A DNA stretch of 64,000 nucleotides from Aliiroseovarius pelagivivens (GTDB taxonomy: Bacteria; Pseudomonadota; Alphaproteobacteria; Rhodobacterales; Rhodobacteraceae), in NCBI RefSeq assembly GCF_900302485.1, contig NZ_OMOI01000001.1:2046001-2110000 (forward strand), written 5' to 3'. This document shows, piece by piece, positions 1 through 64,000 of the stretch. The stretch's first letter is position 1. Every line of letters begins with the position of its first letter. The position numbers and the translations under genes were made by a program. The notes under the pieces are model-generated. The model was given only the letters and a program-made list of their open reading frames with translations. It was not told the origin of the DNA and ran no database searches.

Positions 1-881
1 GGATCAAAGCGTTTCTGGTCAACAAATTTCGCGGGGACCCGACTCTGTTCGCCGATGGCGCGGCTGAAATCGCGCGCCTGACCGGCTGGCGCGATCTTGG
101 CACCCTGCCCTGGTTTGCGGATGCCTGGCGCTTGCCGGCCGAAGATGTGATGGACATCGCGACCCGCAAAGGCGGTGCGTTCAAAATTGCGGTGCCGCGT
201 CTGAACCGGATTGCCAATTTCGACGACCTTGATCCGCTGGTGAATGAACCCGACATCACGGTCGAGATCATCGAGCCGGGTCGCCCCCTGCCCGGTGACG
301 CAGATCTGGTGCTGATCCCCGGATCGAAGTCCACCATCGCCGATCTGGCGGATTTCCGGGCGCAGGGCTGGGACATTGACCTGACAGCCCATATCCGGCG
401 CGGTGGGCACGTTCTGGGCATCTGTGGTGGCTATCAGATGCTGGGGGCCGAGATCATCGACGCTGACGGCATTGAAGGTCCAGCGGGCCGTGTGGCAGGG
501 CTTGGTCATCTGGATGTGGTCACGCATCTCGAGCCGCGGAAGACTCTGGCCCTGACGCAAGCAACACACCTGCCATCGGGCCAGTCGGTCGAGGGGTACG
601 AGATCCATCTGGGACGTAGCGAAGGCCCAGATTGCGACAAAGCGTGGTTGTCTGTGCAGGGCCGCCCAGAAGGAGCCAGCAGCGTAGATGGACGTATTCT
701 GGGGTGCTATCTGCACGGGCTCTTTGCTGCGGACGGATTCCGGCGGCATTTCCTGAATGGGTTAGGTGCGAAGACGTCAGAGGTCAGCTTTGACGTACAA
801 ATTGAAACCAGCCTGGATGCGCTGGCCGATCATCTGGAAACGCATCTGGATTTGGACGCCCTGCTGGCCCTGGCCCGCTAA
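1..881 (+). CDS. cobQ: Adenosylcobyric acid synthase CobQ, 3' part
   Basis: C-terminal part of the glutamine-dependent amidase that amidates side chains of adenosylcobyrinic acid a,c-diamide in cobalamin synthesis. The open frame enters the window at base 3 and reads straight into a class I glutamine amidotransferase domain. An early segment reads FLVNKFRGD, as in CobQ; the nucleophile-elbow motif GICGGYQMLG carries the catalytic Cys, and a late YLHGLF holds the catalytic His. The 5' end lies outside the window. It converges on the PopZ-like gene after about 100 bp with no clear terminator. Another cobalamin gene, bluB, lies at 55.9 kb. Confidence 0.93.
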   Translation, partial: IKAFLVNKFRGDPTLFADGAAEIARLTGWRDLGTLPWFADAWRLPAEDVMDIATRKGGAFKIAVPRLNRIANFDDLDPLVNEPDITVEIIEPGRPLPGDADLVLIPGSKSTIADLADFRAQGWDIDLTAHIRRGGHVLGICGGYQMLGAEIIDADGIEGPAGRVAGLGHLDVVTHLEPRKTLALTQATHLPSGQSVEGYEIHLGRSEGPDCDKAWLSVQGRPEGASSVDGRILGCYLHGLFAADGFRRHFLNGLGAKTSEVSFDVQIETSLDALADHLETHLDLDALLALAR

Positions 882-987
882 GCCCTAGAGTATTCCGCCT
901 GTACCATAAGACACGAATACCCTGGCACGCCTTCGGCGCTCTCGGAACAGTGGTGTGGCTCTAGATTTCGGGTAAAGGCGGAAAGCT

Positions 988-1995
988 TTAGTCAAACTTT
1001 TCCAAGGAAAGAGCGCGAGTCACTTCGCGGCGCACCATTCGGCGGACGGCTTGGGTGATCTTTACCCCCATCTCGCCTTTCAGTTCTTCGCGCACAATCT
1101 GCGAGACAATCTCTTGAAGGTGATCTTCGTCGATGAAATCGCTGTCATCTTCGATGATTTCTGCCATCGGGGCGTCATCCACTGTCGCAACAAGCGTTTC
1201 GGTGTCGTCGCCTTCATTAGCCACTTCACCTGACAGATCATCTGCCTCAACTTCATCCTCAATCGTTTGGTCTTCGACCTCACCCTCCGGGATTATGTCC
1301 GAACCGGCCTGAGTGACCTCGTCGTCGTCGGCTGGCAGATCGGCGTCTGCAATCTCATCCTGCTCAGATGTTAGCTCAAGAGCGCTATCTTCCTCGGGTG
1401 TGTCGTCTTGCGCAGGCTCTTCGACCTCGGCCGCGATCACGGGTTCAACAGCTTCGACAGCAACCGCTTCTTCTTCGGCCTCGGCAGTTTCGGACGATGC
1501 TTCCTCTGCCGCGCGTGTCATACGTTCATGCAAAAAGGCCACCTGAGCGGTTTCACCCAAAGCATCGCTATCCCAGTTGTCTTCGAAATCAACCTGCAAC
1601 TCGGCAGGTGGCATCGGCATATCGGGTGAGCTATTCAATCCGGGTTCGGCAATGTTCGTGTCGAAAGACAGGACAAGCGGCGGCACAAGTTTAGCTTCAT
1701 CAGCGTCCACAGCATCTTCCGCTGCATCTGTCGCTGACAGATCGCCTTGCTCTAGCAATTCCACCGGAATATCGCGGCCTGTGGGCGGGGTTGCTGGTAC
1801 ACTTTGCCCATTGGCTTTCGTGGCCTCGGTCGTGTCGCCCGCGAAGACGCGGAATGCTGGCGTCAGGATCAACTTGTTGTCCTTGGCGTCCGAAGATTCT
1901 CCCGTGTCCTTCTGTTCGGGCTGACCGGCAGAAATTAGACGGCGAATCGAAGACAGAACATCTTCGATATCAGCATTCGACACCGGATCCGACAT
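988..1995 (-). CDS. PopZ/DUF2497-like acidic protein
   Basis: 335 aa. The N-terminus (MSDPVSNADIEDVLSSIRRL) and a helical, basic C-terminus (about the last 45 residues, including VRRMVRREVTRAL) flank a long, very acidic Glu/Asp/Ala-rich low-complexity linker. This is the layout of the DUF2497/PopZ family, polar scaffolds in alphaproteobacteria; equivalence to Caulobacter PopZ is inferred. I chose the ATG at 1995 because AGGAAG lies about 6 nt upstream; an in-frame start at 2013 lacks such a site. It is the last of three co-oriented genes, pcm–tolC–this one. The repetitive linker creates long shadow frames on the plus strand. Confidence 0.72.
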   Translation of the reverse strand: MSDPVSNADIEDVLSSIRRLISAGQPEQKDTGESSDAKDNKLILTPAFRVFAGDTTEATKANGQSVPATPPTGRDIPVELLEQGDLSATDAAEDAVDADEAKLVPPLVLSFDTNIAEPGLNSSPDMPMPPAELQVDFEDNWDSDALGETAQVAFLHERMTRAAEEASSETAEAEEEAVAVEAVEPVIAAEVEEPAQDDTPEEDSALELTSEQDEIADADLPADDDEVTQAGSDIIPEGEVEDQTIEDEVEADDLSGEVANEGDDTETLVATVDDAPMAEIIEDDSDFIDEDHLQEIVSQIVREELKGEMGVKITQAVRRMVRREVTRALSLEKFD

Positions 1996-2146
1996 AGGGC
2001 ACTTCCTGTTCAACTACGACATGCAACCGGATTCCCGGTACATTTCATGTCAGACTAGCCAGTTCAGTCGAACCAGACAACAGCCATAAGTGGAAACTAC
2101 GGCATCGAGACAAATCTCACACGCCGCGCAAGTCCCGGAAAGTGTG

Positions 2147-3574
2147 TTATTTCTTACCCAAAGCTTCGAGCACGAGGTCAAGACGCTCGCCCTGCGGGCT
2201 GACGCGGTAAACCGGGGCAGACTGGACGGTGTTGTAATAGGCCTCGGGATCATAGGTAACGACACCAAGGTTCAGATGCTCGGCAGTCAGAAGACCCATC
2301 GACGACAACAGCGAGTAGACGGCGAAGTACTGATTGGACTGTGCCGTAATCCGGGCAGCTTCCGCATTCAGCAGTTCCTGTTCCGCGTTCAGAACATCCA
2401 ACGTGGTGCGCGATCCAAGAGAGGCCTCTTCACGTGCGCCGCGTAGTGCTACGCGACTGGCGCGAATCTGGCGATCCGTGGCTTCAAGCGATGCTGATGC
2501 AATCGCCAGCTGCGCCCACGCATTGGCCACGCCCTGATCAACAGCAATACGGGTCTGATGCAGGCCTGCTCGGGCAGCTTCGGACTGTGCGATGGCTTTG
2601 CGGTATTCAGCAGACAAACGGCCACCAGCATAGATGGTGCCCTGAAGTGATACGCCGACAGAGTGGGAAACCTGATCACGAATATTCGGTGGGGTAAAAG
2701 GCCCCGTCGAGATCGGAGCATCCTTCACCCATTGCGACTGGGCCTGCCCCACAATCATTGGCTTCATGCTGTCTTTCGAGATCGCAACACCCAGATCCGC
2801 CGCGTCTACGTTGTGCTGGGCCGCCAAGATATTCGGGTGACGATCCCGTGCAACAGCCTGTGCCGCTTCGACCGTCTTCGCGGTCATGGGCGGCGCGGGT
2901 GGAGCGGTAAGCGTGTGCGGGTAGTACCCGGTCACCGCTTTGTATTCTTCGCGGGCAATCTCAAGACCTCCACGCGCAGAGGCTTCGTTGGCACGGGCAG
3001 CGGCCAGACGCGCACGGGCCAAAGCCACGTCGGTCTGGGTAACTTCACCCACTTCGAAACGATCATTCGCCGCGCGAAGTTCTTGCGTCAAAACCCGAAC
3101 CGAGTTGCTTTGCAGTTGGGCGTTCTCGACCGCTGAACGGACATTCAGATAGGCTTGTACCGCACGCAGAAGCACTTGCTGCTCAATTCCTACAAGATTG
3201 TCACGGGTAGCCAGCACCAGTTGTTTCTGAAGCTCGATCGCCTTCTTGCTGCGCCCGAAGTCAAACACCAGAATGCTGGCGGTAAGGGTCGCAGACGTGC
3301 GCCATCCAGTATTATTTACGATACCAGTGTCCGGGTCCGAAAAGGTCTGGTTTAGCGCATAGGTCAGTGTCGGGCGAAGCGCAGAACGGGCGATGGCAAC
3401 ATCTTCATCGGCTGCGCGCAGAGTGGCGCGGTTCTGTTCCAGAAGACCGCTGGTCTTATAGGCCGACGCCATCGCGTCAGAAAGGCTTTCAGCATAGGCT
3501 GCAGGGGCCGCTACGATGGCACAGGCCGCCGCAATGGCCATTCCCGTCAACTTTGATTTGAACCCAGTACGCAT
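2147..3574 (-). CDS. tolC: TolC-family outer membrane efflux channel
   Basis: 475 aa outer membrane factor, expected to form the trimeric exit duct for type I secretion or RND/MFS efflux. A signal peptide covers about residues 1-29 (ends AAYAES). Two Ala/Gln-rich coiled-coil repeats, typical of the OEP family, follow; near the start is the family-like ALRPTLTYALNQ stretch. Length matches TolC/BepC proteins. The start at 3574 has GGAGAG about 6 nt upstream; a start at 3592 would add six residues before the signal peptide. It lies 46 bp downstream of the PIMT gene and is probably co-transcribed with it. The substrate cannot be told from the sequence. Confidence 0.93.
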   Translation of the reverse strand: MRTGFKSKLTGMAIAAACAIVAAPAAYAESLSDAMASAYKTSGLLEQNRATLRAADEDVAIARSALRPTLTYALNQTFSDPDTGIVNNTGWRTSATLTASILVFDFGRSKKAIELQKQLVLATRDNLVGIEQQVLLRAVQAYLNVRSAVENAQLQSNSVRVLTQELRAANDRFEVGEVTQTDVALARARLAAARANEASARGGLEIAREEYKAVTGYYPHTLTAPPAPPMTAKTVEAAQAVARDRHPNILAAQHNVDAADLGVAISKDSMKPMIVGQAQSQWVKDAPISTGPFTPPNIRDQVSHSVGVSLQGTIYAGGRLSAEYRKAIAQSEAARAGLHQTRIAVDQGVANAWAQLAIASASLEATDRQIRASRVALRGAREEASLGSRTTLDVLNAEQELLNAEAARITAQSNQYFAVYSLLSSMGLLTAEHLNLGVVTYDPEAYYNTVQSAPVYRVSPQGERLDLVLEALGKK

Positions 3575-3620
3575 TTCACTCTCCTGCCTCATATTGGCCT
3601 ATGCGGGTTTGACCCGATGT

Positions 3621-4274
3621 TTACAGCGCGAATTCACGTGGCGTTTCAAATCCTGCCACAACCGGGGCACCGGCGCTGAAATTCGGTCGCCAGACCATGT
3701 CCCCGTCAATCTTATACCCGATTTTTGCGGTGCCCAACATCCCCTCGGCAAAGATACAGGCGATACGGCCACCTTCCTTAAGCTGATCCAGCAATGCCGT
3801 CGGCACAGTTTCCACCGCACCTTGCACCATGATCACATCATAAGGGCCATTCTTTTCATTGCCTTCAGCAAGCGGACCAGCCACCACGGCGACGTTGTCC
3901 ACGCCCTGCGATGACAGAATACCCTGCGCCTCGTTGGCGCGCTCTTCGGTGTCTTCTACGGCAATCACGAAATCCGCCAGCCGTGCCAAAATGGCTGCGC
4001 TGTAGCCCAGCCCACACCCAAGATCCAAAACCAGCTCGTCCGGCTGTACGCTCAACGCATCCAGCATTTTGGCCAGCGTGCGCGGCTCAAGCATCACGCG
4101 CCCGTCGTCCAAGTCGATGTTTTCACCGACATAGGCAGCCTCGCGCTTGCCGTCTGGCACGTATTCCTCGCGCGCGACGGTCAACATCGCATCAATGATC
4201 GGGAACTTTGTAACATCCGATGGACGCACCTGCGTGTCGACCATCGTGGTGCGGCGTGCGGCGAAATCTGTCAT
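3621..4274 (-). CDS. pcm: Protein-L-isoaspartate O-methyltransferase family protein
   Basis: 217 aa SAM-dependent methyltransferase of the PIMT family, which repairs isoaspartyl residues in aged proteins. The SAM-binding motif I reads LVLDLGCGLGYSAAILA (about residue 80), and a later GGRIACI strand follows. The N-terminal MVDTQVRPSDVT segment is characteristic of the Rhodobacterales version. The ATG at 4274 is preferred over the upstream 4343 frame start because family similarity begins at MTDFAARR; its Shine-Dalgarno is weak. It is first in the pcm–tolC–PopZ-like run and divergent from tRNA-Cys. Genuine PIMT activity is inferred; some family members lack it. Confidence 0.82.
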   Translation of the reverse strand: MTDFAARRTTMVDTQVRPSDVTKFPIIDAMLTVAREEYVPDGKREAAYVGENIDLDDGRVMLEPRTLAKMLDALSVQPDELVLDLGCGLGYSAAILARLADFVIAVEDTEERANEAQGILSSQGVDNVAVVAGPLAEGNEKNGPYDVIMVQGAVETVPTALLDQLKEGGRIACIFAEGMLGTAKIGYKIDGDMVWRPNFSAGAPVVAGFETPREFAL

Positions 4275-4474
4275 GGCGGGCCTATGTTTCTGGGATCTTT
4301 GTTTTCTATTGCCACAGTTATGCCTGTGGCTGCAATCCTGCAAGGTGGTGGGACCGTATTGATCGCCCGATCTGGCAATTTATGAAACCTGTGCCAGAAA
4401 ATCACACATCCAACCGCGAAACCGGGCTGGACATCCCCCCAAGATTGGCGCTAGAGAACCCCCACACCACGGAT

Positions 4475-4548
4475 GGCGAGTTGGCGGAGTGGTGACGCAG
4501 CGGATTGCAAATCCGTGTACACCGGTTCGATTCCGGTACTCGCCTCCA
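4475..4548 (+). tRNA. tRNA-Cys (GCA)
   Basis: A 74-nt cloverleaf with encoded CCA. Acceptor GGCGAGT pairs with ACTCGCC, the anticodon loop is TTGCAAA (anticodon GCA) in the stem GCGGA/TCCGT, and the T-arm loop contains TTCGATT. From the first T of the anticodon loop onward it is also the left attachment site of the island that follows: the last 44 nt recur exactly at 10553. Confidence 0.96.
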
Positions 4549-4549
4549 T
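4505..4549 (+). repeat. attL core: 3' half of tRNA-Cys, 45-bp direct repeat copy 1
   Basis: The 45 bp from the anticodon loop to one base past the CCA are identical to 10553-10597. Identity stops on both sides, which defines the crossover segment of a tyrosine-recombinase integration. The left copy keeps the tRNA intact. Confidence 0.95.
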
Positions 4550-4593
4550 ATCTTTTCAATGACTTACGGAACGCACGCCCCAAGGGGCACATT

Positions 4594-4620
4594 GGCGTCT
4601 AAACAAATGTCTAAACATTC
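4594..4620 (+). repeat. Candidate integrase arm-type sites, left end
   Basis: Two copies of GTCTAAAC (within 4594-4604 and 4608-4620) lie 45-70 bp inside the left attachment core. The second continues as ATTC, matching the copy at 10467-10481 near the right end. Repeats inside both ends of a tRNA island fit arm-binding sites of a tyrosine integrase; this role is inferred. Confidence 0.45.
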
Positions 4621-4853
4621 TGTTTTTGTTCCGTACACCTAGCACTCCTCCAACTCCCTGTTCCTTGACCCTACTCCGAAGACCTAGCTGCTTCTGACAC
4701 AGCCTAATTTCTGAGCAATCGAAGACAAGTTCACCCAATTCGCACAAGATCAAGATCGAGAAGATCCGCTAGAACGTGAAACACAGCCCCGAGACTCCGT
4801 AGACTTCATCTATCGGAGGAGGGTCGGGGCGTTCGGCAATACACATCCTTGAT

Positions 4854-5061
4854 CCTGTATGCATTTAGAGACAAGTAGAGTAGTATTCCGGCGCTCATCC
4901 GAAAGCCGCTGAATTCCATAACCAACTAAAAACTACTTCCACCGCCGAAAGGCAGCCACTTTACGTCAAGAAGTATCCACAATGCCTCGAAGATTTTGGG
5001 GCGCAATAATCCAGATAGTGCCCAAAAAACCACAAATCCCTGTATGCGTTTAGCGACAAGT
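4854..5061 (+). repeat. Imperfect 23-bp direct repeat in the left leader of the island
   Basis: The segments 4854-4876 and 5039-5061 match at 21 of 23 positions (both begin CCTGTATGC and end GACAAGT). The rest of the 625-bp stretch between tRNA-Cys and 5174 holds no gene I can support. The repeats could be regulatory or recombinase-binding sequences of the integration module. Confidence 0.4.
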
Positions 5062-5173
5062 TCAGAGGTTCTGATTGTCAAAATGAACTCGTGGTGTTGC
5101 CGCCGAATCCACCCCCATCTAGAATCTGCCTATCGGCGTTTGCATGCGTGGCTCACTCGCATTCAGCTGAAAG

Positions 5174-5392
5174 ATGCGCAAACACATAGAACCGTCAGAT
5201 CTTGGGATTGGATTTGGAATGACTGCGACACCTATCGAGAAAAAGGCGCTCGGCTTGCTCAACACCTTTGAGCGCGCGGGTAAGACGGTAAGTCGAGTCA
5301 CTATTGAAGGACGCAAAATTGAGATTGTGCTCTCGAAGCCCAAGGAACGCGATGAATTTGCGAGGATAGATATGCGCCATGGCAAAACGTGA
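5174..5392 (+). CDS. Small integrase-associated protein
   Basis: 72 aa, charged and soluble, with no membrane segment. Its last 14 bp overlap the integrase start (ATG at 5379 inside its terminal codons), so the two are probably translationally coupled. Similar small genes directly upstream of tyrosine integrases occur in Rhodobacterales islands (from memory, not searched). There is no recognisable helix-turn-helix, so an excisionase/directionality role is only a possibility. The ATG at 5174 lacks a strong Shine-Dalgarno. Confidence 0.55.
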   Translation: MRKHIEPSDLGIGFGMTATPIEKKALGLLNTFERAGKTVSRVTIEGRKIEIVLSKPKERDEFARIDMRHGKT

Positions 5393-6392
5393 GTTACCAA
5401 AACACGTCTACCGCCAAAGAAACGGGCTGTACTTTCAGCGCCGTGGCTGGCCTTCTCGGAAGTTTGTGAACGAATTTGGAAGCCCCGAATTCTGGCAAGA
5501 ATACGCAGATATTCTGAACGGCGATGCGCCAGTAGCGCGCGTGACAAAGCGCGATTTCGAAGCTTTGATAAAGAGCTATCGGCAATCTCCACGTTACGTT
5601 CGTCTCAAACCTCGCACCGCGTTGGATTACGACAAGTATCTAGAATTCTTTCGAGCACGGATGGGTACCGCAAATCCAGCGATCATGAAGCGGAAAGATG
5701 TAATACGTCTTCGAGACGCCAACGCTGACAAAATATACTTTGCTAACTACTCGCTGCGCGTCCTTCGTGTACTCATGGAACACTGTGTCGACCTCGGTTG
5801 GCGGGATGCAAATCCAGCGAAAGGCGTTTCGGAACTGAAAGCCGAAAGGAAAGAACGCGAGCCATGGCCGAGAGACCTGCTCGCCGCCTATCGTGCAGCA
5901 TGTCCACCTGGCACAAGAGAAAGGCTTCTCATGGAGCTTTGTGTTGGCACCGGTCAGCGAATTGGTGACGTGCTCGAAATGCGATGGTCAGATATTCAAG
6001 ATGGCGGCTTTGTTGTGAAGCAAAACAAGACCGGAAAAGAGCTTTGGGTTCCGATCTTGCATGAACTACTGACGTCCCTTGAAGCTGCAAACCGTCATTC
6101 AGTATTCATCCTGACCAATGAGAGGGGAACGAACCGCTGGTCATATCGCGGAGCTTCACAGGCCGTCAGAAACGTAAGGAAGCAGATCGGTGCGCTAGAC
6201 TACGACATTCATAGCTGGCGGTATAATGCGGCCTGCGAGCTAGTTGAAGCGGGTTGCAGCGATGATCTGGTTGCGGCGGTTACAGGACAGAGCCCGGCTA
6301 TGGTTCTGCATTACACCAAAAAAACTCGTCAAATGACCAGGGCAAAAGAGGCCCAAAGAAGACGCTCAAACCACATGAAATCGAAGAACTAA
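5379..6392 (+). CDS. Tyrosine recombinase / integrase of the tRNA-Cys island
   Basis: 337 aa phage-type integrase. The N-terminal half (about 50-150) is a SAM-like core-binding domain. The catalytic domain shows R194 in GTGQRIGDVLEMRW, a likely Lys in QNKTGKELWVPI, H278 and R281 in HSWRYNAAC, and the nucleophile Y312 in LHYTKKT. The position usually His/Trp after the Gly of the LGH box is Gln here (TGQSP), as in many island integrases. It reads away from tRNA-Cys and should catalyse recombination between the 45-bp cores. All catalytic residues are present, so it is probably active. Confidence 0.95.
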   Translation: MAKRELPKHVYRQRNGLYFQRRGWPSRKFVNEFGSPEFWQEYADILNGDAPVARVTKRDFEALIKSYRQSPRYVRLKPRTALDYDKYLEFFRARMGTANPAIMKRKDVIRLRDANADKIYFANYSLRVLRVLMEHCVDLGWRDANPAKGVSELKAERKEREPWPRDLLAAYRAACPPGTRERLLMELCVGTGQRIGDVLEMRWSDIQDGGFVVKQNKTGKELWVPILHELLTSLEAANRHSVFILTNERGTNRWSYRGASQAVRNVRKQIGALDYDIHSWRYNAACELVEAGCSDDLVAAVTGQSPAMVLHYTKKTRQMTRAKEAQRRRSNHMKSKN

Positions 6393-6393
6393 T

Positions 6394-6585
6394 ATGGATC
6401 AACTATTTTACCTCGTATTTATTATTGTAGCCTTAGCCTTTCTCATATGGCTGTATTTCATTCTGCCGAGCAATATGGCGAACTCTCGAAATAGGAACGC
6501 GACCCTATGGGTACTGATCGCAATCCTGATAAGCCCGGTTCTTGCCGTGCTGTTGCTTTTGGCGCTCGGTGACGCCGAAACATAG
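6394..6585 (+). CDS. Small two-helix membrane protein
   Basis: 63 aa with two hydrophobic segments (about residues 4-25 and 37-57) joined by a short polar loop (NMANSRNRNA). Its ATG falls two bases after the integrase stop, so it probably shares that transcript. I do not recognise a family. An accessory role for the island is possible but unsupported. The 400 bp after it (6586-6985) contain no gene I can support. Confidence 0.5.
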   Translation: MDQLFYLVFIIVALAFLIWLYFILPSNMANSRNRNATLWVLIAILISPVLAVLLLLALGDAET

Positions 6586-6985
6586 GGCGGAGAGCGGACA
6601 TTCGCTGCGGTCTTAACCAAGGTCGGCTATGCGCAGAAAGCGCACTTTGCAAAGTCTCGCTGACAATCAATATCTATCGTTCGTAATAAACGTCGCCACC
6701 TCATTGCAGTTTTGGCCATGCAGACGATAGTCGCTTGGCTTCCAGCGCTTTGGTCACACTATTGGTTTGGCTTCAGTAATTGGGCCCGTTCGCGTCAGCG
6801 TGCATCTTCAAAAGTTGAGCAAATCTTATATCAAAGTGTAGATCAATCCACGCTGCTCAGCATATTTTTCATAGCGGATGTTCGCCGTTCCCTCGACATG
6901 CCACGGTATACATGTTTGCATGTGAATTTCCTTTTTCGGCACAAGTGATACCTACGCGTTGCTTAGGGACAGGGCAATTAAACTC

Positions 6986-7816
6986 TTACAAGTTATATTT
7001 GGCCTTAACCTCTGCTAAGCACTTTCCTCTAGATATGCTGGAACGGCCATTCCGTGTCTGGTGCAATTCATTGCAGGAGAAGTTCTTCCATAACTTTCGA
7101 AAAGTCTCGCCTTCCTTGCTGGGGTCCCAATCGGCTCGCCTGCGCCACTTCTCTGCCCAACGGTGGCACATTTCGTCGAAGAGTTCTCTGTTAAACGTGA
7201 GGACAAGCGTGTCGACCGCAGCAACAGTTCGCTGCAGCATTGAAAAATCAACGGCAATCCTAACTGGCTTACGATACCTTTGCGCACCTAGCTGAACAGC
7301 GTTTCTACCCGGTAAAATTCCACCGTTGTGCACAAGCCCATGCCGCAAATGACATGCAATATCAAACTCTTTTAGCGGGCCGCTAAACTTGGCGTCCTTC
7401 AGTTCAAAACCAAGGTAGCCTTGAGATGCCTTTTTTAGCTCAGCTCTAGAGCTGAAGGACATGTGTTCAAATGCACTTCTCCTAAACTCAGAATGACCGT
7501 GCCATAGAACCCCACCTAAATTAATACTTTTTTCTGCAGCGGTCTCACGACAAATCGGGCAACCTTCGAGGCTTAATGACAATATTGACCGGAAGTAAGC
7601 TTCCGCAGCAGAAACCGATCCGAGAACAAGAAGACCTCCCAAATGCCCATTTTGAGACAACCTATCAACGGTTCCATAGGAAAGAAGGCTTCTTGAGCTC
7701 TTGATATACTCGTCTATCGGAGACTTGAGGTCTACTTCCGTTAAAACTGAATCTATCGATCCAATACTACCAGATGGCGGAGCCTCATTAACAAAATCTG
7801 CTACCTTCAGGCTCAT
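6986..7816 (-). CDS. HEPN-domain putative RNase, partner of the AAA ATPase
   Basis: 276 aa. A helical region around residues 60-85 (LGSVSAAEAYFRSIL) and the motif LRHGLVHNGG at about 157-166 place it with HEPN proteins: R158-x4-H163 matches the R-x4-6-H active site of HEPN ribonucleases such as RiboL-PSP, PrrC/RloC and abortive-infection effectors. CPIC near residue 86 is an isolated CxxC. The ATG overlaps the ATPase stop by 4 bp (ATGA), implying coupled translation and a shared complex or pathway. By analogy the product would be the toxic RNA-cleaving effector held in check by the ATPase. Activity is inferred from the motif only. Confidence 0.72.
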   Translation of the reverse strand: MSLKVADFVNEAPPSGSIGSIDSVLTEVDLKSPIDEYIKSSRSLLSYGTVDRLSQNGHLGGLLVLGSVSAAEAYFRSILSLSLEGCPICRETAAEKSINLGGVLWHGHSEFRRSAFEHMSFSSRAELKKASQGYLGFELKDAKFSGPLKEFDIACHLRHGLVHNGGILPGRNAVQLGAQRYRKPVRIAVDFSMLQRTVAAVDTLVLTFNRELFDEMCHRWAEKWRRRADWDPSKEGETFRKLWKNFSCNELHQTRNGRSSISRGKCLAEVKAKYNL

Positions 7817-9540
7817 GATACATGCTCTTCAGCAAGTGCCACAATTCTGGTCGCACGGACTTTTCCAATATAATTAATCCCTAAAAGAGTTTCACGGCTT
7901 GCATCGATCAAGATATCACGCACCTTTCGGATATGTGAATTAGATTTGATCCGTTTTAGCATCGCACTAGAAATAGGGAGAACGGAGATATCTTTCTGGA
8001 CGAGGGCTTCATAGGTGGACGACGGTTTCAACTGGGCCCCGCAATTTGAACAAAATTTCGCTTCCGGATTATCCCTAGGTGTATCGCAAGAATGACAGAG
8101 AGGAAGTGAAAGCGTAAAGGTGTCGGTATTCACGTTCGCCGCCTCAAAAAGACTATTAGTGCTAAGGCGTGGCCACGCATTGTGTCGAGTTGCTCTGATC
8201 ACTTCCAAGAAGCTTGGAATAGATTTTGTTCGCTTCCCCACGATGGTGTTCTCTGCAGTGAGATCCCCAATGTGGACGTCAAAAATCTTGAAGGTCCCTT
8301 TTTCTCCTTTGAGAACTTGCCCTGCAGGCATGATGAGGCCCGCATATTGAAGAAATCCAAAAACTTTGTCCAGATCTGCTCCCAGTGGCGTCTTTATCGC
8401 GAATTGAATGCCTTGCTTGGATGTCACCTTCCCTTTATTGAACGCCTTTAATTCGGAAAGAATTGATTGGTATAGCTTAGACCCATTTTCGACGTAGCTT
8501 TCGTACGAAGGCAGTTTTGCAGTTAGTGAGTCAAAAACTGCATGTGACATGTCTCTTCCTGCACGCGATAGCCGAAGTACTTTAGCTTTGTTTAGGCTAC
8601 CATCCGAATTCAGATATGCGTCTGGTGAGTTATAAATTGCTCGAAGCATTCCCAGAAAGCCTCGCGGCACGCCAAAGGACGCATATGCAAGAAAGCGTAT
8701 GTCTTCTTCATTATCTGAGATAAAATTCGCTCCCGTTCCCTCAAGGCGCTTAGTAGCAAGAGAAATCATGAACTCTTCGTACTCTGTGCCCGCCGGGCGG
8801 ACCCATGCGTCGATTTGCTCTGCATCGTGTCCAATATGAAAGCTAGCAGAGTTAGATGTGATACCAGGGTAAATAGCGGCTTTTGGCGACAACAAACGTG
8901 TCTTTATGGCTCGGAAGAAATCAAAGAAGTCCTCCTGCTGCTTTTCCGAAAAGGAATGTGCTGCGTCATCAATCAGTATCACGGAACGTGTCAGGTCATT
9001 CTCAGAAATAATTTCCTCAACTAACTCAATGAGAAGGCTTACTGTATATTCTTCGCCGGCTTCACCATCGGATCGATTTGCTTCTAAATTATTGATTTCT
9101 TGTGTTAATTTCTTCTTTGAGGGAAAGCGCGAAGGCTTCACGAGCCCATCAGACTCGTTGATTGCTTCTAAAGCCGACTGAAGGACCTTTAGAACAAGCC
9201 ACTTCTTAAACCAGTACGAAGCATTTGGCCCGTTCACATAGAAGGGCTCCAATTTGAGCGCCAGTTTGAAGTTGACGTAGATTGGAAATACACCTGAGAC
9301 ACCACCGTCTAAAGCACCGTAATACGCTTTACGCATGAGCGTGCTTTTACCACACCCCCTTGGACCGATCAGAAGCTTAGCACCGCCGCCGACAAGTTTC
9401 TTCAGAATGCTGGCTTCGCGTGGATGATCAGCTGCGAGCAAAAGAAATTTCTCGCGACCAATATATTCGGCTTGTTCGATGAAATTCTCTTCAAATGGCA
9501 ACTCATCGTTTGTCTCGTCGTTGAATAGTAATGATGACAT
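7813..9540 (-). CDS. AAA-type ATPase with zinc ribbon and C-terminal HhH-like tail
   Basis: 575 aa. Domains in order: AAA ATPase with Walker A IGPRGCGKS (58-66), Walker B VILIDD (187-192) and a sensor-2-like SFGVPRGFLGMLR (about 288-300), closest in style to ORC/CDC6-type STAND or defence ATPases; a helical/winged middle; a four-Cys zinc ribbon (C482, C485, C497, C500); and a helix-hairpin-helix-like tail (LLGINYIGKVRATRI, about 552-566) suggesting nucleic-acid contact. It is first in a two-gene minus-strand operon, overlapping the HEPN gene by 4 bp, inside a tRNA island. A sensor/regulator of the HEPN effector is the likely role; this is inference. Confidence 0.78.
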   Translation of the reverse strand: MSSLLFNDETNDELPFEENFIEQAEYIGREKFLLLAADHPREASILKKLVGGGAKLLIGPRGCGKSTLMRKAYYGALDGGVSGVFPIYVNFKLALKLEPFYVNGPNASYWFKKWLVLKVLQSALEAINESDGLVKPSRFPSKKKLTQEINNLEANRSDGEAGEEYTVSLLIELVEEIISENDLTRSVILIDDAAHSFSEKQQEDFFDFFRAIKTRLLSPKAAIYPGITSNSASFHIGHDAEQIDAWVRPAGTEYEEFMISLATKRLEGTGANFISDNEEDIRFLAYASFGVPRGFLGMLRAIYNSPDAYLNSDGSLNKAKVLRLSRAGRDMSHAVFDSLTAKLPSYESYVENGSKLYQSILSELKAFNKGKVTSKQGIQFAIKTPLGADLDKVFGFLQYAGLIMPAGQVLKGEKGTFKIFDVHIGDLTAENTIVGKRTKSIPSFLEVIRATRHNAWPRLSTNSLFEAANVNTDTFTLSLPLCHSCDTPRDNPEAKFCSNCGAQLKPSSTYEALVQKDISVLPISSAMLKRIKSNSHIRKVRDILIDASRETLLGINYIGKVRATRIVALAEEHVS

Positions 9541-9865
9541 GCCTGTTTATTCCTGTAATTCTTAGATCCCGCTACATTTGAGCCCGTTATTGCTCGTGCG
9601 TGTCACTAGTAGATTCGCATCAACGCCTTTGGGTCTAATGTCCCTAAATTACAAGACTTTGACAAGGTCACGGAGGGCAATGCCACTTTTGCGCGGCTAC
9701 GTCAGTCACCGTGATAGCGTAGTTGGGATCCAAAAGTCAGTTAGCGTTCTCCGGCCACTTTTCCAAATTCAGATTTGCAAAGTAAATATTCCCACCATTC
9801 CGCCGAGTTTTGAATTGTCAAACTATGAAGGTCCGCTTGTGTGCAAAGCCTGTCAAAAGCGCGTG

Positions 9866-9893
9866 CGGGCAGCGAAGGTAACTTCGCTGCCCG
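9866..9893. repeat. Perfect 12-bp inverted repeat, GTAA loop
   Basis: CGGGCAGCGAAG and its exact complement flank a 4-nt loop. There is no T tract on either side, so it is not a standard terminator. It sits in the 460-bp stretch between the ATPase start (9540) and the convergent lipoprotein end (10002). That stretch also holds a low-quality Cys-rich frame but no gene I trust. Confidence 0.6.
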
Positions 9894-10001
9894 AGGTGTA
9901 CTTATGCAATGTCTGCTTTGGGCTGGGAGCAGGCGTTAGATGCATTAAGCACGAATGTCCGTTCAGGGCCGTTATCTGTTGTTGCATCCCATTTCAGAGA
10001 T

Positions 10002-10331
10002 TCAGTTAATAATCACGTAACCAGGACGGCGCGACTGGCCAGCGATTACGGAACCATCATCCGTCTTTCGACGTTCGCAGGCAAATCTATGAATTTCCTC
10101 GGTTGTAAGTGCGTTGGCCGCATTGCCACCGCGGTAGTTCGCGAACTTCCCATACTTTGCACAGTGCTTAACCGCCATGTCCTGTGCCTCAGCCGTCAGC
10201 GTAGGAACTGTATCATAGGCGCTGTAGCGTATGGAAATTGCATTCTCAGAAGCATATTCTGCCATCGGAGTGGTCGGTGCCATACAACCAGTCAATACTA
10301 CCAACAGCATACCGCCTACAACGCTTCTCAT
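10002..10331 (-). CDS. Small lipoprotein of the tRNA-Cys island
   Basis: 109 aa. The N-terminus has a lipoprotein signal with lipobox LTGC (MRSVVGGMLLVVLTGC), followed by about 90 residues of a polar domain rich in Ala, Tyr and Arg with no recognised family. The start at 10331 is chosen because AGGTG lies about 5 nt upstream and the signal peptide fits; an in-frame ATG at 10355 would put a charged leader in front. It is the last gene before the right attachment copy. It resembles lysogenic-conversion-type surface lipoproteins, but no function can be assigned. Confidence 0.65.
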   Translation of the reverse strand: MRSVVGGMLLVVLTGCMAPTTPMAEYASENAISIRYSAYDTVPTLTAEAQDMAVKHCAKYGKFANYRGGNAANALTTEEIHRFACERRKTDDGSVIAGQSRRPGYVIIN

Positions 10332-10466
10332 ATTACACCTATAATTTGAATTCATTCGTACAATCTCCATCAATAGGGAACGTATGAGGCCAAATAAAAA
10401 AGGGCAAGTGGCAATCTGAAAAGAGAGATTTTCGTCGTTGTGGTCTCGAGTGGGTCACATTCAGCA

Positions 10467-10481
10467 GGCGTCTAAACATTC
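10467..10481 (+). repeat. Candidate integrase arm-type site, right end
   Basis: GGCGTCTAAACATTC, 71 bp inside the right attachment core, shares GGCGTCTAAAC with 4594-4604 and TCTAAACATTC with the copy ending at 4620. Its position near the opposite end makes an arm site plausible. Confidence 0.45.
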
Positions 10482-10552
10482 GCCAAACGTTCTGCCAATT
10501 TTGCACGTTGCTCTAAACCGATTGTGCATTGCTTTCAGCAGCATGCTTAGTC

Positions 10553-10597
10553 TTGCAAATCCGTGTACACCGGTTCGATTCCGGTACTCGCCTCCAT
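10553..10597 (+). repeat. attR core: tRNA-Cys fragment, 45-bp direct repeat copy 2
   Basis: Exact copy of 4505-4549. It lacks the 5' half of the tRNA, so it is not a functional tRNA gene. It marks the right end of the island. The following 400 bp up to 11006 hold no gene I can support and should contain the promoter of the oxidoreductase gene. Confidence 0.95.
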
Positions 10598-11006
10598 TAT
10601 TTGCCAAGCAACTGCCGTGTCTTCCATAGTGATGCGTTCATCGCTTGGCAGCCACTTTCCGGGCAGACTAAATACTGGCAACTCGCGACAGCATTTTAGC
10701 CCCACGCATCTCCCCTAGGTCGTTTCCGGGCACCCGTGCCCGACGATTTGTTATGGCTGTGGACGGGGCGGCATTACTGCTCAAAAGTAGAGTCTTTCAG
10801 GTCAAATTTCACATGCAACACGTGCGAGGTGCGATATTCTTCTACCTTGAGTTGCCGTGCTGCGAAAAATATTCGCTTTCCGCCTGCATTTCAGCACGAA
10901 CAATGTTGGCGGATCAGTCCTCATCAGCAATGGTTAACAATACTTAACCAAGATCAATAGTTTGAAATGATCACTTTCGACAGCATCAGTTTATTGGGGA
11001 CATAAA

Positions 11007-13925
11007 ATGGAGAAGCAGAAGATCGCCGTGATTGGTGGCGGAGTCGGGGCCATGACGGCCATTTATGCGATCACGCAAACCGCGGATTGGGACAAGAAAT
11101 ACGACATTACCGTCTATCAGCTGGGCTGGCGGACAGGCGGCAAGGGCGCCAGCGGGCGCAATGCTAAGTTTGGTCAACGGATCGAAGAACATGGCCTGCA
11201 TGTCTGGGCTGGGTTCTATCAGAACGCCTTTCGCAACATGCGCCTTTGCTATGAACAGATGGTCGAACTGGGATTGCGCAAGAAAAGCGACCCGCTTGGC
11301 ACGATGGACAAAGCGTTTAAGCCACTGTCACATCTATTTCTGGCAGAAAACGTGCCAACCGATGACCCGGACGGAAACCCGTGGCGTCCTTGGGTAATTG
11401 ATCTACCCGAATATGACGACGTGCCGGGCGACGAGACCGAGGTTCCCTCGCCTTTCGAAATGATGATGCGGATTTTGCAGATCATGATCGAATTCCTGCG
11501 CCGTGGCGAACTTGAAGGCGGCGCGGATGGACCACTGGGGATCGAGGTGCCGGATGGCCTGCTGGGCCGCCATGAAAGCATCCTGTCACACCTGAAAGCT
11601 CTGCCAGGGGCCGGCCTTCCCGTGGGGCCGCACAACTCGGACCTGCTGCTTGAGATCATCGAAGACGCACAGGCCGAGGTGCACAGCCAGCAGACGCCCG
11701 AAAACATGGCGCGCGACAGCGTGCGCCGGGGCTTAAACCTGATGGATATCGGGCTGGGCTATATGCACGGAGTGGTCAGCTCGGACACGTTCACAAACGG
11801 CTATGACGTGCTGGACCAGTGGGAGTTCTCTGACTGGCTGCGCATGAATGGCGTCAGCGATCAGGCGCTGAAATGGGTGTCGATCCGGGGCTGCTATGAC
11901 TTCGTGTTCGGCTTTCCCATGGGTAACACCGAACGTCAGGGCGACACTGGCGCAGGTACAGCCCTGCGCGCGATGACGCGGCTGATCTTCACCTATTCCG
12001 GGGCGATCTTTCACAAGATGCAAGCCGGGATGGGCGACACGATCTTTGGACCATATTATCAGGTTCTGAAAGAGCTGGGCGTGAAGTTTGAGTTCTTCAA
12101 CGCCGCCCGAAACCTGCATTTGGACGAAGATCGCACCCATATCGACCGCATCAGCATGGTGCGGCAGGCCAAGGTGAAATCCGGCACATATGACCCGCTG
12201 GTCGACGTGGATGGCCTGCCCTGCTGGCCATCGGAACCCCTTTGGGATCAGCTGGAAGACGGCGCGCATCTAAAAGACAGTGGCGTCGATTTCGAAAGCG
12301 AGCGCACGCCACCCAAGGGCGAGGCCTATACCCTAAAACGGGGCGAAGATTTCGACCTTGTGATCCTTGGCGCCTCGATCGGGTCGCTTCCCTATATGTC
12401 GCAAGAGCTGTCCATCGCGTCCGAGCGCTGGCGCAACATGCTGGACCGGGTCAAGACTGTCCCGACCCATGCGATGCAGCTTTGGATGAACAAAACCCCG
12501 AAACAGATGGGGTGGGAAAAACTGGTAAAGGCGCATAACTCGCAAAAGTCGCTGCCCTCGTCCCCGATGCGGACGGTCATCACCGGCTTTTCCGAGCCGC
12601 TGGACACCTGGGCGGACATGTCCCACCTGATCCCACACGAGGATTGGGGCACCGACAAACCCAAGTCCATCGCCTATTTCTGCTCACCCGCGCCGGATGG
12701 CGAAGATCTTCCAGATTTCCGCGAAAACTTTGGTCGCTGGATGGACAAGGATCTGGTCAAGCTTTGGCCAGGGGCGGAAAAGGACGGCAAGTTTGATCGC
12801 AGCCTTCTGCACGAGAACGAAGAGGCAGGAATCTATTCCCGCGTGAACATGTACGGCTCGGAACGCTATGTGCTGTCGGTGACCAACAGCGTCTATCACC
12901 GGCTGGCTCCGTCCCAAAGCGGCTTTGCCAACCTGTATCTTGCGGGTGACTGGACGCGCTGCGGGATGAATGCAGGCTGCGTCGAGGGTGCAACCATGTC
13001 GGGGATCGCCTGTGCGTCCGCTGTCACGGGTGAAAAGCTGTTGAATGTCGGGGCCGAGGACATCGCCCGCGAGGAAACCGTATCAGAAAAGGCGATGTTC
13101 CAGACGAACTCGATCTCGGGCACGAAATGGCCGCTGACACCGTTCTTTGCCCGAGGCGAGATGACCGGCGTCTTCCTTTTCTACGAAGTGCCCCGTGCCG
13201 AGGTTCAGGCCATGTTGCCGCCCGGGATCGAGCTGGGACCAAGCCCCCTGACCCGGCCGGGGTATCACCCTGTTGGCATGTCGTTCTGTAGCTATCACAA
13301 TGTGCGGGGGTCGTTTATTCCGGACTTCATGGCGATGTCCCCTTATGGCGAGGCCACCTTTGCCATCCCCTATACCCGCACCGCCGAAGCACGGCAGGCG
13401 CCGCTTCTCTATCCGCGCAGGCTGTATGTGAACAGCAAGTCCGCCATCATGGCCGGCAAGGTGTTCTATGCGATGCCGAAGGTTTGGTCCGACATCAAAC
13501 TGGAAAACACGCGTTTCACCGCAACCGGCGCACGCGGGATGAAGATCGAGGCCACCTTCCAACAGCATATGGACCCCGATCCCCTGCCCGGTCATCCGGC
13601 ACAGGGGGCGATCTCGAATCTGTTGAACATGACCTTCGTGACGCGCAATGCCTCGGGACGTCTGTTCTACAACGCCTTCGACCTACAATTGGACCGTGCT
13701 TATGTCGCCCCGGTGTCTGCCCAAATTGAAGTTAAAGACCCGGATCCTAACGGTTTTCCAACAACTTCGTTTGACGCCGCCCCGCTTCAGTTGCAAACTG
13801 GTGAACGCCTTCCCGGAGCATTCCGGGTGTGGTGCTCATGGGCGATGACCAACCCGCTGGACAGCAAGCGGGTGCGTCACGCAGCCATGGCACGAGAGTG
13901 GGTGCGTCAGAGGTCGATGAGGTGA
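11007..13925 (+). CDS. FAD-dependent oxidoreductase fused to acetoacetate-decarboxylase-like domain
   Basis: 972 aa fusion. Residues 1 to about 680 form an amine-oxidase/phytoene-desaturase-type flavoprotein: Rossmann GGGVGAM near the N-terminus, GWRTGGKGAS around 38-47, the substrate-lid-like EEHGLHVWAGFYQNAF, and a C-terminal FAD-contact segment YLAGDWTRCGMNAGCVEGA. From about 696 (ISGTKWPLTPFF) the sequence resembles acetoacetate decarboxylase-fold proteins; MPKVWSD occupies the place of the Lys-Lys active-site motif but keeps only one Lys. Substrate unknown; hydroxysqualene dehydroxylase- or carotenoid-like chemistry is possible. The cyclase gene starts 2 bp after its stop, so the two form an operon. 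Confidence 0.75.
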   Translation: MEKQKIAVIGGGVGAMTAIYAITQTADWDKKYDITVYQLGWRTGGKGASGRNAKFGQRIEEHGLHVWAGFYQNAFRNMRLCYEQMVELGLRKKSDPLGTMDKAFKPLSHLFLAENVPTDDPDGNPWRPWVIDLPEYDDVPGDETEVPSPFEMMMRILQIMIEFLRRGELEGGADGPLGIEVPDGLLGRHESILSHLKALPGAGLPVGPHNSDLLLEIIEDAQAEVHSQQTPENMARDSVRRGLNLMDIGLGYMHGVVSSDTFTNGYDVLDQWEFSDWLRMNGVSDQALKWVSIRGCYDFVFGFPMGNTERQGDTGAGTALRAMTRLIFTYSGAIFHKMQAGMGDTIFGPYYQVLKELGVKFEFFNAARNLHLDEDRTHIDRISMVRQAKVKSGTYDPLVDVDGLPCWPSEPLWDQLEDGAHLKDSGVDFESERTPPKGEAYTLKRGEDFDLVILGASIGSLPYMSQELSIASERWRNMLDRVKTVPTHAMQLWMNKTPKQMGWEKLVKAHNSQKSLPSSPMRTVITGFSEPLDTWADMSHLIPHEDWGTDKPKSIAYFCSPAPDGEDLPDFRENFGRWMDKDLVKLWPGAEKDGKFDRSLLHENEEAGIYSRVNMYGSERYVLSVTNSVYHRLAPSQSGFANLYLAGDWTRCGMNAGCVEGATMSGIACASAVTGEKLLNVGAEDIAREETVSEKAMFQTNSISGTKWPLTPFFARGEMTGVFLFYEVPRAEVQAMLPPGIELGPSPLTRPGYHPVGMSFCSYHNVRGSFIPDFMAMSPYGEATFAIPYTRTAEARQAPLLYPRRLYVNSKSAIMAGKVFYAMPKVWSDIKLENTRFTATGARGMKIEATFQQHMDPDPLPGHPAQGAISNLLNMTFVTRNASGRLFYNAFDLQLDRAYVAPVSAQIEVKDPDPNGFPTTSFDAAPLQLQTGERLPGAFRVWCSWAMTNPLDSKRVRHAAMAREWVRQRSMR

Positions 13926-13927
13926 AT

Positions 13928-16771
13928 ATGCTGGCTATGAGTTGTATGTCATGCGCGGAACCGCTGCATGAAGGGGCGCGGTTTTGCAGCCATTGCGGAA
14001 CCGAGGTTTTGGCCTTGGACGACAATCCCGAGCTACGCATCCTAACCATTCAGTTCATCGACCTTGTCGGTTCGACCGCCTTTGCGAACTCGACCGAGCT
14101 TGAGACCTATGACGACACCATTGCCGCATTTCATCAGCAGGTGAACGAAACAGTCGAGACCTATCGCGGCAGGGTGCTGCAGCGCTATGGCGACGGGGTG
14201 CTGTCCTGCTTCGGGCTGGACCATGACGGCGAGGATTCGGCACTGTCTGCCATTGCCTCGGGCTTGTCGATCGCCAAGGCCATGCCCGAGCGCGTGAATG
14301 GGTTACAGGTGCGCGTGGGGATCGATACTGGCCAGATCATGTGTCGCGTCGGCCAACAGGGTGCCCTATTTCCGCAGCTGACCGGGCTGCATGTTAACCG
14401 CGCCGCGCGTTTGCAGGAACAGGCCCCCACGGGCGGAGTCGTGATCTCGGGCCAAACCAAATCGTTCCTGTCGCGTCTGGCACGGCTTGACGAAGCCTCG
14501 CATGACACACGTCTTCTGAAAGGCATCGACCAGCCGGTCGAGCTGATCGAAGTGGCTGGCTTTCAGTTTCAAGAGGATCACACCGAAGTGTCCGACCTGC
14601 TGGAGCGCGACAAAGAACTCGCCCTTCTGCAGAGCGACACCAGCCGTGCACACGCAATTATTGGCCCAGCGGGCATCGGGAAAACTGTTCTGCTGGATGC
14701 TTTCAGCCGCACTCAGAAGAACGCAGGCATCGTCAGGATTGACGCCCGCGCAAACCTTCAGCAGTCCGCGTTATTCCCGGTCGTGGAAACCCTGCGGCGC
14801 GAGCTGGATCTGCATGCGCAATCCTCACTGGCTGACTTGGCGACGCAGTTTCAATCCATCGGGGTGGCGCTGACAGATCAGGACGTGATGGTGATGGCCG
14901 GCCTACTTGGCCTGCAAGTCGCCCTGCCCGTTCTTCTGACGCCTGAACAGCTTCAATCGCGCAGGATCACATTGGCCACCCACGCGCTGGCCGGATTGGC
15001 GCAGACCCGAACCGCAGCTTTGACCTTCGATGACCTGCACTGGTTCGATGAAGGCACGATTGCGGTGCTTCAGGCGCTGATGCTGGCCGAGGGCACACCG
15101 CCCCGCATCGTTGTCACCAGCCGACCGTCCGAGAAAATCGATGCGCTGCTGGAAAGCGCCCCGGTCACGCCGGTCCATCTGGCCCCTCTGTCCGATGAAG
15201 CCGCAAAAGAAGCCCTGTCCACCTATGCCGAACTGGACGACGCCAAACGCGCGCGGATCATTGAAGCGGCCGAGGGCAACCCCCTGTTCCTTTCCGCTCT
15301 CGCCACCCATGCGCGTCAATTCGGTGACGCCGATGGATCGCAACAGCTGCCCCAGACAATCGAGGCCACCTTTCAGGCTATTATCAATGGGTTCGGCGCA
15401 CTGCGCGACGTGATCCAATGCGCCGCGATCCTTGGACGTGATTTCCAGCCGGAACGTGTGGCACACCTTCTGCCAACGCGTCCTAACCTTGAAGACGAAC
15501 TCCGCGTCTTGACCATCCGAGGGATCTTCAATCCGTATGGTGATGGCGCATTGTTCTTCGATCACATCCTTCTGCGCGATGCGGCTTACGAGATGATCCC
15601 CGGCAAGCGTCGACGCGCTTTGCACAAGAGTTTTGCGGACGCTATGCAGACGCACGATCCGGCCTATTGTGCCGCTTACCCACATCTGATGGCCGATCAC
15701 CGCATGGCTGCACGCGATCACGAGAACCTTCCGGGGGCATGTATCGCGGCAGGCATTCACATGCTGATGGCCGTAAACTTTGATCAGTCCATGACATATC
15801 TCGATCACGCGCGCACAGATATGGAAGATCAAGCCGCGCCCGATCAGGTTGCGCGCCCGGAATACCTTCCGGTGCTCTCGCTTCTGGCCAGCGCCACGGT
15901 CCAGCGCATGGGGTTCTCGCACCCGGTGGTGCTGGAGCGGTATCAGTTGCTGGAAGACGCCATCGCCTATGCCGAGGGAACGGACCGCATGCGAATGACC
16001 GCGCTTTATGGCCTGTTTGCACATCGCATCATCAACGGGCGCGTGCGTGAAAGCGGCGAGTATGTCGAGATGATGGAGAAATTGGCGCGCGATGGCGATG
16101 ACGAGCTGAAGGTCATGTGGCTGGTGAATGAAACCGCCCACGCGCTGTATTCGGGACAGTTTGATCAGGCCGCCGACAGAAGTGCGCAACTAAAATCCAT
16201 CTATCGAGTCGAGGATCACGGTCGCTTGTTCCTGGAACTGGGCGCAGACCCGCTGGCGTCGGTTCTTTCGGCAGATGCCCATGTCGCAAGCCGCAGGGGG
16301 GATCTGGACGGCGCACTCGCAGCGATGTCACAGGCGCAAGAGCACCTGAAGACCATCGGGGCCATTGCGCAAATTCCGTGGATCCACATTTTCGGAGGAC
16401 AAGCCCTGTTGGCTGGCGGTCATCTGGATCTTGCGGCCCGTGAAGTCGAGGCAGGGATCGAGATCGCTGACGAGCAACAAGCGCAGTTCTGGTCTTTGAT
16501 CGGGCGCGTCTGGATGACCATCGTTCAAATCTATCAGGGCAACACGACCGAGGCCCCCGGCGCATTAGAAATGCTGACCGGACAGGCCAGCATGATAGGT
16601 GCGGATTTGAACGCCCCTTTCTATAAAGCTGCCCTTGCAAAGGCTCTTTTGACAAACGGAGATCTGGAAGCAGCGCAAACGCTGTTGGATCAGGCAGAAC
16701 AATTGTCTGAAACAACGGGCGAACACGAGTGGGACAGTTCCATCCGCGAAATCCGAACAGAACTGGCATAG
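13928..16771 (+). CDS. Zinc-ribbon / class III nucleotide cyclase / AAA ATPase / TPR signalling protein
   Basis: 947 aa. Order: N-terminal zinc ribbon (CMSC and CSHC pairs, about 6-26); class III cyclase domain (about 35-200) with metal Asp in FIDLVGST, second Asp in RYGDGVLSCFG and transition-state Asn/Arg in VNRAARLQ; AAA/STAND ATPase with Walker A IGPAGIGKT and Walker B ALTFDDLHWFD; long C-terminal TPR region. The start at 13928 has GAGGTGA just upstream and follows the oxidoreductase stop by 2 bp; a longer frame from 13829 would overlap that gene. It probably makes cAMP in response to a signal sensed by the ATPase/TPR part. A Crp-family gene lies convergent 355 bp away. Confidence 0.88.
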   Translation: MLAMSCMSCAEPLHEGARFCSHCGTEVLALDDNPELRILTIQFIDLVGSTAFANSTELETYDDTIAAFHQQVNETVETYRGRVLQRYGDGVLSCFGLDHDGEDSALSAIASGLSIAKAMPERVNGLQVRVGIDTGQIMCRVGQQGALFPQLTGLHVNRAARLQEQAPTGGVVISGQTKSFLSRLARLDEASHDTRLLKGIDQPVELIEVAGFQFQEDHTEVSDLLERDKELALLQSDTSRAHAIIGPAGIGKTVLLDAFSRTQKNAGIVRIDARANLQQSALFPVVETLRRELDLHAQSSLADLATQFQSIGVALTDQDVMVMAGLLGLQVALPVLLTPEQLQSRRITLATHALAGLAQTRTAALTFDDLHWFDEGTIAVLQALMLAEGTPPRIVVTSRPSEKIDALLESAPVTPVHLAPLSDEAAKEALSTYAELDDAKRARIIEAAEGNPLFLSALATHARQFGDADGSQQLPQTIEATFQAIINGFGALRDVIQCAAILGRDFQPERVAHLLPTRPNLEDELRVLTIRGIFNPYGDGALFFDHILLRDAAYEMIPGKRRRALHKSFADAMQTHDPAYCAAYPHLMADHRMAARDHENLPGACIAAGIHMLMAVNFDQSMTYLDHARTDMEDQAAPDQVARPEYLPVLSLLASATVQRMGFSHPVVLERYQLLEDAIAYAEGTDRMRMTALYGLFAHRIINGRVRESGEYVEMMEKLARDGDDELKVMWLVNETAHALYSGQFDQAADRSAQLKSIYRVEDHGRLFLELGADPLASVLSADAHVASRRGDLDGALAAMSQAQEHLKTIGAIAQIPWIHIFGGQALLAGGHLDLAAREVEAGIEIADEQQAQFWSLIGRVWMTIVQIYQGNTTEAPGALEMLTGQASMIGADLNAPFYKAALAKALLTNGDLEAAQTLLDQAEQLSETTGEHEWDSSIREIRTELA

Positions 16772-16861
16772 TGTTTTGGTGTGTCGGCGCCTCTGGACCT
16801 GAGAACCCAGAGTTGACGTAGCGCCTCACCACTCACGGCAGCCAATAATGGCACAACCAAA

Positions 16862-16883
16862 CCCCGTCCGTCATCTGACGGGG
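16862..16883. other. Hairpin in the convergent intergenic region
   Basis: CCCCGTC and GACGGGG pair over an 8-nt loop, 90 bp after the cyclase gene. There is no T tract, so this may be a weak or Rho-assisted transcript end. The rest of 16772-17126 holds no gene I can support, but includes the CRP-type palindrome listed separately. Confidence 0.35.
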
Positions 16884-17047
16884 GAAGACACTTAGGCGCC
16901 CCGGAAGCCGGGCATAATTCTCACTCCAAAACGCCGTTGCCAGCGCCACCCAAAGCGAGCTCCATCTATCTAAGCGTGCTAAAATAACTTTCCCCAAAAG
17001 CTTTCAGCGTCTTCTCCTTTTGAATAGCATGCGCCAAATGCCGCACC

Positions 17048-17063
17048 TGTGACGCACGTCACA
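17048..17063. promoter_or_regulatory. Perfect CRP-type palindrome
   Basis: TGTGACGCACGTCACA matches the classic CRP half-sites TGTGA-N6-TCACA exactly on both arms. It lies between the 3' ends of the cyclase gene and the Crp-family gene rather than at an obvious promoter. It could bind the neighbouring regulator, drive an unannotated RNA, or be a simple hairpin; no T tract follows on either strand. Confidence 0.5.
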
Positions 17064-17126
17064 GATTGAATAAAATCTGCCGAATTTTCTATCATTTCAA
17101 CCTATTGGTGCGACCTTAAGGAAGAC

Positions 17127-17783
17127 TTAATAGTCGCCGCCCTGAGCCAATTCCTGCAAGCGATCCTGATCCTCGATGACGACAAAACCTTTTTCAAATC
17201 GGGCAACCTCGTCTCGCGCCCAGACCTTCAACTGTCTGTTCACATTTTCACGCGTCAGGCCTGCATAGGCCCCAAGCCAGCTTTGGCTGACCTTCACTGC
17301 GGCCTGCCCCGTTTCGGTCTGCACCGCGGTTGGCAATAGCCTAAGCAGACAGGCCGCAAGACGCGCCTGACCACTTTGCATGGTCTGGACCTCGAACATC
17401 TCGGATGCATTGCGGGCTTTCTGGCACAGGGCTTCAATGACCAGGATGGCGCTGTCTGGATCCTCACGGAACAATTGCAATACGTCTTGGCGTTGCACCT
17501 CGACAGCTTCCAACGGCTCCAAGGCGACCACATCTGCGCTGCGCGGGCCGCCATCCAGACACGCGATATCACCAAGCACATCGCCCGCCGTGGCCACGCC
17601 CAGAATGGATTTTTGCCCCAACGCAGTGGTCACACTGACCTCGGCCGTGCCGGACGAGACGATTAAAAGCGTCAGGCCGGGATCGCCAAAGCGAAACACA
17701 ACATCTTTTTTCTTGTAGTTGCGGGCGTGTCCGCGCTGACGCAGCCGATCCAGCGCCCCGGCGCCAAGAGAACTTAGAACCAT
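17127..17783 (-). CDS. Crp/Fnr-family transcriptional regulator
   Basis: 218 aa: N-terminal cyclic-nucleotide-binding-fold domain (about 10-120, with FRFGDPGLTLLIVSSGTAEV and GDVLGDIACLDGGPRSADV, the phosphate-binding-cassette region) and a C-terminal HTH of the Crp type (SQSWLGAYAGLTRENVNRQL, recognition helix TRENVNRQL). No N-terminal Cys cluster is present, so it is not an FNR iron-sulfur sensor. The start at 17783 has GGGGA about 5 nt upstream. Its position next to a class III cyclase suggests cAMP as ligand (inference). It is convergent with the cyclase gene and divergent from nothing nearby; the nqr terminator lies upstream. Confidence 0.9.
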   Translation of the reverse strand: MVLSSLGAGALDRLRQRGHARNYKKKDVVFRFGDPGLTLLIVSSGTAEVSVTTALGQKSILGVATAGDVLGDIACLDGGPRSADVVALEPLEAVEVQRQDVLQLFREDPDSAILVIEALCQKARNASEMFEVQTMQSGQARLAACLLRLLPTAVQTETGQAAVKVSQSWLGAYAGLTRENVNRQLKVWARDEVARFEKGFVVIEDQDRLQELAQGGDY

Positions 17784-17891
17784 GAAATCCCCAACATAAG
17801 GTCATCCCAGATTAGGCATAGACGTTACAAGGTCAACCGATTGCCGGTCGCAACCGATCAACTATCACGTGTCAGCCATGCAAACGAAAAA

Positions 17892-17923
17892 TGCCCCGAG
17901 CAAGCAAAGCTCGGGGCATTTTT
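17892..17923 (-). terminator. Rho-independent terminator of the nqr operon
   Basis: A 10-bp GC-rich stem (TGCCCCGAGC/GCTCGGGGCA) with a 7-nt loop. A T tract follows on the minus strand (17891 downward) and another on the plus strand, so it can work in both directions. It lies about 30 bp beyond the nqrF stop. Confidence 0.88.
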
Positions 17924-17949
17924 ATGTTTCTCATCTGGCAGTCGGGTTG

Positions 17950-19173
17950 TTACCCGCCGAAATCATCCAACATGATGTCTTCGCGATCGACGCCCATTTC
18001 CACCAGCATGTTGATCACAGACTGGTTCATGATGGGCGGGCCACACATGTAGTATTCACAATCTTCAGGTGCCGGGTGGTTCTTCAGATACTCATCGTAA
18101 AGGACGTTGTGGATGAAGCCGGTATAGCCGCCCCAATCGTCCTCGGGCAGAGCATCTGACAGGGCGACATGCCATGTGAAGTTCGGGAACTCTTTTGCCA
18201 GTTCGTCGAAATCTTCAACAAAGAACATCTCGCGCTTCGAGCGTGCGCCGTACCAGAACGTAATCTTGCGATCTTTGTTCTTCAAGCGCTTCAGCTGATC
18301 GAAGATGTGGCTACGCATCGGCGCCATGCCAGCCCCACCGCCGACGAACACCATTTCTTTTTCGGTCTCACGGGCGAAAAATTCGCCAAACGGACCGGAA
18401 ATAGTAACCTTGTCGCCCGGCTTCAGGTTGAAGATATAAGACGACATCTGGCCCGGCGGAATGCCCTCGGAACCCGGAGGAGGCGAGGCCACACGGACGT
18501 TCAGCATGATCATGCCTTTCTCGTCCGGATAGTTCGCCATCGAATATGCACGTTCAATCGGCTCGGTCACGACCGACTTGTATTGCCACAGATTGAACTT
18601 GTCCCAATCTTCGCGGTACTCGTTCTCCACGTCAAAGTCAGTGTAATTGACTTGGTGGGCCGGAGCTTCGATCTGGATGTAGCCACCAGCGCGGAAGTTT
18701 ACGTCTTCGCCTTCGGGCAGGTCCAGAACCAGCGCTTTGATGAAGGTTGCGACGTTCTCGTTGGAACGTACTGTACATTCCCACTTCTTAACGCCGAAGA
18801 CCTCTTCCGGGACTTCAATTTCCATGTCCTGCTTCACGGCCACCTGACAGGACAGGCGGTCGCCACACGCCGCTTCACGCTTGGTGATGTGGCTTTCCTC
18901 GGTCGGCAGGATCGAGCCGCCACCGGAATGGATTTTCACGCGGCACTGTGCACAGGTACCGCCACCGCCACAGGCCGAGGGCACGAACAGCTGTTGTTCT
19001 GCCAGTGTCTGCAACAGCTTGCCGCCGGCTGGGACCGAGATGGTCTTCTCGCCGTTCACAACGATATTTACGTTACCCGTGGACACCAGCTTGGACCGCG
19101 CGGCCAGAATGATCGAGACCAACGCCAGTACGATCAGGGTGAAAAGGATAATGCCAAGGCTAAAGGTTGCCAT
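17950..19173 (-). CDS. nqrF: Na+-translocating NADH:quinone reductase subunit F
   Basis: 407 aa entry subunit that oxidises NADH. One N-terminal membrane helix (about 3-25), a ferredoxin 2Fe-2S domain with C68, C74, C77 and C109, then an FNR-type module with FAD motif RAYSMAN (208-214) and NADH motif GGGAGMAP (278-285). Length and motifs match NqrF. It is the last gene of nqrABCDEF, starting 13 bp after nqrE, and is followed by a strong terminator. Confidence 0.98.
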
Positions 19174-19186
19174 AATCTCTATCCCC

Positions 19187-19795
19187 TCAGAGTTTCACGC
19201 CAGAGAAGGACATGAAGGCCATTGCCATCAGTCCTGCGGTGATGAAGGTGATCCCCAGCCCTTGCAGGCCATCCGGGATATCCGAATATTTCAGCTTTTC
19301 GCGCACACCTGCCATCGCGGTGATGGCCAGTGCCCAGCCGAAGCCCGACGAGATGCCGTAGGTCACTGATTCTGCGAAGTCATAGCTGCGTTCGACCATG
19401 AACAGCGAGCCACCCAAGATGGCGCAGTTCACCGTAATCAGCGGCAGGAACACACCCAGCGCGTTGTAAAGCGGCGGGAAGTACTTATCCAAAACCATCT
19501 CGAGGATCTGCACCAGCGCGGCGATCACGCCGATATAGGAAATCAGGCCGAGGAATGTCAGGTCCACATCCGCGAACCCTGCCCAGCTGAGCGCACCGGG
19601 CGCCAGCAGGTAGGTCAGGATCAAGTTGTTGGCCGGTACGGTGATCGACTGCACGACCATGACCGAGATGCCCAGACCAATCGCGGTCGAGATCTTCTTC
19701 GAGACGGCGATGAAGGTACACATGCCAAGAAAGAAGGACAGGGCCAGGTTTTCAACGAAGATCGCCTTCACGGCGAGGGAAAGGAGCGCTTCCAT
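19187..19795 (-). CDS. nqrE: Na+-NQR subunit E
   Basis: 202 aa integral membrane subunit with six predicted hydrophobic helices, homologous to RnfA and NqrD. With NqrD it forms the central membrane part that holds the intramembrane iron-sulfur centre and takes part in Na+ transport; conserved Cys occur in the segments MCTFIAVSK and NCAILGGSL. Its start codon shares one base with the nqrD stop, so translation is coupled. Confidence 0.97.
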
Positions 19796-20448
19796 CAGTG
19801 GGCCTCGACCGTTTGAATTTTGTATTCACGTTCTTCGACCTGACCGGGTTTCCATGTACGGAAGGCCCAGATGATCAGACCAATGATGAAGAACGCCGAC
19901 GGGGGCAGCAGCAGCAAGCCGTTGGGCACGTACCAGCCACCGTTGTTCACGGTTTCCAGAATGGTCACACCAAACAGGCTGCCCGAGCCGAAAAGCTCGC
20001 GGATCACGCCGACCAGCATCAGGATCAGACCATAGCCCAGCCCGTTGCCGACGCCGTCAATGAAGCTGTCGATGGGGCCGTTCTTCATGGCGAAGGCCTC
20101 GGCGCGGCCCATCACGATACAGTTGGTGATGATCAGGCCCACGAAGACCGACAGGGTTTTCGATATCTCATATGCGAAGGCTTTCAGCACCTGATCCACC
20201 AGAATAACCAGCGAGGCGATGATCACCATCTGAACGATAATCCGGATCGATCCGGGGATCTGGCTGCGGATCATCGAAATGAACATGGACGAGAACGCTG
20301 TCACCAAGGTCACCGCGATGGCCATGACGAAAGCCACCTGAAGCGACGAGGTCACCGCCAGCGCCGAACAGATCCCCAACACCTGAAGGGTGATCGGGTT
20401 GTTGTCGACCAACGGGTCGATCAGCATCTCTCTGCGTTTATGGGCCAT
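19795..20448 (-). CDS. nqrD: Na+-NQR subunit D
   Basis: 217 aa membrane subunit of the NqrDE/RnfAE family, six hydrophobic helices, with conserved Cys in LGICSALAV and [11 protein letters not shown], the pair that with NqrE ligates the intramembrane Fe centre. It overlaps nqrC and nqrE by one base at each end, a tightly coupled operon arrangement. Confidence 0.97.
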
Positions 20449-21260
20449 TAGATATCCCCCGCTTTCAGATTTGCCAGGAAGGGCGCATAACCGCTTTCAC
20501 CCATCCAGAAATTCAGAAGGTTATGCACACCCGCCGTGGTCAGGGTCGCCCCAGCCAGCGCGTCGATGTGATAATCAGCACCCGCCGCAGGCGCGGTTTT
20601 GGTCACGCTGATCTGAAGCTGCCCACTTTCATCGGCCAGTTTCTTGCCGTTCCACAAGGACTTCCAGCGCGGGTTATCAACCTCGGCACCCAGACCCGGG
20701 GTCTCGGCGTGTTCATAAAATTGCAGTGCGAAGATGTCGTTGCCGTTCTCTTCCAGTGCAATGAAACCGTAAAGCGTCGACCACAGGCCATAACCGTGGA
20801 TCGGCAGGATCACCTTGTCGATCTCGCCTGCATCGTCGCGCAGCAGATAGACGGTGACGAATTTGCCCTGACGCACGATGCCTGCTGGGTCTTCGTCCAG
20901 TGCGACCGAAGTTGCGGGATCATCCGCCGCGTCGCGATCATCAAAGCTGGCAGGATCGAAGGCGTCGGTGAAGGCGCCGGTTTCCAATTCCAGAATGCGC
21001 GGTTCGAACGCTTGGAAGCTTTCGACCACATCTTGGTCGGGATCATAGATGCCCGCGACCTGCAGAATGTTGATCTGCTTGTCTTTCAGCGCGTTGACCT
21101 CTTGCAGCGGGCGCAGGGCGACAGCTGCGGCCGACACGATCATCGAGGCCACAAGGCACAGCGCGACAGCCACGAAGACCGTTTTGCCAACCGAGTCGGC
21201 AGGCGCATCAAGGAAACGGCGGATGGGGCCTTTTTTGGTGTTCAGATCGTTATCAGACAT
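20448..21260 (-). CDS. nqrC: Na+-NQR subunit C (FMN-binding)
   Basis: 270 aa. One N-terminal membrane helix (about 26-48), then a periplasmic FMN-binding domain. The covalent flavin-attachment motif is LAGATLT with T239 as the acceptor, the target of ApbE, which is encoded divergently nearby. It overlaps the 3' end of nqrB by 8 bp. Confidence 0.97.
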
Positions 21261-22452
21261 GGCGTTTTGCCCTGCGTTTGATGTTGGCCTGAACGACGAA
21301 ATAGTCGATCAGCGGAGCGAAGACGTTGCCGAACAGGATCGCCAGCATCATGCCTTCCGGGAAAGCCGGGTTGATAACGCGGATCATCACGACCATGAAG
21401 CCGATCAGCGCGCCATAGATATAGCGGCCCGTGTTGGTGTGTGCGCCTGAAACAGGCTCGGTCACCATGAAGACCAGACCGAAAGCATAACCACCCAGCA
21501 CAAGGTGCCAATACCATGGCATGGCGAACATCGGGTTGGTGTCGGAACCAATGGCGTTCAGCAGAAGCGAGAAACCGATCATCCCCGCCAGACAGCCCAC
21601 CACCATGCGGTAGTTGGCGATCTTGGTGACCAGAAGGAAGATCAGACCAAGGATACAGGCCAGGGTCGAGGTCTCGCCCATCGAGCCGGGAATGAAGCCA
21701 TAGAAGCTGTCCCACCAGGTGATGCCGCGTGCGGCCAGTGCCTGAACGCCATCCGACGCCGAAACTGCCAGAGCGGTTGCGCCGGTAAAGCCGTCCACCG
21801 GAACCCAGACACTGTCACCCGACAGCTGTGCAGGATAGGCGAAGTACAGGAACGCACGACCCGTCAGAGCCGGGTTCAGGAAGTTCTTACCGGTACCGCC
21901 GAAGACCTCTTTGCCGATGACCACACCGAAGATGATGCCCAGCGCGACCTGCCACAGGGGCGTCGTTGCGGGCACGATCAGTGCGTAAAGCATTGAGGAT
22001 ACAAGGAACCCTTCGTTTACCTCGTGCTTACGCACGGTGGCGAAGATCACTTCGAAAATACCGCCCGCGACCAGCGTAACGATGTAAATCGGCAGGAAGT
22101 ACAGAAGCCCGTGCGCCATATTGGCAAAGGCGCTGGCCGGGTTGAACCCGATACCCAAGGCCTCGATGATGGCCGCACGCCAGCCCGAGGCACCGAACTC
22201 GGCAATTGCCATGTTGGTCTGAAAGCCGGTGTTATACAGCGCCATCAGGATACAGGGGATCGTCGCGATGACCACATAGGTCATGATCCGCTTCATATCG
22301 ACGTAAGACCGCGCATGAGGCGCAGCGGTCGTTACCGACTTCGGCGTATACAGGAAGCTTTCCACCATCTCGTAGATGGGGAAGTACTTTTCCCATTTAC
22401 CGCCCTTTTCGAAGTTCGGTTCGATCCGATCGAAAAAATTACGCAAGCCCAA
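21253..22452 (-). CDS. nqrB: Na+-NQR subunit B (FMN and riboflavin binding)
   Basis: 399 aa polytopic membrane protein with about ten hydrophobic segments. FMN is attached through T226 in the motif GFTGATALA; the family binds riboflavin and forms the main Na+ channel. It starts 4 bp after nqrA. The N-terminal amphipathic segment and length agree with NqrB. Confidence 0.98.
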   Translation of the reverse strand: MGLRNFFDRIEPNFEKGGKWEKYFPIYEMVESFLYTPKSVTTAAPHARSYVDMKRIMTYVVIATIPCILMALYNTGFQTNMAIAEFGASGWRAAIIEALGIGFNPASAFANMAHGLLYFLPIYIVTLVAGGIFEVIFATVRKHEVNEGFLVSSMLYALIVPATTPLWQVALGIIFGVVIGKEVFGGTGKNFLNPALTGRAFLYFAYPAQLSGDSVWVPVDGFTGATALAVSASDGVQALAARGITWWDSFYGFIPGSMGETSTLACILGLIFLLVTKIANYRMVVGCLAGMIGFSLLLNAIGSDTNPMFAMPWYWHLVLGGYAFGLVFMVTEPVSGAHTNTGRYIYGALIGFMVVMIRVINPAFPEGMMLAILFGNVFAPLIDYFVVQANIKRRAKRHV

Positions 22453-22456
22453 AGGT

Positions 22457-23800
22457 CTACCCCTCTTTCTCGATCTTCGTCAGGCTGTCGCGCAGCGCCA
22501 GCCCATACTCATATTTCGCGGGACAGGCAAAGGCGACAAGACCGAGGTCTTCTTCGTCCAATTCAAGCGCACCCAGCGCCTGTGCCTGATCGGTGTCCAT
22601 CACCAGAAGTGCGCGCAAAAGCTGGGTGGGCAGGAAATCCTGCGGCATCAGCTCTTCAAATGTACCAGTCGGCACCATCGCGCGGCGGCCACCGTTCATG
22701 TTCGAGGTCAGCGGGAACTCGCGCTTGGCAAATGCCGAACCCAGAACCGGCTGCACCGCGTATTTTGCGAACATCGGGCGGATCCAACCCATCGGGATCT
22801 GCTTTTGATCTTCTTCAATCAGAGTGATCTGGCGCGCGTAGCGGCCAAGATAGCCATCCGCGCCCTCGCCTGCCCGGCCGCTCAGGACCGAACCCGAGAT
22901 CATGCGCACCGGCAGATCGCTTGGCACGTCACCTGCAGACAGGTCGGCCATCGAGGCCCCGGCAATGGTGCGGATCAAGCGCGGGTTGGCACATGCCGGA
23001 CCAGCCAGCGAAATGATGCAGGACGCATCATAGGTGCCGGATTCCAGCAAACGTCCAATGACGATCACATCTTGATAGTTGATGGTCCAAACAGTCTTGT
23101 CCGCGCGGGGCGGTTCAAGGAAATGCATATGTGTGCCGGACAGGCCAGCGGGATGCGGGCCTTCGAATGCGGCAGCTTCCACACTGGCGATGTCTTGACC
23201 CGGCAGTGTCACACCTTCGGCCTGACACAGATAGGTCTTACCTTCGCTCAGCGATGCAACAGCTTCCAGACCCTTGGCAAAGGCCTCGGCATCTTCCGCG
23301 ATGATCACCGCAGGATCAGCGGCCAGCGGCTCGGTATCCATGGCGTTCACATAGATCGCAGCCGGACGGGTCGCCGGATCGGGCACCTTGGAATAGGGCC
23401 GTGTGCGGAACGAGGTCCAAAGACCGGCCGCGCACAAGCGCTGGGTCAGACCCTCGGGCGTGGTCACGTCACCGACGGACGAGAAGTCAACGGATGGCGC
23501 AGCGCCCTCGTTCACCTCGATCACAACGCTGATCAGCTTGCGACGCGCGCCGCGGTTGATCGCTTTGACCGTACCCGCAACAGGAGACACGACCTGAACG
23601 TCCGGCATGTCTTTGCTGATAAGAATCGGAGTGCCTGCACCAACCACGTCACCTTCGGCGACCGAGATTCGTGGCTTCCACCCGATGTAATCGTCACCAA
23701 GAATGGCAACCGACTGCGGATTCGGCCCTTGTTCAACGCCCGCTTTGGGCGCACCAGAGATCGGAATATTCAATCCTTTGCGTAGCCTATACCGCTGCAC
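22457..23800 (-). CDS. nqrA: Na+-NQR subunit A
   Basis: 447 aa soluble subunit at the quinone side of the pump, beginning like other NqrA proteins with a basic KGLNIPISGAP segment. I place the start at the GTG at 23800: AGAGG lies about 8 nt upstream and family similarity begins there. A frame start at 23839 would add 13 unrelated residues. It is the first gene of nqrABCDEF; the promoter must lie in 23801-23972, shared with the divergent apbE. Confidence 0.95.
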   Translation of the reverse strand: MQRYRLRKGLNIPISGAPKAGVEQGPNPQSVAILGDDYIGWKPRISVAEGDVVGAGTPILISKDMPDVQVVSPVAGTVKAINRGARRKLISVVIEVNEGAAPSVDFSSVGDVTTPEGLTQRLCAAGLWTSFRTRPYSKVPDPATRPAAIYVNAMDTEPLAADPAVIIAEDAEAFAKGLEAVASLSEGKTYLCQAEGVTLPGQDIASVEAAAFEGPHPAGLSGTHMHFLEPPRADKTVWTINYQDVIVIGRLLESGTYDASCIISLAGPACANPRLIRTIAGASMADLSAGDVPSDLPVRMISGSVLSGRAGEGADGYLGRYARQITLIEEDQKQIPMGWIRPMFAKYAVQPVLGSAFAKREFPLTSNMNGGRRAMVPTGTFEELMPQDFLPTQLLRALLVMDTDQAQALGALELDEEDLGLVAFACPAKYEYGLALRDSLTKIEKEG

Positions 23801-23972
23801 AGTGTTCACCTCTTCAGATTGACTTGCAGCTATATGCAATATGTGGGGCGAGGTCGAAAGGGTCTTTTTACATTGTTTAGGTCATTTTCTTGTTGAAATG
23901 CGCATTATTGTCTAAGACAAGCCTCACTGAACATTCAAATACGACCCGTTCGCGACTGAAAGAGGTTCTCCA

Positions 23973-25004
23973 GTGCCCGACATGATCAAATTCTCACGCC
24001 GTTCCATCCTGTTCATGCCGCTGGCTTTGGCCGCGTGCAAAGGGTCCGCCGCTCGTGTCTTCAACCTGTCGGGCCTGACAATGGGCACCACATATAATGT
24101 TGTCGCGATCGATGGATCGAAGAGCGTGAACGAAGCAGACGTGAAAGCCGCCATCACCGGCGCGCTGGCGGAAGTGAACCAGCAGATGTCGAACTGGGAT
24201 CCCAAATCCGAGATCTCGCGCTTCAACGCAGCAGCGAACACCGCTCCGGTTCAGGTCTCGCCCGAACTTGCCCACGTTATGAAAGCTGCTGACACTGTAT
24301 ATACAGCCAGCGAAGGCCGCTTCGACACCACGATGGGCCCGCTGATCGAACTGTGGGGCTTCGGTGCTCCGGGCAAACGCCCGATGCCGCAACAGGCCGA
24401 AATTGACAACGCTCTGGCAGCTGTGGGTCACCACAACACCATCAGCGTCGGTGCAGACGCGCTGCAGAAGAAACAATCCGATGCGCAGGTCTATCTGGCC
24501 GCCATCGGCAAAGGCTATGGCGCTGACCGCGTGGGTCAGGCGCTGGAATCCTTTGGTATCACCGATTACTTGGTCGAGATCGGTGGCGACCTGTACGCTT
24601 CGGGCCGTAACCCCGATGGTCTGCCCTGGCAGATCGGGATCGAGACCCCCGCATCCCTGAACAACGGCGTCTTCGACGTGGTTGGCATCTCGGGTCTGGG
24701 TCTGGCCTCGTCCGGCGACTATCGCAACTATTTCGAACAAGACGGTCAGCGCTATTCGCACGTGATCGACCCGGCCACAGGCCAGCCGATCACACACCGT
24801 ACCGCTTCGGCCACCGTATTGGCAGAAAACTCAATGATGGCAGATGCTTGGGCAACCGCGATGCTGATCCTTGGCCGCGAACGCGGTCTGGAAATCGCCG
24901 CTCAGCATGACGTCGCTGTCCTGTTCGTTGAACGTGATACCGAGGCCTCGAGCCTGCAGTTCAAATCGTCCGCAAGCGACGCCTTCACACGCCTGACCGC
25001 GTAA
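23973..25004 (+). CDS. apbE: FAD:protein FMN transferase ApbE
   Basis: 343 aa flavin transferase that links FMN to the Thr residues of NqrB and NqrC. A lipoprotein-type signal (LFMPLALAACKG) directs it to the periplasmic side. Family motifs: MGTTYNVVA near residue 36, the DLGAIGKGY equivalent LAAIGKGYGADRV, DYLVEIGGDLYASG and SGDYRNYFEQDG. GTG at 23973 is the annotated start (AGAGG about 8 nt upstream); ATG at 23982 is an alternative. It is divergent from nqrA, whereas in gammaproteobacteria apbE follows nqrF. Confidence 0.96.
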   Translation: MPDMIKFSRRSILFMPLALAACKGSAARVFNLSGLTMGTTYNVVAIDGSKSVNEADVKAAITGALAEVNQQMSNWDPKSEISRFNAAANTAPVQVSPELAHVMKAADTVYTASEGRFDTTMGPLIELWGFGAPGKRPMPQQAEIDNALAAVGHHNTISVGADALQKKQSDAQVYLAAIGKGYGADRVGQALESFGITDYLVEIGGDLYASGRNPDGLPWQIGIETPASLNNGVFDVVGISGLGLASSGDYRNYFEQDGQRYSHVIDPATGQPITHRTASATVLAENSMMADAWATAMLILGRERGLEIAAQHDVAVLFVERDTEASSLQFKSSASDAFTRLTA

Positions 25005-25020
25005 CAACCGGAGCAGCTTC

Positions 25021-25260
25021 ATGGCCACCTTCCTTCTGACCTTCGGCGCATTACTTGTCATCATGCTGGGCATGGCCCTTGGCGTGATCATGGCAGGCAA
25101 GTCGATCAAAGGCAGCTGTGGTGGCCTGAATGCGATCAGCGATGCGGATCAATGCCTTGTGTGCAGCAAGGAAATTGATCCCAACAGCCCCCTGCGCGAC
25201 CGCCTGCAGGGGTGCCCGCGCAAACGTAAGATGATGGAGCGCGCGCAGGCCGAAAGCTAA
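25021..25260 (+). CDS. nqrM: Na+-NQR maturation protein NqrM
   Basis: 79 aa of the DUF539/NqrM family: one N-terminal membrane helix and four conserved Cys (SCGG, CLVC, GCPRK) thought to deliver iron to the NqrDE centre. It starts 16 bp after apbE, forming an apbE–nqrM maturation operon opposite nqrA-F. Confidence 0.95.
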   Translation: MATFLLTFGALLVIMLGMALGVIMAGKSIKGSCGGLNAISDADQCLVCSKEIDPNSPLRDRLQGCPRKRKMMERAQAES

Positions 25261-25270
25261 ACCGCGCGCC

Positions 25271-25456
25271 CTACCCTGCCCCGGCCAACGGGACAAATCC
25301 CAACACAAGCAGTCCAGCGGCCGTCAGAACGCCGTAGATCCACAGCAAATAGCGTGGGCCTTCGGTCTTCCAAACCCGCCGATATTGATAGCCGCAAAAG
25401 CAGGCCATCACGAAGATCACCGTCGCGACCGGGGACGAAAGTGCAAGCTGCGACAT
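25271..25456 (-). CDS. Small two-helix membrane protein
   Basis: 61 aa with hydrophobic segments at about 9-22 and 36-56 separated by a basic loop (QYRRVWKTEG). The ATG at 25456 has AGGAG about 8 nt upstream, supporting a real gene. It is convergent with nqrM (10 bp between stops) and divergent from the CBS gene. No family recognised. Confidence 0.7.
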   Translation of the reverse strand: MSQLALSSPVATVIFVMACFCGYQYRRVWKTEGPRYLLWIYGVLTAAGLLVLGFVPLAGAG

Positions 25457-25537
25457 TTTTTATCTCCTGAAATCGATTGGCTGGGTTATGCTTCCTATGA
25501 GTGCGAACCGCAATCAGTTCAGGGAGGACAGCAAAAC

Positions 25538-26059
25538 ATGCCCACGTCGTATCAGGCTCCTATGCGTAAAGATCGCAAGGGATCGCAAAGCCAAAGCCAG
25601 GATCCATCCAGCAATCTCAAGACCAAAACAGCCGTGGTTGGGGATGTCCTGAAAAACAAGGACGGCGATGTGATTTCCATTCGCCCCGGCGAAACCTTGG
25701 GCCGCGCGGTCGAGATTCTGCGCGACAAGCGAATCGGTGCGCTGGTCGTTACCGACAGCACTGGCGCATTGTGCGGAATCCTGTCGGAGCGCGATATTGT
25801 GCGGAAATTGGCCGATGCGCCGGGCCAGACCCTGCCCCAGCTGGTCGAAGACGTCATGACCAAAGAGGTTCAGACCTGCAGCACGGACGACCCTCTGGTG
25901 TCCGTCCTGAAACGGATGAGCGACGGCCGCTTCCGCCACATGCCCGTGATGGGTGAGGTCGGACCGATTGGCATGGTCACCATCGGCGATGTCATTACGC
26001 ACCGATTGAACGAGGTCGAGCATGAAGCCTTGCAGTTAAAGCAACTGATCGTCGGCTAA
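25538..26059 (+). CDS. CBS-domain protein
   Basis: 173 aa: about 25 residues of Ser/Gln/Lys-rich N-terminus, then two CBS motifs (a Bateman module, about 30-160; LGRAVEILRDKRIGALVV and GILSERDIVRKLA in the first, FRHMPVMG and GMVTIGDVI in the second) that usually bind adenine nucleotides. There is no catalytic partner domain. The start at 25538 is fixed by GGGAGGA about 8 nt upstream; the frame is open further upstream but reads antisense to the small membrane gene. Confidence 0.92.
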   Translation: MPTSYQAPMRKDRKGSQSQSQDPSSNLKTKTAVVGDVLKNKDGDVISIRPGETLGRAVEILRDKRIGALVVTDSTGALCGILSERDIVRKLADAPGQTLPQLVEDVMTKEVQTCSTDDPLVSVLKRMSDGRFRHMPVMGEVGPIGMVTIGDVITHRLNEVEHEALQLKQLIVG

Positions 26060-26090
26060 CCGAAGCGTCCACACCGTTAAGAACAAGGTC

Positions 26091-26122
26091 ACGCGCGGCA
26101 ATCAGTCCGCGCGTTTCTGTTT
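26091..26122 (+). terminator. Probable terminator after the CBS gene
   Basis: An 8-bp stem (ACGCGCGG/CCGCGCGT) with an 8-nt loop, followed by TTCTGTTT, 31 bp after the CBS stop. The T tract is interrupted. Confidence 0.6.
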
Positions 26123-26193
26123 GGGCATCAATCACAAGCCAAGAACGCCCGCGGATCGCAGTTTCAGGGTCATTTTCTCGGGGAGTTTTACGA

Positions 26194-26268
26194 TGGTGCT
26201 GTGAGGGAGGATTGAACTCCCGACCTCGTCATTACCAATGACGCGCTCTACCACTGAGCTACCACAGC
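26194..26268 (-). tRNA. tRNA-Thr (GGT)
   Basis: A 75-nt minus-strand cloverleaf with encoded CCA: acceptor GCTGTGG pairs with TCACAGC, the D-arm reads GCTCAGTGGTAGAGC, and the anticodon loop TTGGTAA (GGT) sits in the stem CGTCA/TGACG. The T-arm contains TTCAATC. Confidence 0.95.
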
Positions 26269-26358
26269 ATCCTATCGTGGGCGGGTGATTAGACCTATTC
26301 GCAGATGGACGCAAGCGTATTCTGGACCCTTTTTTCATTCCGCGTTACAGAAGAGCCC

Positions 26359-26517
26359 ATGGAGCAGAAGAACACATCTCAAAAGCCCACAAAAAAAGGG
26401 GCAGATCGCGAAGCGCGGCTGAAAGCGGCGTTAAAAGCTAATATGGGTCGGCGTAAAGCACAGGCCCGTGCACGGGCTGTGTCAGATAGTGACACGGCAA
26501 AAAATGAACAAGATTAA
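26359..26517 (+). CDS. Small basic protein upstream of murA
   Basis: 52 aa, Lys/Arg/Ala-rich (KKGADREARLKAALKANM, then RRKAQARARA). As I recall, similar short proteins sit just before murA in other Rhodobacterales. The start at 26359 follows AGAAGAG; the longer frame from 26305 begins inside the tRNA-Thr flank and lacks support. 15 bp before murA, so probably co-transcribed. Function unknown; the charge suggests nucleic-acid or ribosome binding, not shown. Confidence 0.65.
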   Translation: MEQKNTSQKPTKKGADREARLKAALKANMGRRKAQARARAVSDSDTAKNEQD

Positions 26518-26532
26518 AGGTAAGGCAGGTAA

Positions 26533-27798
26533 ATGGATTCGATTGTAGTGACCGGCGGCAGCGAACTTCGCGGCGAAATTCCAATTGCAGGAGCGAAAAA
26601 CGCCTGCCTGACACTGATGCCCGCGACGATTCTGTCGGAGGAGCCTCTGACCCTGACCAATGCCCCGCGCCTGTCCGACATCAAGACGATGACACAGCTT
26701 CTGGAAAGCCTTGGGGCCGAGGCCGCGTCGATGCAGGACGGTCAGGTTCTAACCCTATCCAGCCACGACCTTGATAATCACGTGGCAGACTATGACATCG
26801 TGCGCAAAATGCGCGCCTCGAACCTTGTGCTGGGGCCGATGCTGGCACGCCTTGGTCATGCGGTTGTGTCTCTGCCCGGCGGTTGCGCCATTGGCGCACG
26901 CCCTATGGACCTGCACATCTTTGGGCTGGAAAAGCTGGGCGCCGAGATCGAGCTGAAAGACGGCTATCTGCACGCCAAGGCCCCGCGTGGCCTGAAAGGC
27001 GCCGAGATCGATCTAGCCTTTGCATCCGTCGGCGCGACCGAGAACATTCTGATGGCCTCGACCCTGGCGAAAGGCACCACCGTTATCCGTAACGCAGCGC
27101 GCGAGCCGGAAATTGTCGACTTGGCTGATTGCCTGCGCAAGATGGGTGCCCAGATCGAAGGCGACGGCACATCGGAAATCGTCATTCAGGGCGTCGATCG
27201 CCTGCACGGCGCGACTCACCCCGTCGTCACCGACCGGATTGAACTTGGCACCTATATGCTGGCCCCGGCCATCGCGGGCGGCGAAGTCGAATGTCTGGGC
27301 GGGAAGATCTCGCTGGTGGAAAGCTTCTGCGAGAAACTGGATGCCGCTGGCATTCATGTGGAAGAGACCGACAAGGGTCTGAAGGTTGCACGCCGTAATG
27401 GCCGCGTGTCCGCCGTAGATGTCACGACCGAACCCTTCCCCGGCTTCCCGACCGATCTGCAGGCGCAGATGATGGCAATGCTGTGTACGGCCGAGGGCAC
27501 TTCGACCCTGCACGAGACGATCTTTGAAAACCGCTTCATGCACGCGCCTGAACTGATGCGGATGGGCGCGAACATCGAGGTGCACGGCGGCACGGCCACG
27601 GTACATGGTGTTGAGAAGCTGAAAGGTGCGCCTGTGATGGCCACCGACCTGCGCGCCTCGGTCTCGCTGATCCTCGCGGGTCTTGCGGCCGAAGGTGAAA
27701 CCGTGGTGAACCGCGTCTATCACCTTGACCGTGGGTACGAGAAAGTTGTGCGTAAGTTGTCCTCGATTGGGGCCAAGATCGAGCGCGTGAAGGAGTGA
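26533..27798 (+). CDS. murA: UDP-N-acetylglucosamine 1-carboxyvinyltransferase
   Basis: 421 aa; transfers enolpyruvate from PEP to UDP-GlcNAc, the first committed step of peptidoglycan synthesis, in the cytosol. EPSP-synthase fold with AGAKNACL near the N-terminus and the active-site loop [13 protein letters not shown], where C118 is the fosfomycin-reactive Cys. Length is standard (E. coli 419). Confidence 0.98.
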
Positions 27799-27803
27799 CC
27801 GAC

Positions 27804-28286
27804 ATGCAAGATGCCCGATTTGAAGATGGCAGCGAACGCCCGCTGAAACTGGTCGCATTGGACACCGATGACCTGAAGGTTCTGTCGGCGTTGGCACAAG
27901 ACGCGGTGTTTCCAGCGTCCGAAATTTCTTGGTCGCCAACGCAGCGGCGCTTTGCGTTGCTGATCAACCGCTTCCGTTGGGAAGATAAGCCTGCCGCCGA
28001 GGCCCGGGGTCGCCCGATGGAACGCGTGCAGTCAGTGCTGTCCGTCTCGGATGTTCTAAAAGTGCAAAGTCAGGGGATTGCGAAGGGGGACAAGGACATG
28101 ATCTTGTCGCTTTTGTCCCTGTCCTTTACCCCCGGGGATGACGGAATGGGCCGGATCGAGCTGGTTCTGGCGGGCGATGGAGCCATCGCTTTGGACGTCG
28201 AGACGCTTGATGTGACGCTGCAAGATGTCACACGCCCCTATCTAGCGCCCTCAAAACATGCCCCCAAACATGACCTGTCCAAGTAA
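27804..28286 (+). CDS. DUF2948 family protein
   Basis: 160 aa conserved alphaproteobacterial protein of unknown function (DUF2948), recognised from the stretches LKLVALDTDDLKVLSALAQD and RRFALLINRFRWE and from its fixed place between murA and hisD. ATG at 27804 is preferred: AAGGAG lies about 8 nt upstream. A GTG at 27795 overlaps the murA stop and is the alternative. Confidence 0.9.
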   Translation: MQDARFEDGSERPLKLVALDTDDLKVLSALAQDAVFPASEISWSPTQRRFALLINRFRWEDKPAAEARGRPMERVQSVLSVSDVLKVQSQGIAKGDKDMILSLLSLSFTPGDDGMGRIELVLAGDGAIALDVETLDVTLQDVTRPYLAPSKHAPKHDLSK

Positions 28287-28351
28287 TCTGCGCCCAAGCG
28301 CAGCTTGAAGCCATGCCGCGCCGCAGCTAAAACGGCGCAAAGGAGAGCGCC

Positions 28352-29653
28352 ATGCCCCAGTTTCTGAACAGCACATCCGCCGATTTCGAGGCCCGTTTCA
28401 CCGAGCTTCTGTCGATGAAGCGCGAAGACAGCCCGGATGTGGATGCCGCAGTGGCCGAGATTATCGCAGATGTGCGTGCGCGAGGGGATCAGGCGGTGAT
28501 CGACCTGACCTCGAAATTCGATCGCATGGACCTGACCCCGGCCACGTTGCGGTTTTCGGAGGCCGAGATTGAAGCGGAATGCGCCAAGGTCTCGGATGCG
28601 GATCGCGCAGCGCTGGAATTGGCCGCAGATCGCATTCGCGCCTATCACTCGCGCCAGATGCCCGAGGATCAGCGCTGGACGGACGAAAGCGGTGCCGATC
28701 TGGGTTGGCGTTGGAGCGCCGTGTCTGCCGCGGGCCTCTATGTGCCGGGTGGACTGGCCAGCTATCCGTCTTCTGTTCTGATGAACGCGATCCCTGCGAA
28801 GGTTGCAGGCGTTGAGCGTCTGGCCATCACCGTGCCCACGCCGGGCGGGATCGCGAATCCCCTGGTTCTGCTGGCTGCGCGCATCGCAGGCGTGGACGAA
28901 ATCTATCGTATTGGCGGGGCACAAGCGGTGGCCGCACTGGCCTATGGCACCGATACAATCGTGCCCGTCGACAAAATCACCGGTCCGGGCAACGCCTTTG
29001 TGGCGGCTGCGAAACGCCGGGTCTTCGGCAAAGTGGGCATCGACATGATCGCTGGCCCATCCGAAATTCTGGTTATCGCGGACGCAGACAATGAGCCGGA
29101 TTGGCTGGCCTTGGATTTGATGAGCCAAGCCGAACACGATGAAAGCGCCCAATCGATCCTGATCACCACCGACGAGGCGTTCGGCCATAAAGTGGCCGAT
29201 GCCGTCACCGCGCGCCTTGAAACTTTGGAGCGTCGCGACATCGCAGGCGCCAGCTGGCGCGATTATGGTGCGATCATCACCGTGCGTGATCTGGACGAGG
29301 CTGCCACCCTGTCGAATCGCATCGCACCCGAGCACCTTGAGCTGTGCGTGGCTGACCCCGAAGCCCTGTCCGACAAATGCGTCCACGCAGGCGCGATCTT
29401 CCTTGGACAGTTCACCCCCGAAGCCATCGGCGATTATGTCGGCGGCCCGAACCACGTGCTTCCGACCGCGCGGTCGGCCCGCTTTAGCTCGGGATTGTCG
29501 GTGATGGATTTCCTGAAACGCACCACGCTGGCGCGTATGACGCCCGGCGCGCTGGCCGCCATCGGCCCCGCCGCTGAAACCCTTGCCATTTCCGAAAGTC
29601 TTGAAGCCCACGGCCTGTCCGTGCGCGCAAGACTTGACGCCCTTAACGATTGA
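28352..29653 (+). CDS. hisD: Histidinol dehydrogenase
   Basis: 433 aa; oxidises L-histidinol to histidine in two NAD+-dependent, Zn-assisted steps. Family segments: YVPGGLASYPSSVLMNAIPA, AQAVAALAYGT, KITGPGNAFVA, the Zn/active-site region SQAEHDESAQ, and GPNHVLPT with the catalytic His near the C-terminus. It is followed 16 bp later by the UPF0262 gene, an arrangement usual in Rhodobacterales. Confidence 0.98.
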   Translation: MPQFLNSTSADFEARFTELLSMKREDSPDVDAAVAEIIADVRARGDQAVIDLTSKFDRMDLTPATLRFSEAEIEAECAKVSDADRAALELAADRIRAYHSRQMPEDQRWTDESGADLGWRWSAVSAAGLYVPGGLASYPSSVLMNAIPAKVAGVERLAITVPTPGGIANPLVLLAARIAGVDEIYRIGGAQAVAALAYGTDTIVPVDKITGPGNAFVAAAKRRVFGKVGIDMIAGPSEILVIADADNEPDWLALDLMSQAEHDESAQSILITTDEAFGHKVADAVTARLETLERRDIAGASWRDYGAIITVRDLDEAATLSNRIAPEHLELCVADPEALSDKCVHAGAIFLGQFTPEAIGDYVGGPNHVLPTARSARFSSGLSVMDFLKRTTLARMTPGALAAIGPAAETLAISESLEAHGLSVRARLDALND

Positions 29654-29669
29654 CCCTCAGATAGTGCCA

Positions 29670-30152
29670 ATGACAACGAACCACATCACCCATATCGAGA
29701 TTGACGACACCGGCCTTGCCGCCCCCACGCCCGAAATCGAGCAGGAGCGCAAGGTCGCCATCTTTGATCTTTTGGAAGACAACAGCTTTGATCTGGCCCC
29801 GCGTGGCGATCAGCCTGTTCCGGACGGCCCCTATCATCTGGGGCTGGCAATCCGTGAAAAACGTCTGGTGGTCGACGCCAAGACTGAAGCAGGCGAACCG
29901 GCGGGCGAGTTTCACCTGTCGCTAGGACCGTTTCGTCAGGTTGTGAAAGACTATTTCGCCATCTGCGAAAGCTATTTCGATGCGGTGAAGAAACTGCCCC
30001 CCAGCCAGATCGAGGCAATCGACATGGCACGCCGCGGCATTCACAACGAAGGCGCGCGCGTGCTGCAGGAACGTCTTGAGGGCAAAGCCGACATCGACAT
30101 CGATACGGCCCGCCGCCTATTTACCCTGATCTGCGTGTTGCACTGGGGGTGA
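29670..30152 (+). CDS. UPF0262 family protein
   Basis: 160 aa conserved alphaproteobacterial protein of unknown function, recognised by ERKVAIFDLLEDNSF, YHLGLAIREKRLV and DMARRGIHNEGA. The start at 29670 (MTTNHITHIE) lies just after hisD; the longer frame overlaps hisD. Its stop overlaps the next GTG by 4 bp, so it is coupled to the phosphatase gene. Confidence 0.92.
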   Translation: MTTNHITHIEIDDTGLAAPTPEIEQERKVAIFDLLEDNSFDLAPRGDQPVPDGPYHLGLAIREKRLVVDAKTEAGEPAGEFHLSLGPFRQVVKDYFAICESYFDAVKKLPPSQIEAIDMARRGIHNEGARVLQERLEGKADIDIDTARRLFTLICVLHWG

Positions 30153-30625
30153 GCTTGAGCGCTGATCGTCCCCAATCCGTGCTGTTCTGCTGCGACCACA
30201 ATTCGGTCCGGTCACCTATGGCAGAAGGGATGATGAAGTCGTTCTATGGGCACGACATCTATGTGCAATCCGCCGGCGTTCATAGCGAACTGGACATTGA
30301 CGGGTTCTCGATCGCCGTTTGCGACGAGTTGGGGATAGAGCTATCGGGTCACCGGGTGCGTAGTTTCGACCAGATGGAAGAATGGGGGGATGATCTCTCG
30401 AGCTTCGATTTGATCATTGCGCTGTCTCCAGCCAGCCAAAGGCGCGCGTTAGAGCTGACACGAGTGTTCCATCTGGATGTTGAATATTGGCCGATCCTGG
30501 ATCCAACAGGACTTGGCACACGGCGGGATGAAAAGCTGGCCAGCTACCGACAAGCGCGGGATCAGATTCGGGACAGGATCATCCAACGATTTGGGGCGCC
30601 AACGCGGGATGCCACCCCGGCGTGA
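30149..30625 (+). CDS. Low-molecular-weight protein-tyrosine-phosphatase-like protein
   Basis: 158 aa LMW-PTP/arsenate-reductase fold. The P-loop is C15-x5-R21 in CCDHNSVRSP, where ordinary enzymes have C-x-G-N-x-C-R; the Asp-Pro general-acid motif is in WPILDPTG. The His/Asn-rich P-loop is typical of the alphaproteobacterial version next to infA. Substrate unknown. GTG start with a 4-bp overlap to the UPF0262 gene; a TTG at 30155 is possible. Confidence 0.88.
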   Translation: MSLSADRPQSVLFCCDHNSVRSPMAEGMMKSFYGHDIYVQSAGVHSELDIDGFSIAVCDELGIELSGHRVRSFDQMEEWGDDLSSFDLIIALSPASQRRALELTRVFHLDVEYWPILDPTGLGTRRDEKLASYRQARDQIRDRIIQRFGAPTRDATPA

Positions 30626-30747
30626 AGCTGCCACTCCACTGTACAGGCAGCAATTCTTGCTTCTCTGCCGAATTCCCTTGAAAACCGGGAAGTTTCACCC
30701 CATTTAGTAGGCGCCCACGATAGGTGGGTAAAAACACAGGAGTGAAC

Positions 30748-30966
30748 ATGGCCAAGGAAGAACTGCTCGAATTTCCCGGTGTCGTTAAGGAACTCCTGCC
30801 GAACGCGACATTTCTGGTCGAGCTGGAAAACGGCCATAAGATCATCGCTCATACGGCAGGTAAGATGCGTAAGAACCGCATCCGCGTTCTGGCTGGCGAC
30901 AAGGTGCAGGTCGAAATGACCCCCTATGATCTGACCAAAGGTCGGATCAACTATCGCTTCAAGTAA
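30748..30966 (+). CDS. infA: Translation initiation factor IF-1
   Basis: 72 aa S1/OB-fold protein that occupies the ribosomal A site during initiation. The sequence is near-canonical ([13 protein letters not shown], then [17 protein letters not shown]). The start at 30748 has AGGAG about 5 nt upstream; an in-frame start at 30724 is non-canonical. Confidence 0.99.
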
Positions 30967-30978
30967 GCGCTATCGCGC

Positions 30979-31566
30979 ATGACGCGTCCCAAACTGATTC
31001 TGGGCTCTGGAAGCCCAAGACGGGCCGAGTTGCTAGGGCAACTCGGCCTTGTTGCTGACGATATCCGCCCACCGGATGTGGATGAGACGCCCAAGAAGGG
31101 CGAGTTGCCGCTGGTTTATTGCCGACGGATTGCTGCGGCCAAAGCTGCCGCGATGACCGTGGCCGCGGACGAGATCGTCCTGTGCGCCGACACCACCGTC
31201 GCCCTTGGCCGCCGCATCATGGGCAAGCCCGAAGACGCCGCACAAGCCGCCGAATTCCTGATGTCCCTATCTGGGCGGCGTCACCGCGTCATCACCTCGG
31301 TCGTGGTGCGCAACGCCACGAACACATGGGCGCGCGATGTGGTAACCGATGTTAAAATGAAGCGCCTGTCCAATGAAGAACTGAATGGCTATCTGGCCAC
31401 GGACGACTGGCAGGGTAAGGCAGGTGGCTATGCCATCCAGGGCCCAGCAGGTGCATTCATCCCATGGATTCAGGGCAGCTATACCGCCGTCGTTGGCCTG
31501 CCCGTGGCCGAAACAGCCGGGCTGCTTAAGGCCGCCGGCTTCCCCCTATACGGAGAGCAGCCATGA
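30979..31566 (+). CDS. maf: Maf-family nucleotide pyrophosphatase
   Basis: 195 aa; hydrolyses dTTP/UTP or modified nucleotides to monophosphates. N-terminal [11 protein letters not shown] motif, ADTTVAL, and [20 protein letters not shown] near residue 155. Situated 12 bp after infA and overlapping the RNase gene by 4 bp. Confidence 0.96.
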
Positions 31567-32600
31567 AGGGCAGCACTATCGCGCTTGATACCTATAAGGG
31601 CCGCATGGCCGCGGCTCAGATCGTGGACGGAAAGCTGACCGATCTGCTGATCGAACCGCCCGAGGGCGTCGTGCTGCCTGGGGCCATTTTCCGCGCCATT
31701 TGCGACCGCCCACTGAAAGGCCAAGGCGGCATGATGTTGCGCCTGCCCGAAGGTCAGTCTGGCTTTTTGCGGCTCGGCAAAGGTCTGAAACCGGGCGAAC
31801 GTATTCTGGTGCAGGTCACCGGGTTTGGCGAAGACGGCAAGGCCGTTCCCGTTACCCAGAAAGTGCTCTTCAAAAGCCGCTATGCCATCGTCACCCCCGG
31901 CGCGCCCGGCATCAATGTCAGCCGTGCGATTCGCGATGACGAGGTGCGCGTGCGCCTGTTGGAAATCGCGCACGAGGTGATGGGAGACGCCGAAGAAGGC
32001 CTGATCATCCGTTCGGTCGCGGAAAATGGGTCGGACGATGATATTGCCGCCGATATCGCCGCCATGCTCGACCTCAGCCGCGCAGTGTTGGCAGATCAGG
32101 ACGGCGACGCCGAGCTTTTGGTCGACGGCCCCGATCCGCATGAGCTTGCTTGGCGCGAGTGGTCCGAACCAGATCTGCTGGACGACCGTGAAGATGCGTT
32201 CGAGCGTCACAACGTGCATGAAATGATCGACGCCGCACGAGGCGCGTTTGAGCGCCTTTCAGGCGGCGCTTCGATGTTCATTGAGCCGACCCGCGCGCTG
32301 ATCGCCGTGGACGTCAATACCGGCGGAGACACCAGCCCAGCGGCGGGCCTGAAGGCCAATATCGCGGTTGCCCGCGCCTTGCCCGCCGCGCTGAGATGCC
32401 GAGGACTGGGCGGACAGATCGTCATTGATTTCGCCCCCTGCCCCAAGAAAGACCGCCGCCAGTTAGAGCAGGTTTTGCGCGCCGCCTTAAAGGCCGAGGG
32501 CATCGAAACCGCAATGGTGGGCTGGACACAGCTGGGCCTGTTCGAACTGCAACGCAAACGCGAACGCCTGCCCCTGTCGCGCTGTCTCGAGGACCGCTAA
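31563..32600 (+). CDS. rng: Ribonuclease E/G family protein
   Basis: 345 aa, much shorter than E. coli RNase G (489) or E. An S1-like part lies at about 40-110; the DNase I-like catalytic part contains the metal Asp motifs IAVDVNTGG and [14 protein letters not shown]. It ends soon after, without the CPxCxG Zn-link or small domain, so tetramer formation may differ. It overlaps maf (4 bp) and yacG (1 bp). Role in rRNA or mRNA processing is inferred from the family. Confidence 0.9.
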
Positions 32601-32794
32601 TGGCTTGTCCAATCTGCAAAAAAGACACCGACCCCAAATACCGTCCGTTCTGCTCGCGCCGCTGCGCAGATGTGGATCTGGGCCGCTGGCTGAACGGCTC
32701 TTACGCTGTCCCTGCAGACAGCCCCGAGGACCTGGACGAAGCTGCCGATGCGATGTCTCAGGCCCTTTCACACGAAACTTTCAAGCCGCACTGA
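32600..32794 (+). CDS. yacG: DNA gyrase inhibitor YacG
   Basis: 64 aa zinc protein: CPIC near the N-terminus and CSRRC about 14 residues later form the four-Cys site; the family binds GyrB and inhibits gyrase in E. coli. It shares one base with the RNase stop. The run ends here, 90 bp before tRNA-Phe. Confidence 0.95.
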
Positions 32795-32884
32795 AAAACC
32801 TTCGAAAAACCACCTTTTCCCTCTGGACACCGCCGCACCCCGCGTCTAAAACCCGCCCACCCGAACGATGAAACGTTCACCCGT

Positions 32885-32959
32885 GCCCGGGTAGCTCAGG
32901 GGTAGAGCAGTGGATTGAAAATCCTCGTGTCGGTGGTTCGATTCCGCCCCCGGGCACCA
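32885..32959 (+). tRNA. tRNA-Phe (GAA)
   Basis: 75 nt with encoded CCA: acceptor GCCCGGG/CCCGGGC, D-arm GCTCAGGGGTAGAGC, anticodon loop TTGAAAA (GAA), T-stem GGTGG/CCGCC. The anticodon stem GTGGA/TCCTC contains one T·T mismatch (28·42). The 3' 45 nt recur at 34089, so this gene is also an attachment site. Confidence 0.95.
32915..32959 (+). repeat. attL core: 3' half of tRNA-Phe, 45-bp direct repeat copy 1
   Basis: From the first T of the anticodon loop to CCA, identical to 34089-34133. Identity ends at both borders. Same length and same starting point in the tRNA as the tRNA-Cys island core. Confidence 0.95.
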
Positions 32960-32988
32960 TTTAAATCAAAGAGTTAGCTGGTTTTAGA

Positions 32989-33025
32989 TTTGTCTCGCAG
33001 ACACTTTGTCTCGCGTTTGTCTCAG
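32989..33025 (+). repeat. Three TTTGTCTC repeats, left end of the tRNA-Phe element
   Basis: TTTGTCTCGC at 32989-32998 and 33005-33014, and TTTGTCTCAG at 33016-33025, 30-65 bp inside the attachment core. Their position and iteration suit integrase arm-type sites (inference). Confidence 0.55.
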
Positions 33026-33144
33026 GTTCATATTTTGTTCTTTTTGGTCCTTTGCCGCAAAATGTTGTGGATTTTCTTGAAGTAGGCACAAGTGACACCT
33101 AAGTTGCGAGTGATCGAGTAATTCAGCAATTTAGGGATGAATAG

Positions 33145-33336
33145 ATGGCAAGAGATTTTGAAGTTGGCGAAGTGGTGATGCTTAAGTCAGGTGGACCGGA
33201 AATGACTGTAAAAAAAGCGGAAACCACATTTGGGGACAACGACGTACAGTGTCAGTGGTTTGGAGGCCGAAAACTTGAAAGTGGATATTTTCCACCTGCG
33301 TCTCTAGTTCTCGTGGAGGACGACAGCAATGAATAA
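33145..33336 (+). CDS. YodC/DUF2158 family small protein
   Basis: 63 aa. The pattern of an N-terminal VGEVVMLKSGGPEMTV, a central QCQWFGGRKLESGYF and a final SLVLVED matches the YodC/DUF2158 family, small all-beta proteins often found on phages and islands and of unknown function. Its stop overlaps the next start by 8 bp, suggesting an operon. Confidence 0.82.
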   Translation: MARDFEVGEVVMLKSGGPEMTVKKAETTFGDNDVQCQWFGGRKLESGYFPPASLVLVEDDSNE

Positions 33337-33604
33337 CAGCCAACCTACAACAGATGACGTCGCAGAGTGGATGCAGCAGCAATCTCTCTCAGGTGAGTTA
33401 TACCAAGATGATGCTGTCTGGACGATAATGAAGAAGTTTGGGAAGCAATTTACCTACGACAATGCCAACGGAAACCCGGCAATCGACAAGAAGGTACTGG
33501 ACAAGTTTAAGAAGATTAGCGGCGATGATATTGTTTGGTCACGTAGTGGGCGACTTTGGAGAAAGCGAACGGCCAGGGATGAACCTGGCCGGATGCAAGA
33601 ATAG
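33329..33604 (+). CDS. Small protein resembling DUF6953
   Basis: 91 aa. The layout VAEWM, GELYQDDAVWTIMKKFG, then NGNPAIDKKVLDKF and a terminal VWSRSGRLWRKR resembles a widespread small uncharacterised family (DUF6953 from memory). It looks like a winged-helix-type fold but function is unknown. It overlaps the YodC-like gene by 8 bp. Confidence 0.65.
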   Translation: MNNSQPTTDDVAEWMQQQSLSGELYQDDAVWTIMKKFGKQFTYDNANGNPAIDKKVLDKFKKISGDDIVWSRSGRLWRKRTARDEPGRMQE

Positions 33605-33616
33605 TTTTCGGATTGC

Positions 33617-33871
33617 CTAATCGGCAAGAGTGAAGTCGACATAGAACTCTTGGTCGACCACAAACTTTCCAAACAAGTTGGGGTTACGAATATCAATCTC
33701 GAATGACGCAGACGGGGACCACTTGGCATAAGTGTTGTTCTCGTCGTCGCCAGTCTCGTCGTAACCCTCACTTTTGGAGACTGCCGTCATTTTCAGAATC
33801 TCACCCATTATCTCTTCATCTGACCCTTTTTGTTCTTCCACAGAAAGGACACGCATTTTTGCTCGCATCAT
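33617..33871 (-). CDS. Small phage-like protein of unknown function
   Basis: 84 aa, starting MMRAKMRVLSVEEQ. The end (SASFEIDIRNPNLFGKFVVD and FYVDFTLAD) looks like a beta-rich small protein seen in phages and islands (memory, not searched). No good Shine-Dalgarno is visible; 33868 or the GTG at 33910 are alternative starts. It converges on the previous gene with 12 bp between. Confidence 0.55.
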   Translation of the reverse strand: MMRAKMRVLSVEEQKGSDEEIMGEILKMTAVSKSEGYDETGDDENNTYAKWSPSASFEIDIRNPNLFGKFVVDQEFYVDFTLAD

Positions 33872-33956
33872 AAAAATTGTGGTTATTTGGTAATAGCAAC
33901 AGTCTACCACGGCTGGCTGTATCGAGCTAACTTAGGTCGTGGATTTTGACTCATTG

Positions 33957-33989
33957 TTGTCTCAAGAATGTTGTTTGCTGCGAGACAAA
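33957..33989 (+). repeat. TTGTCTCA and inverted TTTGTCTCGC, right end of the tRNA-Phe element
   Basis: TTGTCTCA at 33957-33964 and GCGAGACAAA (the exact complement of the left repeat) at 33980-33989, about 100 bp inside the right core. They mirror the left-end repeats. Confidence 0.5.
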
Positions 33990-34088
33990 ATTATTTCTGA
34001 GCCTGTTCAGATGGTTATGAGTCACCGACCAGAGGATCAATTATTCTCGTGTCGGTTAAGTCTCTGAATTCTAAGACGGACAACCCGG

Positions 34089-34133
34089 TTGAAAATCCTC
34101 GTGTCGGTGGTTCGATTCCGCCCCCGGGCACCA
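34089..34133 (+). repeat. attR core: tRNA-Phe fragment, 45-bp direct repeat copy 2
   Basis: Exact copy of 32915-32959 without the tRNA 5' half, so not a working tRNA. Right border of the small element. The next 277 bp (34134-34410) hold no gene I can support. Confidence 0.95.
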
Positions 34134-34410
34134 CTTCAAACTCAATGATTTGGCTTGCTGCGACGCGGCGCATTCCAACGGCTTTGGTTGTGCTGTCGTG
34201 GAGCTGGCTAACAGGACTGCAGACCGTCAATCATCAAGCGCGAAGCTCTAGTTAAAATACACCCGGCGTCTCAGCCTGAACCGATGTTATAGAACAATCT
34301 AAGCCATCGCTCGGTTGACTAGGCTTGCCAACCTAACACTATTCAGAATCTAGTCAGGCAACAGTCTCCGCGTTTCGCCCTGCGGCGGCTCACAGCATCC
34401 GGGTCTTTAT

Positions 34411-35097
34411 ATGAAACGCTCTCGAATTAACCAAATCATGGCAGAAGCGGACGAGATGATCCGCCAGTATGGCTTCGTTTTACCGCCATTTGCCTATTGG
34501 ACGCCCGATGAATTCAAGGCCAAGCGCGAGGTCGCCAGAAACGTGATCAACGCGCGGTGCGGCTGGGACATCACCGATTACGGGGATGGAAGGTTTGACG
34601 AGATGGGACTGTTCCTGTTCACCCTGCGCAATGGACGGCTTACCGATCTGCAGCGCGGCGGAGGCATGTGCTATGCCGAGAAACTGCTGATCTCGCGGCA
34701 GGACCAGCTTAGCCCGATGCACACCCATGTCATCAAGGCCGAGGACATCATCAACCGGGGCGGTGCGACGCTGGTGATCGAGCTTTACGGCTCGGACGAT
34801 GCAGGCAATTTCGCCGAGGATCGTGGCGGCACGGTCTATTGCGACGGACTCCAGCGCGAATTCGCACCAGGAGAGAAGCTGAAGCTCGCCCCCGGTGAAA
34901 GCGTGACCCTGATGCCCGGTGATTGGCATGCCTTCTGGGGCGAAGGTGGCGACGTTCTGATCGGCGAGGTTTCGACCGTCAACGACGACGAGACCGACAA
35001 TATCTTCCGCGCGCCCATTGGCCGGTTTGCCGAGGTCGAAGAAGATGAGGTGCCCACGCATCTATTGGTCAGCGACTACAGCAAGTGGTTGGGCTGA
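34411..35097 (+). CDS. D-lyxose ketol-isomerase
   Basis: 228 aa cupin-fold sugar isomerase of the D-lyxose isomerase family (D-lyxose/D-xylulose, often D-mannose/D-fructose). Metal-binding pattern: HTHVIKAEDI (His, His, Lys and Glu region) and GDWHAFWGE (second His). N-terminal MKRSRINQIMAEA is family-typical. It lies just outside the tRNA-Phe element and beside a sugar-kinase remnant, so a small sugar-use locus once stood here. The Shine-Dalgarno is poor. Confidence 0.88.
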   Translation: MKRSRINQIMAEADEMIRQYGFVLPPFAYWTPDEFKAKREVARNVINARCGWDITDYGDGRFDEMGLFLFTLRNGRLTDLQRGGGMCYAEKLLISRQDQLSPMHTHVIKAEDIINRGGATLVIELYGSDDAGNFAEDRGGTVYCDGLQREFAPGEKLKLAPGESVTLMPGDWHAFWGEGGDVLIGEVSTVNDDETDNIFRAPIGRFAEVEEDEVPTHLLVSDYSKWLG

Positions 35098-35111
35098 CGG
35101 TTTGATAGGCT

Positions 35112-35144
35112 AATTGTTGAAACGAATCTTTGGTTTCAACAATT
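35112..35144. promoter_or_regulatory. 12-bp perfect inverted repeat after the isomerase gene
   Basis: AATTGTTGAAAC and GTTTCAACAATT flank a 9-nt spacer, 14 bp after the isomerase stop. AT-rich arms and lack of a T tract make an operator as likely as a terminator. Confidence 0.4.
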
Positions 35145-35311
35145 GGACCGTCAAAACTAGTCAGTAAATGGGATGTCATGCCGATGACGGCCGAACAACC
35201 ATAGGAAACCCGCGTTCCTTTGTTGCGGTGAAGTTTTGATCGACAGGATCCCACCCTCTACAACGGCCTTCTGAACGGCACGCAACTTAATGCTTCTTTG
35301 ACGAATACTCT

Positions 35312-35614
35312 GTGGGCAGCATGCTGGAAGCTGCCGCCGAGGCCTATACCGCGTTGTTGGAACGAGGCCCTTCTGTCCTGATCCTGACGCGCGGCGGAGA
35401 AAGGGCAACCGGTTTCCTTGCGGACAGGTCTGTGGTTCAGGTCAATGCCGGGGACACATTCAACACAGGCTTTCTGGCCAAGCTGTACGAGTTGCAATGC
35501 CTCGCTGGACCGCAGTTGGAAACCATGTCGGCTGACACCTTGCAGCAGGCAATGAAATGCGGCGCCAAAGTAGCCGCCGTCACCGTTTCGCGCGCGGGTG
35601 CAAACCCGCCCTGA
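35312..35614 (+). pseudogene. C-terminal remnant of a PfkB-family sugar kinase
   Basis: 100 codons matching the end of ribokinase/fructokinase proteins: ILTRGGERATGFL then VVQVNAGDTFNTGFLAKL, i.e. the anion-hole/catalytic Asp motif (GAGDTF) in degraded form (NAGDTF). The N-terminal two thirds and the sugar-binding region are missing, and no upstream frame restores them. It may have been the kinase partner of the lyxose isomerase. 35145-35311 holds nothing else recognised. Confidence 0.75.
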
Positions 35615-35711
35615 GCATGGGAGCTTTGACACGCCGCTCAATTGTCGCTAAAGACACACCAACATGTTAGCGCTATCACTTGCTGATCCACACCGTGAAG
35701 AGGATAAGACC

Positions 35712-36743
35712 ATGACACTCAGGATTGCCATCAACGGTTTCGGACGTATCGGCCGCGGCGTCTTGCGCGCCCTGATCGAACAGGAATCTCAAGATATCGA
35801 GGTCGTTGCCATCAACGATCTGGCCCCGCCCGAGAACATCGCCCATCTGCTCAAGTATGACAGTATTCATGGGCGCCTGCGCGAGTCAGTTGCTGTCGAC
35901 GGCGAAACGCTTGTCGTTGGGCAGCGCCGTATCCGGCTAACCGCACTTCGCAATCCCGAAGAGCTTCCGTGGGGCGATGTCGACATTGCCTACGAATGCA
36001 CCGGGTTGTTCACGGCCCGCGATCAGGCTGCTCGCCTGCTACAGAACGGCTCGAAGCGGGTGTTGATCTCGGCACCTGGCAAGGATGCTGACCGGACAGT
36101 GGTCTATGGTGTGAACCACAACGACCTTACTGCCGACGACCAGATCGTATCGAACGCGTCCTGCACCACCAACTGCCTTGCCCCTGTGGCGATGGTGCTG
36201 CACCGCGCCTTCGGCATCAAGACCGGGTACATGACCACCATCCACGCCTTTACAGGCGACCAGCCCAGCCATGATACGAACCACAAAGACCTCTACCGGG
36301 GCCGCGCGGCGTCGATGTCGATGGTACCGACCTCGACCGGGGCCGCGCGGGCGATCTCTCTGGTGCTGCCTGATCTCGAAGGCAAGCTGGAAGGCTCGGC
36401 GGTACGTGTGCCGACCCCAAATGTATCGCTGGTCGATCTGTGCTTCATGCCCGAAACTCCGGTTACCCGTGACGAGATTAACGCCGCCATTGCCGAGGCT
36501 GCCCAAGGTCAACTGAAGGGCGTTCTGTCCTATGAGGAAGATCCGCTTGTGTCGATCGACTTCAACCACGACCCACATTCGTCCTGTTTTGCCGCGGCCC
36601 AAACCACTGTGACCGAAGACGGCATGGTGCGTGTGGCCAGCTGGTATGACAACGAATGGGGTTTTTCCAACCGGATGATCGACACTGGCCGACGGATCGG
36701 TGAACTGCTTCGCGCCTCAGGCTCCCTGAAGCTGGCGAGCTGA
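35712..36743 (+). CDS. gap: Glyceraldehyde-3-phosphate dehydrogenase
   Basis: 343 aa NAD(P)-dependent enzyme of glycolysis/gluconeogenesis. Rossmann INGFGRIGRG at the N-terminus, catalytic C151 in ASCTTNC, phosphate-site RAAS and STGAA segments, and the terminal WYDNEWGFSNRM. The start at 35712 has AGAGGA about 8 nt upstream. First of the gap–zwf–pgi–pps cluster; 4 bp before zwf. Chromosomal paralogues elsewhere are likely. Confidence 0.96.
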   Translation: MTLRIAINGFGRIGRGVLRALIEQESQDIEVVAINDLAPPENIAHLLKYDSIHGRLRESVAVDGETLVVGQRRIRLTALRNPEELPWGDVDIAYECTGLFTARDQAARLLQNGSKRVLISAPGKDADRTVVYGVNHNDLTADDQIVSNASCTTNCLAPVAMVLHRAFGIKTGYMTTIHAFTGDQPSHDTNHKDLYRGRAASMSMVPTSTGAARAISLVLPDLEGKLEGSAVRVPTPNVSLVDLCFMPETPVTRDEINAAIAEAAQGQLKGVLSYEEDPLVSIDFNHDPHSSCFAAAQTTVTEDGMVRVASWYDNEWGFSNRMIDTGRRIGELLRASGSLKLAS

Positions 36744-36747
36744 AGCG

Positions 36748-38199
36748 ATGGTCTCTCGTGTCATACCAGTTGATCCGTTCGATCTTGTTCTATTCGGGGG
36801 CACAGGTGATCTTGCGCGTCGTAAGATCCTGCCTGGGCTCTTCCACCGATTTGCGGTGGGGCAGATGCCACAAGATGCCCGGATCATTTGCACGGCGCGA
36901 AGCGCTATGGACAGGGCTGCATTCATTGAACTGACGCGGTCTAGCCTTCTCAAATTCGCCTCTGCGGCAAAAGAGAACAGCAGCGCGCTGGAAAGCTTCC
37001 TGCAAACCATCGACTACGTCCAGGTCGATGCGGCTGGGCAAGACGGCTGGGACGCGCTTTCCAAAGCTTTACGCCCGGACATGGTGCGCGCGTTCTATCT
37101 GTCTGTCTCGCCTTCCCTGTTTGGACCGATTGCACACAAACTGAACAACCACGGGATCGCCACCCCTCAAAGCCGCATCGTTGTGGAGAAGCCTTTTGGG
37201 CATGATTTGGAATCGGCCAAAGCTTTGAATGCTGATCTGCGCGGGAACTTCGAAGAGCATCAGATCTATCGGATTGACCACTATCTTGGGAAGGAAACCG
37301 TGCAGAACCTGATGGCGCTGCGCTTTGCCAATTCCTTGTGGGAACCGCTGTGGAATTCCACCCACGTTGACCACGTCCAGATCACTGTGGCCGAGAGCCT
37401 TGGGGTTGAAGGCCGTGGGGAATACTATGATCGGTCCGGCGCCATGCGGGACATGGTGCAGAACCACTTGATGCAACTTCTCTGCCTGACCGCAATGGAG
37501 CCTCCGTCGAGGTTTACGCCCGACGCAGTGCGCGACGAGAAGGTCAAAGTGATCGAGGCGCTTGAGCCCGTAGACCAATCCGACATTGTGCGCGGCCAGT
37601 ACAGGGCGCAGGGCGAAGAGGGCAGCTATCACGACCACTCGGGAAACCCCCAAAGCCGCACCGAAAGCTTTGTCGCAATCAAAGTAAACATCGGGAACTG
37701 GCGTTGGGCTGGAACACCGTTCTATCTGCGTACAGGAAAAAAGCTTCGGGCGCGCAGTTCCGAGATCGCCATCGTGTTCCGTGACCCTCCGCACATGATC
37801 TTCCCAAAGATGGAGGGACGGCGCGGCAATGCCATGATTATCCGTCTGCAACCGGACGAAGGGATCACGCTGCGCAACACCATCAAAGAGCCTGGCCCCG
37901 GTGGCTTCCGGCTTACCGAAGTATCGATGGACATGACATTCGCCGATGCTTTGGACCAGCACGCCGAACCTCAGGACGCGTATGAGCGGCTTATCATGGA
38001 TGTGATACGCGGAGACCAAACCCTGTTCATGCGCGGTGACGAGGTCGAGGCTGCTTGGGCTTGGGCCGATCCCCTTATTGAAGGTTGGCAAGATGCGGGT
38101 CGCACACCTGCGCCTTATGACCCCGGTGGCTCGGGCCCCGAGGACGCCCTGATGCTGCTACACCGCGAAGGGCGGCGCTGGCGCGAGATCATGGCCTGA
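36748..38199 (+). CDS. zwf: Glucose-6-phosphate 1-dehydrogenase
   Basis: 483 aa; oxidises glucose-6-phosphate to 6-phosphogluconolactone, the entry to the Entner-Doudoroff and oxidative pentose phosphate pathways. NADP-binding FGGTGDLARRK near the N-terminus, VVEKPFGHD, and the active-site RIDHYLGKE. No pgl or edd follows, unlike common zwf–pgl arrangements; the 288 bp to pgi (38200-38487) contain nothing recognised. Confidence 0.97.
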   Translation: MVSRVIPVDPFDLVLFGGTGDLARRKILPGLFHRFAVGQMPQDARIICTARSAMDRAAFIELTRSSLLKFASAAKENSSALESFLQTIDYVQVDAAGQDGWDALSKALRPDMVRAFYLSVSPSLFGPIAHKLNNHGIATPQSRIVVEKPFGHDLESAKALNADLRGNFEEHQIYRIDHYLGKETVQNLMALRFANSLWEPLWNSTHVDHVQITVAESLGVEGRGEYYDRSGAMRDMVQNHLMQLLCLTAMEPPSRFTPDAVRDEKVKVIEALEPVDQSDIVRGQYRAQGEEGSYHDHSGNPQSRTESFVAIKVNIGNWRWAGTPFYLRTGKKLRARSSEIAIVFRDPPHMIFPKMEGRRGNAMIIRLQPDEGITLRNTIKEPGPGGFRLTEVSMDMTFADALDQHAEPQDAYERLIMDVIRGDQTLFMRGDEVEAAWAWADPLIEGWQDAGRTPAPYDPGGSGPEDALMLLHREGRRWREIMA

Positions 38200-38487
38200 C
38201 CATGATCAAGCCGCACGAAACGGTCCTGCGGGTAACAGACCCCATCATTGCCCGCAGCCGGAAGCTCCGCTCGACTGGTCTGCACCGTGTTTGGCCCGCC
38301 ACATCCAAAGGTCCAACGCGCGCGTATCTGAACTGCATGGGTCAAACTCATACCAAAGCTGCCGATGGCAGCATTCGGAGCATGAAATTGGAGAGTACTT
38401 CATGACGCTCCGCCCACAGGATGCACTCAAACAAACCCACGGCATCTGTTCACTTGCCAAACGGGCCTCACAGCTGAGGAAAAGCAA

Positions 38488-40098
38488 ATGACCGATATCT
38501 GGAACAAGCTGCAAGACAACCACGACACGGCAAGAGAGCGGCCTATCCTCTCGCTGTTTGAAGATCCTGATCGTTTTGATGATTTCTCTGCCGGGGCAGA
38601 CGGGGTGTTTCTGGACTTCTCGAAAACAAATATCGATCGCGAAGCGCTGAGCCTGCTGATCGATCTGGCCTCCGAACAAGGTGTCTTTACGTATCGGGAC
38701 GCCATGTTCCGCGGAGACCGTATCAACGCCACAGAAAACCGGGCTGTTTTACACACCGCTCTGCGGGACGGGGGCAGCAATCCGCTGTCTGTTGATGGAG
38801 AGGATGTCCGACCAGCAGTTGCAGAAACCCTGCAGGCGATGGAACAGTTCGCACGTGACATCCGTTCGGGCCATATCAAAACCGCACAAGGCGGGGCATT
38901 TACTGATGTGATCAATATCGGCATTGGCGGCTCGGACTTGGGACCGGCCATGGCGGTGCAGGCACTGGCCCCCTATCACAATGGGCCCCGCTGTCACTTC
39001 GTGTCCAATGTTGATGGCGCCCAGATTTCAGACACGTTGCGAATGCTCGATCCCCGGTCAACATTGGTCATCATTGCCTCGAAGACCTTTACCACGATCG
39101 AAACCATGACCAACGCAGATACAGCTATCACATGGCTGCATGCTGCATTGGGAGATCGCGCAAGTGATCATCTCGCAGCCGTCTCAACTGCACGCGACAA
39201 GACGGCCGATATGGGAATCGCACCGGATCGGGTGTTTGGTTTTTCGGATTGGGTCGGTGGACGATATTCACTTTGGGGGCCCGTCGGCCTTGCGATCATG
39301 CTGGCAATTGGCCCGGAAGGATTCCACGACTTCCTATCCGGCGCACATGCCATGGATGAGCATTTCCAAACCGCCCCTGCCCCAGAGAATGTGCCACTTC
39401 TGATGGGACTGGTCGGGATATGGCATCGCAATATCTGTGACTATCCCACCCGTGCGATCTTGCCGTACGATCAGCGTCTAGCCCGTCTGCCCGCGTATCT
39501 TCAGCAGCTTGATATGGAGAGCAACGGGAAACGGGTTGCCATCAATGGCGACACCTTGGCGCGTGCATCGGGGCCGGTCGTCTGGGGAGAGCCCGGCACC
39601 AACGGACAACATGCGTTTTACCAGCTTTTGCATCAGGGCACCGACATCGTGCCCTCGGAATTTCTGATTGCATCGACAAGTCACGAGCCAGAGCTGCGCG
39701 CGCATCACGATCTGCTCAAGGCCAATTGCCTAGCGCAATCCGAAGCCCTGATGATCGGCCGCACCTTCGAACAGGCGCAAAAGATTGCCACAACTCTCGG
39801 GTTTGAAGGTGACGCGCAACGCATCCAGGCCCAGCACCGAACCTTTCCGGGCAACCGCCCGTCAATGACTTTGGTCTATCCACAGCTGACACCATTCACA
39901 CTTGGGCAGATCATTGCACTGTACGAGCACCGCGTATTCGTGGAAGGCGCTATCTGGGGGATCAACTCGTTCGATCAATGGGGCGTAGAGCTGGGTAAGG
40001 AACTGGCCAATGCTCTTGTGCCAATGATCAAAGGCGCATCTGCGAACAGCAAAGACCCGTCAACACAAGGGCTTCTAAGGTTGCTGTCCAAGCCCTGA
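38488..40098 (+). CDS. pgi: Glucose-6-phosphate isomerase
   Basis: 536 aa; interconverts glucose-6-phosphate and fructose-6-phosphate. PGI signatures: [31 protein letters not shown], the active-site [13 protein letters not shown] and a C-terminal [13 protein letters not shown]. Length slightly below E. coli Pgi (549). In-line with zwf and pps, suggesting a gluconeogenic/hexose-phosphate operon. Confidence 0.97.
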
Positions 40099-40226
40099 CC
40101 TTCAAAAGGGCCGTCCCCACATTGCCGGTTGATAAGCATATCAACCACACTGTCCACCTTGACCGGGATCAACGCGTATTTATGCCAGAAGGCTTACAAA
40201 TAGGCGATGAACTCAGGGAGGGTTGC

Positions 40227-42632
40227 ATGACAGATGCTTTGAAGACGACGTCGCCGACGCTGATTTGGCTGGACGATCTTTCGCGTACGGACATCGCCAA
40301 AGTTGGGGGGAAGAACGCCTCTTTGGGTGAGATGCTTCAGTCACTTTCCGAAAGCGGGATCCGTGTACCCCCCGGATTTGCCACCACGTCTGACGCCTAT
40401 CGCAGCTTCATCTCGGACAATGGTCTGGACCGTGTGCTTCGGGATGTTCTGCCCAAACTTGACGCCAAACGGATCACGCTGGCCACGGCAGGCAAGACGA
40501 TCCGAGCCGCCATCACCGAAGGGGTTTGGCCCGACGATGCCGAACGGGACATCCGCGCGGCCTATCGCGAGCTGAGCGCACGCGTCGGAAAGCCTGATCC
40601 CGCTGTCGCCGTGCGGTCGTCGGCCACCGCCGAAGACCTGCCTGACGCAAGTTTTGCCGGGCAGCAGGAAACCTTTCTGAACATACGTGGTGAAGACGCC
40701 CTTCTTGACGCCTGTAAGGCTTGTCTGGCCTCGCTGTTTACCGACCGGGCCATCACCTATCGCCAGATCAAGGGCTTTGATCATCTCGAGGTCGCCCTGT
40801 CCGTCGGTGTGCAGCACATGATCCGCTCGGACCTTTCCGGCTCGGGCGTCATGTTCTCGATCGACACGGAAAGCGGGTTTGACAAGATCGTCCTGATCAA
40901 CGCGGCCTGGGGACTTGGTGAAAACGTGGTTCAGGGTCACGTCGACCCGGACGAATACCAAGTCTACAAGCCGTTTCTTGACCAAGACGCGCTGACCCCG
41001 ATCGTTCACAAAGCGCTTGGTGCCAAAGAAATCAAAATGATTTATGGCCGCGAACAAGGCGCGCCTACGCGGAATGTCCCGACCTCGAAGGTCGAGCGTG
41101 CAGGCTTCGTGCTGTCTGATGCCGAAATTCTTGAACTGGCCCGTGCCGCGGTCAAGATCGAGGCGCACTACGGCACCGCGATGGACATCGAATGGGCCAA
41201 GGATGGGGAAACCGGATTGCTCTATGTGGTGCAGGCCCGCCCCGAAACCGTGCAGTCCAATCTAGCTGCTGGCGCTTTCCAAACCTATACGCTGCACGAT
41301 ACGGGCGAGGCGTTGCTAACCGGCCTTAGCGTCGGAAGCTCGGTCGCCACGGGCGAAGTCTGCATGATCCATGACGTGACGGATCTGGACCAGTTTGTGG
41401 ACGGGTCAATCCTTGTCACGTCGAACACCGACCCGGACTGGGTGCCGATCATGAAACGCGCCGCCGCCATCGTGACCGACCACGGGGGCCGCACATCCCA
41501 CGCTGCCATCGTCAGTCGCGAACTGGGCGTGCCGGCGATTGTCGGGACGTCGAATGCCACCGAGATCTTGCATAGCGGACAGCACATCACCGTGTCCTGC
41601 GCTGAAGGTGAGACGGGGGTGATCTATGCCGGAGAAGCCAAGGTGACGGTCGAGGAACAGCAGCTGGATCAAATCCCGTCTACGCAGACCAAAGTCATGC
41701 TAAACCTCGCCAACCCAGCCGCCGCTTTGCGCTGGTGGCGTCTGCCCGTGGATGGTGTCGGGCTTGCTCGTATGGAGTTCGTGATCAACAACGAGGTTCG
41801 GGTGCATCCCTTGGCGCTTACACGCTATGACACGCTGACCGACGCGGATGTGCGGGCCGAGATCGACCGCCTGACACGGGGCTATGACAACAGGGCCGAC
41901 TATTTCGTCGAGAAACTGGCGATGGGCCTCTCGCGGATCGCTGCGACGTGGTATCCCAACCCCACCATCATCCGCATGAGCGACTTCAAAACCAACGAAT
42001 ATGCCGACCTGCTTGGCGGGCGTCAGTTCGAGCCCAACGAGGAAAACCCGATGATCGGGTTCCGGGGGGCGTCGCGGTACTATGATGATGCGTATCAGGA
42101 CGGGTTCGCGTTGGAGTGCAAAGCAATCCGGCATCTGCGCGAGGTAATGGGCTTTGACAATGTCATCGTCATGATCCCCTTCTGCCGCACAGTCGAAGAA
42201 GCCGACCGCGTGCTGGCGACCATGGCGGATCACGGCCTTGAGCGTGGAAAGAACGGGCTTCAGGTCTATGTCATGTGCGAGGTCCCGTCGAACGTGATCG
42301 AGGCCGAAGCTTTTGCCGAACGGTTTGACGGGTTCTCGATCGGGTCGAACGACCTGACCCAGCTGACCCTTGGGGTGGACCGCGATTCCGAGGCCTTGGC
42401 GCATCTGTTTAACGAACGCGATCCGGCTGTTTTGTGGATGATCAATACGGTCATTTCCAAGGCGCACGATGCGGGTCGTAAGGTCGGGCTGTGCGGGCAG
42501 GCCCCCAGCAACGACCCCGAGTTCGCGAAACTACTTGTGCAAGCCGGGATCGATACGATCTCGGTCACGCCGGACAGCTTCTTCGCCGTGAAAAGCAACG
42601 TCGCAAGCGCCGAGGGTGAAAGATCGGACTAG
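40227..42632 (+). CDS. ppsA: Phosphoenolpyruvate synthase
   Basis: 801 aa; converts pyruvate and ATP to PEP, AMP and phosphate. ATP-grasp N-terminal domain (GGKNASLGEM, VRSSATAEDLPDASFAGQQ), swivelling domain with phosphohistidine H425 in GGRTSHAAIVSRELG, and C-terminal TIM barrel ending with the catalytic GLCGQAPSN. The start at 40227 has GGGAGG upstream; the frame from 40122 has no support. Its 3' end lies 6 bp from the convergent ATPase gene. Opposed to glycolysis, it fits a gluconeogenic cluster. Confidence 0.95.
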   Translation: MTDALKTTSPTLIWLDDLSRTDIAKVGGKNASLGEMLQSLSESGIRVPPGFATTSDAYRSFISDNGLDRVLRDVLPKLDAKRITLATAGKTIRAAITEGVWPDDAERDIRAAYRELSARVGKPDPAVAVRSSATAEDLPDASFAGQQETFLNIRGEDALLDACKACLASLFTDRAITYRQIKGFDHLEVALSVGVQHMIRSDLSGSGVMFSIDTESGFDKIVLINAAWGLGENVVQGHVDPDEYQVYKPFLDQDALTPIVHKALGAKEIKMIYGREQGAPTRNVPTSKVERAGFVLSDAEILELARAAVKIEAHYGTAMDIEWAKDGETGLLYVVQARPETVQSNLAAGAFQTYTLHDTGEALLTGLSVGSSVATGEVCMIHDVTDLDQFVDGSILVTSNTDPDWVPIMKRAAAIVTDHGGRTSHAAIVSRELGVPAIVGTSNATEILHSGQHITVSCAEGETGVIYAGEAKVTVEEQQLDQIPSTQTKVMLNLANPAAALRWWRLPVDGVGLARMEFVINNEVRVHPLALTRYDTLTDADVRAEIDRLTRGYDNRADYFVEKLAMGLSRIAATWYPNPTIIRMSDFKTNEYADLLGGRQFEPNEENPMIGFRGASRYYDDAYQDGFALECKAIRHLREVMGFDNVIVMIPFCRTVEEADRVLATMADHGLERGKNGLQVYVMCEVPSNVIEAEAFAERFDGFSIGSNDLTQLTLGVDRDSEALAHLFNERDPAVLWMINTVISKAHDAGRKVGLCGQAPSNDPEFAKLLVQAGIDTISVTPDSFFAVKSNVASAEGERSD

Positions 42633-42638
42633 CCGCCG

Positions 42639-45221
42639 CTAGTCCTTCTTCATCCGCAGGGATTTGATCAGCTCAGGCACCACAATCAAGGGCAGCGCGA
42701 ACAGAATGATCGCCTGCCAATGTGCCCAGTCCAATGGGGCAACCCGCAGCAATTGCTGAAGCGGATACCAGTAAATCGCGACCACTTGCAGGGACACCAT
42801 TGCAACCAGCGCAATGATCAGTTTGGGGTTCGAGAACCACCCCAACCGCCAGCAAGGTTGCGAGAAGGACCGGAAGGCAAAGACGCTCATCTTCTCGAAG
42901 ATCACCATCCCGCTGAAGGCTGCCGTCCGCGCCACGACGACGCCGTCGGGCATGAAGGTATAGAAAAGATACAGGCTGGCCGCGCCCGTATAGGTGCCAA
43001 ACGCCAAGATCATGCCCAGCGCTTTGCGGTCCAGAATGCCGGCCTCGGGGCGGCGCGGCGGGTCGCTCATCTGATCCGAGGTGCCCGGTTCCAGCCCCAG
43101 CGCCAAGGCGGTCACCCCGTCGGTCACAAGGTTCATCCACAAGATTTGCGTGGGCAGATAGATCAATGGCCCGCCCAGCGCCAAGTTTGTCAGGATTGCC
43201 ACGACCTCGCCCGCGTTCGAGGCCAGCAGGTAGCGCACGAACCGTTGGATATTCGCAAACTGTCGCCGCCCTTCGCTGACCGCGCCTTTCAGCGTGGCGA
43301 AATTGTCGTCCAGCAATACAAGATCTGCAGCGCTTTTGGCGACATCCGTGCCCCGGATCCCCATCGCGACACCGATATCTGCCTGCTTCAGCGCCGGAGC
43401 ATCGTTCACCCCATCACCTGTCATCGCAACGATATGGCCCTGCGCCTGCAAAACCTTCACCAGCCGCATCTTGTGTTCAGGAGAGGTGCGCGCAAACAGC
43501 GTAGGTTCGCTGAGGATGTCGCTCAGCGCCGCGTCGTCAACGCCCTCCAGCTCGCTTCCGGTCATCACTTTGCTAACCGGCAGGCCAAGGGCGTCTGCAA
43601 TCGCACGCGCCGTCAGAGGGCCGTCGCCGGTGATCATGATGATCCGCATACCGGCGCGTAGACAGGTTTGAATGGCGTCCCGAACTTCGGGGCGCGGCGG
43701 GTCGATCATGCCGACGAGCCCGATGAACTCTAAATCGGAATCCCCGACCCGCTGATCGGCCACCTGACGACGCGCCAAAGCAATGACCCGAAGCCCCTTG
43801 GCCGCCATATCCGCGTATTTCTGTTCAATCTGGTCGCGGGCTACCTGATCCAGCGGCACACTGCCGTCCGGTCCGAGCCATGTCACGCAGACTTCCAACA
43901 TCTGCTCGGGCGCGCCCTTCGCCAACAGCATCAACCCGCCTTCGCTTTCGCGCACCATGCTCATGCGTTTGCGTTCCGAGGAAAACGGGATTTCCGCCAA
44001 CGCGGCTGCCGATGGCATGGGGGTCCAAGCTTTGTAAGCAAAGGTCACCAATGCCCCTTCGGTTGGATCCCCCACCATGCGCCAACTGTCCCCTTCGCGG
44101 TGCAGGCTGGCATGGCTGCATCCGATCATGACGTCTAACGCCGCATCAAGGTCGGCGCTTTCGCCGTACCGGATCGGAGTGTCGCCGTGCAGGATCCGGC
44201 CTGCGGGATCGTATCCGGTGCCGACAGCGGTATAGTCCTGCCCAGCGACCCACAGCAGCTCGCTTGTCATCATGTTTTCCGTCAAGGTACCGGTCTTGTC
44301 CGTACAGATGACCGAGGCTGCCCCAACGCTTTCAATGGCTTGTAGGCGGCGCACCAAGGCGTTGCGCCGCGCCATCGCGCCTGCCCCCAAGGCCAGACTA
44401 ATGGTCACCACTGCGGGCAGGCCTTCGGGAATAATGGCAACGGCCATGGACATACCCGTCATGACCATCTCTAGCGCATCGCGCCCCACCATTATTCCTA
44501 ATATCGCGATGGCAGCGCCAAGTCCTAATGCAGCAATGCCCAACTGGCGTCCCAATCGCCCAAGCTGCCGCGAGAGGTTGGTACCCTTGTCTTCAACAGA
44601 AACGGTCAAGGTGGCAATTTTTCCAAACGCCGTCGACGCCCCGGTAGCACTGACAATCCCCTCGGCGCGACCAGCAACGACATAGGTTCCCATCATCACC
44701 TTGTTACGGTCACCTTCTTCCTTTGTAGATTTAGCGACGGAAACGGACTCGCCTGTCAGCACGCTCTCATCAATGCGCAATGCAACAGCCGAGACCACTT
44801 GCGCATCAGCAGGGACTTGGTCACCGGCCTCGAGCAAAAGAAGATCGCCCGGTACAAGATCGCGGCTGGGAATTTCGATCGGAATGCCGTCGCGAACCAC
44901 CCGGGCTTTCGGCGACAACATCTCGCGCAATGCTGCAAGCGAGGTTTCAGCGCGCCATTCCTGAACAAAACCCAATGCGCCGTTCAGAACAACAACCAGA
45001 CCGATGGCAATGCTGTCGACCCGTTCGCCAAGGGCCAATGCCACCAGTCCTGCAATGATCAGAAGTACCACCAATATCCCGGTAAATTGGCGCACGAGGA
45101 TGGTCCAGGCAGGTGTGGCGTTCGCTTCTCCGACAACATTCGGACCATGGATGCGCAAGCGATCTTGCGCCTCGACGTCCGTTAGGCCGGTCACTTGGTT
45201 CACTGCCCGATCAGGTTCCAT
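42639..45221 (-). CDS. P-type cation-transporting ATPase (P2A, Ca2+-type)
   Basis: 860 aa. Order: N-terminal cation-ATPase domain, two hydrophobic hairpins, actuator motif TGES, PEGL in the fourth membrane helix (IIPEGLPAVV), phosphorylation site D308 in DKTGTLTE, hinge GDGVNDAPALKQ, and a six-helix C-terminal domain. Matches the SERCA/PMR1-like bacterial P2A type, probably Ca2+ or Mn2+ (Na+/K+ possible). Convergent with ppsA, 6 bp between stops. Confidence 0.92.
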   Translation of the reverse strand: MEPDRAVNQVTGLTDVEAQDRLRIHGPNVVGEANATPAWTILVRQFTGILVVLLIIAGLVALALGERVDSIAIGLVVVLNGALGFVQEWRAETSLAALREMLSPKARVVRDGIPIEIPSRDLVPGDLLLLEAGDQVPADAQVVSAVALRIDESVLTGESVSVAKSTKEEGDRNKVMMGTYVVAGRAEGIVSATGASTAFGKIATLTVSVEDKGTNLSRQLGRLGRQLGIAALGLGAAIAILGIMVGRDALEMVMTGMSMAVAIIPEGLPAVVTISLALGAGAMARRNALVRRLQAIESVGAASVICTDKTGTLTENMMTSELLWVAGQDYTAVGTGYDPAGRILHGDTPIRYGESADLDAALDVMIGCSHASLHREGDSWRMVGDPTEGALVTFAYKAWTPMPSAAALAEIPFSSERKRMSMVRESEGGLMLLAKGAPEQMLEVCVTWLGPDGSVPLDQVARDQIEQKYADMAAKGLRVIALARRQVADQRVGDSDLEFIGLVGMIDPPRPEVRDAIQTCLRAGMRIIMITGDGPLTARAIADALGLPVSKVMTGSELEGVDDAALSDILSEPTLFARTSPEHKMRLVKVLQAQGHIVAMTGDGVNDAPALKQADIGVAMGIRGTDVAKSAADLVLLDDNFATLKGAVSEGRRQFANIQRFVRYLLASNAGEVVAILTNLALGGPLIYLPTQILWMNLVTDGVTALALGLEPGTSDQMSDPPRRPEAGILDRKALGMILAFGTYTGAASLYLFYTFMPDGVVVARTAAFSGMVIFEKMSVFAFRSFSQPCWRLGWFSNPKLIIALVAMVSLQVVAIYWYPLQQLLRVAPLDWAHWQAIILFALPLIVVPELIKSLRMKKD

Positions 45222-45381
45222 TCATCTTCCTGTGCCGATATCATTCACCCTCTAGATTTGACGCACGATGCGGTTTGATACAATGCGTCAGATCAGTGCA
45301 GTGTTTCTGTTTCCTGCCACTGATGAGCAGATGAGCCAGCCTAGGACGATTTGACTGGCGACCGGTTTTTCATTGGCCGTC

Positions 45382-45409
45382 AAAAAAAAGGGCGACCGTT
45401 TGGCCGCCC
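45382..45409 (-). terminator. Rho-independent terminator after the acyl-CoA synthetase gene
   Basis: An 8-bp stem (GGGCGGCC/GGTCGCCC, one G·T pair) with an AAAC loop, followed on the minus strand by eight T; 25 bp beyond the stop codon. Confidence 0.88.
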
Positions 45410-45433
45410 ATTTCTTCGTTCAGTCGGATCAGA

Positions 45434-47326
45434 TCAGTCCATCCATTCGAAGGGGCGTGTGAACTCGCCCAGACATTGCTTGACCGCGTTATGATCGACT
45501 TCGCCCGTCGCTTGGAGACGCGCCACCAGACCGCGCTTCTTGTCGTCGAGAACCTCGGCCACATACGCCGCATGACCTGCTTCAGTAAGCGCTTTGTCAT
45601 AGATGCGCGCGATTGCGGATTTGCGCAGATCGGGTTTGAACACCTTGCCGACGGCCGTCTTCGGCAGCTCGTCCAGGATCTCGATATGCTTGGGCAGAGC
45701 AGCCTTTTCGTGAATATTCTCTTTGGCAAAGGCCATCAGTTCTTCCGATGTCACCTGAGCCCCGCCAACAAGTTCGACATAGGCACAGGGCAGTTCGCCC
45801 GCATAGCTGTCGGGCTGACCGATTGCGCCAACCATGGCGACAGCCTCGTGCCCGGCTAGAACTTCTTCGATCTCGGCTGGGTCGATGTTGTGGCCACCAC
45901 GGATAATCAGATCCTTGGCGCGGCCGGTGATCCACAGATAGCCGTCTTCATCGAGACGCCCCAGATCGCCCGTGCGCAAATGCGTGCCTTGCGCGAAAAG
46001 CCCATTGTTTTTGGCCTCTTCGGTATAGGTCGCGCCTGTGACAACACCGGGGTTGGTCAGGCAAATCTCGCCCACCTCATCGACACCGTGCTCTTTCAGA
46101 ACAGTTCCCGCGTCGTCACAGGTCAGGATTTTAACATCGGTATAGGGGAACGGAACACCAACCGACCCGACCTTTTTCGCGCCGGTGGGCGGGTTGCAGG
46201 ACACCAGACAGGTGGCCTCGGTCAGGCCATAGCCTTCGACAATGTTCACGCCGGTCGCTTCGACAAAGCGGTTGTATAGCTCGATCGGCAACGGGGCCGA
46301 GCCCGAGAACGCCGTTTTCAACGATGAAACATCCGCATCTACAGGGCGTTGCATCAAAGCGGCAAAGGCCGTCGGAACCGAAATCATAAAGCTGACCTTG
46401 TAGCGTTCGATCAGCTTCCAGAAATTGTCGAAGACGCCGTCGCCGCGATAGCCCGCCGGGGTGGGATGCACGAAATGCGCGCCTGACATCAGGCAGGCCA
46501 TCCAGATCACGTGGACCGCAAAGACGTGGAACAGCGGCAGAGGGCAGATAATCACATCTTCTTCGTCAAATAGAAGGTTCGCGCCCAACCAGCCATTATA
46601 GACCAAGCCAGAATACTTGTGCTGTGCAACCTTGGGCGTGCCAGTGGTGCCACCTGTGTGGAAATACGCCGCCACGCGGTCGTCGGTTTTGTCCTCGAAG
46701 TCCAGCGTGGTGTTCTGGCGCTTCATCTCGGCCACGAAATCCAGAACTTTGGCATTGTGCTTCACCGGGTTCTTCGGACGTACCAGAGGCACAATCCAGC
46801 TTTTGGGCGGCTTCAGATATTTGTTCAGGTCGATCTCAAGCACGGTCTTGACGTTCGGGGCCATGGCGACGGCCTCGTTCGCCAGCTGGGCGACCTCGGA
46901 TTTGGGGAACGCCCTCAGGGTCACAAGAACCTTGGCCCCGGTTTCCTTCAGGATCCCTGCGACTTGTTCGGCATCCAACAGCGGATTGATCGGGTTTACG
47001 ATCCCGGCGATGCCGCCGCCCATCAGGGTATAGATCGTCTCGTTCGAGTTCGGCAGCAGAAATGCCACCACGTCGTTTTCCCCAATGCCCAACGACCGAA
47101 ATAGGTTCGCCGCCTGACACGAGCGGTCAAGCATCTGCTGCCACGTCACGGTTTCCTTGGGATCCGTTGGGCCAGACGTGATCTGGAACGAGGCAGCAGG
47201 ACGGTCGGGGAAGGCACGCGCAGTGCGCTCAAGCATCTGGTATAGGGTGCTGGGTTTATCCCGCGCCTCCCAGCTCATTTCTGCTTCGACAGCATCCCGA
47301 TCTTGCATCGAGCCAAATTCAAACAT
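45434..47326 (-). CDS. Acyl-CoA synthetase (AMP-forming)
   Basis: 630 aa ANL-superfamily ligase that activates a carboxylic acid via acyl-AMP. P-loop-like FHTGGTTGTPKVAQ, VEGYGLTEATC, and the hinge motif LRTGDLGRLDEDGYLWITGR with RAKDLIIRGGHNIDPAE. Near the C-terminus, the catalytic Lys is probably in LPKTAVGKVFK. Length fits long/medium-chain FadD-like enzymes; substrate not readable. The start at 47326 has AGGGAGG about 8 nt upstream. Confidence 0.93.
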   Translation of the reverse strand: MFEFGSMQDRDAVEAEMSWEARDKPSTLYQMLERTARAFPDRPAASFQITSGPTDPKETVTWQQMLDRSCQAANLFRSLGIGENDVVAFLLPNSNETIYTLMGGGIAGIVNPINPLLDAEQVAGILKETGAKVLVTLRAFPKSEVAQLANEAVAMAPNVKTVLEIDLNKYLKPPKSWIVPLVRPKNPVKHNAKVLDFVAEMKRQNTTLDFEDKTDDRVAAYFHTGGTTGTPKVAQHKYSGLVYNGWLGANLLFDEEDVIICPLPLFHVFAVHVIWMACLMSGAHFVHPTPAGYRGDGVFDNFWKLIERYKVSFMISVPTAFAALMQRPVDADVSSLKTAFSGSAPLPIELYNRFVEATGVNIVEGYGLTEATCLVSCNPPTGAKKVGSVGVPFPYTDVKILTCDDAGTVLKEHGVDEVGEICLTNPGVVTGATYTEEAKNNGLFAQGTHLRTGDLGRLDEDGYLWITGRAKDLIIRGGHNIDPAEIEEVLAGHEAVAMVGAIGQPDSYAGELPCAYVELVGGAQVTSEELMAFAKENIHEKAALPKHIEILDELPKTAVGKVFKPDLRKSAIARIYDKALTEAGHAAYVAEVLDDKKRGLVARLQATGEVDHNAVKQCLGEFTRPFEWMD

Positions 47327-47477
47327 CCTACATCCTCCCTACGCCCATTTTTCGGGCCTGTTTGGAAGCTGAGAATGGGCGTAAACGCCATTGCTCGCAA
47401 GTCTGACGTGACGTGGAATTGACGTTTACGGAAGGTAAGCGTCGCCAAGGATGGCCCCGTTTTCAGGCAGGGAAAGC

Positions 47478-49274
47478 TTAAATCTGGCCCTCGGTGAACT
47501 GAAGTCGTGCCAGACGGGCATAAAGACCGTCTTGTGCGACCAGTTCGTCATGTGTGCCTTGGGCCACGATCCGACCTTCGTCAAAGACCACGATCCGGTC
47601 GGCTTTCTTCACAGTCGCCAGACGGTGCGCCACGATCAAGGTGGTGCGGCCTTGCGCCAGTTCATCCACAGCGCCCTGAACCAGACGTTCGCTTTCCGCA
47701 TCAAGGGCCGAGGTGGCTTCGTCTAGCAGCAGGATCGGCGCGTCGCGCAGGATGGCACGGGCAATAGCAATACGTTGTTTCTGACCACCCGACAGCATCA
47801 CACCGCGTTCACCAACATAGGTGTCATAGCCTTCCGGCAGGCGCGACAGGAAGTCGTGGGCGGCGGCGGCCTTGGCGGCGGCCTCGACCTCGGCATCACT
47901 GGCATCGGGGCGACCAAAGCGGATGTTGTCGCGCGCGGATGCCGCAAAGATCACCGCGTCTTGCGGGACAAGGGCGACATATTTACGGAACTCATCGCGG
48001 CGCATATCACGCAGATCGACACCATCCAGCTTCACCGCCCCGCTTTCCGGGTCATAGAACCGTTGGATCAGTTGAACGATGGTGGTCTTACCCGCCCCCG
48101 AGGGGCCAACAAGCGCAACGGTTTCACCCGCCGCTACGTCTAGGCTAATCCCTTCCAGCGCCGCCTGATTGGGGCGCGCAGGATAGTGGAAGGTGACATC
48201 ATCAAACGTCAGCGCCCCGGTCGGGCGTGTGGTGATCGCGACAGGCTGCGCGGGGTCTTTGACCTGATCTTCGGTGTTCAAAAGCTCGACCAGACGCTCA
48301 GTGGCACCTGCGGCACGCTGAAGTTCGCTCCAGATTTCGGACAGGGCACCAACGGCACCGGCGACCATGACCGAATAGATCACGAACTGGACCAGCGCCC
48401 CAATGGAAACCTCGCCCGCTGTTACATCACGCATACCGATCCACAGAACCCCGACTACACCCGAGAAGATCAGAGAGATCACAATCACGGTCATGATCGC
48501 ACGAGTAGAGATCCTGCGCTTCGCTGACAGGAAGCTTTCTTCGGTCAGGCGGGAAAACTCACTGCGGCTACGGTCTTCATGCGTGAAGGCCTGCACGGTT
48601 TGCACTGACAGCAAAGCCTCAGAGGCATTGCCCGAGCTTTTTGCGATCCATTCCTGATTTTCACGCCCCAGCACGCGCAAACGGCGGCCCAGCACGATGA
48701 TCGGCACAATGACGACCGGCACGATCAACAGCACTAACCCGGTCAGTTTCGCCGAGGTGAACAGCATCAGGATCATCCCGCCGATGAAGATGAACACATT
48801 GCGCAGCGCCACCGAAACAGACGACCCGATCACCGACAGGATCAGTGTGGTGTCGGTGGTGATGCGCGACAGCACCTCGCCAGTCATGACTCTTTCATAG
48901 AAGGCCGGGCTCATCCCGACGACGCGATCAAAGACCGCTTTACGAATGTCCGACACGATCCGCTCGCCCAGCCGGGTGACCAGATAATACCGAAGCCCCG
49001 TGCCCAGCGCGAGCAGCGACGCCACCGCAAGGGCCGCAAGAAAATACTTGTCCAGAAGCTCGGGCGTGGCTTCGCCAAACCCGTCGACCACGCGGCGCAC
49101 TGCGATCGGCAAGACCAGAGAAATCCCGGCGGTGAACACCAGCGCAACAAAGGCCGCCAGCATCCACGCTTTGTGGGGCCGCATGAAAGGCCACAGACCC
49201 GACAGCGCACCAATACGTTTGGATTTCTCGCGTTCGTCCATCTCGACGCTGGACGCACCTGCCTGTCTTGCCAT
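47478..49274 (-). CDS. ABC transporter, fused permease/ATPase (MsbA-like exporter)
   Basis: 598 aa half-transporter: six-helix membrane domain (about 20-310), then nucleotide-binding domain with Walker A GPSGAGKTT, signature LSGGQ, Walker B ILLLDEATSALD and the switch His in VAHRLATV. Acts as homodimer in the inner membrane; lipid or drug export is likely, substrate unknown. The start at 49274 has AAGGAG about 8 nt upstream; the longer frame from 49331 is not supported. Confidence 0.93.
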   Translation of the reverse strand: MARQAGASSVEMDEREKSKRIGALSGLWPFMRPHKAWMLAAFVALVFTAGISLVLPIAVRRVVDGFGEATPELLDKYFLAALAVASLLALGTGLRYYLVTRLGERIVSDIRKAVFDRVVGMSPAFYERVMTGEVLSRITTDTTLILSVIGSSVSVALRNVFIFIGGMILMLFTSAKLTGLVLLIVPVVIVPIIVLGRRLRVLGRENQEWIAKSSGNASEALLSVQTVQAFTHEDRSRSEFSRLTEESFLSAKRRISTRAIMTVIVISLIFSGVVGVLWIGMRDVTAGEVSIGALVQFVIYSVMVAGAVGALSEIWSELQRAAGATERLVELLNTEDQVKDPAQPVAITTRPTGALTFDDVTFHYPARPNQAALEGISLDVAAGETVALVGPSGAGKTTIVQLIQRFYDPESGAVKLDGVDLRDMRRDEFRKYVALVPQDAVIFAASARDNIRFGRPDASDAEVEAAAKAAAAHDFLSRLPEGYDTYVGERGVMLSGGQKQRIAIARAILRDAPILLLDEATSALDAESERLVQGAVDELAQGRTTLIVAHRLATVKKADRIVVFDEGRIVAQGTHDELVAQDGLYARLARLQFTEGQI

Positions 49275-49432
49275 GTGATCTGCTCCTTTGGTGCACGGAT
49301 ACCGAAACCACCCAATACACACAAGCAACATTGAATATTTGCCGCAAACGCCGTCACGCAGACGTGCTTTTGTCCGGGACGTGTTCCCGCTATGCTGGAC
49401 AGATACGAATATCGAGTATCGGAGCGCGTATC

Positions 49433-49825
49433 ATGTTGAATGCATCCAAACTACGTCTGCCTGCTGTCGGGATTGCCCTGATATTGCTTGGGGCCTGCGC
49501 CACGCCGCAAAAACAGTGCATTGCGCGTGAAACGGCAGAATATCGGGCGATTTCAGCACAGATTGAAGAGCTGGAAGAAACGCTGGCCCGCGGATACGCG
49601 CTGCACCGACAGACGGTCCCCTATACCAAGACACGCATCTGTCACGTCAAGGGAAAGCGCTATGTCCCCTGCCCCACCACGCGGTTTCACACGATTGAAA
49701 CGCCTGTGTCGGTGGACATAGACGACACGCGTGAGAAACTGGCGCGGTTAAAGGCGCAACGCACCAAGCTTGCTCCCGCCGCAGCGACCGCTCGTGCGGC
49801 GTGTATTCGTGCGTATCCAGAGTAA
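49433..49825 (+). CDS. Lipoprotein with coiled-coil segment
   Basis: 130 aa. Lipoprotein signal with lipobox LGAC at about residues 19-22, two predicted helical stretches (AEYRAISAQIEELEETLARG; REKLARLKAQRTKL) around a Cys-containing central region (RICHVKGKRYVPCP). The start at 49433 has GGAG about 8 nt upstream; a frame from 49268 overlaps the ABC transporter start. No family recognised. Confidence 0.7.
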   Translation: MLNASKLRLPAVGIALILLGACATPQKQCIARETAEYRAISAQIEELEETLARGYALHRQTVPYTKTRICHVKGKRYVPCPTTRFHTIETPVSVDIDDTREKLARLKAQRTKLAPAAATARAACIRAYPE

Positions 49826-49862
49826 GCGCGACTTGTTTATCGAAAAGGTGTGTCCGTTGCCC

Positions 49863-50261
49863 TTAGTTGGGAACTGAAATCTTGATCGCAGTGGGTTTGC
49901 CACCCTGCCCAAAGACACGGATCAGGATTGTCCCACCATTTCTCAAACGTTTCGCCGCCTTGGGTCCGACGTTCCCACGTGCGACCAGCGCCTGAATACC
50001 CTTCCGGCTTTTGTTGGTGCCAAAAAACGGATCCCATTCATCGCCGGGCTGACTTACTCCAAAGCGGTGGTAATTCGCCCGATCCCTGCTCAGGACTTTC
50101 CACGGCTCGACCAACGCTTTCCCATTGGCATTTGTCAGATCAGATTTGCCAACGAAGACTGTAAAGGACCCAACTTGTTCTTGCGCCACGGCTGACTGCG
50201 ACGCGAAGGCCACGCCCAGCGCCAAAGCGGCAGTTTTCAGCAGTTGAATGCGATGACGCAT
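49863..50261 (-). CDS. Exported protein of unknown function
   Basis: 132 aa. A signal peptide covers about 1-27 (ends SAVAQ); the mature part contains FTVFVGKSDLTNANGKAL and EWDPFFGTNKSRKGIQALV. I do not recognise a domain; it may be a short periplasmic ligand-binding or structural protein. The start at 50261 has AAGGGA about 9 nt upstream. Convergent with the lipoprotein gene. Confidence 0.68.
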   Translation of the reverse strand: MRHRIQLLKTAALALGVAFASQSAVAQEQVGSFTVFVGKSDLTNANGKALVEPWKVLSRDRANYHRFGVSQPGDEWDPFFGTNKSRKGIQALVARGNVGPKAAKRLRNGGTILIRVFGQGGKPTAIKISVPN

Positions 50262-50353
50262 GGCCCATCCCTTAAACACAAGCCGACAAGCGGCGTGCCT
50301 AAAGAATGGGGATGGCGCTTCCCAAGGTCAATGGTGGCTGACCTGACCGTTGC

Positions 50354-50938
50354 TTAACTGTCACCCGTCACCGTCAGACCCAGCATCCGCCATGCGTGCA
50401 TACCGCCGCGATAGTAGTGGATCTTGTCGGCGGGATAGCCTGCTTCAATCATGCGGCGGGCGGCGGTCGGGGACTGACCACACCAGTTGCCGTTGCAAAA
50501 CAGCGCGACCGGCTTGGCCGCTTCGCAGTCAAACCCATCGAAATCAAGCTCGCAGCCCAGTTCGTCCAAACGGTCCGTAGCTTCGTTGTAGGGAATCGAG
50601 ATTGCGCCCGGAATGGTTCCGGTTTCGTGATCCGCCGCGACACGGCTGTCGACCACGATCGCGTCGGGATCTTGCAGCATGTTCAGAAGCTCTAGCTCGC
50701 CAATGGGGGTGACACCGGGTGCCGGCACCATCGGCTGCACACAGAAATTCGGGCAATCGCGCGAGGTCCGTGCCCATTCTCCCGACAGCTCGTGCGCAGG
50801 ATCATCAATGCGCGAGATTTCGACCTCGCCATTCTCAGTTGGGACGGTCACCCACGGCATATCCCGAGTGATGTTCACGTCGGCGAATATAGGGGTAGTA
50901 ATCAGGGCAATAGCCGCTGCGGTCAGGAAGGGTTTCAT
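50354..50938 (-). CDS. Periplasmic rhodanese-like protein
   Basis: 194 aa with a signal peptide (MKPFLTAAAIALITTPIFA). A rhodanese domain occupies the second half: LQDPDAIVVDSRVAADHETG, IPGAISIPYN, and an active-site loop FCNGNWCGQSP with the catalytic Cys. A Cys pair before it (DCPNFCVQP) may be structural. Sulfur transfer or disulfide chemistry in the periplasm is inferred. The start at 50938 has AGGAG about 6 nt upstream. It lies 19 bp after the monooxygenase gene. Confidence 0.86.
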   Translation of the reverse strand: MKPFLTAAAIALITTPIFADVNITRDMPWVTVPTENGEVEISRIDDPAHELSGEWARTSRDCPNFCVQPMVPAPGVTPIGELELLNMLQDPDAIVVDSRVAADHETGTIPGAISIPYNEATDRLDELGCELDFDGFDCEAAKPVALFCNGNWCGQSPTAARRMIEAGYPADKIHYYRGGMHAWRMLGLTVTGDS

Positions 50939-50957
50939 GTCAGCTCCTGCTGTCGGA

Positions 50958-51278
50958 TCAATTGAAGGTTTCGAACACGTCATACATGACGGGCTCAAAG
51001 CTTTTGCAGAGGGTAGCGATCTTCCGGTTACGCTCGCGCATTTCTTCGGTGCGCAGCATGGCCTGGAAATCCTCGCGCCGGGTCCATTGGCTGTAATTGG
51101 CAATCCGCGTCTGGGCATCATTCACATGAAGCCCAGCGCCGACGAAACCCGGCTGCTTCGAGATGAAGCTCTCGTAGGCATCCGACAGCGCGTCCAGAAG
51201 ATCCTGACAGGTGCCGGGTGTCATCTCGAACGTGGTGATAACGGTTTGATAGTCGGGGGCTTTGCTGATTTTGGGCAT
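50958..51278 (-). CDS. Antibiotic biosynthesis monooxygenase (ABM) domain protein
   Basis: 106 aa ferredoxin-like dimeric alpha/beta barrel protein of the ABM family: VITTFEMTPGT, SKQPGFVGAGLHVND and ANYSQWTRREDFQAML are the usual first strand, loop and third segment. Such proteins are small oxygenases or heme-degrading-like enzymes with varied substrates. AAGGAGG precedes the ATG. Probably co-transcribed with the rhodanese gene. Confidence 0.85.
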   Translation of the reverse strand: MPKISKAPDYQTVITTFEMTPGTCQDLLDALSDAYESFISKQPGFVGAGLHVNDAQTRIANYSQWTRREDFQAMLRTEEMRERNRKIATLCKSFEPVMYDVFETFN

Positions 51279-51348
51279 GGCTTCCTCCTTGATAGAAGAA
51301 GCCTAGCCGCATTTGGATCACATATGAATATGTGATCTTGCCACAGGG

Positions 51349-51735
51349 TCAGTCAAAAATGTCAAAAAGCTCGGACAGGACCGATTTGCGGCGCTTTTTC
51401 TTATAGCGTTTGGCACGGCGATATTCGTCATCGTCATCATCATCGTCGTACGGTCGCTTGCGCGACGATCCGGGCTTCATCCCGGCCCCACGCTCCATCT
51501 CTTCTCGGGGGCGCATGTGGCGGGGTTCACCTTGATATACGGGCTCGGAGGGGGGCGGAGGGGGCGCGACATACGGATCCGGGTCGTCCAGTTCCACCGC
51601 AGGAGTCGTTTTCTCGATGATCTTGTCCAACTCACCGCGATCCAGCCAGACACCACGGCATTTGGGGCAATAATCGATCTCGACCCCTTGGCGTTCGGTC
51701 ATCAAAAGCTCGGTTCCGTCTACCGGACATTTCAT
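51349..51735 (-). CDS. TFIIB-type zinc-finger protein (zf-TFIIB)
   Basis: 128 aa. The N-terminal zf-TFIIB domain has CPVDG, YCPKCRGVWLDRGELDKII; then a proline-rich linker and an acidic/basic tail (a run of Asp followed by KRYKKKRRK). Function of the family is unknown. ATG at 51735 is preferred (AGGAGG 7-8 nt upstream); 51738 adds one Met, and the long frame to 51933 reads into the neighbour gene. Confidence 0.88.
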   Translation of the reverse strand: MKCPVDGTELLMTERQGVEIDYCPKCRGVWLDRGELDKIIEKTTPAVELDDPDPYVAPPPPPSEPVYQGEPRHMRPREEMERGAGMKPGSSRKRPYDDDDDDDEYRRAKRYKKKRRKSVLSELFDIFD

Positions 51736-51824
51736 CATGGATCCTCCTGTATTGAGGATCATGTAGGCACGAAAAAGCGGGCCACAAGGGGCCCGCCATT
51801 CAGTCACGCAAGAAGGGAGAGAGG

Positions 51825-52232
51825 TCAGCGCGACACGTGAACCGCACAGGGCGCATGGCGTACAACACGCGCGGCTGTCGATCCCAGGAAAAAGTCTGTC
51901 AGGCCCGGACGGTGCGAGGCGACAACGATGCAATCGACCTTGTTGTCCTTGGCATAATCCACAATGGCATGGCCCGCATGACCCGAGATCACGGCAATCG
52001 AGACATTCGAAGCGTCCTTCAGCTCGTCCTGCAGGCGGCGCTCCAGCTCGTTCACATTGTCTTCCAACTGCCCTTCCGGCAAATACTGGGCGACATAGGC
52101 AGGCACTTCCTCCATCACGTGGAGTGCAGTGATTTTCGCGCCATCTTCGGAAATGGCGTTGGCGATAGCAAGCGCTTCGGAGGTGTTACGGTCGTGGTCA
52201 AGCGCGATCGGCACAAGAATGTTTTTATACAT
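51825..52232 (-). CDS. Universal stress protein (UspA family)
   Basis: 135 aa with the Usp fold: N-terminal NILVPIALD and C-terminal nucleotide-binding loop ASHRPGLTDFFLGSTAARV (G-x2-G-like, GS/T). Probably ATP-binding and stress-induced. Single-domain, standard length. Upstream 52233-52357 contains no gene; promoters for this gene and the divergent membrane gene must be there. Confidence 0.95.
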   Translation of the reverse strand: MYKNILVPIALDHDRNTSEALAIANAISEDGAKITALHVMEEVPAYVAQYLPEGQLEDNVNELERRLQDELKDASNVSIAVISGHAGHAIVDYAKDNKVDCIVVASHRPGLTDFFLGSTAARVVRHAPCAVHVSR

Positions 52233-52357
52233 GAGTCAGCTCCTTCATGGGCTTCAATTCGTCTTGATCAATACGTAACGCGCGAACGATCCGGGGAATA
52301 TGACTCAGGTCAAATACCCCTCTTTTCTTGTCGGGCTTTCCTTTCTACGCTGTTGCC

Positions 52358-52861
52358 ATGAAACCGCTGACAAACACGCCCGATTTACTGGTTCTGGACC
52401 ACAAGCCATGGATCTTGTCGCTCAGCATGCTTGCGGGTCTTCTGATTTTTCTGGGGATCGGGACAAATGCCCTGATGCAGGGTGAAATACTGTTCGGCGT
52501 CATGTTTTCGGGCATTGGCACCCTAGCGTGGGGGGGCTGCTTTCTGGCCTTTTCCAAGCGGGTCCAATTGATCTTTGACGCACGCGCCGGGCAGATCGTG
52601 AAACGCAAACGGTCCTTTTTCGGATACGCACAGGATGTCTATCCGCTGGACGCGCTCTGCGGGGCCGAGCTTGAGGAAACCCGCCGGGATGGATCCAGCA
52701 TGTATCGCCCGGTTTTGGTGATGACCGGGCAGCCGAATCTGCCTGTGGTGTCTTATTACACCAACGGGTCCGGCCCACGCCGCACGACCGAGGCCGTCAA
52801 TCGGTGGCTGGAAACGCGATCTACCCCAATGCAGCTTGACTCTGACCCGTCAAAGCCGTAA
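52358..52861 (+). CDS. Membrane protein with two helices and a cytosolic domain
   Basis: 167 aa. Two hydrophobic helices (about 23-44 and 51-73) precede a soluble domain with FDARAGQIVKRKRSFFGY and YPLDALCGAELEET, resembling small bacterial PH-like membrane proteins. The start at 52358 is best for topology but lacks a strong Shine-Dalgarno; GTG-type upstream starts are possible. Function unknown. Confidence 0.6.
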   Translation: MKPLTNTPDLLVLDHKPWILSLSMLAGLLIFLGIGTNALMQGEILFGVMFSGIGTLAWGGCFLAFSKRVQLIFDARAGQIVKRKRSFFGYAQDVYPLDALCGAELEETRRDGSSMYRPVLVMTGQPNLPVVSYYTNGSGPRRTTEAVNRWLETRSTPMQLDSDPSKP

Positions 52862-52876
52862 TCCCACCCCAAATCT

Positions 52877-52950
52877 CGGAAGTGCGAAACTTCCGGTCCC
52901 ATGGCCCAATGCCGGGATCGCCCCCTGTCAGCGTGTTACGCCCACAGGGG
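52877..52950 (+). other. Paired hairpins in the ffh leader
   Basis: A 6-bp stem with a 7-nt loop (52877-52895) and a 7-bp stem CCCCTGT/ACAGGGG with a 15-nt loop (52922-52950) lie 80-150 bp before ffh. No match to 4.5S RNA is apparent. They could be a leader structure or part of the upstream gene's transcript end; no T tract. Confidence 0.3.
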
Positions 52951-53028
52951 CCATCATGGTTTGGGCGTTTGGAAAAGCGCAAACCCGCCCCTATCTAGGG
53001 GGAAACGAAACGGCAAAGGAGCCGAGAT

Positions 53029-54543
53029 ATGTTCGAGAGCCTCTCAGATCGCCTGTCTGGCGTCTTTGACCGTCTGACGAAACAGGGTGCGCTGTCCGAA
53101 GATGATGTAAAAACCGCCCTGCGCGAGGTGCGCGTGGCGCTGCTTGAGGCTGATGTCTCGCTGCCCGTCGCCCGCGACTTTGTGAAAAAGGTGCAGGAAC
53201 AGGCGACCGGTCAGTCGGTTACGAAATCCGTGACCCCCGGCCAGCAGGTCGTGAAGATCGTTCATGACGCACTGGTCGATGTTTTGACTGGCGAAGGCGA
53301 ACCCGGCGCGCTGAAGGTCGACAGCCCCCCTGCCCCGATCCTGATGGTCGGTCTGCAAGGTGGTGGTAAGACCACGACCACCGCGAAGCTGGCCAAGCGA
53401 CTGACGGAAAAAGAAGGCAAGCGGGTTCTGATGGCCTCGCTCGACATCTATCGCCCGGCCGCGATGGATCAGTTGGCGGTTCTGGGCACGCAGATCGGTG
53501 TGGACACCCTGCCGATCGTTCCCGGCCAGAAACCCGTCGACATCGCCAAGCGTGCCAAGCAACAGGCAACGATGGGCGGCTATGACGTCTATATGCTCGA
53601 CACTGCCGGTCGTTTGCACATCGACGAAGTCCTGATGGGCGAGGTCGAGGAAGTCTCGGCCGTTGTAAACCCGCGCGAAACCTTGCTGGTGGTTGACGGC
53701 CTGACCGGTCAGGTCGCCGTCGAAGTCGCACAGGAATTTGACGACAAGGTCGGCATCTCGGGCGTGGTCCTGACCCGTATGGACGGCGACGGACGCGGTG
53801 GTGCGGCGTTGTCGATGCGCGCCGTGACCGGCAAGCCGATCAAATTCGTCGGCCTTGGCGAGAAGATGGACGCGCTGGAAACCTTCGAGCCCGACCGGAT
53901 CGCTGGCCGTATCCTGGGTATGGGCGACATCGTTGCTCTGGTCGAGAAAGCCCAAGAGACCATCGAGGCCCAGCAAGCCGAGCGCATGATGAAGCGCTTC
54001 CAGAAGGGTCAGTTCAACATGAACGACCTGAAGATGCAGCTGGAACAGATGATCAAGATGGGCGGTATGCAGGGGATCATGGGAATGATGCCGGGCATGA
54101 AGAAAATGGCCAAACAGGCCGAAGACGCCGGCATGGACGATAAGGTCCTGAAACAGCAGATCGCGCTGATCCAGTCGATGACCAAACGCGAACGCGCCAA
54201 CCCGCAGATCCTGCAAGCCAGCCGTAAAAAGCGTATCGCTGCCGGTGCGGGCATGGAAGTGTCCGACCTGAACAAGCTTCTCAAAATGCAGCGCCAGATG
54301 GGCGACATGATGAAGAAGATGGGCAAGATGGGCAAAGGCAAGATGCTGAAACAAGCCATGGGTGGCATGTTCGGCAAAGGCGGTGGCATGCCCGATATGG
54401 GCGGCATGGATCCGTCGCAGATGGACCCGAAAGCGCTGGAACAAGCGGCAAAGGCAATGGGCGGCAAGCTGCCCGGTGGTCTGCCCGGTTTGGGCGGCGG
54501 TGGCCTGCCCCCCGGCCTGTCCGGTTTCGGGAAGAAAAAGTAA
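53029..54543 (+). CDS. ffh: Signal recognition particle protein Ffh
   Basis: 504 aa GTPase that with 4.5S RNA targets nascent membrane proteins. N domain (1-90), G domain with GLQGGGKTTTTAKLAKRL, DTAGRLHID and TRMDGDGRGG, and a Met-rich M domain (about 300-430) with the basic RNA-binding helix region. The C-terminus carries a Gly/Met/Pro-rich extension (about 70 residues), common in Rhodobacterales. AAGGAG precedes the ATG. Confidence 0.98.
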   Translation: MFESLSDRLSGVFDRLTKQGALSEDDVKTALREVRVALLEADVSLPVARDFVKKVQEQATGQSVTKSVTPGQQVVKIVHDALVDVLTGEGEPGALKVDSPPAPILMVGLQGGGKTTTTAKLAKRLTEKEGKRVLMASLDIYRPAAMDQLAVLGTQIGVDTLPIVPGQKPVDIAKRAKQQATMGGYDVYMLDTAGRLHIDEVLMGEVEEVSAVVNPRETLLVVDGLTGQVAVEVAQEFDDKVGISGVVLTRMDGDGRGGAALSMRAVTGKPIKFVGLGEKMDALETFEPDRIAGRILGMGDIVALVEKAQETIEAQQAERMMKRFQKGQFNMNDLKMQLEQMIKMGGMQGIMGMMPGMKKMAKQAEDAGMDDKVLKQQIALIQSMTKRERANPQILQASRKKRIAAGAGMEVSDLNKLLKMQRQMGDMMKKMGKMGKGKMLKQAMGGMFGKGGGMPDMGGMDPSQMDPKALEQAAKAMGGKLPGGLPGLGGGGLPPGLSGFGKKK

Positions 54544-54550
54544 GCGTCCC

Positions 54551-55114
54551 GTGAAACTGCCCTTCGATCATATCACCACACCGCGCCTTGTGCTGCGCCC
54601 GCCAGAAGCTGGCGATTGGGACGCGTTTCGCGATTTCCTGATGGACAGCCCGCGCGCGGAGTTCGTTGGTGGCGGACCGGGCAGCGACAACACACGGCGC
54701 ACCGTCTGGCGCGCTTTCGGACATGCCGTAGGCCACTGGGTCTTGAAGGACTACGGCCCCTTCATTTTGGTGGATAAATCCAACAGCCAGCCCATCGGCT
54801 GGGTCGGCCCGTGGTGCCCCGAAGGCTGGCCGGAACCCGAGATCGCTTGGTCGATCTGGTCCGACGCCCATGAAGGCAAAGGCTTCGCGCACGAGGCCGC
54901 CGTGGCCGCCCTCGACTGGGCCTATACCAACACCGACATCCAAAGCTTCGTCAGCTACGTGGATCGCGACAACGCCCCCTCGGCCGCCTTGGCCAAACGG
55001 TTGGGCTGCGTGATCGACGCCGACGCTCCGCGTTTTGAAGACGAAGACGACAGCTATGACGTCTGGCGCCACCCGGCCCCTGACACAGACGGCAACCCGG
55101 AGGCTTACGCATGA
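54551..55114 (+). CDS. GNAT-family N-acetyltransferase
   Basis: 187 aa RimJ/RimL-type acetyltransferase: N-terminal ITTPRLVLRPPEAGDW, and acetyl-CoA-binding region WSDAHEGKGFAHEAAVAALDW with the usual basic/Gly loop, followed by NAPSAALAKRLGC. GTG start at 54551, 7 bp after ffh; the upstream frame overlaps ffh. Its stop overlaps the chorismate mutase ATG by 4 bp. Substrate unknown; protein N-terminal acetylation is possible. Confidence 0.88.
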   Translation: MKLPFDHITTPRLVLRPPEAGDWDAFRDFLMDSPRAEFVGGGPGSDNTRRTVWRAFGHAVGHWVLKDYGPFILVDKSNSQPIGWVGPWCPEGWPEPEIAWSIWSDAHEGKGFAHEAAVAALDWAYTNTDIQSFVSYVDRDNAPSAALAKRLGCVIDADAPRFEDEDDSYDVWRHPAPDTDGNPEAYA

Positions 55115-55407
55115 CCGACGCATCCACCCGCGCTGCGGATCTTCTGAAAGAACACCGCGAGTCGATCGACCGACTGGACGCGATCCTTGTTTATACGCTG
55201 GGCGAGCGCTTCAAGCACACGCAGGCCGTGGGCAAGCTGAAAGCAGAACACGCCCTGCCGCCGTCCGATCCGAACCGGGAAGCCCGCCAGATCGAACGTC
55301 TGGAAGATCTGGCCACCCGCGCCAATCTGGATCCGGAATTCGCCAAGAAATTCCTGAACTTCATCATTGATGAGGTCATCAGGCATCACAAACAACATCA
55401 GGAATGA
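55111..55407 (+). CDS. Chorismate mutase (AroQ type)
   Basis: 98 aa all-helical AroQ-class mutase converting chorismate to prephenate. Helix 1 ESIDRLDAILVYTLGERFKH and the AVGKLKAE segment carry the active-site Arg/Lys pattern; the C-terminal KKFLNFIIDEVIRHHKQ helix completes the fold. ATGA overlap with the GNAT gene. Free-standing, with no prephenate dehydratase domain. Confidence 0.93.
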   Translation: MTDASTRAADLLKEHRESIDRLDAILVYTLGERFKHTQAVGKLKAEHALPPSDPNREARQIERLEDLATRANLDPEFAKKFLNFIIDEVIRHHKQHQE

Positions 55408-55451
55408 CGGGGCCAAAGCCCCTCAAATAGCTAGAAAAAAGGAAAACTCTC

Positions 55452-55841
55452 ATGGCTATGAAAATTCGTCTCGCCCGTGGTGGCTCGAAAAAACGTCCCT
55501 TCTATCGCGTTGTAGCTGCTGACAGCCGCATGCCGCGCGACGGCCGTTTCATCGAGAAGCTGGGCACCTACAACCCGCTGCTGCCGAAAGATTCGGAAGA
55601 GCGCGTAAAGCTGGACATGGAACGCGTTCAGTACTGGCTGGACCAAGGCGCTCAGCCGTCGGACCGCGTATCGCGCTTCCTGGAAGCCGCTGGTGTTCTT
55701 GAGAAAAAAGAGCGCGCCAACATGAAAAAAGCCGAGCCGGGCCAGAAAGCCAAGGACCGTGCAGAAGAAAAAGCTGAAAAAGCTGCTGCCGCTGCTGAAG
55801 CTGCTGCCGCTCCGGCTGAAGAAGCTGCTGCCGAGGAATAA
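55452..55841 (+). CDS. rpsP: 30S ribosomal protein S16
   Basis: 129 aa. Canonical S16 in the first 80 residues ([33 protein letters not shown]), followed by an Ala/Glu/Lys-rich extension of about 40 residues ([18 protein letters not shown]), longer than in E. coli S16 (82 aa) but usual in Rhodobacterales. Confidence 0.98.
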
Positions 55842-55862
55842 ATCCTTCGGACTGGATCTGAC

Positions 55863-56492
55863 ATGCACGCCTTTTCAGACGAGTTTCAGTCGGATCTTGA
55901 AGATCTGATGCGTTGGCGGCGCGATGTGCGCCGCTTCCGCACGGATCCTGTGGACGAGGCATTGCTGACGCAGTGCCTCGACGCGTTTCTGATGGCCCCC
56001 TCGGTGGGGCTGTCCGAACCGTGGCGGGTGGTGCGTATCCAAAGCGACGATGCACGCGCTGCCGCGCTTACAAATTTCAAAGCTGCCAATGCAGATGCGT
56101 TGTCTGGGTACTCCGGTGACAAGGCGCAGCTGTATTCCGGCCTGAAACTGTCCGGCATGGAAAACGCGCCTGTTCAACTGGCGATTTTCTGTGACGAGGC
56201 GACTGACAAGGGTGCAGGTCTTGGGGCAAAAACCATGCCCGAGATGCGGCGTTATTCGGTGGTCTCGGCGATCATGCTGTTTTGGCTGGCGGTGCGGTCT
56301 CGGGGCTTGGGGCTGGGCTGGGTGTCGATCCTTGACCCCGACCAACTGTGCCGCGATCTGGACGTGCCCAAGGACTGGAGCCTTGTGGGCTATTTCTGCC
56401 TTGGCTGGCCCGAAGAAGCCACCGACAGTCCCGAGCTGGAAAAGGCCGGGTGGGAAAGCCGCCGCGGCTCGCTTCCCGTCGACATAAGGTGA
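55863..56492 (+). CDS. bluB: 5,6-dimethylbenzimidazole synthase BluB
   Basis: 209 aa flavin-destructase that cleaves reduced FMN with O2 to make DMB, the lower ligand of cobalamin. N-terminal RWRRDVRRFRTDPVDE, PSVGLSEPWRVVR (FMN site), RRYSVVSAIMLFWLAVRSRG and GWVSILDP match BluB. It sits between rpsP and rimM rather than with the cob genes; cobQ is at the start of this window. Confidence 0.95.
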   Translation: MHAFSDEFQSDLEDLMRWRRDVRRFRTDPVDEALLTQCLDAFLMAPSVGLSEPWRVVRIQSDDARAAALTNFKAANADALSGYSGDKAQLYSGLKLSGMENAPVQLAIFCDEATDKGAGLGAKTMPEMRRYSVVSAIMLFWLAVRSRGLGLGWVSILDPDQLCRDLDVPKDWSLVGYFCLGWPEEATDSPELEKAGWESRRGSLPVDIR

Positions 56493-56498
56493 CGCCAA

Positions 56499-56648
56499 AT
56501 GGGTTTGCTTTTTCATCCAGTGAAGTTGATCATACTTCTCAGCGCAGGATTTACCGCAGGCATCGTCTATGAACGCGGTGTTCTGGGCGACAAATGCGAG
56601 GCCCGGGGTGGCAAAATGGAACAAGCTGTCTGCATAGGTGCAAAATGA
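56499..56648 (+). CDS. Short membrane-anchored peptide coupled to rimM
   Basis: 49 aa frame: a single hydrophobic segment ([15 protein letters not shown], about 10-24) and two Cys in the tail ([17 protein letters not shown]). AAGGTG lies about 8 nt before the ATG, and the stop overlaps the rimM ATG by 4 bp (ATGA), a strong sign of real translation. It starts 6 bp after bluB. No family recognised. Confidence 0.7.
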
Positions 56649-57157
56649 GTGACGACCGAATTTGTGTGGGAAGCATTGGTGGCGCATATGGCGTTCAGGG
56701 CGATGCGCGCATCAAAAGCTTTTGTGCGGAACCCACCGCGATTGCTGACTATGGCCCTCTGGCATCGGAAGATGGCAAGCATACCGTTTCCCTAACGCTT
56801 TTGCGCCCGATCAAGAACGGTTTTGCTGTTCGGATCGACGGCGTAACCACCAAGGAAGAGGCTGATGCACTGAAAGGTGTGAAGCTTTACGTGAACCGTG
56901 ACACACTGCCTGCTTTGCCGGATGACGAATACTATCACACCGATCTGGTTGGCCTGACGGTGCTGGACACAGGCGGAGAAGAGCTGGGGAAGGTCCATGC
57001 CGTGCATAATCACGGCGCGTCCGATGTGCTTGAGATCAGGCTGCCCGGAAGCTCTGCCACCGCGCTTTTGCCTTTCACGCTGGATGCGGTGCCGACTGTC
57101 GATCTGGCGTCGGGCCGGATCATCGCAGACCCGCCTGAAGGTGTGTTTCCGGAATGA
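56645..57157 (+). CDS. rimM: Ribosome maturation factor RimM
   Basis: 170 aa 16S rRNA processing factor binding S19. N-terminal beta-barrel ([21 protein letters not shown]) and C-terminal PRC-barrel ([20 protein letters not shown]). The start at 56645 overlaps the preceding short gene; the frame is open further upstream but without support. Confidence 0.97.
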
Positions 57158-57210
57158 CCGGTGCCCCTTTGGGACTGGGCAAACCTGGCCCATACGGATA
57201 AGCCTGCATC

Positions 57211-58032
57211 ATGACTGATACGCCCGAGAAAAAACCCCGTTCCCATGGCCGCATTGCCGTGTCGGCCTCGCTCAAACCGCGCGAGCTAATGACAAACACG
57301 CCGCGTATTGCGGGCACGTGGACTGCCAAGGTGATCACGCTGTTCCCCGGTGCCTTCCCCGGCGTGTTGGGCGAAAGCCTGACCGGGAAGGCTTTGAAAG
57401 ACGGGGGCTGGGCTTTGGAACCCATCGACCTGCGCATCTTTGGTGAAGGCAAGCACCGCAACGTGGATGACACGCCCGCCGGTGGCGGCGCGGGTATGGT
57501 CCTGCGCGCCGATATTCTGGGCCGCGCCATCGACATGGCGCAGCGTGGTGTGCCGAAGGATCGCGCGAAATGGCCGATCGTCTATATGTCGCCCCGCGGC
57601 AAGCCGATGGATCAGGCCACCGCGCGCCGCTTTGCTGATTGCGCTGGCATGACCATCCTGTGCGGCCGCTTTGAAGGCGTCGATGAACGCGTGCTGGAAG
57701 AATACGACATCGAAGAGGTCAGCCTTGGCGATTTCGTCCTGACTGGCGGCGAGATTGCCGCGCAGGCCATGCTGGACGCGACCGTCCGTCTGCTGCCCGG
57801 CGTTCTGGGCAATGAAGCCTCGACCGAAGAAGAGAGTTTCTCGGCCGGACTTCTGGAACACCCGCAATACACCCGCCCCGCCGAATGGCGCGGCCGTACG
57901 ATCCCGGACGTTTTGACCTCGGGCCATCACGGCAAAGTCGCTGAATGGCGGAGGGAAATGAGCGAGAAATTTACCCGTGAACGCAGGCCCGACCTGTGGG
58001 AGAACCTGTCGCGCGATCAGGACGAGAACTGA
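57211..58032 (+). CDS. trmD: tRNA (guanine-N1-)-methyltransferase TrmD
   Basis: 273 aa; methylates G37 in tRNAs with a G36. SPOUT-class knot motifs: GAGMVLRADILG, YMSPRGKPMDQATARR, CGRFEGVDERVLEEY and LGDFVLTGGEIAA. About 35 extra N-terminal residues (Lys/Arg-rich) precede the usual VITLFPGAFPG start. 53 bp after rimM. Confidence 0.98.
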   Translation: MTDTPEKKPRSHGRIAVSASLKPRELMTNTPRIAGTWTAKVITLFPGAFPGVLGESLTGKALKDGGWALEPIDLRIFGEGKHRNVDDTPAGGGAGMVLRADILGRAIDMAQRGVPKDRAKWPIVYMSPRGKPMDQATARRFADCAGMTILCGRFEGVDERVLEEYDIEEVSLGDFVLTGGEIAAQAMLDATVRLLPGVLGNEASTEEESFSAGLLEHPQYTRPAEWRGRTIPDVLTSGHHGKVAEWRREMSEKFTRERRPDLWENLSRDQDEN

Positions 58033-58068
58033 TCACGCCCCCTCTGATTTTCTAAAGGTTACACCACG

Positions 58069-58875
58069 ATGGAAACCCTTCTTGAACAGGTCCAAAACTA
58101 TGGACCCTTGGTGCTGAATGTTGCAAAAGCATTTGCCACGCTGGTCATTGGCTGGATCGTCGCCAGCACTGCGGGCTCCATGGCCCGGCGCAAGGTCAAC
58201 AACACGCCCGAAATTGACCCGACCCTTGGCAACTTCATTGCCTCGATGGTGAAATGGGTAATCCTGCTGATGGTGTTGGCCGCCGTTCTCAGCATCTTCG
58301 GCATTCAGGCGACCAGCCTTGTCGCCATGCTCAGCGCGGCCACGCTGGCCATTGGTCTGGCGCTTCAGGGTACGCTCAGCGACATTGCCGCGGGCTTCAT
58401 GCTGACCGTGTTTCGTCCTTATAAACTGGGGCAGTTCGTCGACATTGGCGGCACCGCAGGCACGGTGAAAGACCTGAACCTGTTCGTGACCGAGCTGGTG
58501 ACCCCCGACAATGTGCAGGTGATTGTGCCCAATGGTCAGGCCTGGGGCTCGATCATCCGCAACTTCTCGCACCACGACACGCGCCGCGTCGATATGGTCT
58601 TTGGCATCGACTATGCCGATGACATCGACAAGGCGATGCAAATCATCACCGACCTTGCTGAAGCTGATCCGCGCGTCCATACCGATCCTGCCCCTTGGGT
58701 CCGCGTGACCAACCTTGGCGACAGCAGCGTCGACTTGACCACCCGTATCTGGTGCGACAATGCCGAGTACTGGAATGTGAAATTCGAGCTGACCAAGGCC
58801 GTGAAAGAAGCGTTTGATGCTGGCGGCATCTCGATCCCCTATCCGCATTCGGTGGAAATCAAGAAAGACGCCTGA
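58069..58875 (+). CDS. Small-conductance mechanosensitive channel (MscS family)
   Basis: 268 aa: three N-terminal hydrophobic helices (about 15-110), the pore-lining Gly/Ala-rich helix (LSAATLAIGLALQGTLSDIAA) and the beta/mixed C-terminal vestibule domain. Inner-membrane channel releasing solutes on osmotic downshift. Length like E. coli MscS (286). Confidence 0.94.
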   Translation: METLLEQVQNYGPLVLNVAKAFATLVIGWIVASTAGSMARRKVNNTPEIDPTLGNFIASMVKWVILLMVLAAVLSIFGIQATSLVAMLSAATLAIGLALQGTLSDIAAGFMLTVFRPYKLGQFVDIGGTAGTVKDLNLFVTELVTPDNVQVIVPNGQAWGSIIRNFSHHDTRRVDMVFGIDYADDIDKAMQIITDLAEADPRVHTDPAPWVRVTNLGDSSVDLTTRIWCDNAEYWNVKFELTKAVKEAFDAGGISIPYPHSVEIKKDA

Positions 58876-58888
58876 TCGCGTGCGAAAT

Positions 58889-58916
58889 AAGGGGGTTTCA
58901 GGTTCGAGACCCCCTT
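58889..58916 (+). terminator. Possible terminator after the MscS gene
   Basis: An 11-bp stem (AAGGGGGTTTC/GAGACCCCCTT, one mismatch) with a 6-nt loop, 14 bp after the stop. No T run follows, so efficiency is doubtful. Confidence 0.45.
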
Positions 58917-59150
58917 GATCTGCTGTCCTGTCCCCCCTATACACCACCCGTCTGGCACTCTTCCGAGTCGCACGGGCCTTTTCCTTTTGGGCTGTTGCCT
59001 TTCTTCGGCATCCAATCAGCACGCGGGAAACAGACAAAGAAACGACGGACTACCCTCCCGCGGGCGTGAAAAACGGACCCGATGAAGACGCGGAGCTCTT
59101 GGACGGCACCAACTTTGCGGAACAACCGCAAGCAGATAGGAGATGATCAG

Positions 59151-59525
59151 ATGGACCTGATCGCACAGCTAGAGGCGGAACAAGTTGCCGCCCTGGGGAA
59201 AGACATCCCCGATTTCAAAGCCGGCGACACCATTCGCGTTGGCTTTAAGGTGACCGAAGGCTCGCGCACCCGTGTGCAGAACTACGAAGGCGTATGCATC
59301 AGCCGTAAAAACGGTGTCGGCATTGCTGGCTCGTTCACCGTACGTAAGATTTCCTTCGGTGAAGGCGTGGAACGTGTTTTCCCGCTGCACTCGACCAACA
59401 TTGACTCGATCACCGTAGTTCGTCGTGGCCGCGTACGTCGCGCCAAACTGTACTACCTGCGTTCGCGTCGTGGTAAATCGGCACGTATCGCTGAAGACAC
59501 CACATACAAAGCCAAGAAAGCTTAA
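59151..59525 (+). CDS. rplS: 50S ribosomal protein L19
   Basis: 124 aa; the start at 59151 ([11 protein letters not shown]) is the canonical one, while the frame is open from 59082. Conserved [30 protein letters not shown] and [18 protein letters not shown]. Upstream, 58917-59150 forms the leader/promoter area. Confidence 0.98.
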
Positions 59526-59536
59526 GGAGCGCCGAT

Positions 59537-59758
59537 ATGAAAAAAGATCTGCATCCCGACTACCACCTGATCGACGTCAAAATGACCGACGGTACCATCG
59601 TTCAGATGAAATCGACCTGGGGCAACGAAGGCGACACCCTGTCGCTGGACATCGACCCTTCGGCGCACCCGGCATGGAACGGCGGCAGCACCCGCCTTCT
59701 GGACACCGGTGGCCGCGTGTCGAAGTTCAAATCGAAATACGAAGGCTTTGGTTTCTAA
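59537..59758 (+). CDS. rpmE: 50S ribosomal protein L31
   Basis: 73 aa. L31 with [14 protein letters not shown] and the [16 protein letters not shown] end. It lacks the CxxC zinc motif, so it is the Zn-independent form. 11 bp after rplS, same transcript. Confidence 0.97.
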
Positions 59759-59781
59759 ACCACGCCTCTTTCGAGATAGAA

Positions 59782-59810
59782 ACGCCGCTTCATTCGAAGC
59801 GGCGTTTTTT
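59782..59810 (+). terminator. Rho-independent terminator after rplS–rpmE
   Basis: A perfect 10-bp stem ACGCCGCTTC/GAAGCGGCGT, ATTC loop, then a run of T; 23 bp after the rpmE stop. Confidence 0.95.
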
Positions 59811-59846
59811 GTTGCTCGCTACTTATAGGTGTGTTTCAACGCCGGC

Positions 59847-60484
59847 ATGAATTTGAAGCATATTATTCCGCTCTCCGCTTTTACTATCTGCGCACTCGCT
59901 CAGACCGCGCACGTCATCGACATCTCGGCCACCGGGAACGAAGACCCGTTGATGCGAGTTTGCATTGAGGGCGAAACCGAAGAGCGCGTGGACTACTCGC
60001 TGACCGATCAGATCGACGCGTGTACCATCCTTATTGAACGCAACGACGAGGGGAAGGCCGCGGCTCTTCAGTCTCGTGCTTGGCACTTTGAAGCGCTGAA
60101 ACGCTGAAACGCTGGGAAGAGGCGCATCAGGATTACGAGGCCCTAGTTCTGCTCTCACCCCAGAACCCATCGGCTTGGTACGCCCGCGCGAAGTCATCAG
60201 TTCAGCGAATTGGACCAAGCCAAAGCGCAGTTAACGATATGACCCAAGCGATCCTGTTGACGAAAGATAAGCCACGCAGCAAGTACTTCGTTTATCGCGC
60301 ACAAATTGCGCTTCTAGTGGCCTCGAATGACGGCGAATGGAACTCAGCTAATGTCGAGAAAATTCGGGATGACATTGAGCGTGCCGAAGCACTTGATCAA
60401 AGTGGCGTAAGCAAACTATCCAAACGAAATCTGCAACAGCTGCAAAACCTCAAAGCTTTAGTCGACAGATTGATCGTTGAATAG
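59847..60484 (+). pseudogene. Exported TPR-type protein, frame broken by an 8-bp duplication
   Basis: The first part (59847-60107) encodes a signal peptide (MNLKHIIPLSAFTICALAQ) and an AWHFEALKR end, then stops. Reading on with one of two tandem CGCTGAAA units (60094-60101, 60102-60109) removed gives ALKRWEEAHQDYEALVLL and continues open with TPR-like sequence to 60484 (KALVDRLIVE). So the gene is either newly inactivated or switched by slipped-strand repeat change. The role of the intact protein is unknown. Confidence 0.78.
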
Positions 60485-60496
60485 CGCTCATCGTGC

Positions 60497-60868
60497 TCAA
60501 GATTCAGCAATTTTTCCCAACCGCCACTTTCCCGCCTGATCCGGCAACCATGCCTCAATTGCGGCTGTCGCCACCACATGCACCTGCCCGGCGCTTTCGG
60601 TGTTCATGCCACCCTTCACAGCGCGCACCTCGGCCCGACCGCGGGGCAGTTCGGCGCGAATGACTTCCAGATCCACGCGGTCCGGTTCGGCCACGCCGAT
60701 GGTCACGGACACGCGCATGTCTTGGTGATCCAGCCCCAGAGTTGAAAACAAAGTGATCGACGAATGGTGCAGCGCGTCCTGCACCGCGCGGCAGGCGGCT
60801 TTGGTGTAGTCCTGACCATAGAGGTCATTGCCCATCCCCATCTCAAGGATCATGCGTTTTTCGCCCAT
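60497..60868 (-). CDS. Lin0512 family protein, copy 1
   Basis: 123 aa of an uncharacterised family (Lin0512/TIGR02058-like). It begins RMILEMGMGNDLYGQDYTKA and has a central VSVTIGVAEPDRVDLE. It is second in a two-gene pair; its ATG shares a base with the upstream stop. The two proteins are about one third identical by eye, suggesting duplication and a heteromer. Confidence 0.85.
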   Translation of the reverse strand: MGEKRMILEMGMGNDLYGQDYTKAACRAVQDALHHSSITLFSTLGLDHQDMRVSVTIGVAEPDRVDLEVIRAELPRGRAEVRAVKGGMNTESAGQVHVVATAAIEAWLPDQAGKWRLGKIAES

Positions 60869-61212
60869 CACGCGGCCTCCATCATAAATGAGACGGCGAT
60901 GGCGACATTGGCAATCACGGTCTTGCCGCCCTGTGGTTTGTCGATATCCAAGCCACCATGCATCACAGCAAACGAGATATTGCCATAGGGAAAGTCCTTG
61001 GCAAGCTGACTGGTGTCGACTTGATCGGGCTGCTGCACCGCAATCTCGACATCCACGATCATGTCGGTTTTCTCGAACCCAAACAGCTCGGCCATATTGA
61101 CCGAGTTGTGCCACAGTGCGTCGCGGATCGCGCGGGCGGCGGCTTCGGTATAGTCTTCGCGGCGTAGCGATGTGCCCATGCCAAATTCAACAAGTACACG
61201 CTTCTTTTCCAT
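60868..61212 (-). CDS. Lin0512 family protein, copy 2
   Basis: 114 aa paralogue of the neighbour: KRVLVEFGMGTSLRREDYTE, DMIVDVEIAVQQPDQVDTS, and FAVMHGGLDIDKPQGGKTVI. The start at 61212 has AAGGAG about 6 nt upstream; the longer frame from 61293 is unsupported. Function unknown; paired Lin0512 genes are a recurring arrangement (from memory). Confidence 0.87.
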   Translation of the reverse strand: MEKKRVLVEFGMGTSLRREDYTEAAARAIRDALWHNSVNMAELFGFEKTDMIVDVEIAVQQPDQVDTSQLAKDFPYGNISFAVMHGGLDIDKPQGGKTVIANVAIAVSFMMEAA

Positions 61213-61489
61213 GTCGTCTCCTTGGGTTTTGACCATGCTTACCGCAGCCGCGCTGTGATCATAGGGCCAGCTAAGATGTTTCTGGAGTGGCATCTGTCCA
61301 GTGCACGTCCAGAAACTCTGCCAACGTCAAATTGATGGGAAATGTCTAAGCGTGATGCACCCGTTGGACAAATATGAAACGCTCTCGCGAAAGAGTTGTA
61401 CAAATTGGATTTGCGCCCCTTCCCCCTGCGATTGATGCGACATATAGTGGCTGCAACAAAAAAACACTCAAGATACCGGGGATAGTGGC

Positions 61490-62302
61490 GTGGCACATAT
61501 TATTGTTGTCGGGAACGAAAAGGGCGGTGCGGGCAAGTCGACCGTGTCGATGCACGTGGCGACGTCGTTGTCGCGCTTAGGGCATCGCGTCGGCGTGTTG
61601 GATCTGGACCTGCGTCAGCAAACCTTTGGCCGGTTCATCGAGAACCGAAAGGTCACGATGGAGCGGGAAGGCAAAGACCTCCCCACCCCAGAATACCATG
61701 ACCTGCCTGATGTTGATCCTGCGGAACTGAAAGACGGCGAAAACCCTTATGACCGCCGGCTGGCCATGGCCATCGCATCGCTTGAGCACAGCCAGGACTT
61801 CATCCTGATCGACTGCCCCGGTTCGCACACGCGCCTCAGCCAAGTCGCACATTCGCTTGCCGACACGCTGGTGACCCCGCTGAATGACAGTTTCGTGGAC
61901 TTCGACCTGTTGGCGCATATCGACCCAACCTCGAGCAAAGTTACCGGCCCGTCTGTCTATTCGGAAATGGTCTGGAACGCCCGCCAGCTGCGCGCGAAGG
62001 CCGGGCTGAAGCCGATGGATTGGGTCGTTGTCCGCAATCGTCTGGGCGCCCAGATGATGCACAACAAGAAAAAGATGGGTGATGCGATCGACGAACTGTC
62101 GCGCCGTATCGGGTTCCGTGTGGCCCCCGGCTTCAACGAGCGTGTCATCTTCCGCGAGCTATTCACCCGCGGCCTGACCCTTTTGGACCTGCGTGACATT
62201 GGGGTTCTGGGGCAGATGAACATCTCGAATGTCGCTGCCCGTCAGGAATTGCGCGAGCTGATGAAGGCCCTGAACCTGCCGGGTGTCGAAGTTAAGATCT
62301 GA
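61490..62302 (+). CDS. mipZ: Division-plane positioning ATPase MipZ (ParA/MinD family)
   Basis: 270 aa. Deviant Walker A NEKGGAGKST (9-18, signature Lys K11), and LIDCPGSHTRLSQVAHSLAD for the Walker B/switch region. The length, EKGGAGKSTVSMHVATSLSRL and C-terminal region match MipZ, which binds ParB at the poles and inhibits FtsZ at the wrong site in alphaproteobacteria. GTG start at 61490. The 277 bp before it hold no gene I can support. Confidence 0.93.
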   Translation: MAHIIVVGNEKGGAGKSTVSMHVATSLSRLGHRVGVLDLDLRQQTFGRFIENRKVTMEREGKDLPTPEYHDLPDVDPAELKDGENPYDRRLAMAIASLEHSQDFILIDCPGSHTRLSQVAHSLADTLVTPLNDSFVDFDLLAHIDPTSSKVTGPSVYSEMVWNARQLRAKAGLKPMDWVVVRNRLGAQMMHNKKKMGDAIDELSRRIGFRVAPGFNERVIFRELFTRGLTLLDLRDIGVLGQMNISNVAARQELRELMKALNLPGVEVKI

Positions 62303-62317
62303 CGCTGGCACGTATGG

Positions 62318-62337
62318 GGCGGAATTCCCTTTCCGCC
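62318..62337 (+). other. Short hairpin after mipZ
   Basis: GGCGGAA/TTCCGCC with a 6-nt loop, 15 bp after the mipZ stop; no T tract. Possibly the transcript end, uncertain. Confidence 0.3.
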
Positions 62338-62364
62338 GACATTCTCGGGGGCTAGGCTCGGCCC

Positions 62365-63312
62365 ATGTTGCGTTTCGTGATCACCCGCGCCCTGTCGCTT
62401 GGCCTTAGCCTGATCGTGGCCTCTTTGGTGATCTTCGCCATGATCGAGGTGATCCCCGGCGACCCGGCCTCGTTCATGCTGGGGCTGAATGCCTCGCCCG
62501 ATACTGTGGCTGCCCTGCGCGATGATCTGGGGCTGAACGGATCCCTGAGCACCCGCTATTTCAACTGGATCGGTGGGCTGCTGGTCGGGGATTTCGGCAC
62601 GTCCTACACCTATCGTGTCCCAGTGTCCGAACTGGTTCTCGAGCGCCTTCAGGTGTCTTTGCCCTTGGCCCTGTTTGCCCTACTGCTGTCCACTCTGATC
62701 GCCATCCCAGTGGGGCTGATTGCAGCGGCACGGCGCGGACAGATGACGGACTATACCGTCATGGGCGTCACCCAGACGGGCATCGCGGTTCCAAATTTCT
62801 GGTTTGCCATGTTGCTGGTGCTGGTCTTCGCCGTGCAACTGCGCTGGTTCTCGGCTGGGGGTTTTCCCGGGTGGGACGCAGGGATTGGCCCGGCGTTGAA
62901 AGCTCTCACCCTGCCCGCCATCGCCTTGGCTCTTCCTCAGGCCTCGATCCTTGCACGGGTCATGCGGTCATCCCTACTGGATGTACTGCATCAGGACTAT
63001 ATGCGCACTGCCCGCGCCAAGGGGCTGAGCGTCGCACAAGCCACCCGCCGCCACGCTCTGCGCAATGCCATGATCCCGGTTCTGACCATCATCGGGCTTC
63101 AGTTCAGCTTCCTGTTGGCGGGCGCGATTATCATCGAAAACGTGTTCTTCCTGCCCGGTTTGGGGCGGCTGATTTTTCAGGCCATCACCCAGCGTGACCT
63201 TGTTGTTGTGGAAAGCGTGGTGATGCTTTTGGTCTTCGCCGTCATCCTTGTGACCTTTCTTGTGGATGTTGCTTATGCCGTGGCCGACCCAAGACTGCGG
63301 AGGCGCGCATGA
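62365..63312 (+). CDS. ABC transporter permease, DppB/OppB type
   Basis: 315 aa inner-membrane permease of a peptide/nickel-type importer. N-terminal signature LRFVITRALSLGLSLIV, a periplasmic loop (GDPASFMLGLNASPDTVAAL), six helices and the EAA loop (MRTARAKGLSVAQATRRHAL). The substrate-binding protein and ATPases lie outside the window. Stop overlaps the next ATG by 4 bp. Confidence 0.94.
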   Translation: MLRFVITRALSLGLSLIVASLVIFAMIEVIPGDPASFMLGLNASPDTVAALRDDLGLNGSLSTRYFNWIGGLLVGDFGTSYTYRVPVSELVLERLQVSLPLALFALLLSTLIAIPVGLIAAARRGQMTDYTVMGVTQTGIAVPNFWFAMLLVLVFAVQLRWFSAGGFPGWDAGIGPALKALTLPAIALALPQASILARVMRSSLLDVLHQDYMRTARAKGLSVAQATRRHALRNAMIPVLTIIGLQFSFLLAGAIIIENVFFLPGLGRLIFQAITQRDLVVVESVVMLLVFAVILVTFLVDVAYAVADPRLRRRA

Positions 63313-64000
63313 CCCGCCTTCCCGCCCAGCTTTGGATCGGTGCCGTGCTTAGCGTCGTGCTACTGGCCGCCGCGCTGATCTCGTTTTTGTGGACGCCCTA
63401 TGACGTCACTGCGCTGAACATTTCGGACAAGCTTAAAGCCCCCTCGGCAGACTACCTGCTGGGCACCGATCACTTTGGCCGAGACCTCTTGTCCATGTTG
63501 ATGGAGGGCGGGCGAATCTCGATCGCCGTCGCCGTCTTGGCCGTGGGTATCGGCATGGGCATCGGCGTGCCTTTGGGGCTGATGGCAGCGGCCAATCGTG
63601 GTGGCTGGATGGACGAGGTCATCATGCGCGGCAATGACTTGATCTTCGCCTTCCCCTCGCTGGTCATCGCGATCCTGATCACCGCCACCTTCGGCCCCTC
63701 TGCCACCAACGCGATCATCGCCATTGGCATCTTCAACATCCCCGTTTTCGCCCGTGTCGCCCGCGGTGGCGCGCTGACCATCTGGACGCGCGAGTTCATC
63801 ATGGCCGCGCGCGTCGCCGGTAAGGGCAAAGCCCGCATCAGTGTCGAACATATTCTGCCCAACATCGCCAACCTGTTGATCGTGCAGGGAACCATCCAGT
63901 TCTCGCTGGGCATTCTGGCCGAAGCGGGGCTGAGCTATGTCGGCCTTGGCGCGCAGCCGCCCACCCCCAGTTGGGGACGGATGCTCGCGGACGCACAGAC
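63309..64000 (+). CDS. ABC transporter permease, DppC/OppC type, partial
   Basis: Second permease of the same importer, cut by the window end after 230 codons. It has the N-terminal DppC-like start, a DYLLGTDHFGRDLLSMLMEG motif and the EAA loop EFIMAARVAGKGKARISVEH. Overlaps the previous gene by 4 bp. Confidence 0.94.
   Translation, partial: MTRLPAQLWIGAVLSVVLLAAALISFLWTPYDVTALNISDKLKAPSADYLLGTDHFGRDLLSMLMEGGRISIAVAVLAVGIGMGIGVPLGLMAAANRGGWMDEVIMRGNDLIFAFPSLVIAILITATFGPSATNAIIAIGIFNIPVFARVARGGALTIWTREFIMAARVAGKGKARISVEHILPNIANLLIVQGTIQFSLGILAEAGLSYVGLGAQPPTPSWGRMLADAQ

Follow-up and report, generated by a model that had tools for sequence, protein, structure and literature searches.

The window analysed here, a stretch of 64,000 nt from Aliiroseovarius pelagivivens, carries on its minus strand two co-directional genes, the first for a 575-aa ATPase and the second for a 276-aa HEPN candidate. 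According to the ORF list both start with ATG, and they overlap by 4 bp (ATGA, 7813–7816; Table 1), which confirms the gene pair described in the first-pass annotation. The pair resides on an island of about 6.05 kb that extends from a tRNA-Cys gene to a second perfect copy of the last 45 bases of this gene. The GC content of the island (0.465–0.508 per kilobase, 5001 to 11000) is below that of its flanks (0.532–0.603 in the five kilobases before and 0.580–0.603 in the five after); the tRNA repeat, the integrase and the lower GC content are all in accord with the earlier description of a tRNA-integrated island. The remaining island ORFs are small, and the two of them scanned against Pfam matched no family. 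A 23-nt direct repeat (4854–4876 and 5039–5061, 91% identical) between tRNA and integrase possibly represents integrase arm sites. A search of congeners for an unoccupied tRNA-Cys site did not find the right flank within 1.5 kb of their tRNA-Cys; the flanks of the island are 3.7 kb apart in congener G004, with two large unrelated ORFs in between, and about 26 kb apart in congener G009. An extra match of 44–60 bases to the tRNA-Cys 3' end on the same contig was seen in 11 of 20 congeners, a count that may include second tRNA-Cys genes, and tRNA-Cys looks like an integration hotspot in the genus. Elsewhere in the window, the GC content falls to 0.449 right behind tRNA-Phe (32885–34000), suggesting a second small island, and a 980-aa ORF (13829–16771) reads by eye as a class III adenylate cyclase that has a zinc ribbon and an ATPase part.

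Table 1. Features of the ATPase–HEPN locus and its island, with coordinates in the window; motif counts refer to aligned pairs.
Feature	Position	Strand	Evidence
tRNA-Cys(gca), integration target	4475..4548	+	ARAGORN
att repeat, left copy (tRNA-Cys 3' end)	4505..4549	+	perfect 45-bp direct repeat
Island tyrosine integrase, 337 aa	5379..6392	+	PF00589, 63.1 bits
HEPN protein, predicted RNase effector, 276 aa	6986..7816	-	motif conservation, AF2 model, VIA-align
HEPN motif 2, R158-H159-x3-H163	7328..7345	-	R158, H159, H163 in 42/42 pairs
HEPN motif 1, E72-x3-R76	7589..7603	-	42/42 pairs
ORC/CDC6-STAND type AAA+ ATPase, 575 aa	7813..9540	-	PF24389, 41.4 bits (cut-off 27)
Helix-hairpin-helix-like tail, residues 510-575	7816..8013	-	PF14520, 19.4 bits (cut-off 27)
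Four-cysteine zinc ribbon, C482-C500	8041..8097	-	Zn_Ribbon_1, 18.6 bits (cut-off 25)
G290-x-P292-R293, STAND-like GxP and candidate sensor-2 arginine	8662..8673	-	G, P, R in 42/42
Walker B, V187-H195 (VILIDDAAH; core LIDD)	8956..8982	-	D191, D192 in 42/42
Walker A, G59-S66 (GPRGCGKS)	9343..9366	-	K65 in 42/42 pairs
att repeat, right copy	10553..10597	+	perfect 45-bp direct repeat

A scan of a genome collection together with a scan of viral contigs yielded 48 loci (given here by L numbers). A HEPN relative, or its remains, lies directly downstream of the ATPase in all 46 loci with downstream sequence (44 plus L031 and L048, which stem from a single genome; L029 and L040 stop within the ATPase gene and are excluded), so that the co-conservation proposed earlier as a check on the pair is borne out. 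The HEPN ORF is shortened or interrupted in five of the 46 (L025, L028, L041, L042 and L043). By a simple pattern, both HEPN motifs are in frame and 86–88 residues apart in 39 of the 48 loci, with close variants in L036 and L045; some HEPN starts in this survey are those of the longest ORF instead of the true ones. Counts given over 42 pairs omit broken or cut loci (L025, L028, L029, L038 and L040–L043) as well as L048, a copy of L031, and L031 itself, where the HEPN start was missed by the ORF rule. ATPase and HEPN distances correlate with r 0.909 across 39 two-gene pairs (top of 1,000 permutations, 0.186), which shows co-inheritance, not contact, since adjacent genes inherited together also correlate. 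Several irregular loci were encountered as well. At L025:11665–14105, an IS110-type transposase-like ORF (by eye) splits the HEPN gene in a pair that is embedded in BREX and whose ATPase is intact, and at L038:9989–13095 a transposase-like ORF (by eye) splits the ATPase gene next to a HEPN ORF of full length that has kept its motifs. Plasmids of Piscirickettsia salmonis (e.g., L055:4112–5285) carry fragments resembling the ATPase tail that adjoin a partial HEPN, apparently remnants of the pair. The distant ATPases of L050 and L058, one of them in the window's genus, have an Rx6H gene (HEPN-like by eye) upstream, not downstream.

The larger protein belongs to the ORC/CDC6-STAND type of AAA+ ATPases, as its profile score exceeds the cut-off and the Walker A, Walker B and GxP/sensor-2 motifs are kept in 41 or 42 of the 42 pairs; G290-x-P292-R293 would be a STAND-like GxP followed by a candidate sensor-2 arginine. 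Both Walker motifs seen at first reading were recovered and show little or no variation, and the ATPase class differs from that of PrrC and RloC, to which the pair had been likened, being ORC/CDC6-STAND and not ABC. As to the zinc ribbon noted before, its four cysteines (C482, C485, C497, C500) are kept in 42 of 42 aligned pairs, but the Pfam ribbon score stays below the cut-off; likewise, the resemblance of the tail to a helix-hairpin-helix is there, but weak and below the PF14520 cut-off. Compared with PDB profiles, the tail gave RNA polymerase alpha subunits as best matches (E 0.028 and 0.084), which is suggestive only of a helix-hairpin-helix-like tail with weak resemblance to the alpha C-terminal domain. 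The AF2 model (mean pLDDT 86.2) aligns to Cdc6 and STAND-type chains up to about residue 430 and, judged from this model, the protein would have a winged-helix C-terminal domain. Sequence searches of the PDB with the ATPase found little, and there was no match to phage records. Two candidates from PADLOC-DB 2.0 were rejected: mad8 (20.5 bits) covers the P-loop domain only (residues 56–207), and PDC-S01 likewise matches P-loop parts only.

The available part of PMC3710099 gives as hallmarks of HEPN domains an Rx4-6H motif with a polar residue after the arginine and an upstream acidic residue in Ex3[KR], and the 276-aa protein has both. The R158-x4-H163 motif pointed out in the first-pass annotation is indeed present, with R158 and H163 found in 105 of 105 homologues and H159 in 104; E72-x3-R76 occurs in all 103 ungapped rows of this alignment of 105. 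Structure prediction, suggested earlier as a check on the HEPN fold, gave a helical AF2 model (mean pLDDT 88.8) for which the top three VIA-align rows are HEPN domains, a support of moderate strength; Foldseek with the same model returned noise and no significant match. PDB searches with the protein, as single sequence or as profile, gave nothing useful, PADLOC-DB 2.0 contained no match to it, and PHROGs contained none to either window protein. It is conservation together with strict pairing, not the motif alone, that lifts the assignment beyond chance; from sequence and model, a HEPN RNase is the very probable identity of the partner. A match to a characterized non-defence family, which would have spoken against a defence pair, did not turn up among the sequence searches; the fold matches of the ATPase comprise immune ATPases and also replication and transposition ATPases.

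Two-gene copies in a tree of 52 ATPases come from Pseudomonadota, Bacillota, Bacteroidota, Actinomycetota, Acidobacteriota, Campylobacterota, Verrucomicrobiota and Omnitrophota, eight phyla in all. Phyla are intermixed in this tree, where the 39 two-gene ATPases group weakly (support 70/41), ten ATPases of a three-gene form constitute one clade (100/99) and the long branch of L036 is placed with uncertainty. Among close relatives the ATPase family is sparse: at the thresholds used and with the window's own genome counted, it occurs in 2 of 21 genomes from the genus, the other with a distant homologue only (1 of 20 congeners); at E 1e-20 it is found in 2 of 295 genomes of the family, again including the own one, the other being 27% identical; and in the phylum, own genome included, 4 of 398 genomes have it at the thresholds used. 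Intermixed phyla in the tree yet scarcity among close relatives is what an accessory module that moves horizontally would show. Plasmid-borne copies comprise one two-gene and three three-gene cases.

In the three-gene sister form, first seen in plasmid relatives of about 27–30% identity, an N6-adenine methyltransferase gene lies directly upstream and the HEPN gene downstream. All 15 sister loci (three plasmid, two genome and ten viral-contig loci, which include near-copies and correspond to about ten distinct ones) have the methyltransferase, and in each of the 14 that extend downstream a HEPN gene follows; L057 and L090 represent a single locus, where no downstream ORF was seen. The sister methyltransferase of L095 matches PDLC03285 (784 bits). 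A linked adenine methyltransferase, as in type II restriction-modification, is a trait of the sister clade and absent from the window locus. Regarding a DNA endonuclease in the trio, the ATPase and HEPN of L092 and the HEPN of L095 have no PADLOC or PHROG match (in PADLOC 2.0 the HEPN of P0226 has none either), and a Pfam scan confined to the trio proteins of the three plasmid loci revealed no nuclease family. The sister trio was matched in 148 of 5,426 complete E. coli genomes, in 145 of them over at least 80% of its length; the L092 trio had no match in E. coli genomes, nor did a sister HEPN and the E. coli-type HEPN in phage records. The trio of L095 and L103 (methyltransferase, ATPase, HEPN) corresponds to E. 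coli HS 335287–339242, where it adjoins a tyrosine integrase and prophage genes; since L095 is E. coli HS DNA, the 'viral' label of sister contigs should not be over-read. In the E. coli isolate AF58, the trio stands behind tRNA-Thr and an integrase, an island plan as in the window. The sister's methyltransferase was found elsewhere in 0 of 15 genomes with the two-gene form, and likewise in 0 of 14 control genomes, so that the two sets do not differ. The methyltransferase linkage in the sister clade suggests that a DNA mark serves as self signal there.

Some of the loci lie amid known defence genes. In L039 (Lachnospiraceae), a pair of the window type is placed within a BREX operon in the order brxA, brxB, brxC, pglX, ATPase, HEPN, a 230-aa ORF, pglZ and brxL; L025 has this gene order too, but its HEPN gene carries an insert. 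In E. coli HS, about 1.7 kb separate the end of the trio from brxA of an annotated BREX locus downstream. Within 8 kb of the AF58 trio there is a type I restriction subunit and no BREX, and a type IV restriction enzyme is encoded upstream of the pair in L013. Neighbours were drawn from a pool of 260 ORFs of at least 150 aa within 5 kb, of which the nearest 150 were taken and 142 scanned together; of the eight outside this set, five were scanned singly, one of L029 and two of L031 were excluded, and the near-copies L039 and L048 were omitted. Among the neighbour families listed, a NERD-UvrD protein, PtuA/PtuB and type II methyltransferases were matched by one neighbour each, which is not an enrichment figure; by motif reading, PtuA/PtuB, a cytosine methyltransferase, NERD-UvrD and TniQ are placed at L015, L023, L026 and L020, respectively. 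Housekeeping-type neighbours occur at L001, L016, L033, L036 and L038. A DpdF match at L036 was dropped, the protein being topoisomerase I. According to the available part of PMC12839542, backup RNases, HEPN included, occur in BREX loci, and the present ATPase partner is not mentioned in that part.

NTPase-controlled HEPN RNases are already known as a kind. PADLOC 2.0 has no convincing match for either window protein; that the system is undescribed, as suggested earlier, is not proved by this. Among the papers listed by the literature searches, which did not extend to the supplements of one 2026 E. coli screen, none showed an ORC/CDC6-STAND ATPase paired with a HEPN protein encoded by a gene of its own. 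PARIS is alike in being a two-gene combination of sensor ATPase and RNA-cleaving effector and a second layer in BREX loci (PMC12839542, available part), but its AriA is an OLD-ABC ATPase and its AriB a TOPRIM protein, and the window proteins have no OLD or TOPRIM match at E<=1. PrrC and RloC also place a HEPN RNase under NTPase control, with PrrC tied to a restriction-modification system (PMC3710099, in the portion available); theirs is a HEPN fused to an ABC ATPase, whereas the window has two ORFs with an ORC/CDC6-STAND ATPase, in which no ABC family scored above its own cut-off. The DUF499 systems (Type-1 BR / Hma) likewise combine a STAND/ORC-CDC6 ATPase, a HEPN RNase and an N6-methyltransferase (PMC12839542, same part), but with the HEPN fused to the ATPase and a helicase-nuclease included; the window ATPase has no DUF499 match at E<=1, and the five island ORFs that were scanned include no helicase, methyltransferase or nucleotidyltransferase. 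HEPN/MNT toxin-antitoxin pairs differ by their MNT nucleotidyltransferase partner, in place of which the window has an ATPase. RADAR (RdrA ATPase and RdrB) differs in that its effector RdrB is a deaminase, not a HEPN protein. SspC of the Ssp system is an ATPase of the Orc/Cdc6 clade as well (PMC10853773, available part), but Ssp has other partners and a sulphur DNA mark. On a Planktothrix plasmid (L056), a distant ORC/CDC6-like relative of the window ATPase is encoded next to a PAPS-reductase gene and a helicase, in a locus that resembles an Ssp-type phosphorothioate one. DefensePredictor led to 42 validated E. coli systems; among 31, four have HEPN and seven P-loop domains (PMC13092281, as far as available), and the sister trio may be among the 42.

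Taken together, we consider it likely, at a probability of roughly 0.7, that the ATPase–HEPN pair is a self-contained, horizontally moving immune module and, as predicted from sequence, an NTPase-gated RNase. Pairing and motifs support the earlier reading as an ATPase/HEPN defence pair; defence neighbours do so in some loci only, others having housekeeping ones. The ATPase would act as sensor and switch that, with ATP, assembles or changes shape when infection is signalled, most likely by foreign DNA that is read via the winged-helix domain, ribbon and tail, or else by a phage protein. It would then unite HEPN protomers or free them, and the HEPN dimer would cleave RNA (tRNA or mRNA), bringing translation and phage growth to a stop, possibly at a cost to the cell. 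In the three-gene form, the linked N6-adenine methyltransferase probably marks self DNA, and the two-gene form, which is without that marker, would have to use another cue or another methyltransferase. Tentatively, one may go further and think of a restriction-modification system in which the restriction arm is directed at RNA and not at DNA, the trio ATPase loading on unmarked DNA and switching on the HEPN protein, and the two-gene form reading another mark, as hinted at by its position between pglX and pglZ of the BREX operon, or sensing phage replication directly.

A toxin-antitoxin or addiction function, with the HEPN protein as toxin and an ATPase that mainly silences it and thereby stabilizes the island, would fit the overlapping genes with the regulator first and the toxin second, the integrase island and the plasmid-borne copies; HEPN toxins with MNT antitoxin are also the best bacterial structures among the matches listed. 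We nevertheless regard it as unlikely, as a large ATPase with all catalytic and zinc motifs conserved exceeds the needs of a simple antitoxin and the sister methyltransferase points to DNA sensing. Moreover, the HEPN ORF of L038 is of full length and has its motifs next to an interrupted ATPase gene and, to go by the sequence, a HEPN gene can therefore persist without an intact ATPase. The ORC/CDC6-like fold and the DNA-binding-type appendages would suit an ATPase that senses damaged or stalled host DNA and a HEPN RNase that slows growth, phage defence being incidental, and at least five copies adjoin housekeeping genes; such a stress response appears rather improbable in the light of the sporadic distribution in genus and family, the island location, and the BREX and methyltransferase neighbours. 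We give least credence, as highly improbable, to an ATPase acting as TnsC/MuB-like target-selection or maintenance factor of a mobile element with the HEPN protein as an accessory: the island encodes its own tyrosine integrase, a class of enzymes that to our knowledge does not need such an ATPase; no transposase is common to the loci among the families listed (IS110-type transposases account for 4 of 142 neighbours); and the constant partner is a predicted RNase.

If the interpretation as an immune module is correct, a widespread NTPase-gated RNase module would be added to bacterial immunity, present in eight phyla and, as three-gene sister, in the E. coli genomes counted above. BREX of E. coli strain HS has been studied, and as the sister is present in E. 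coli, this strain included, the module would lend itself to tests in laboratory E. coli. With the sister that bears a methyltransferase, one could also ask directly if a DNA mark licenses the RNase, which would join the logic of restriction-modification with abortive infection.
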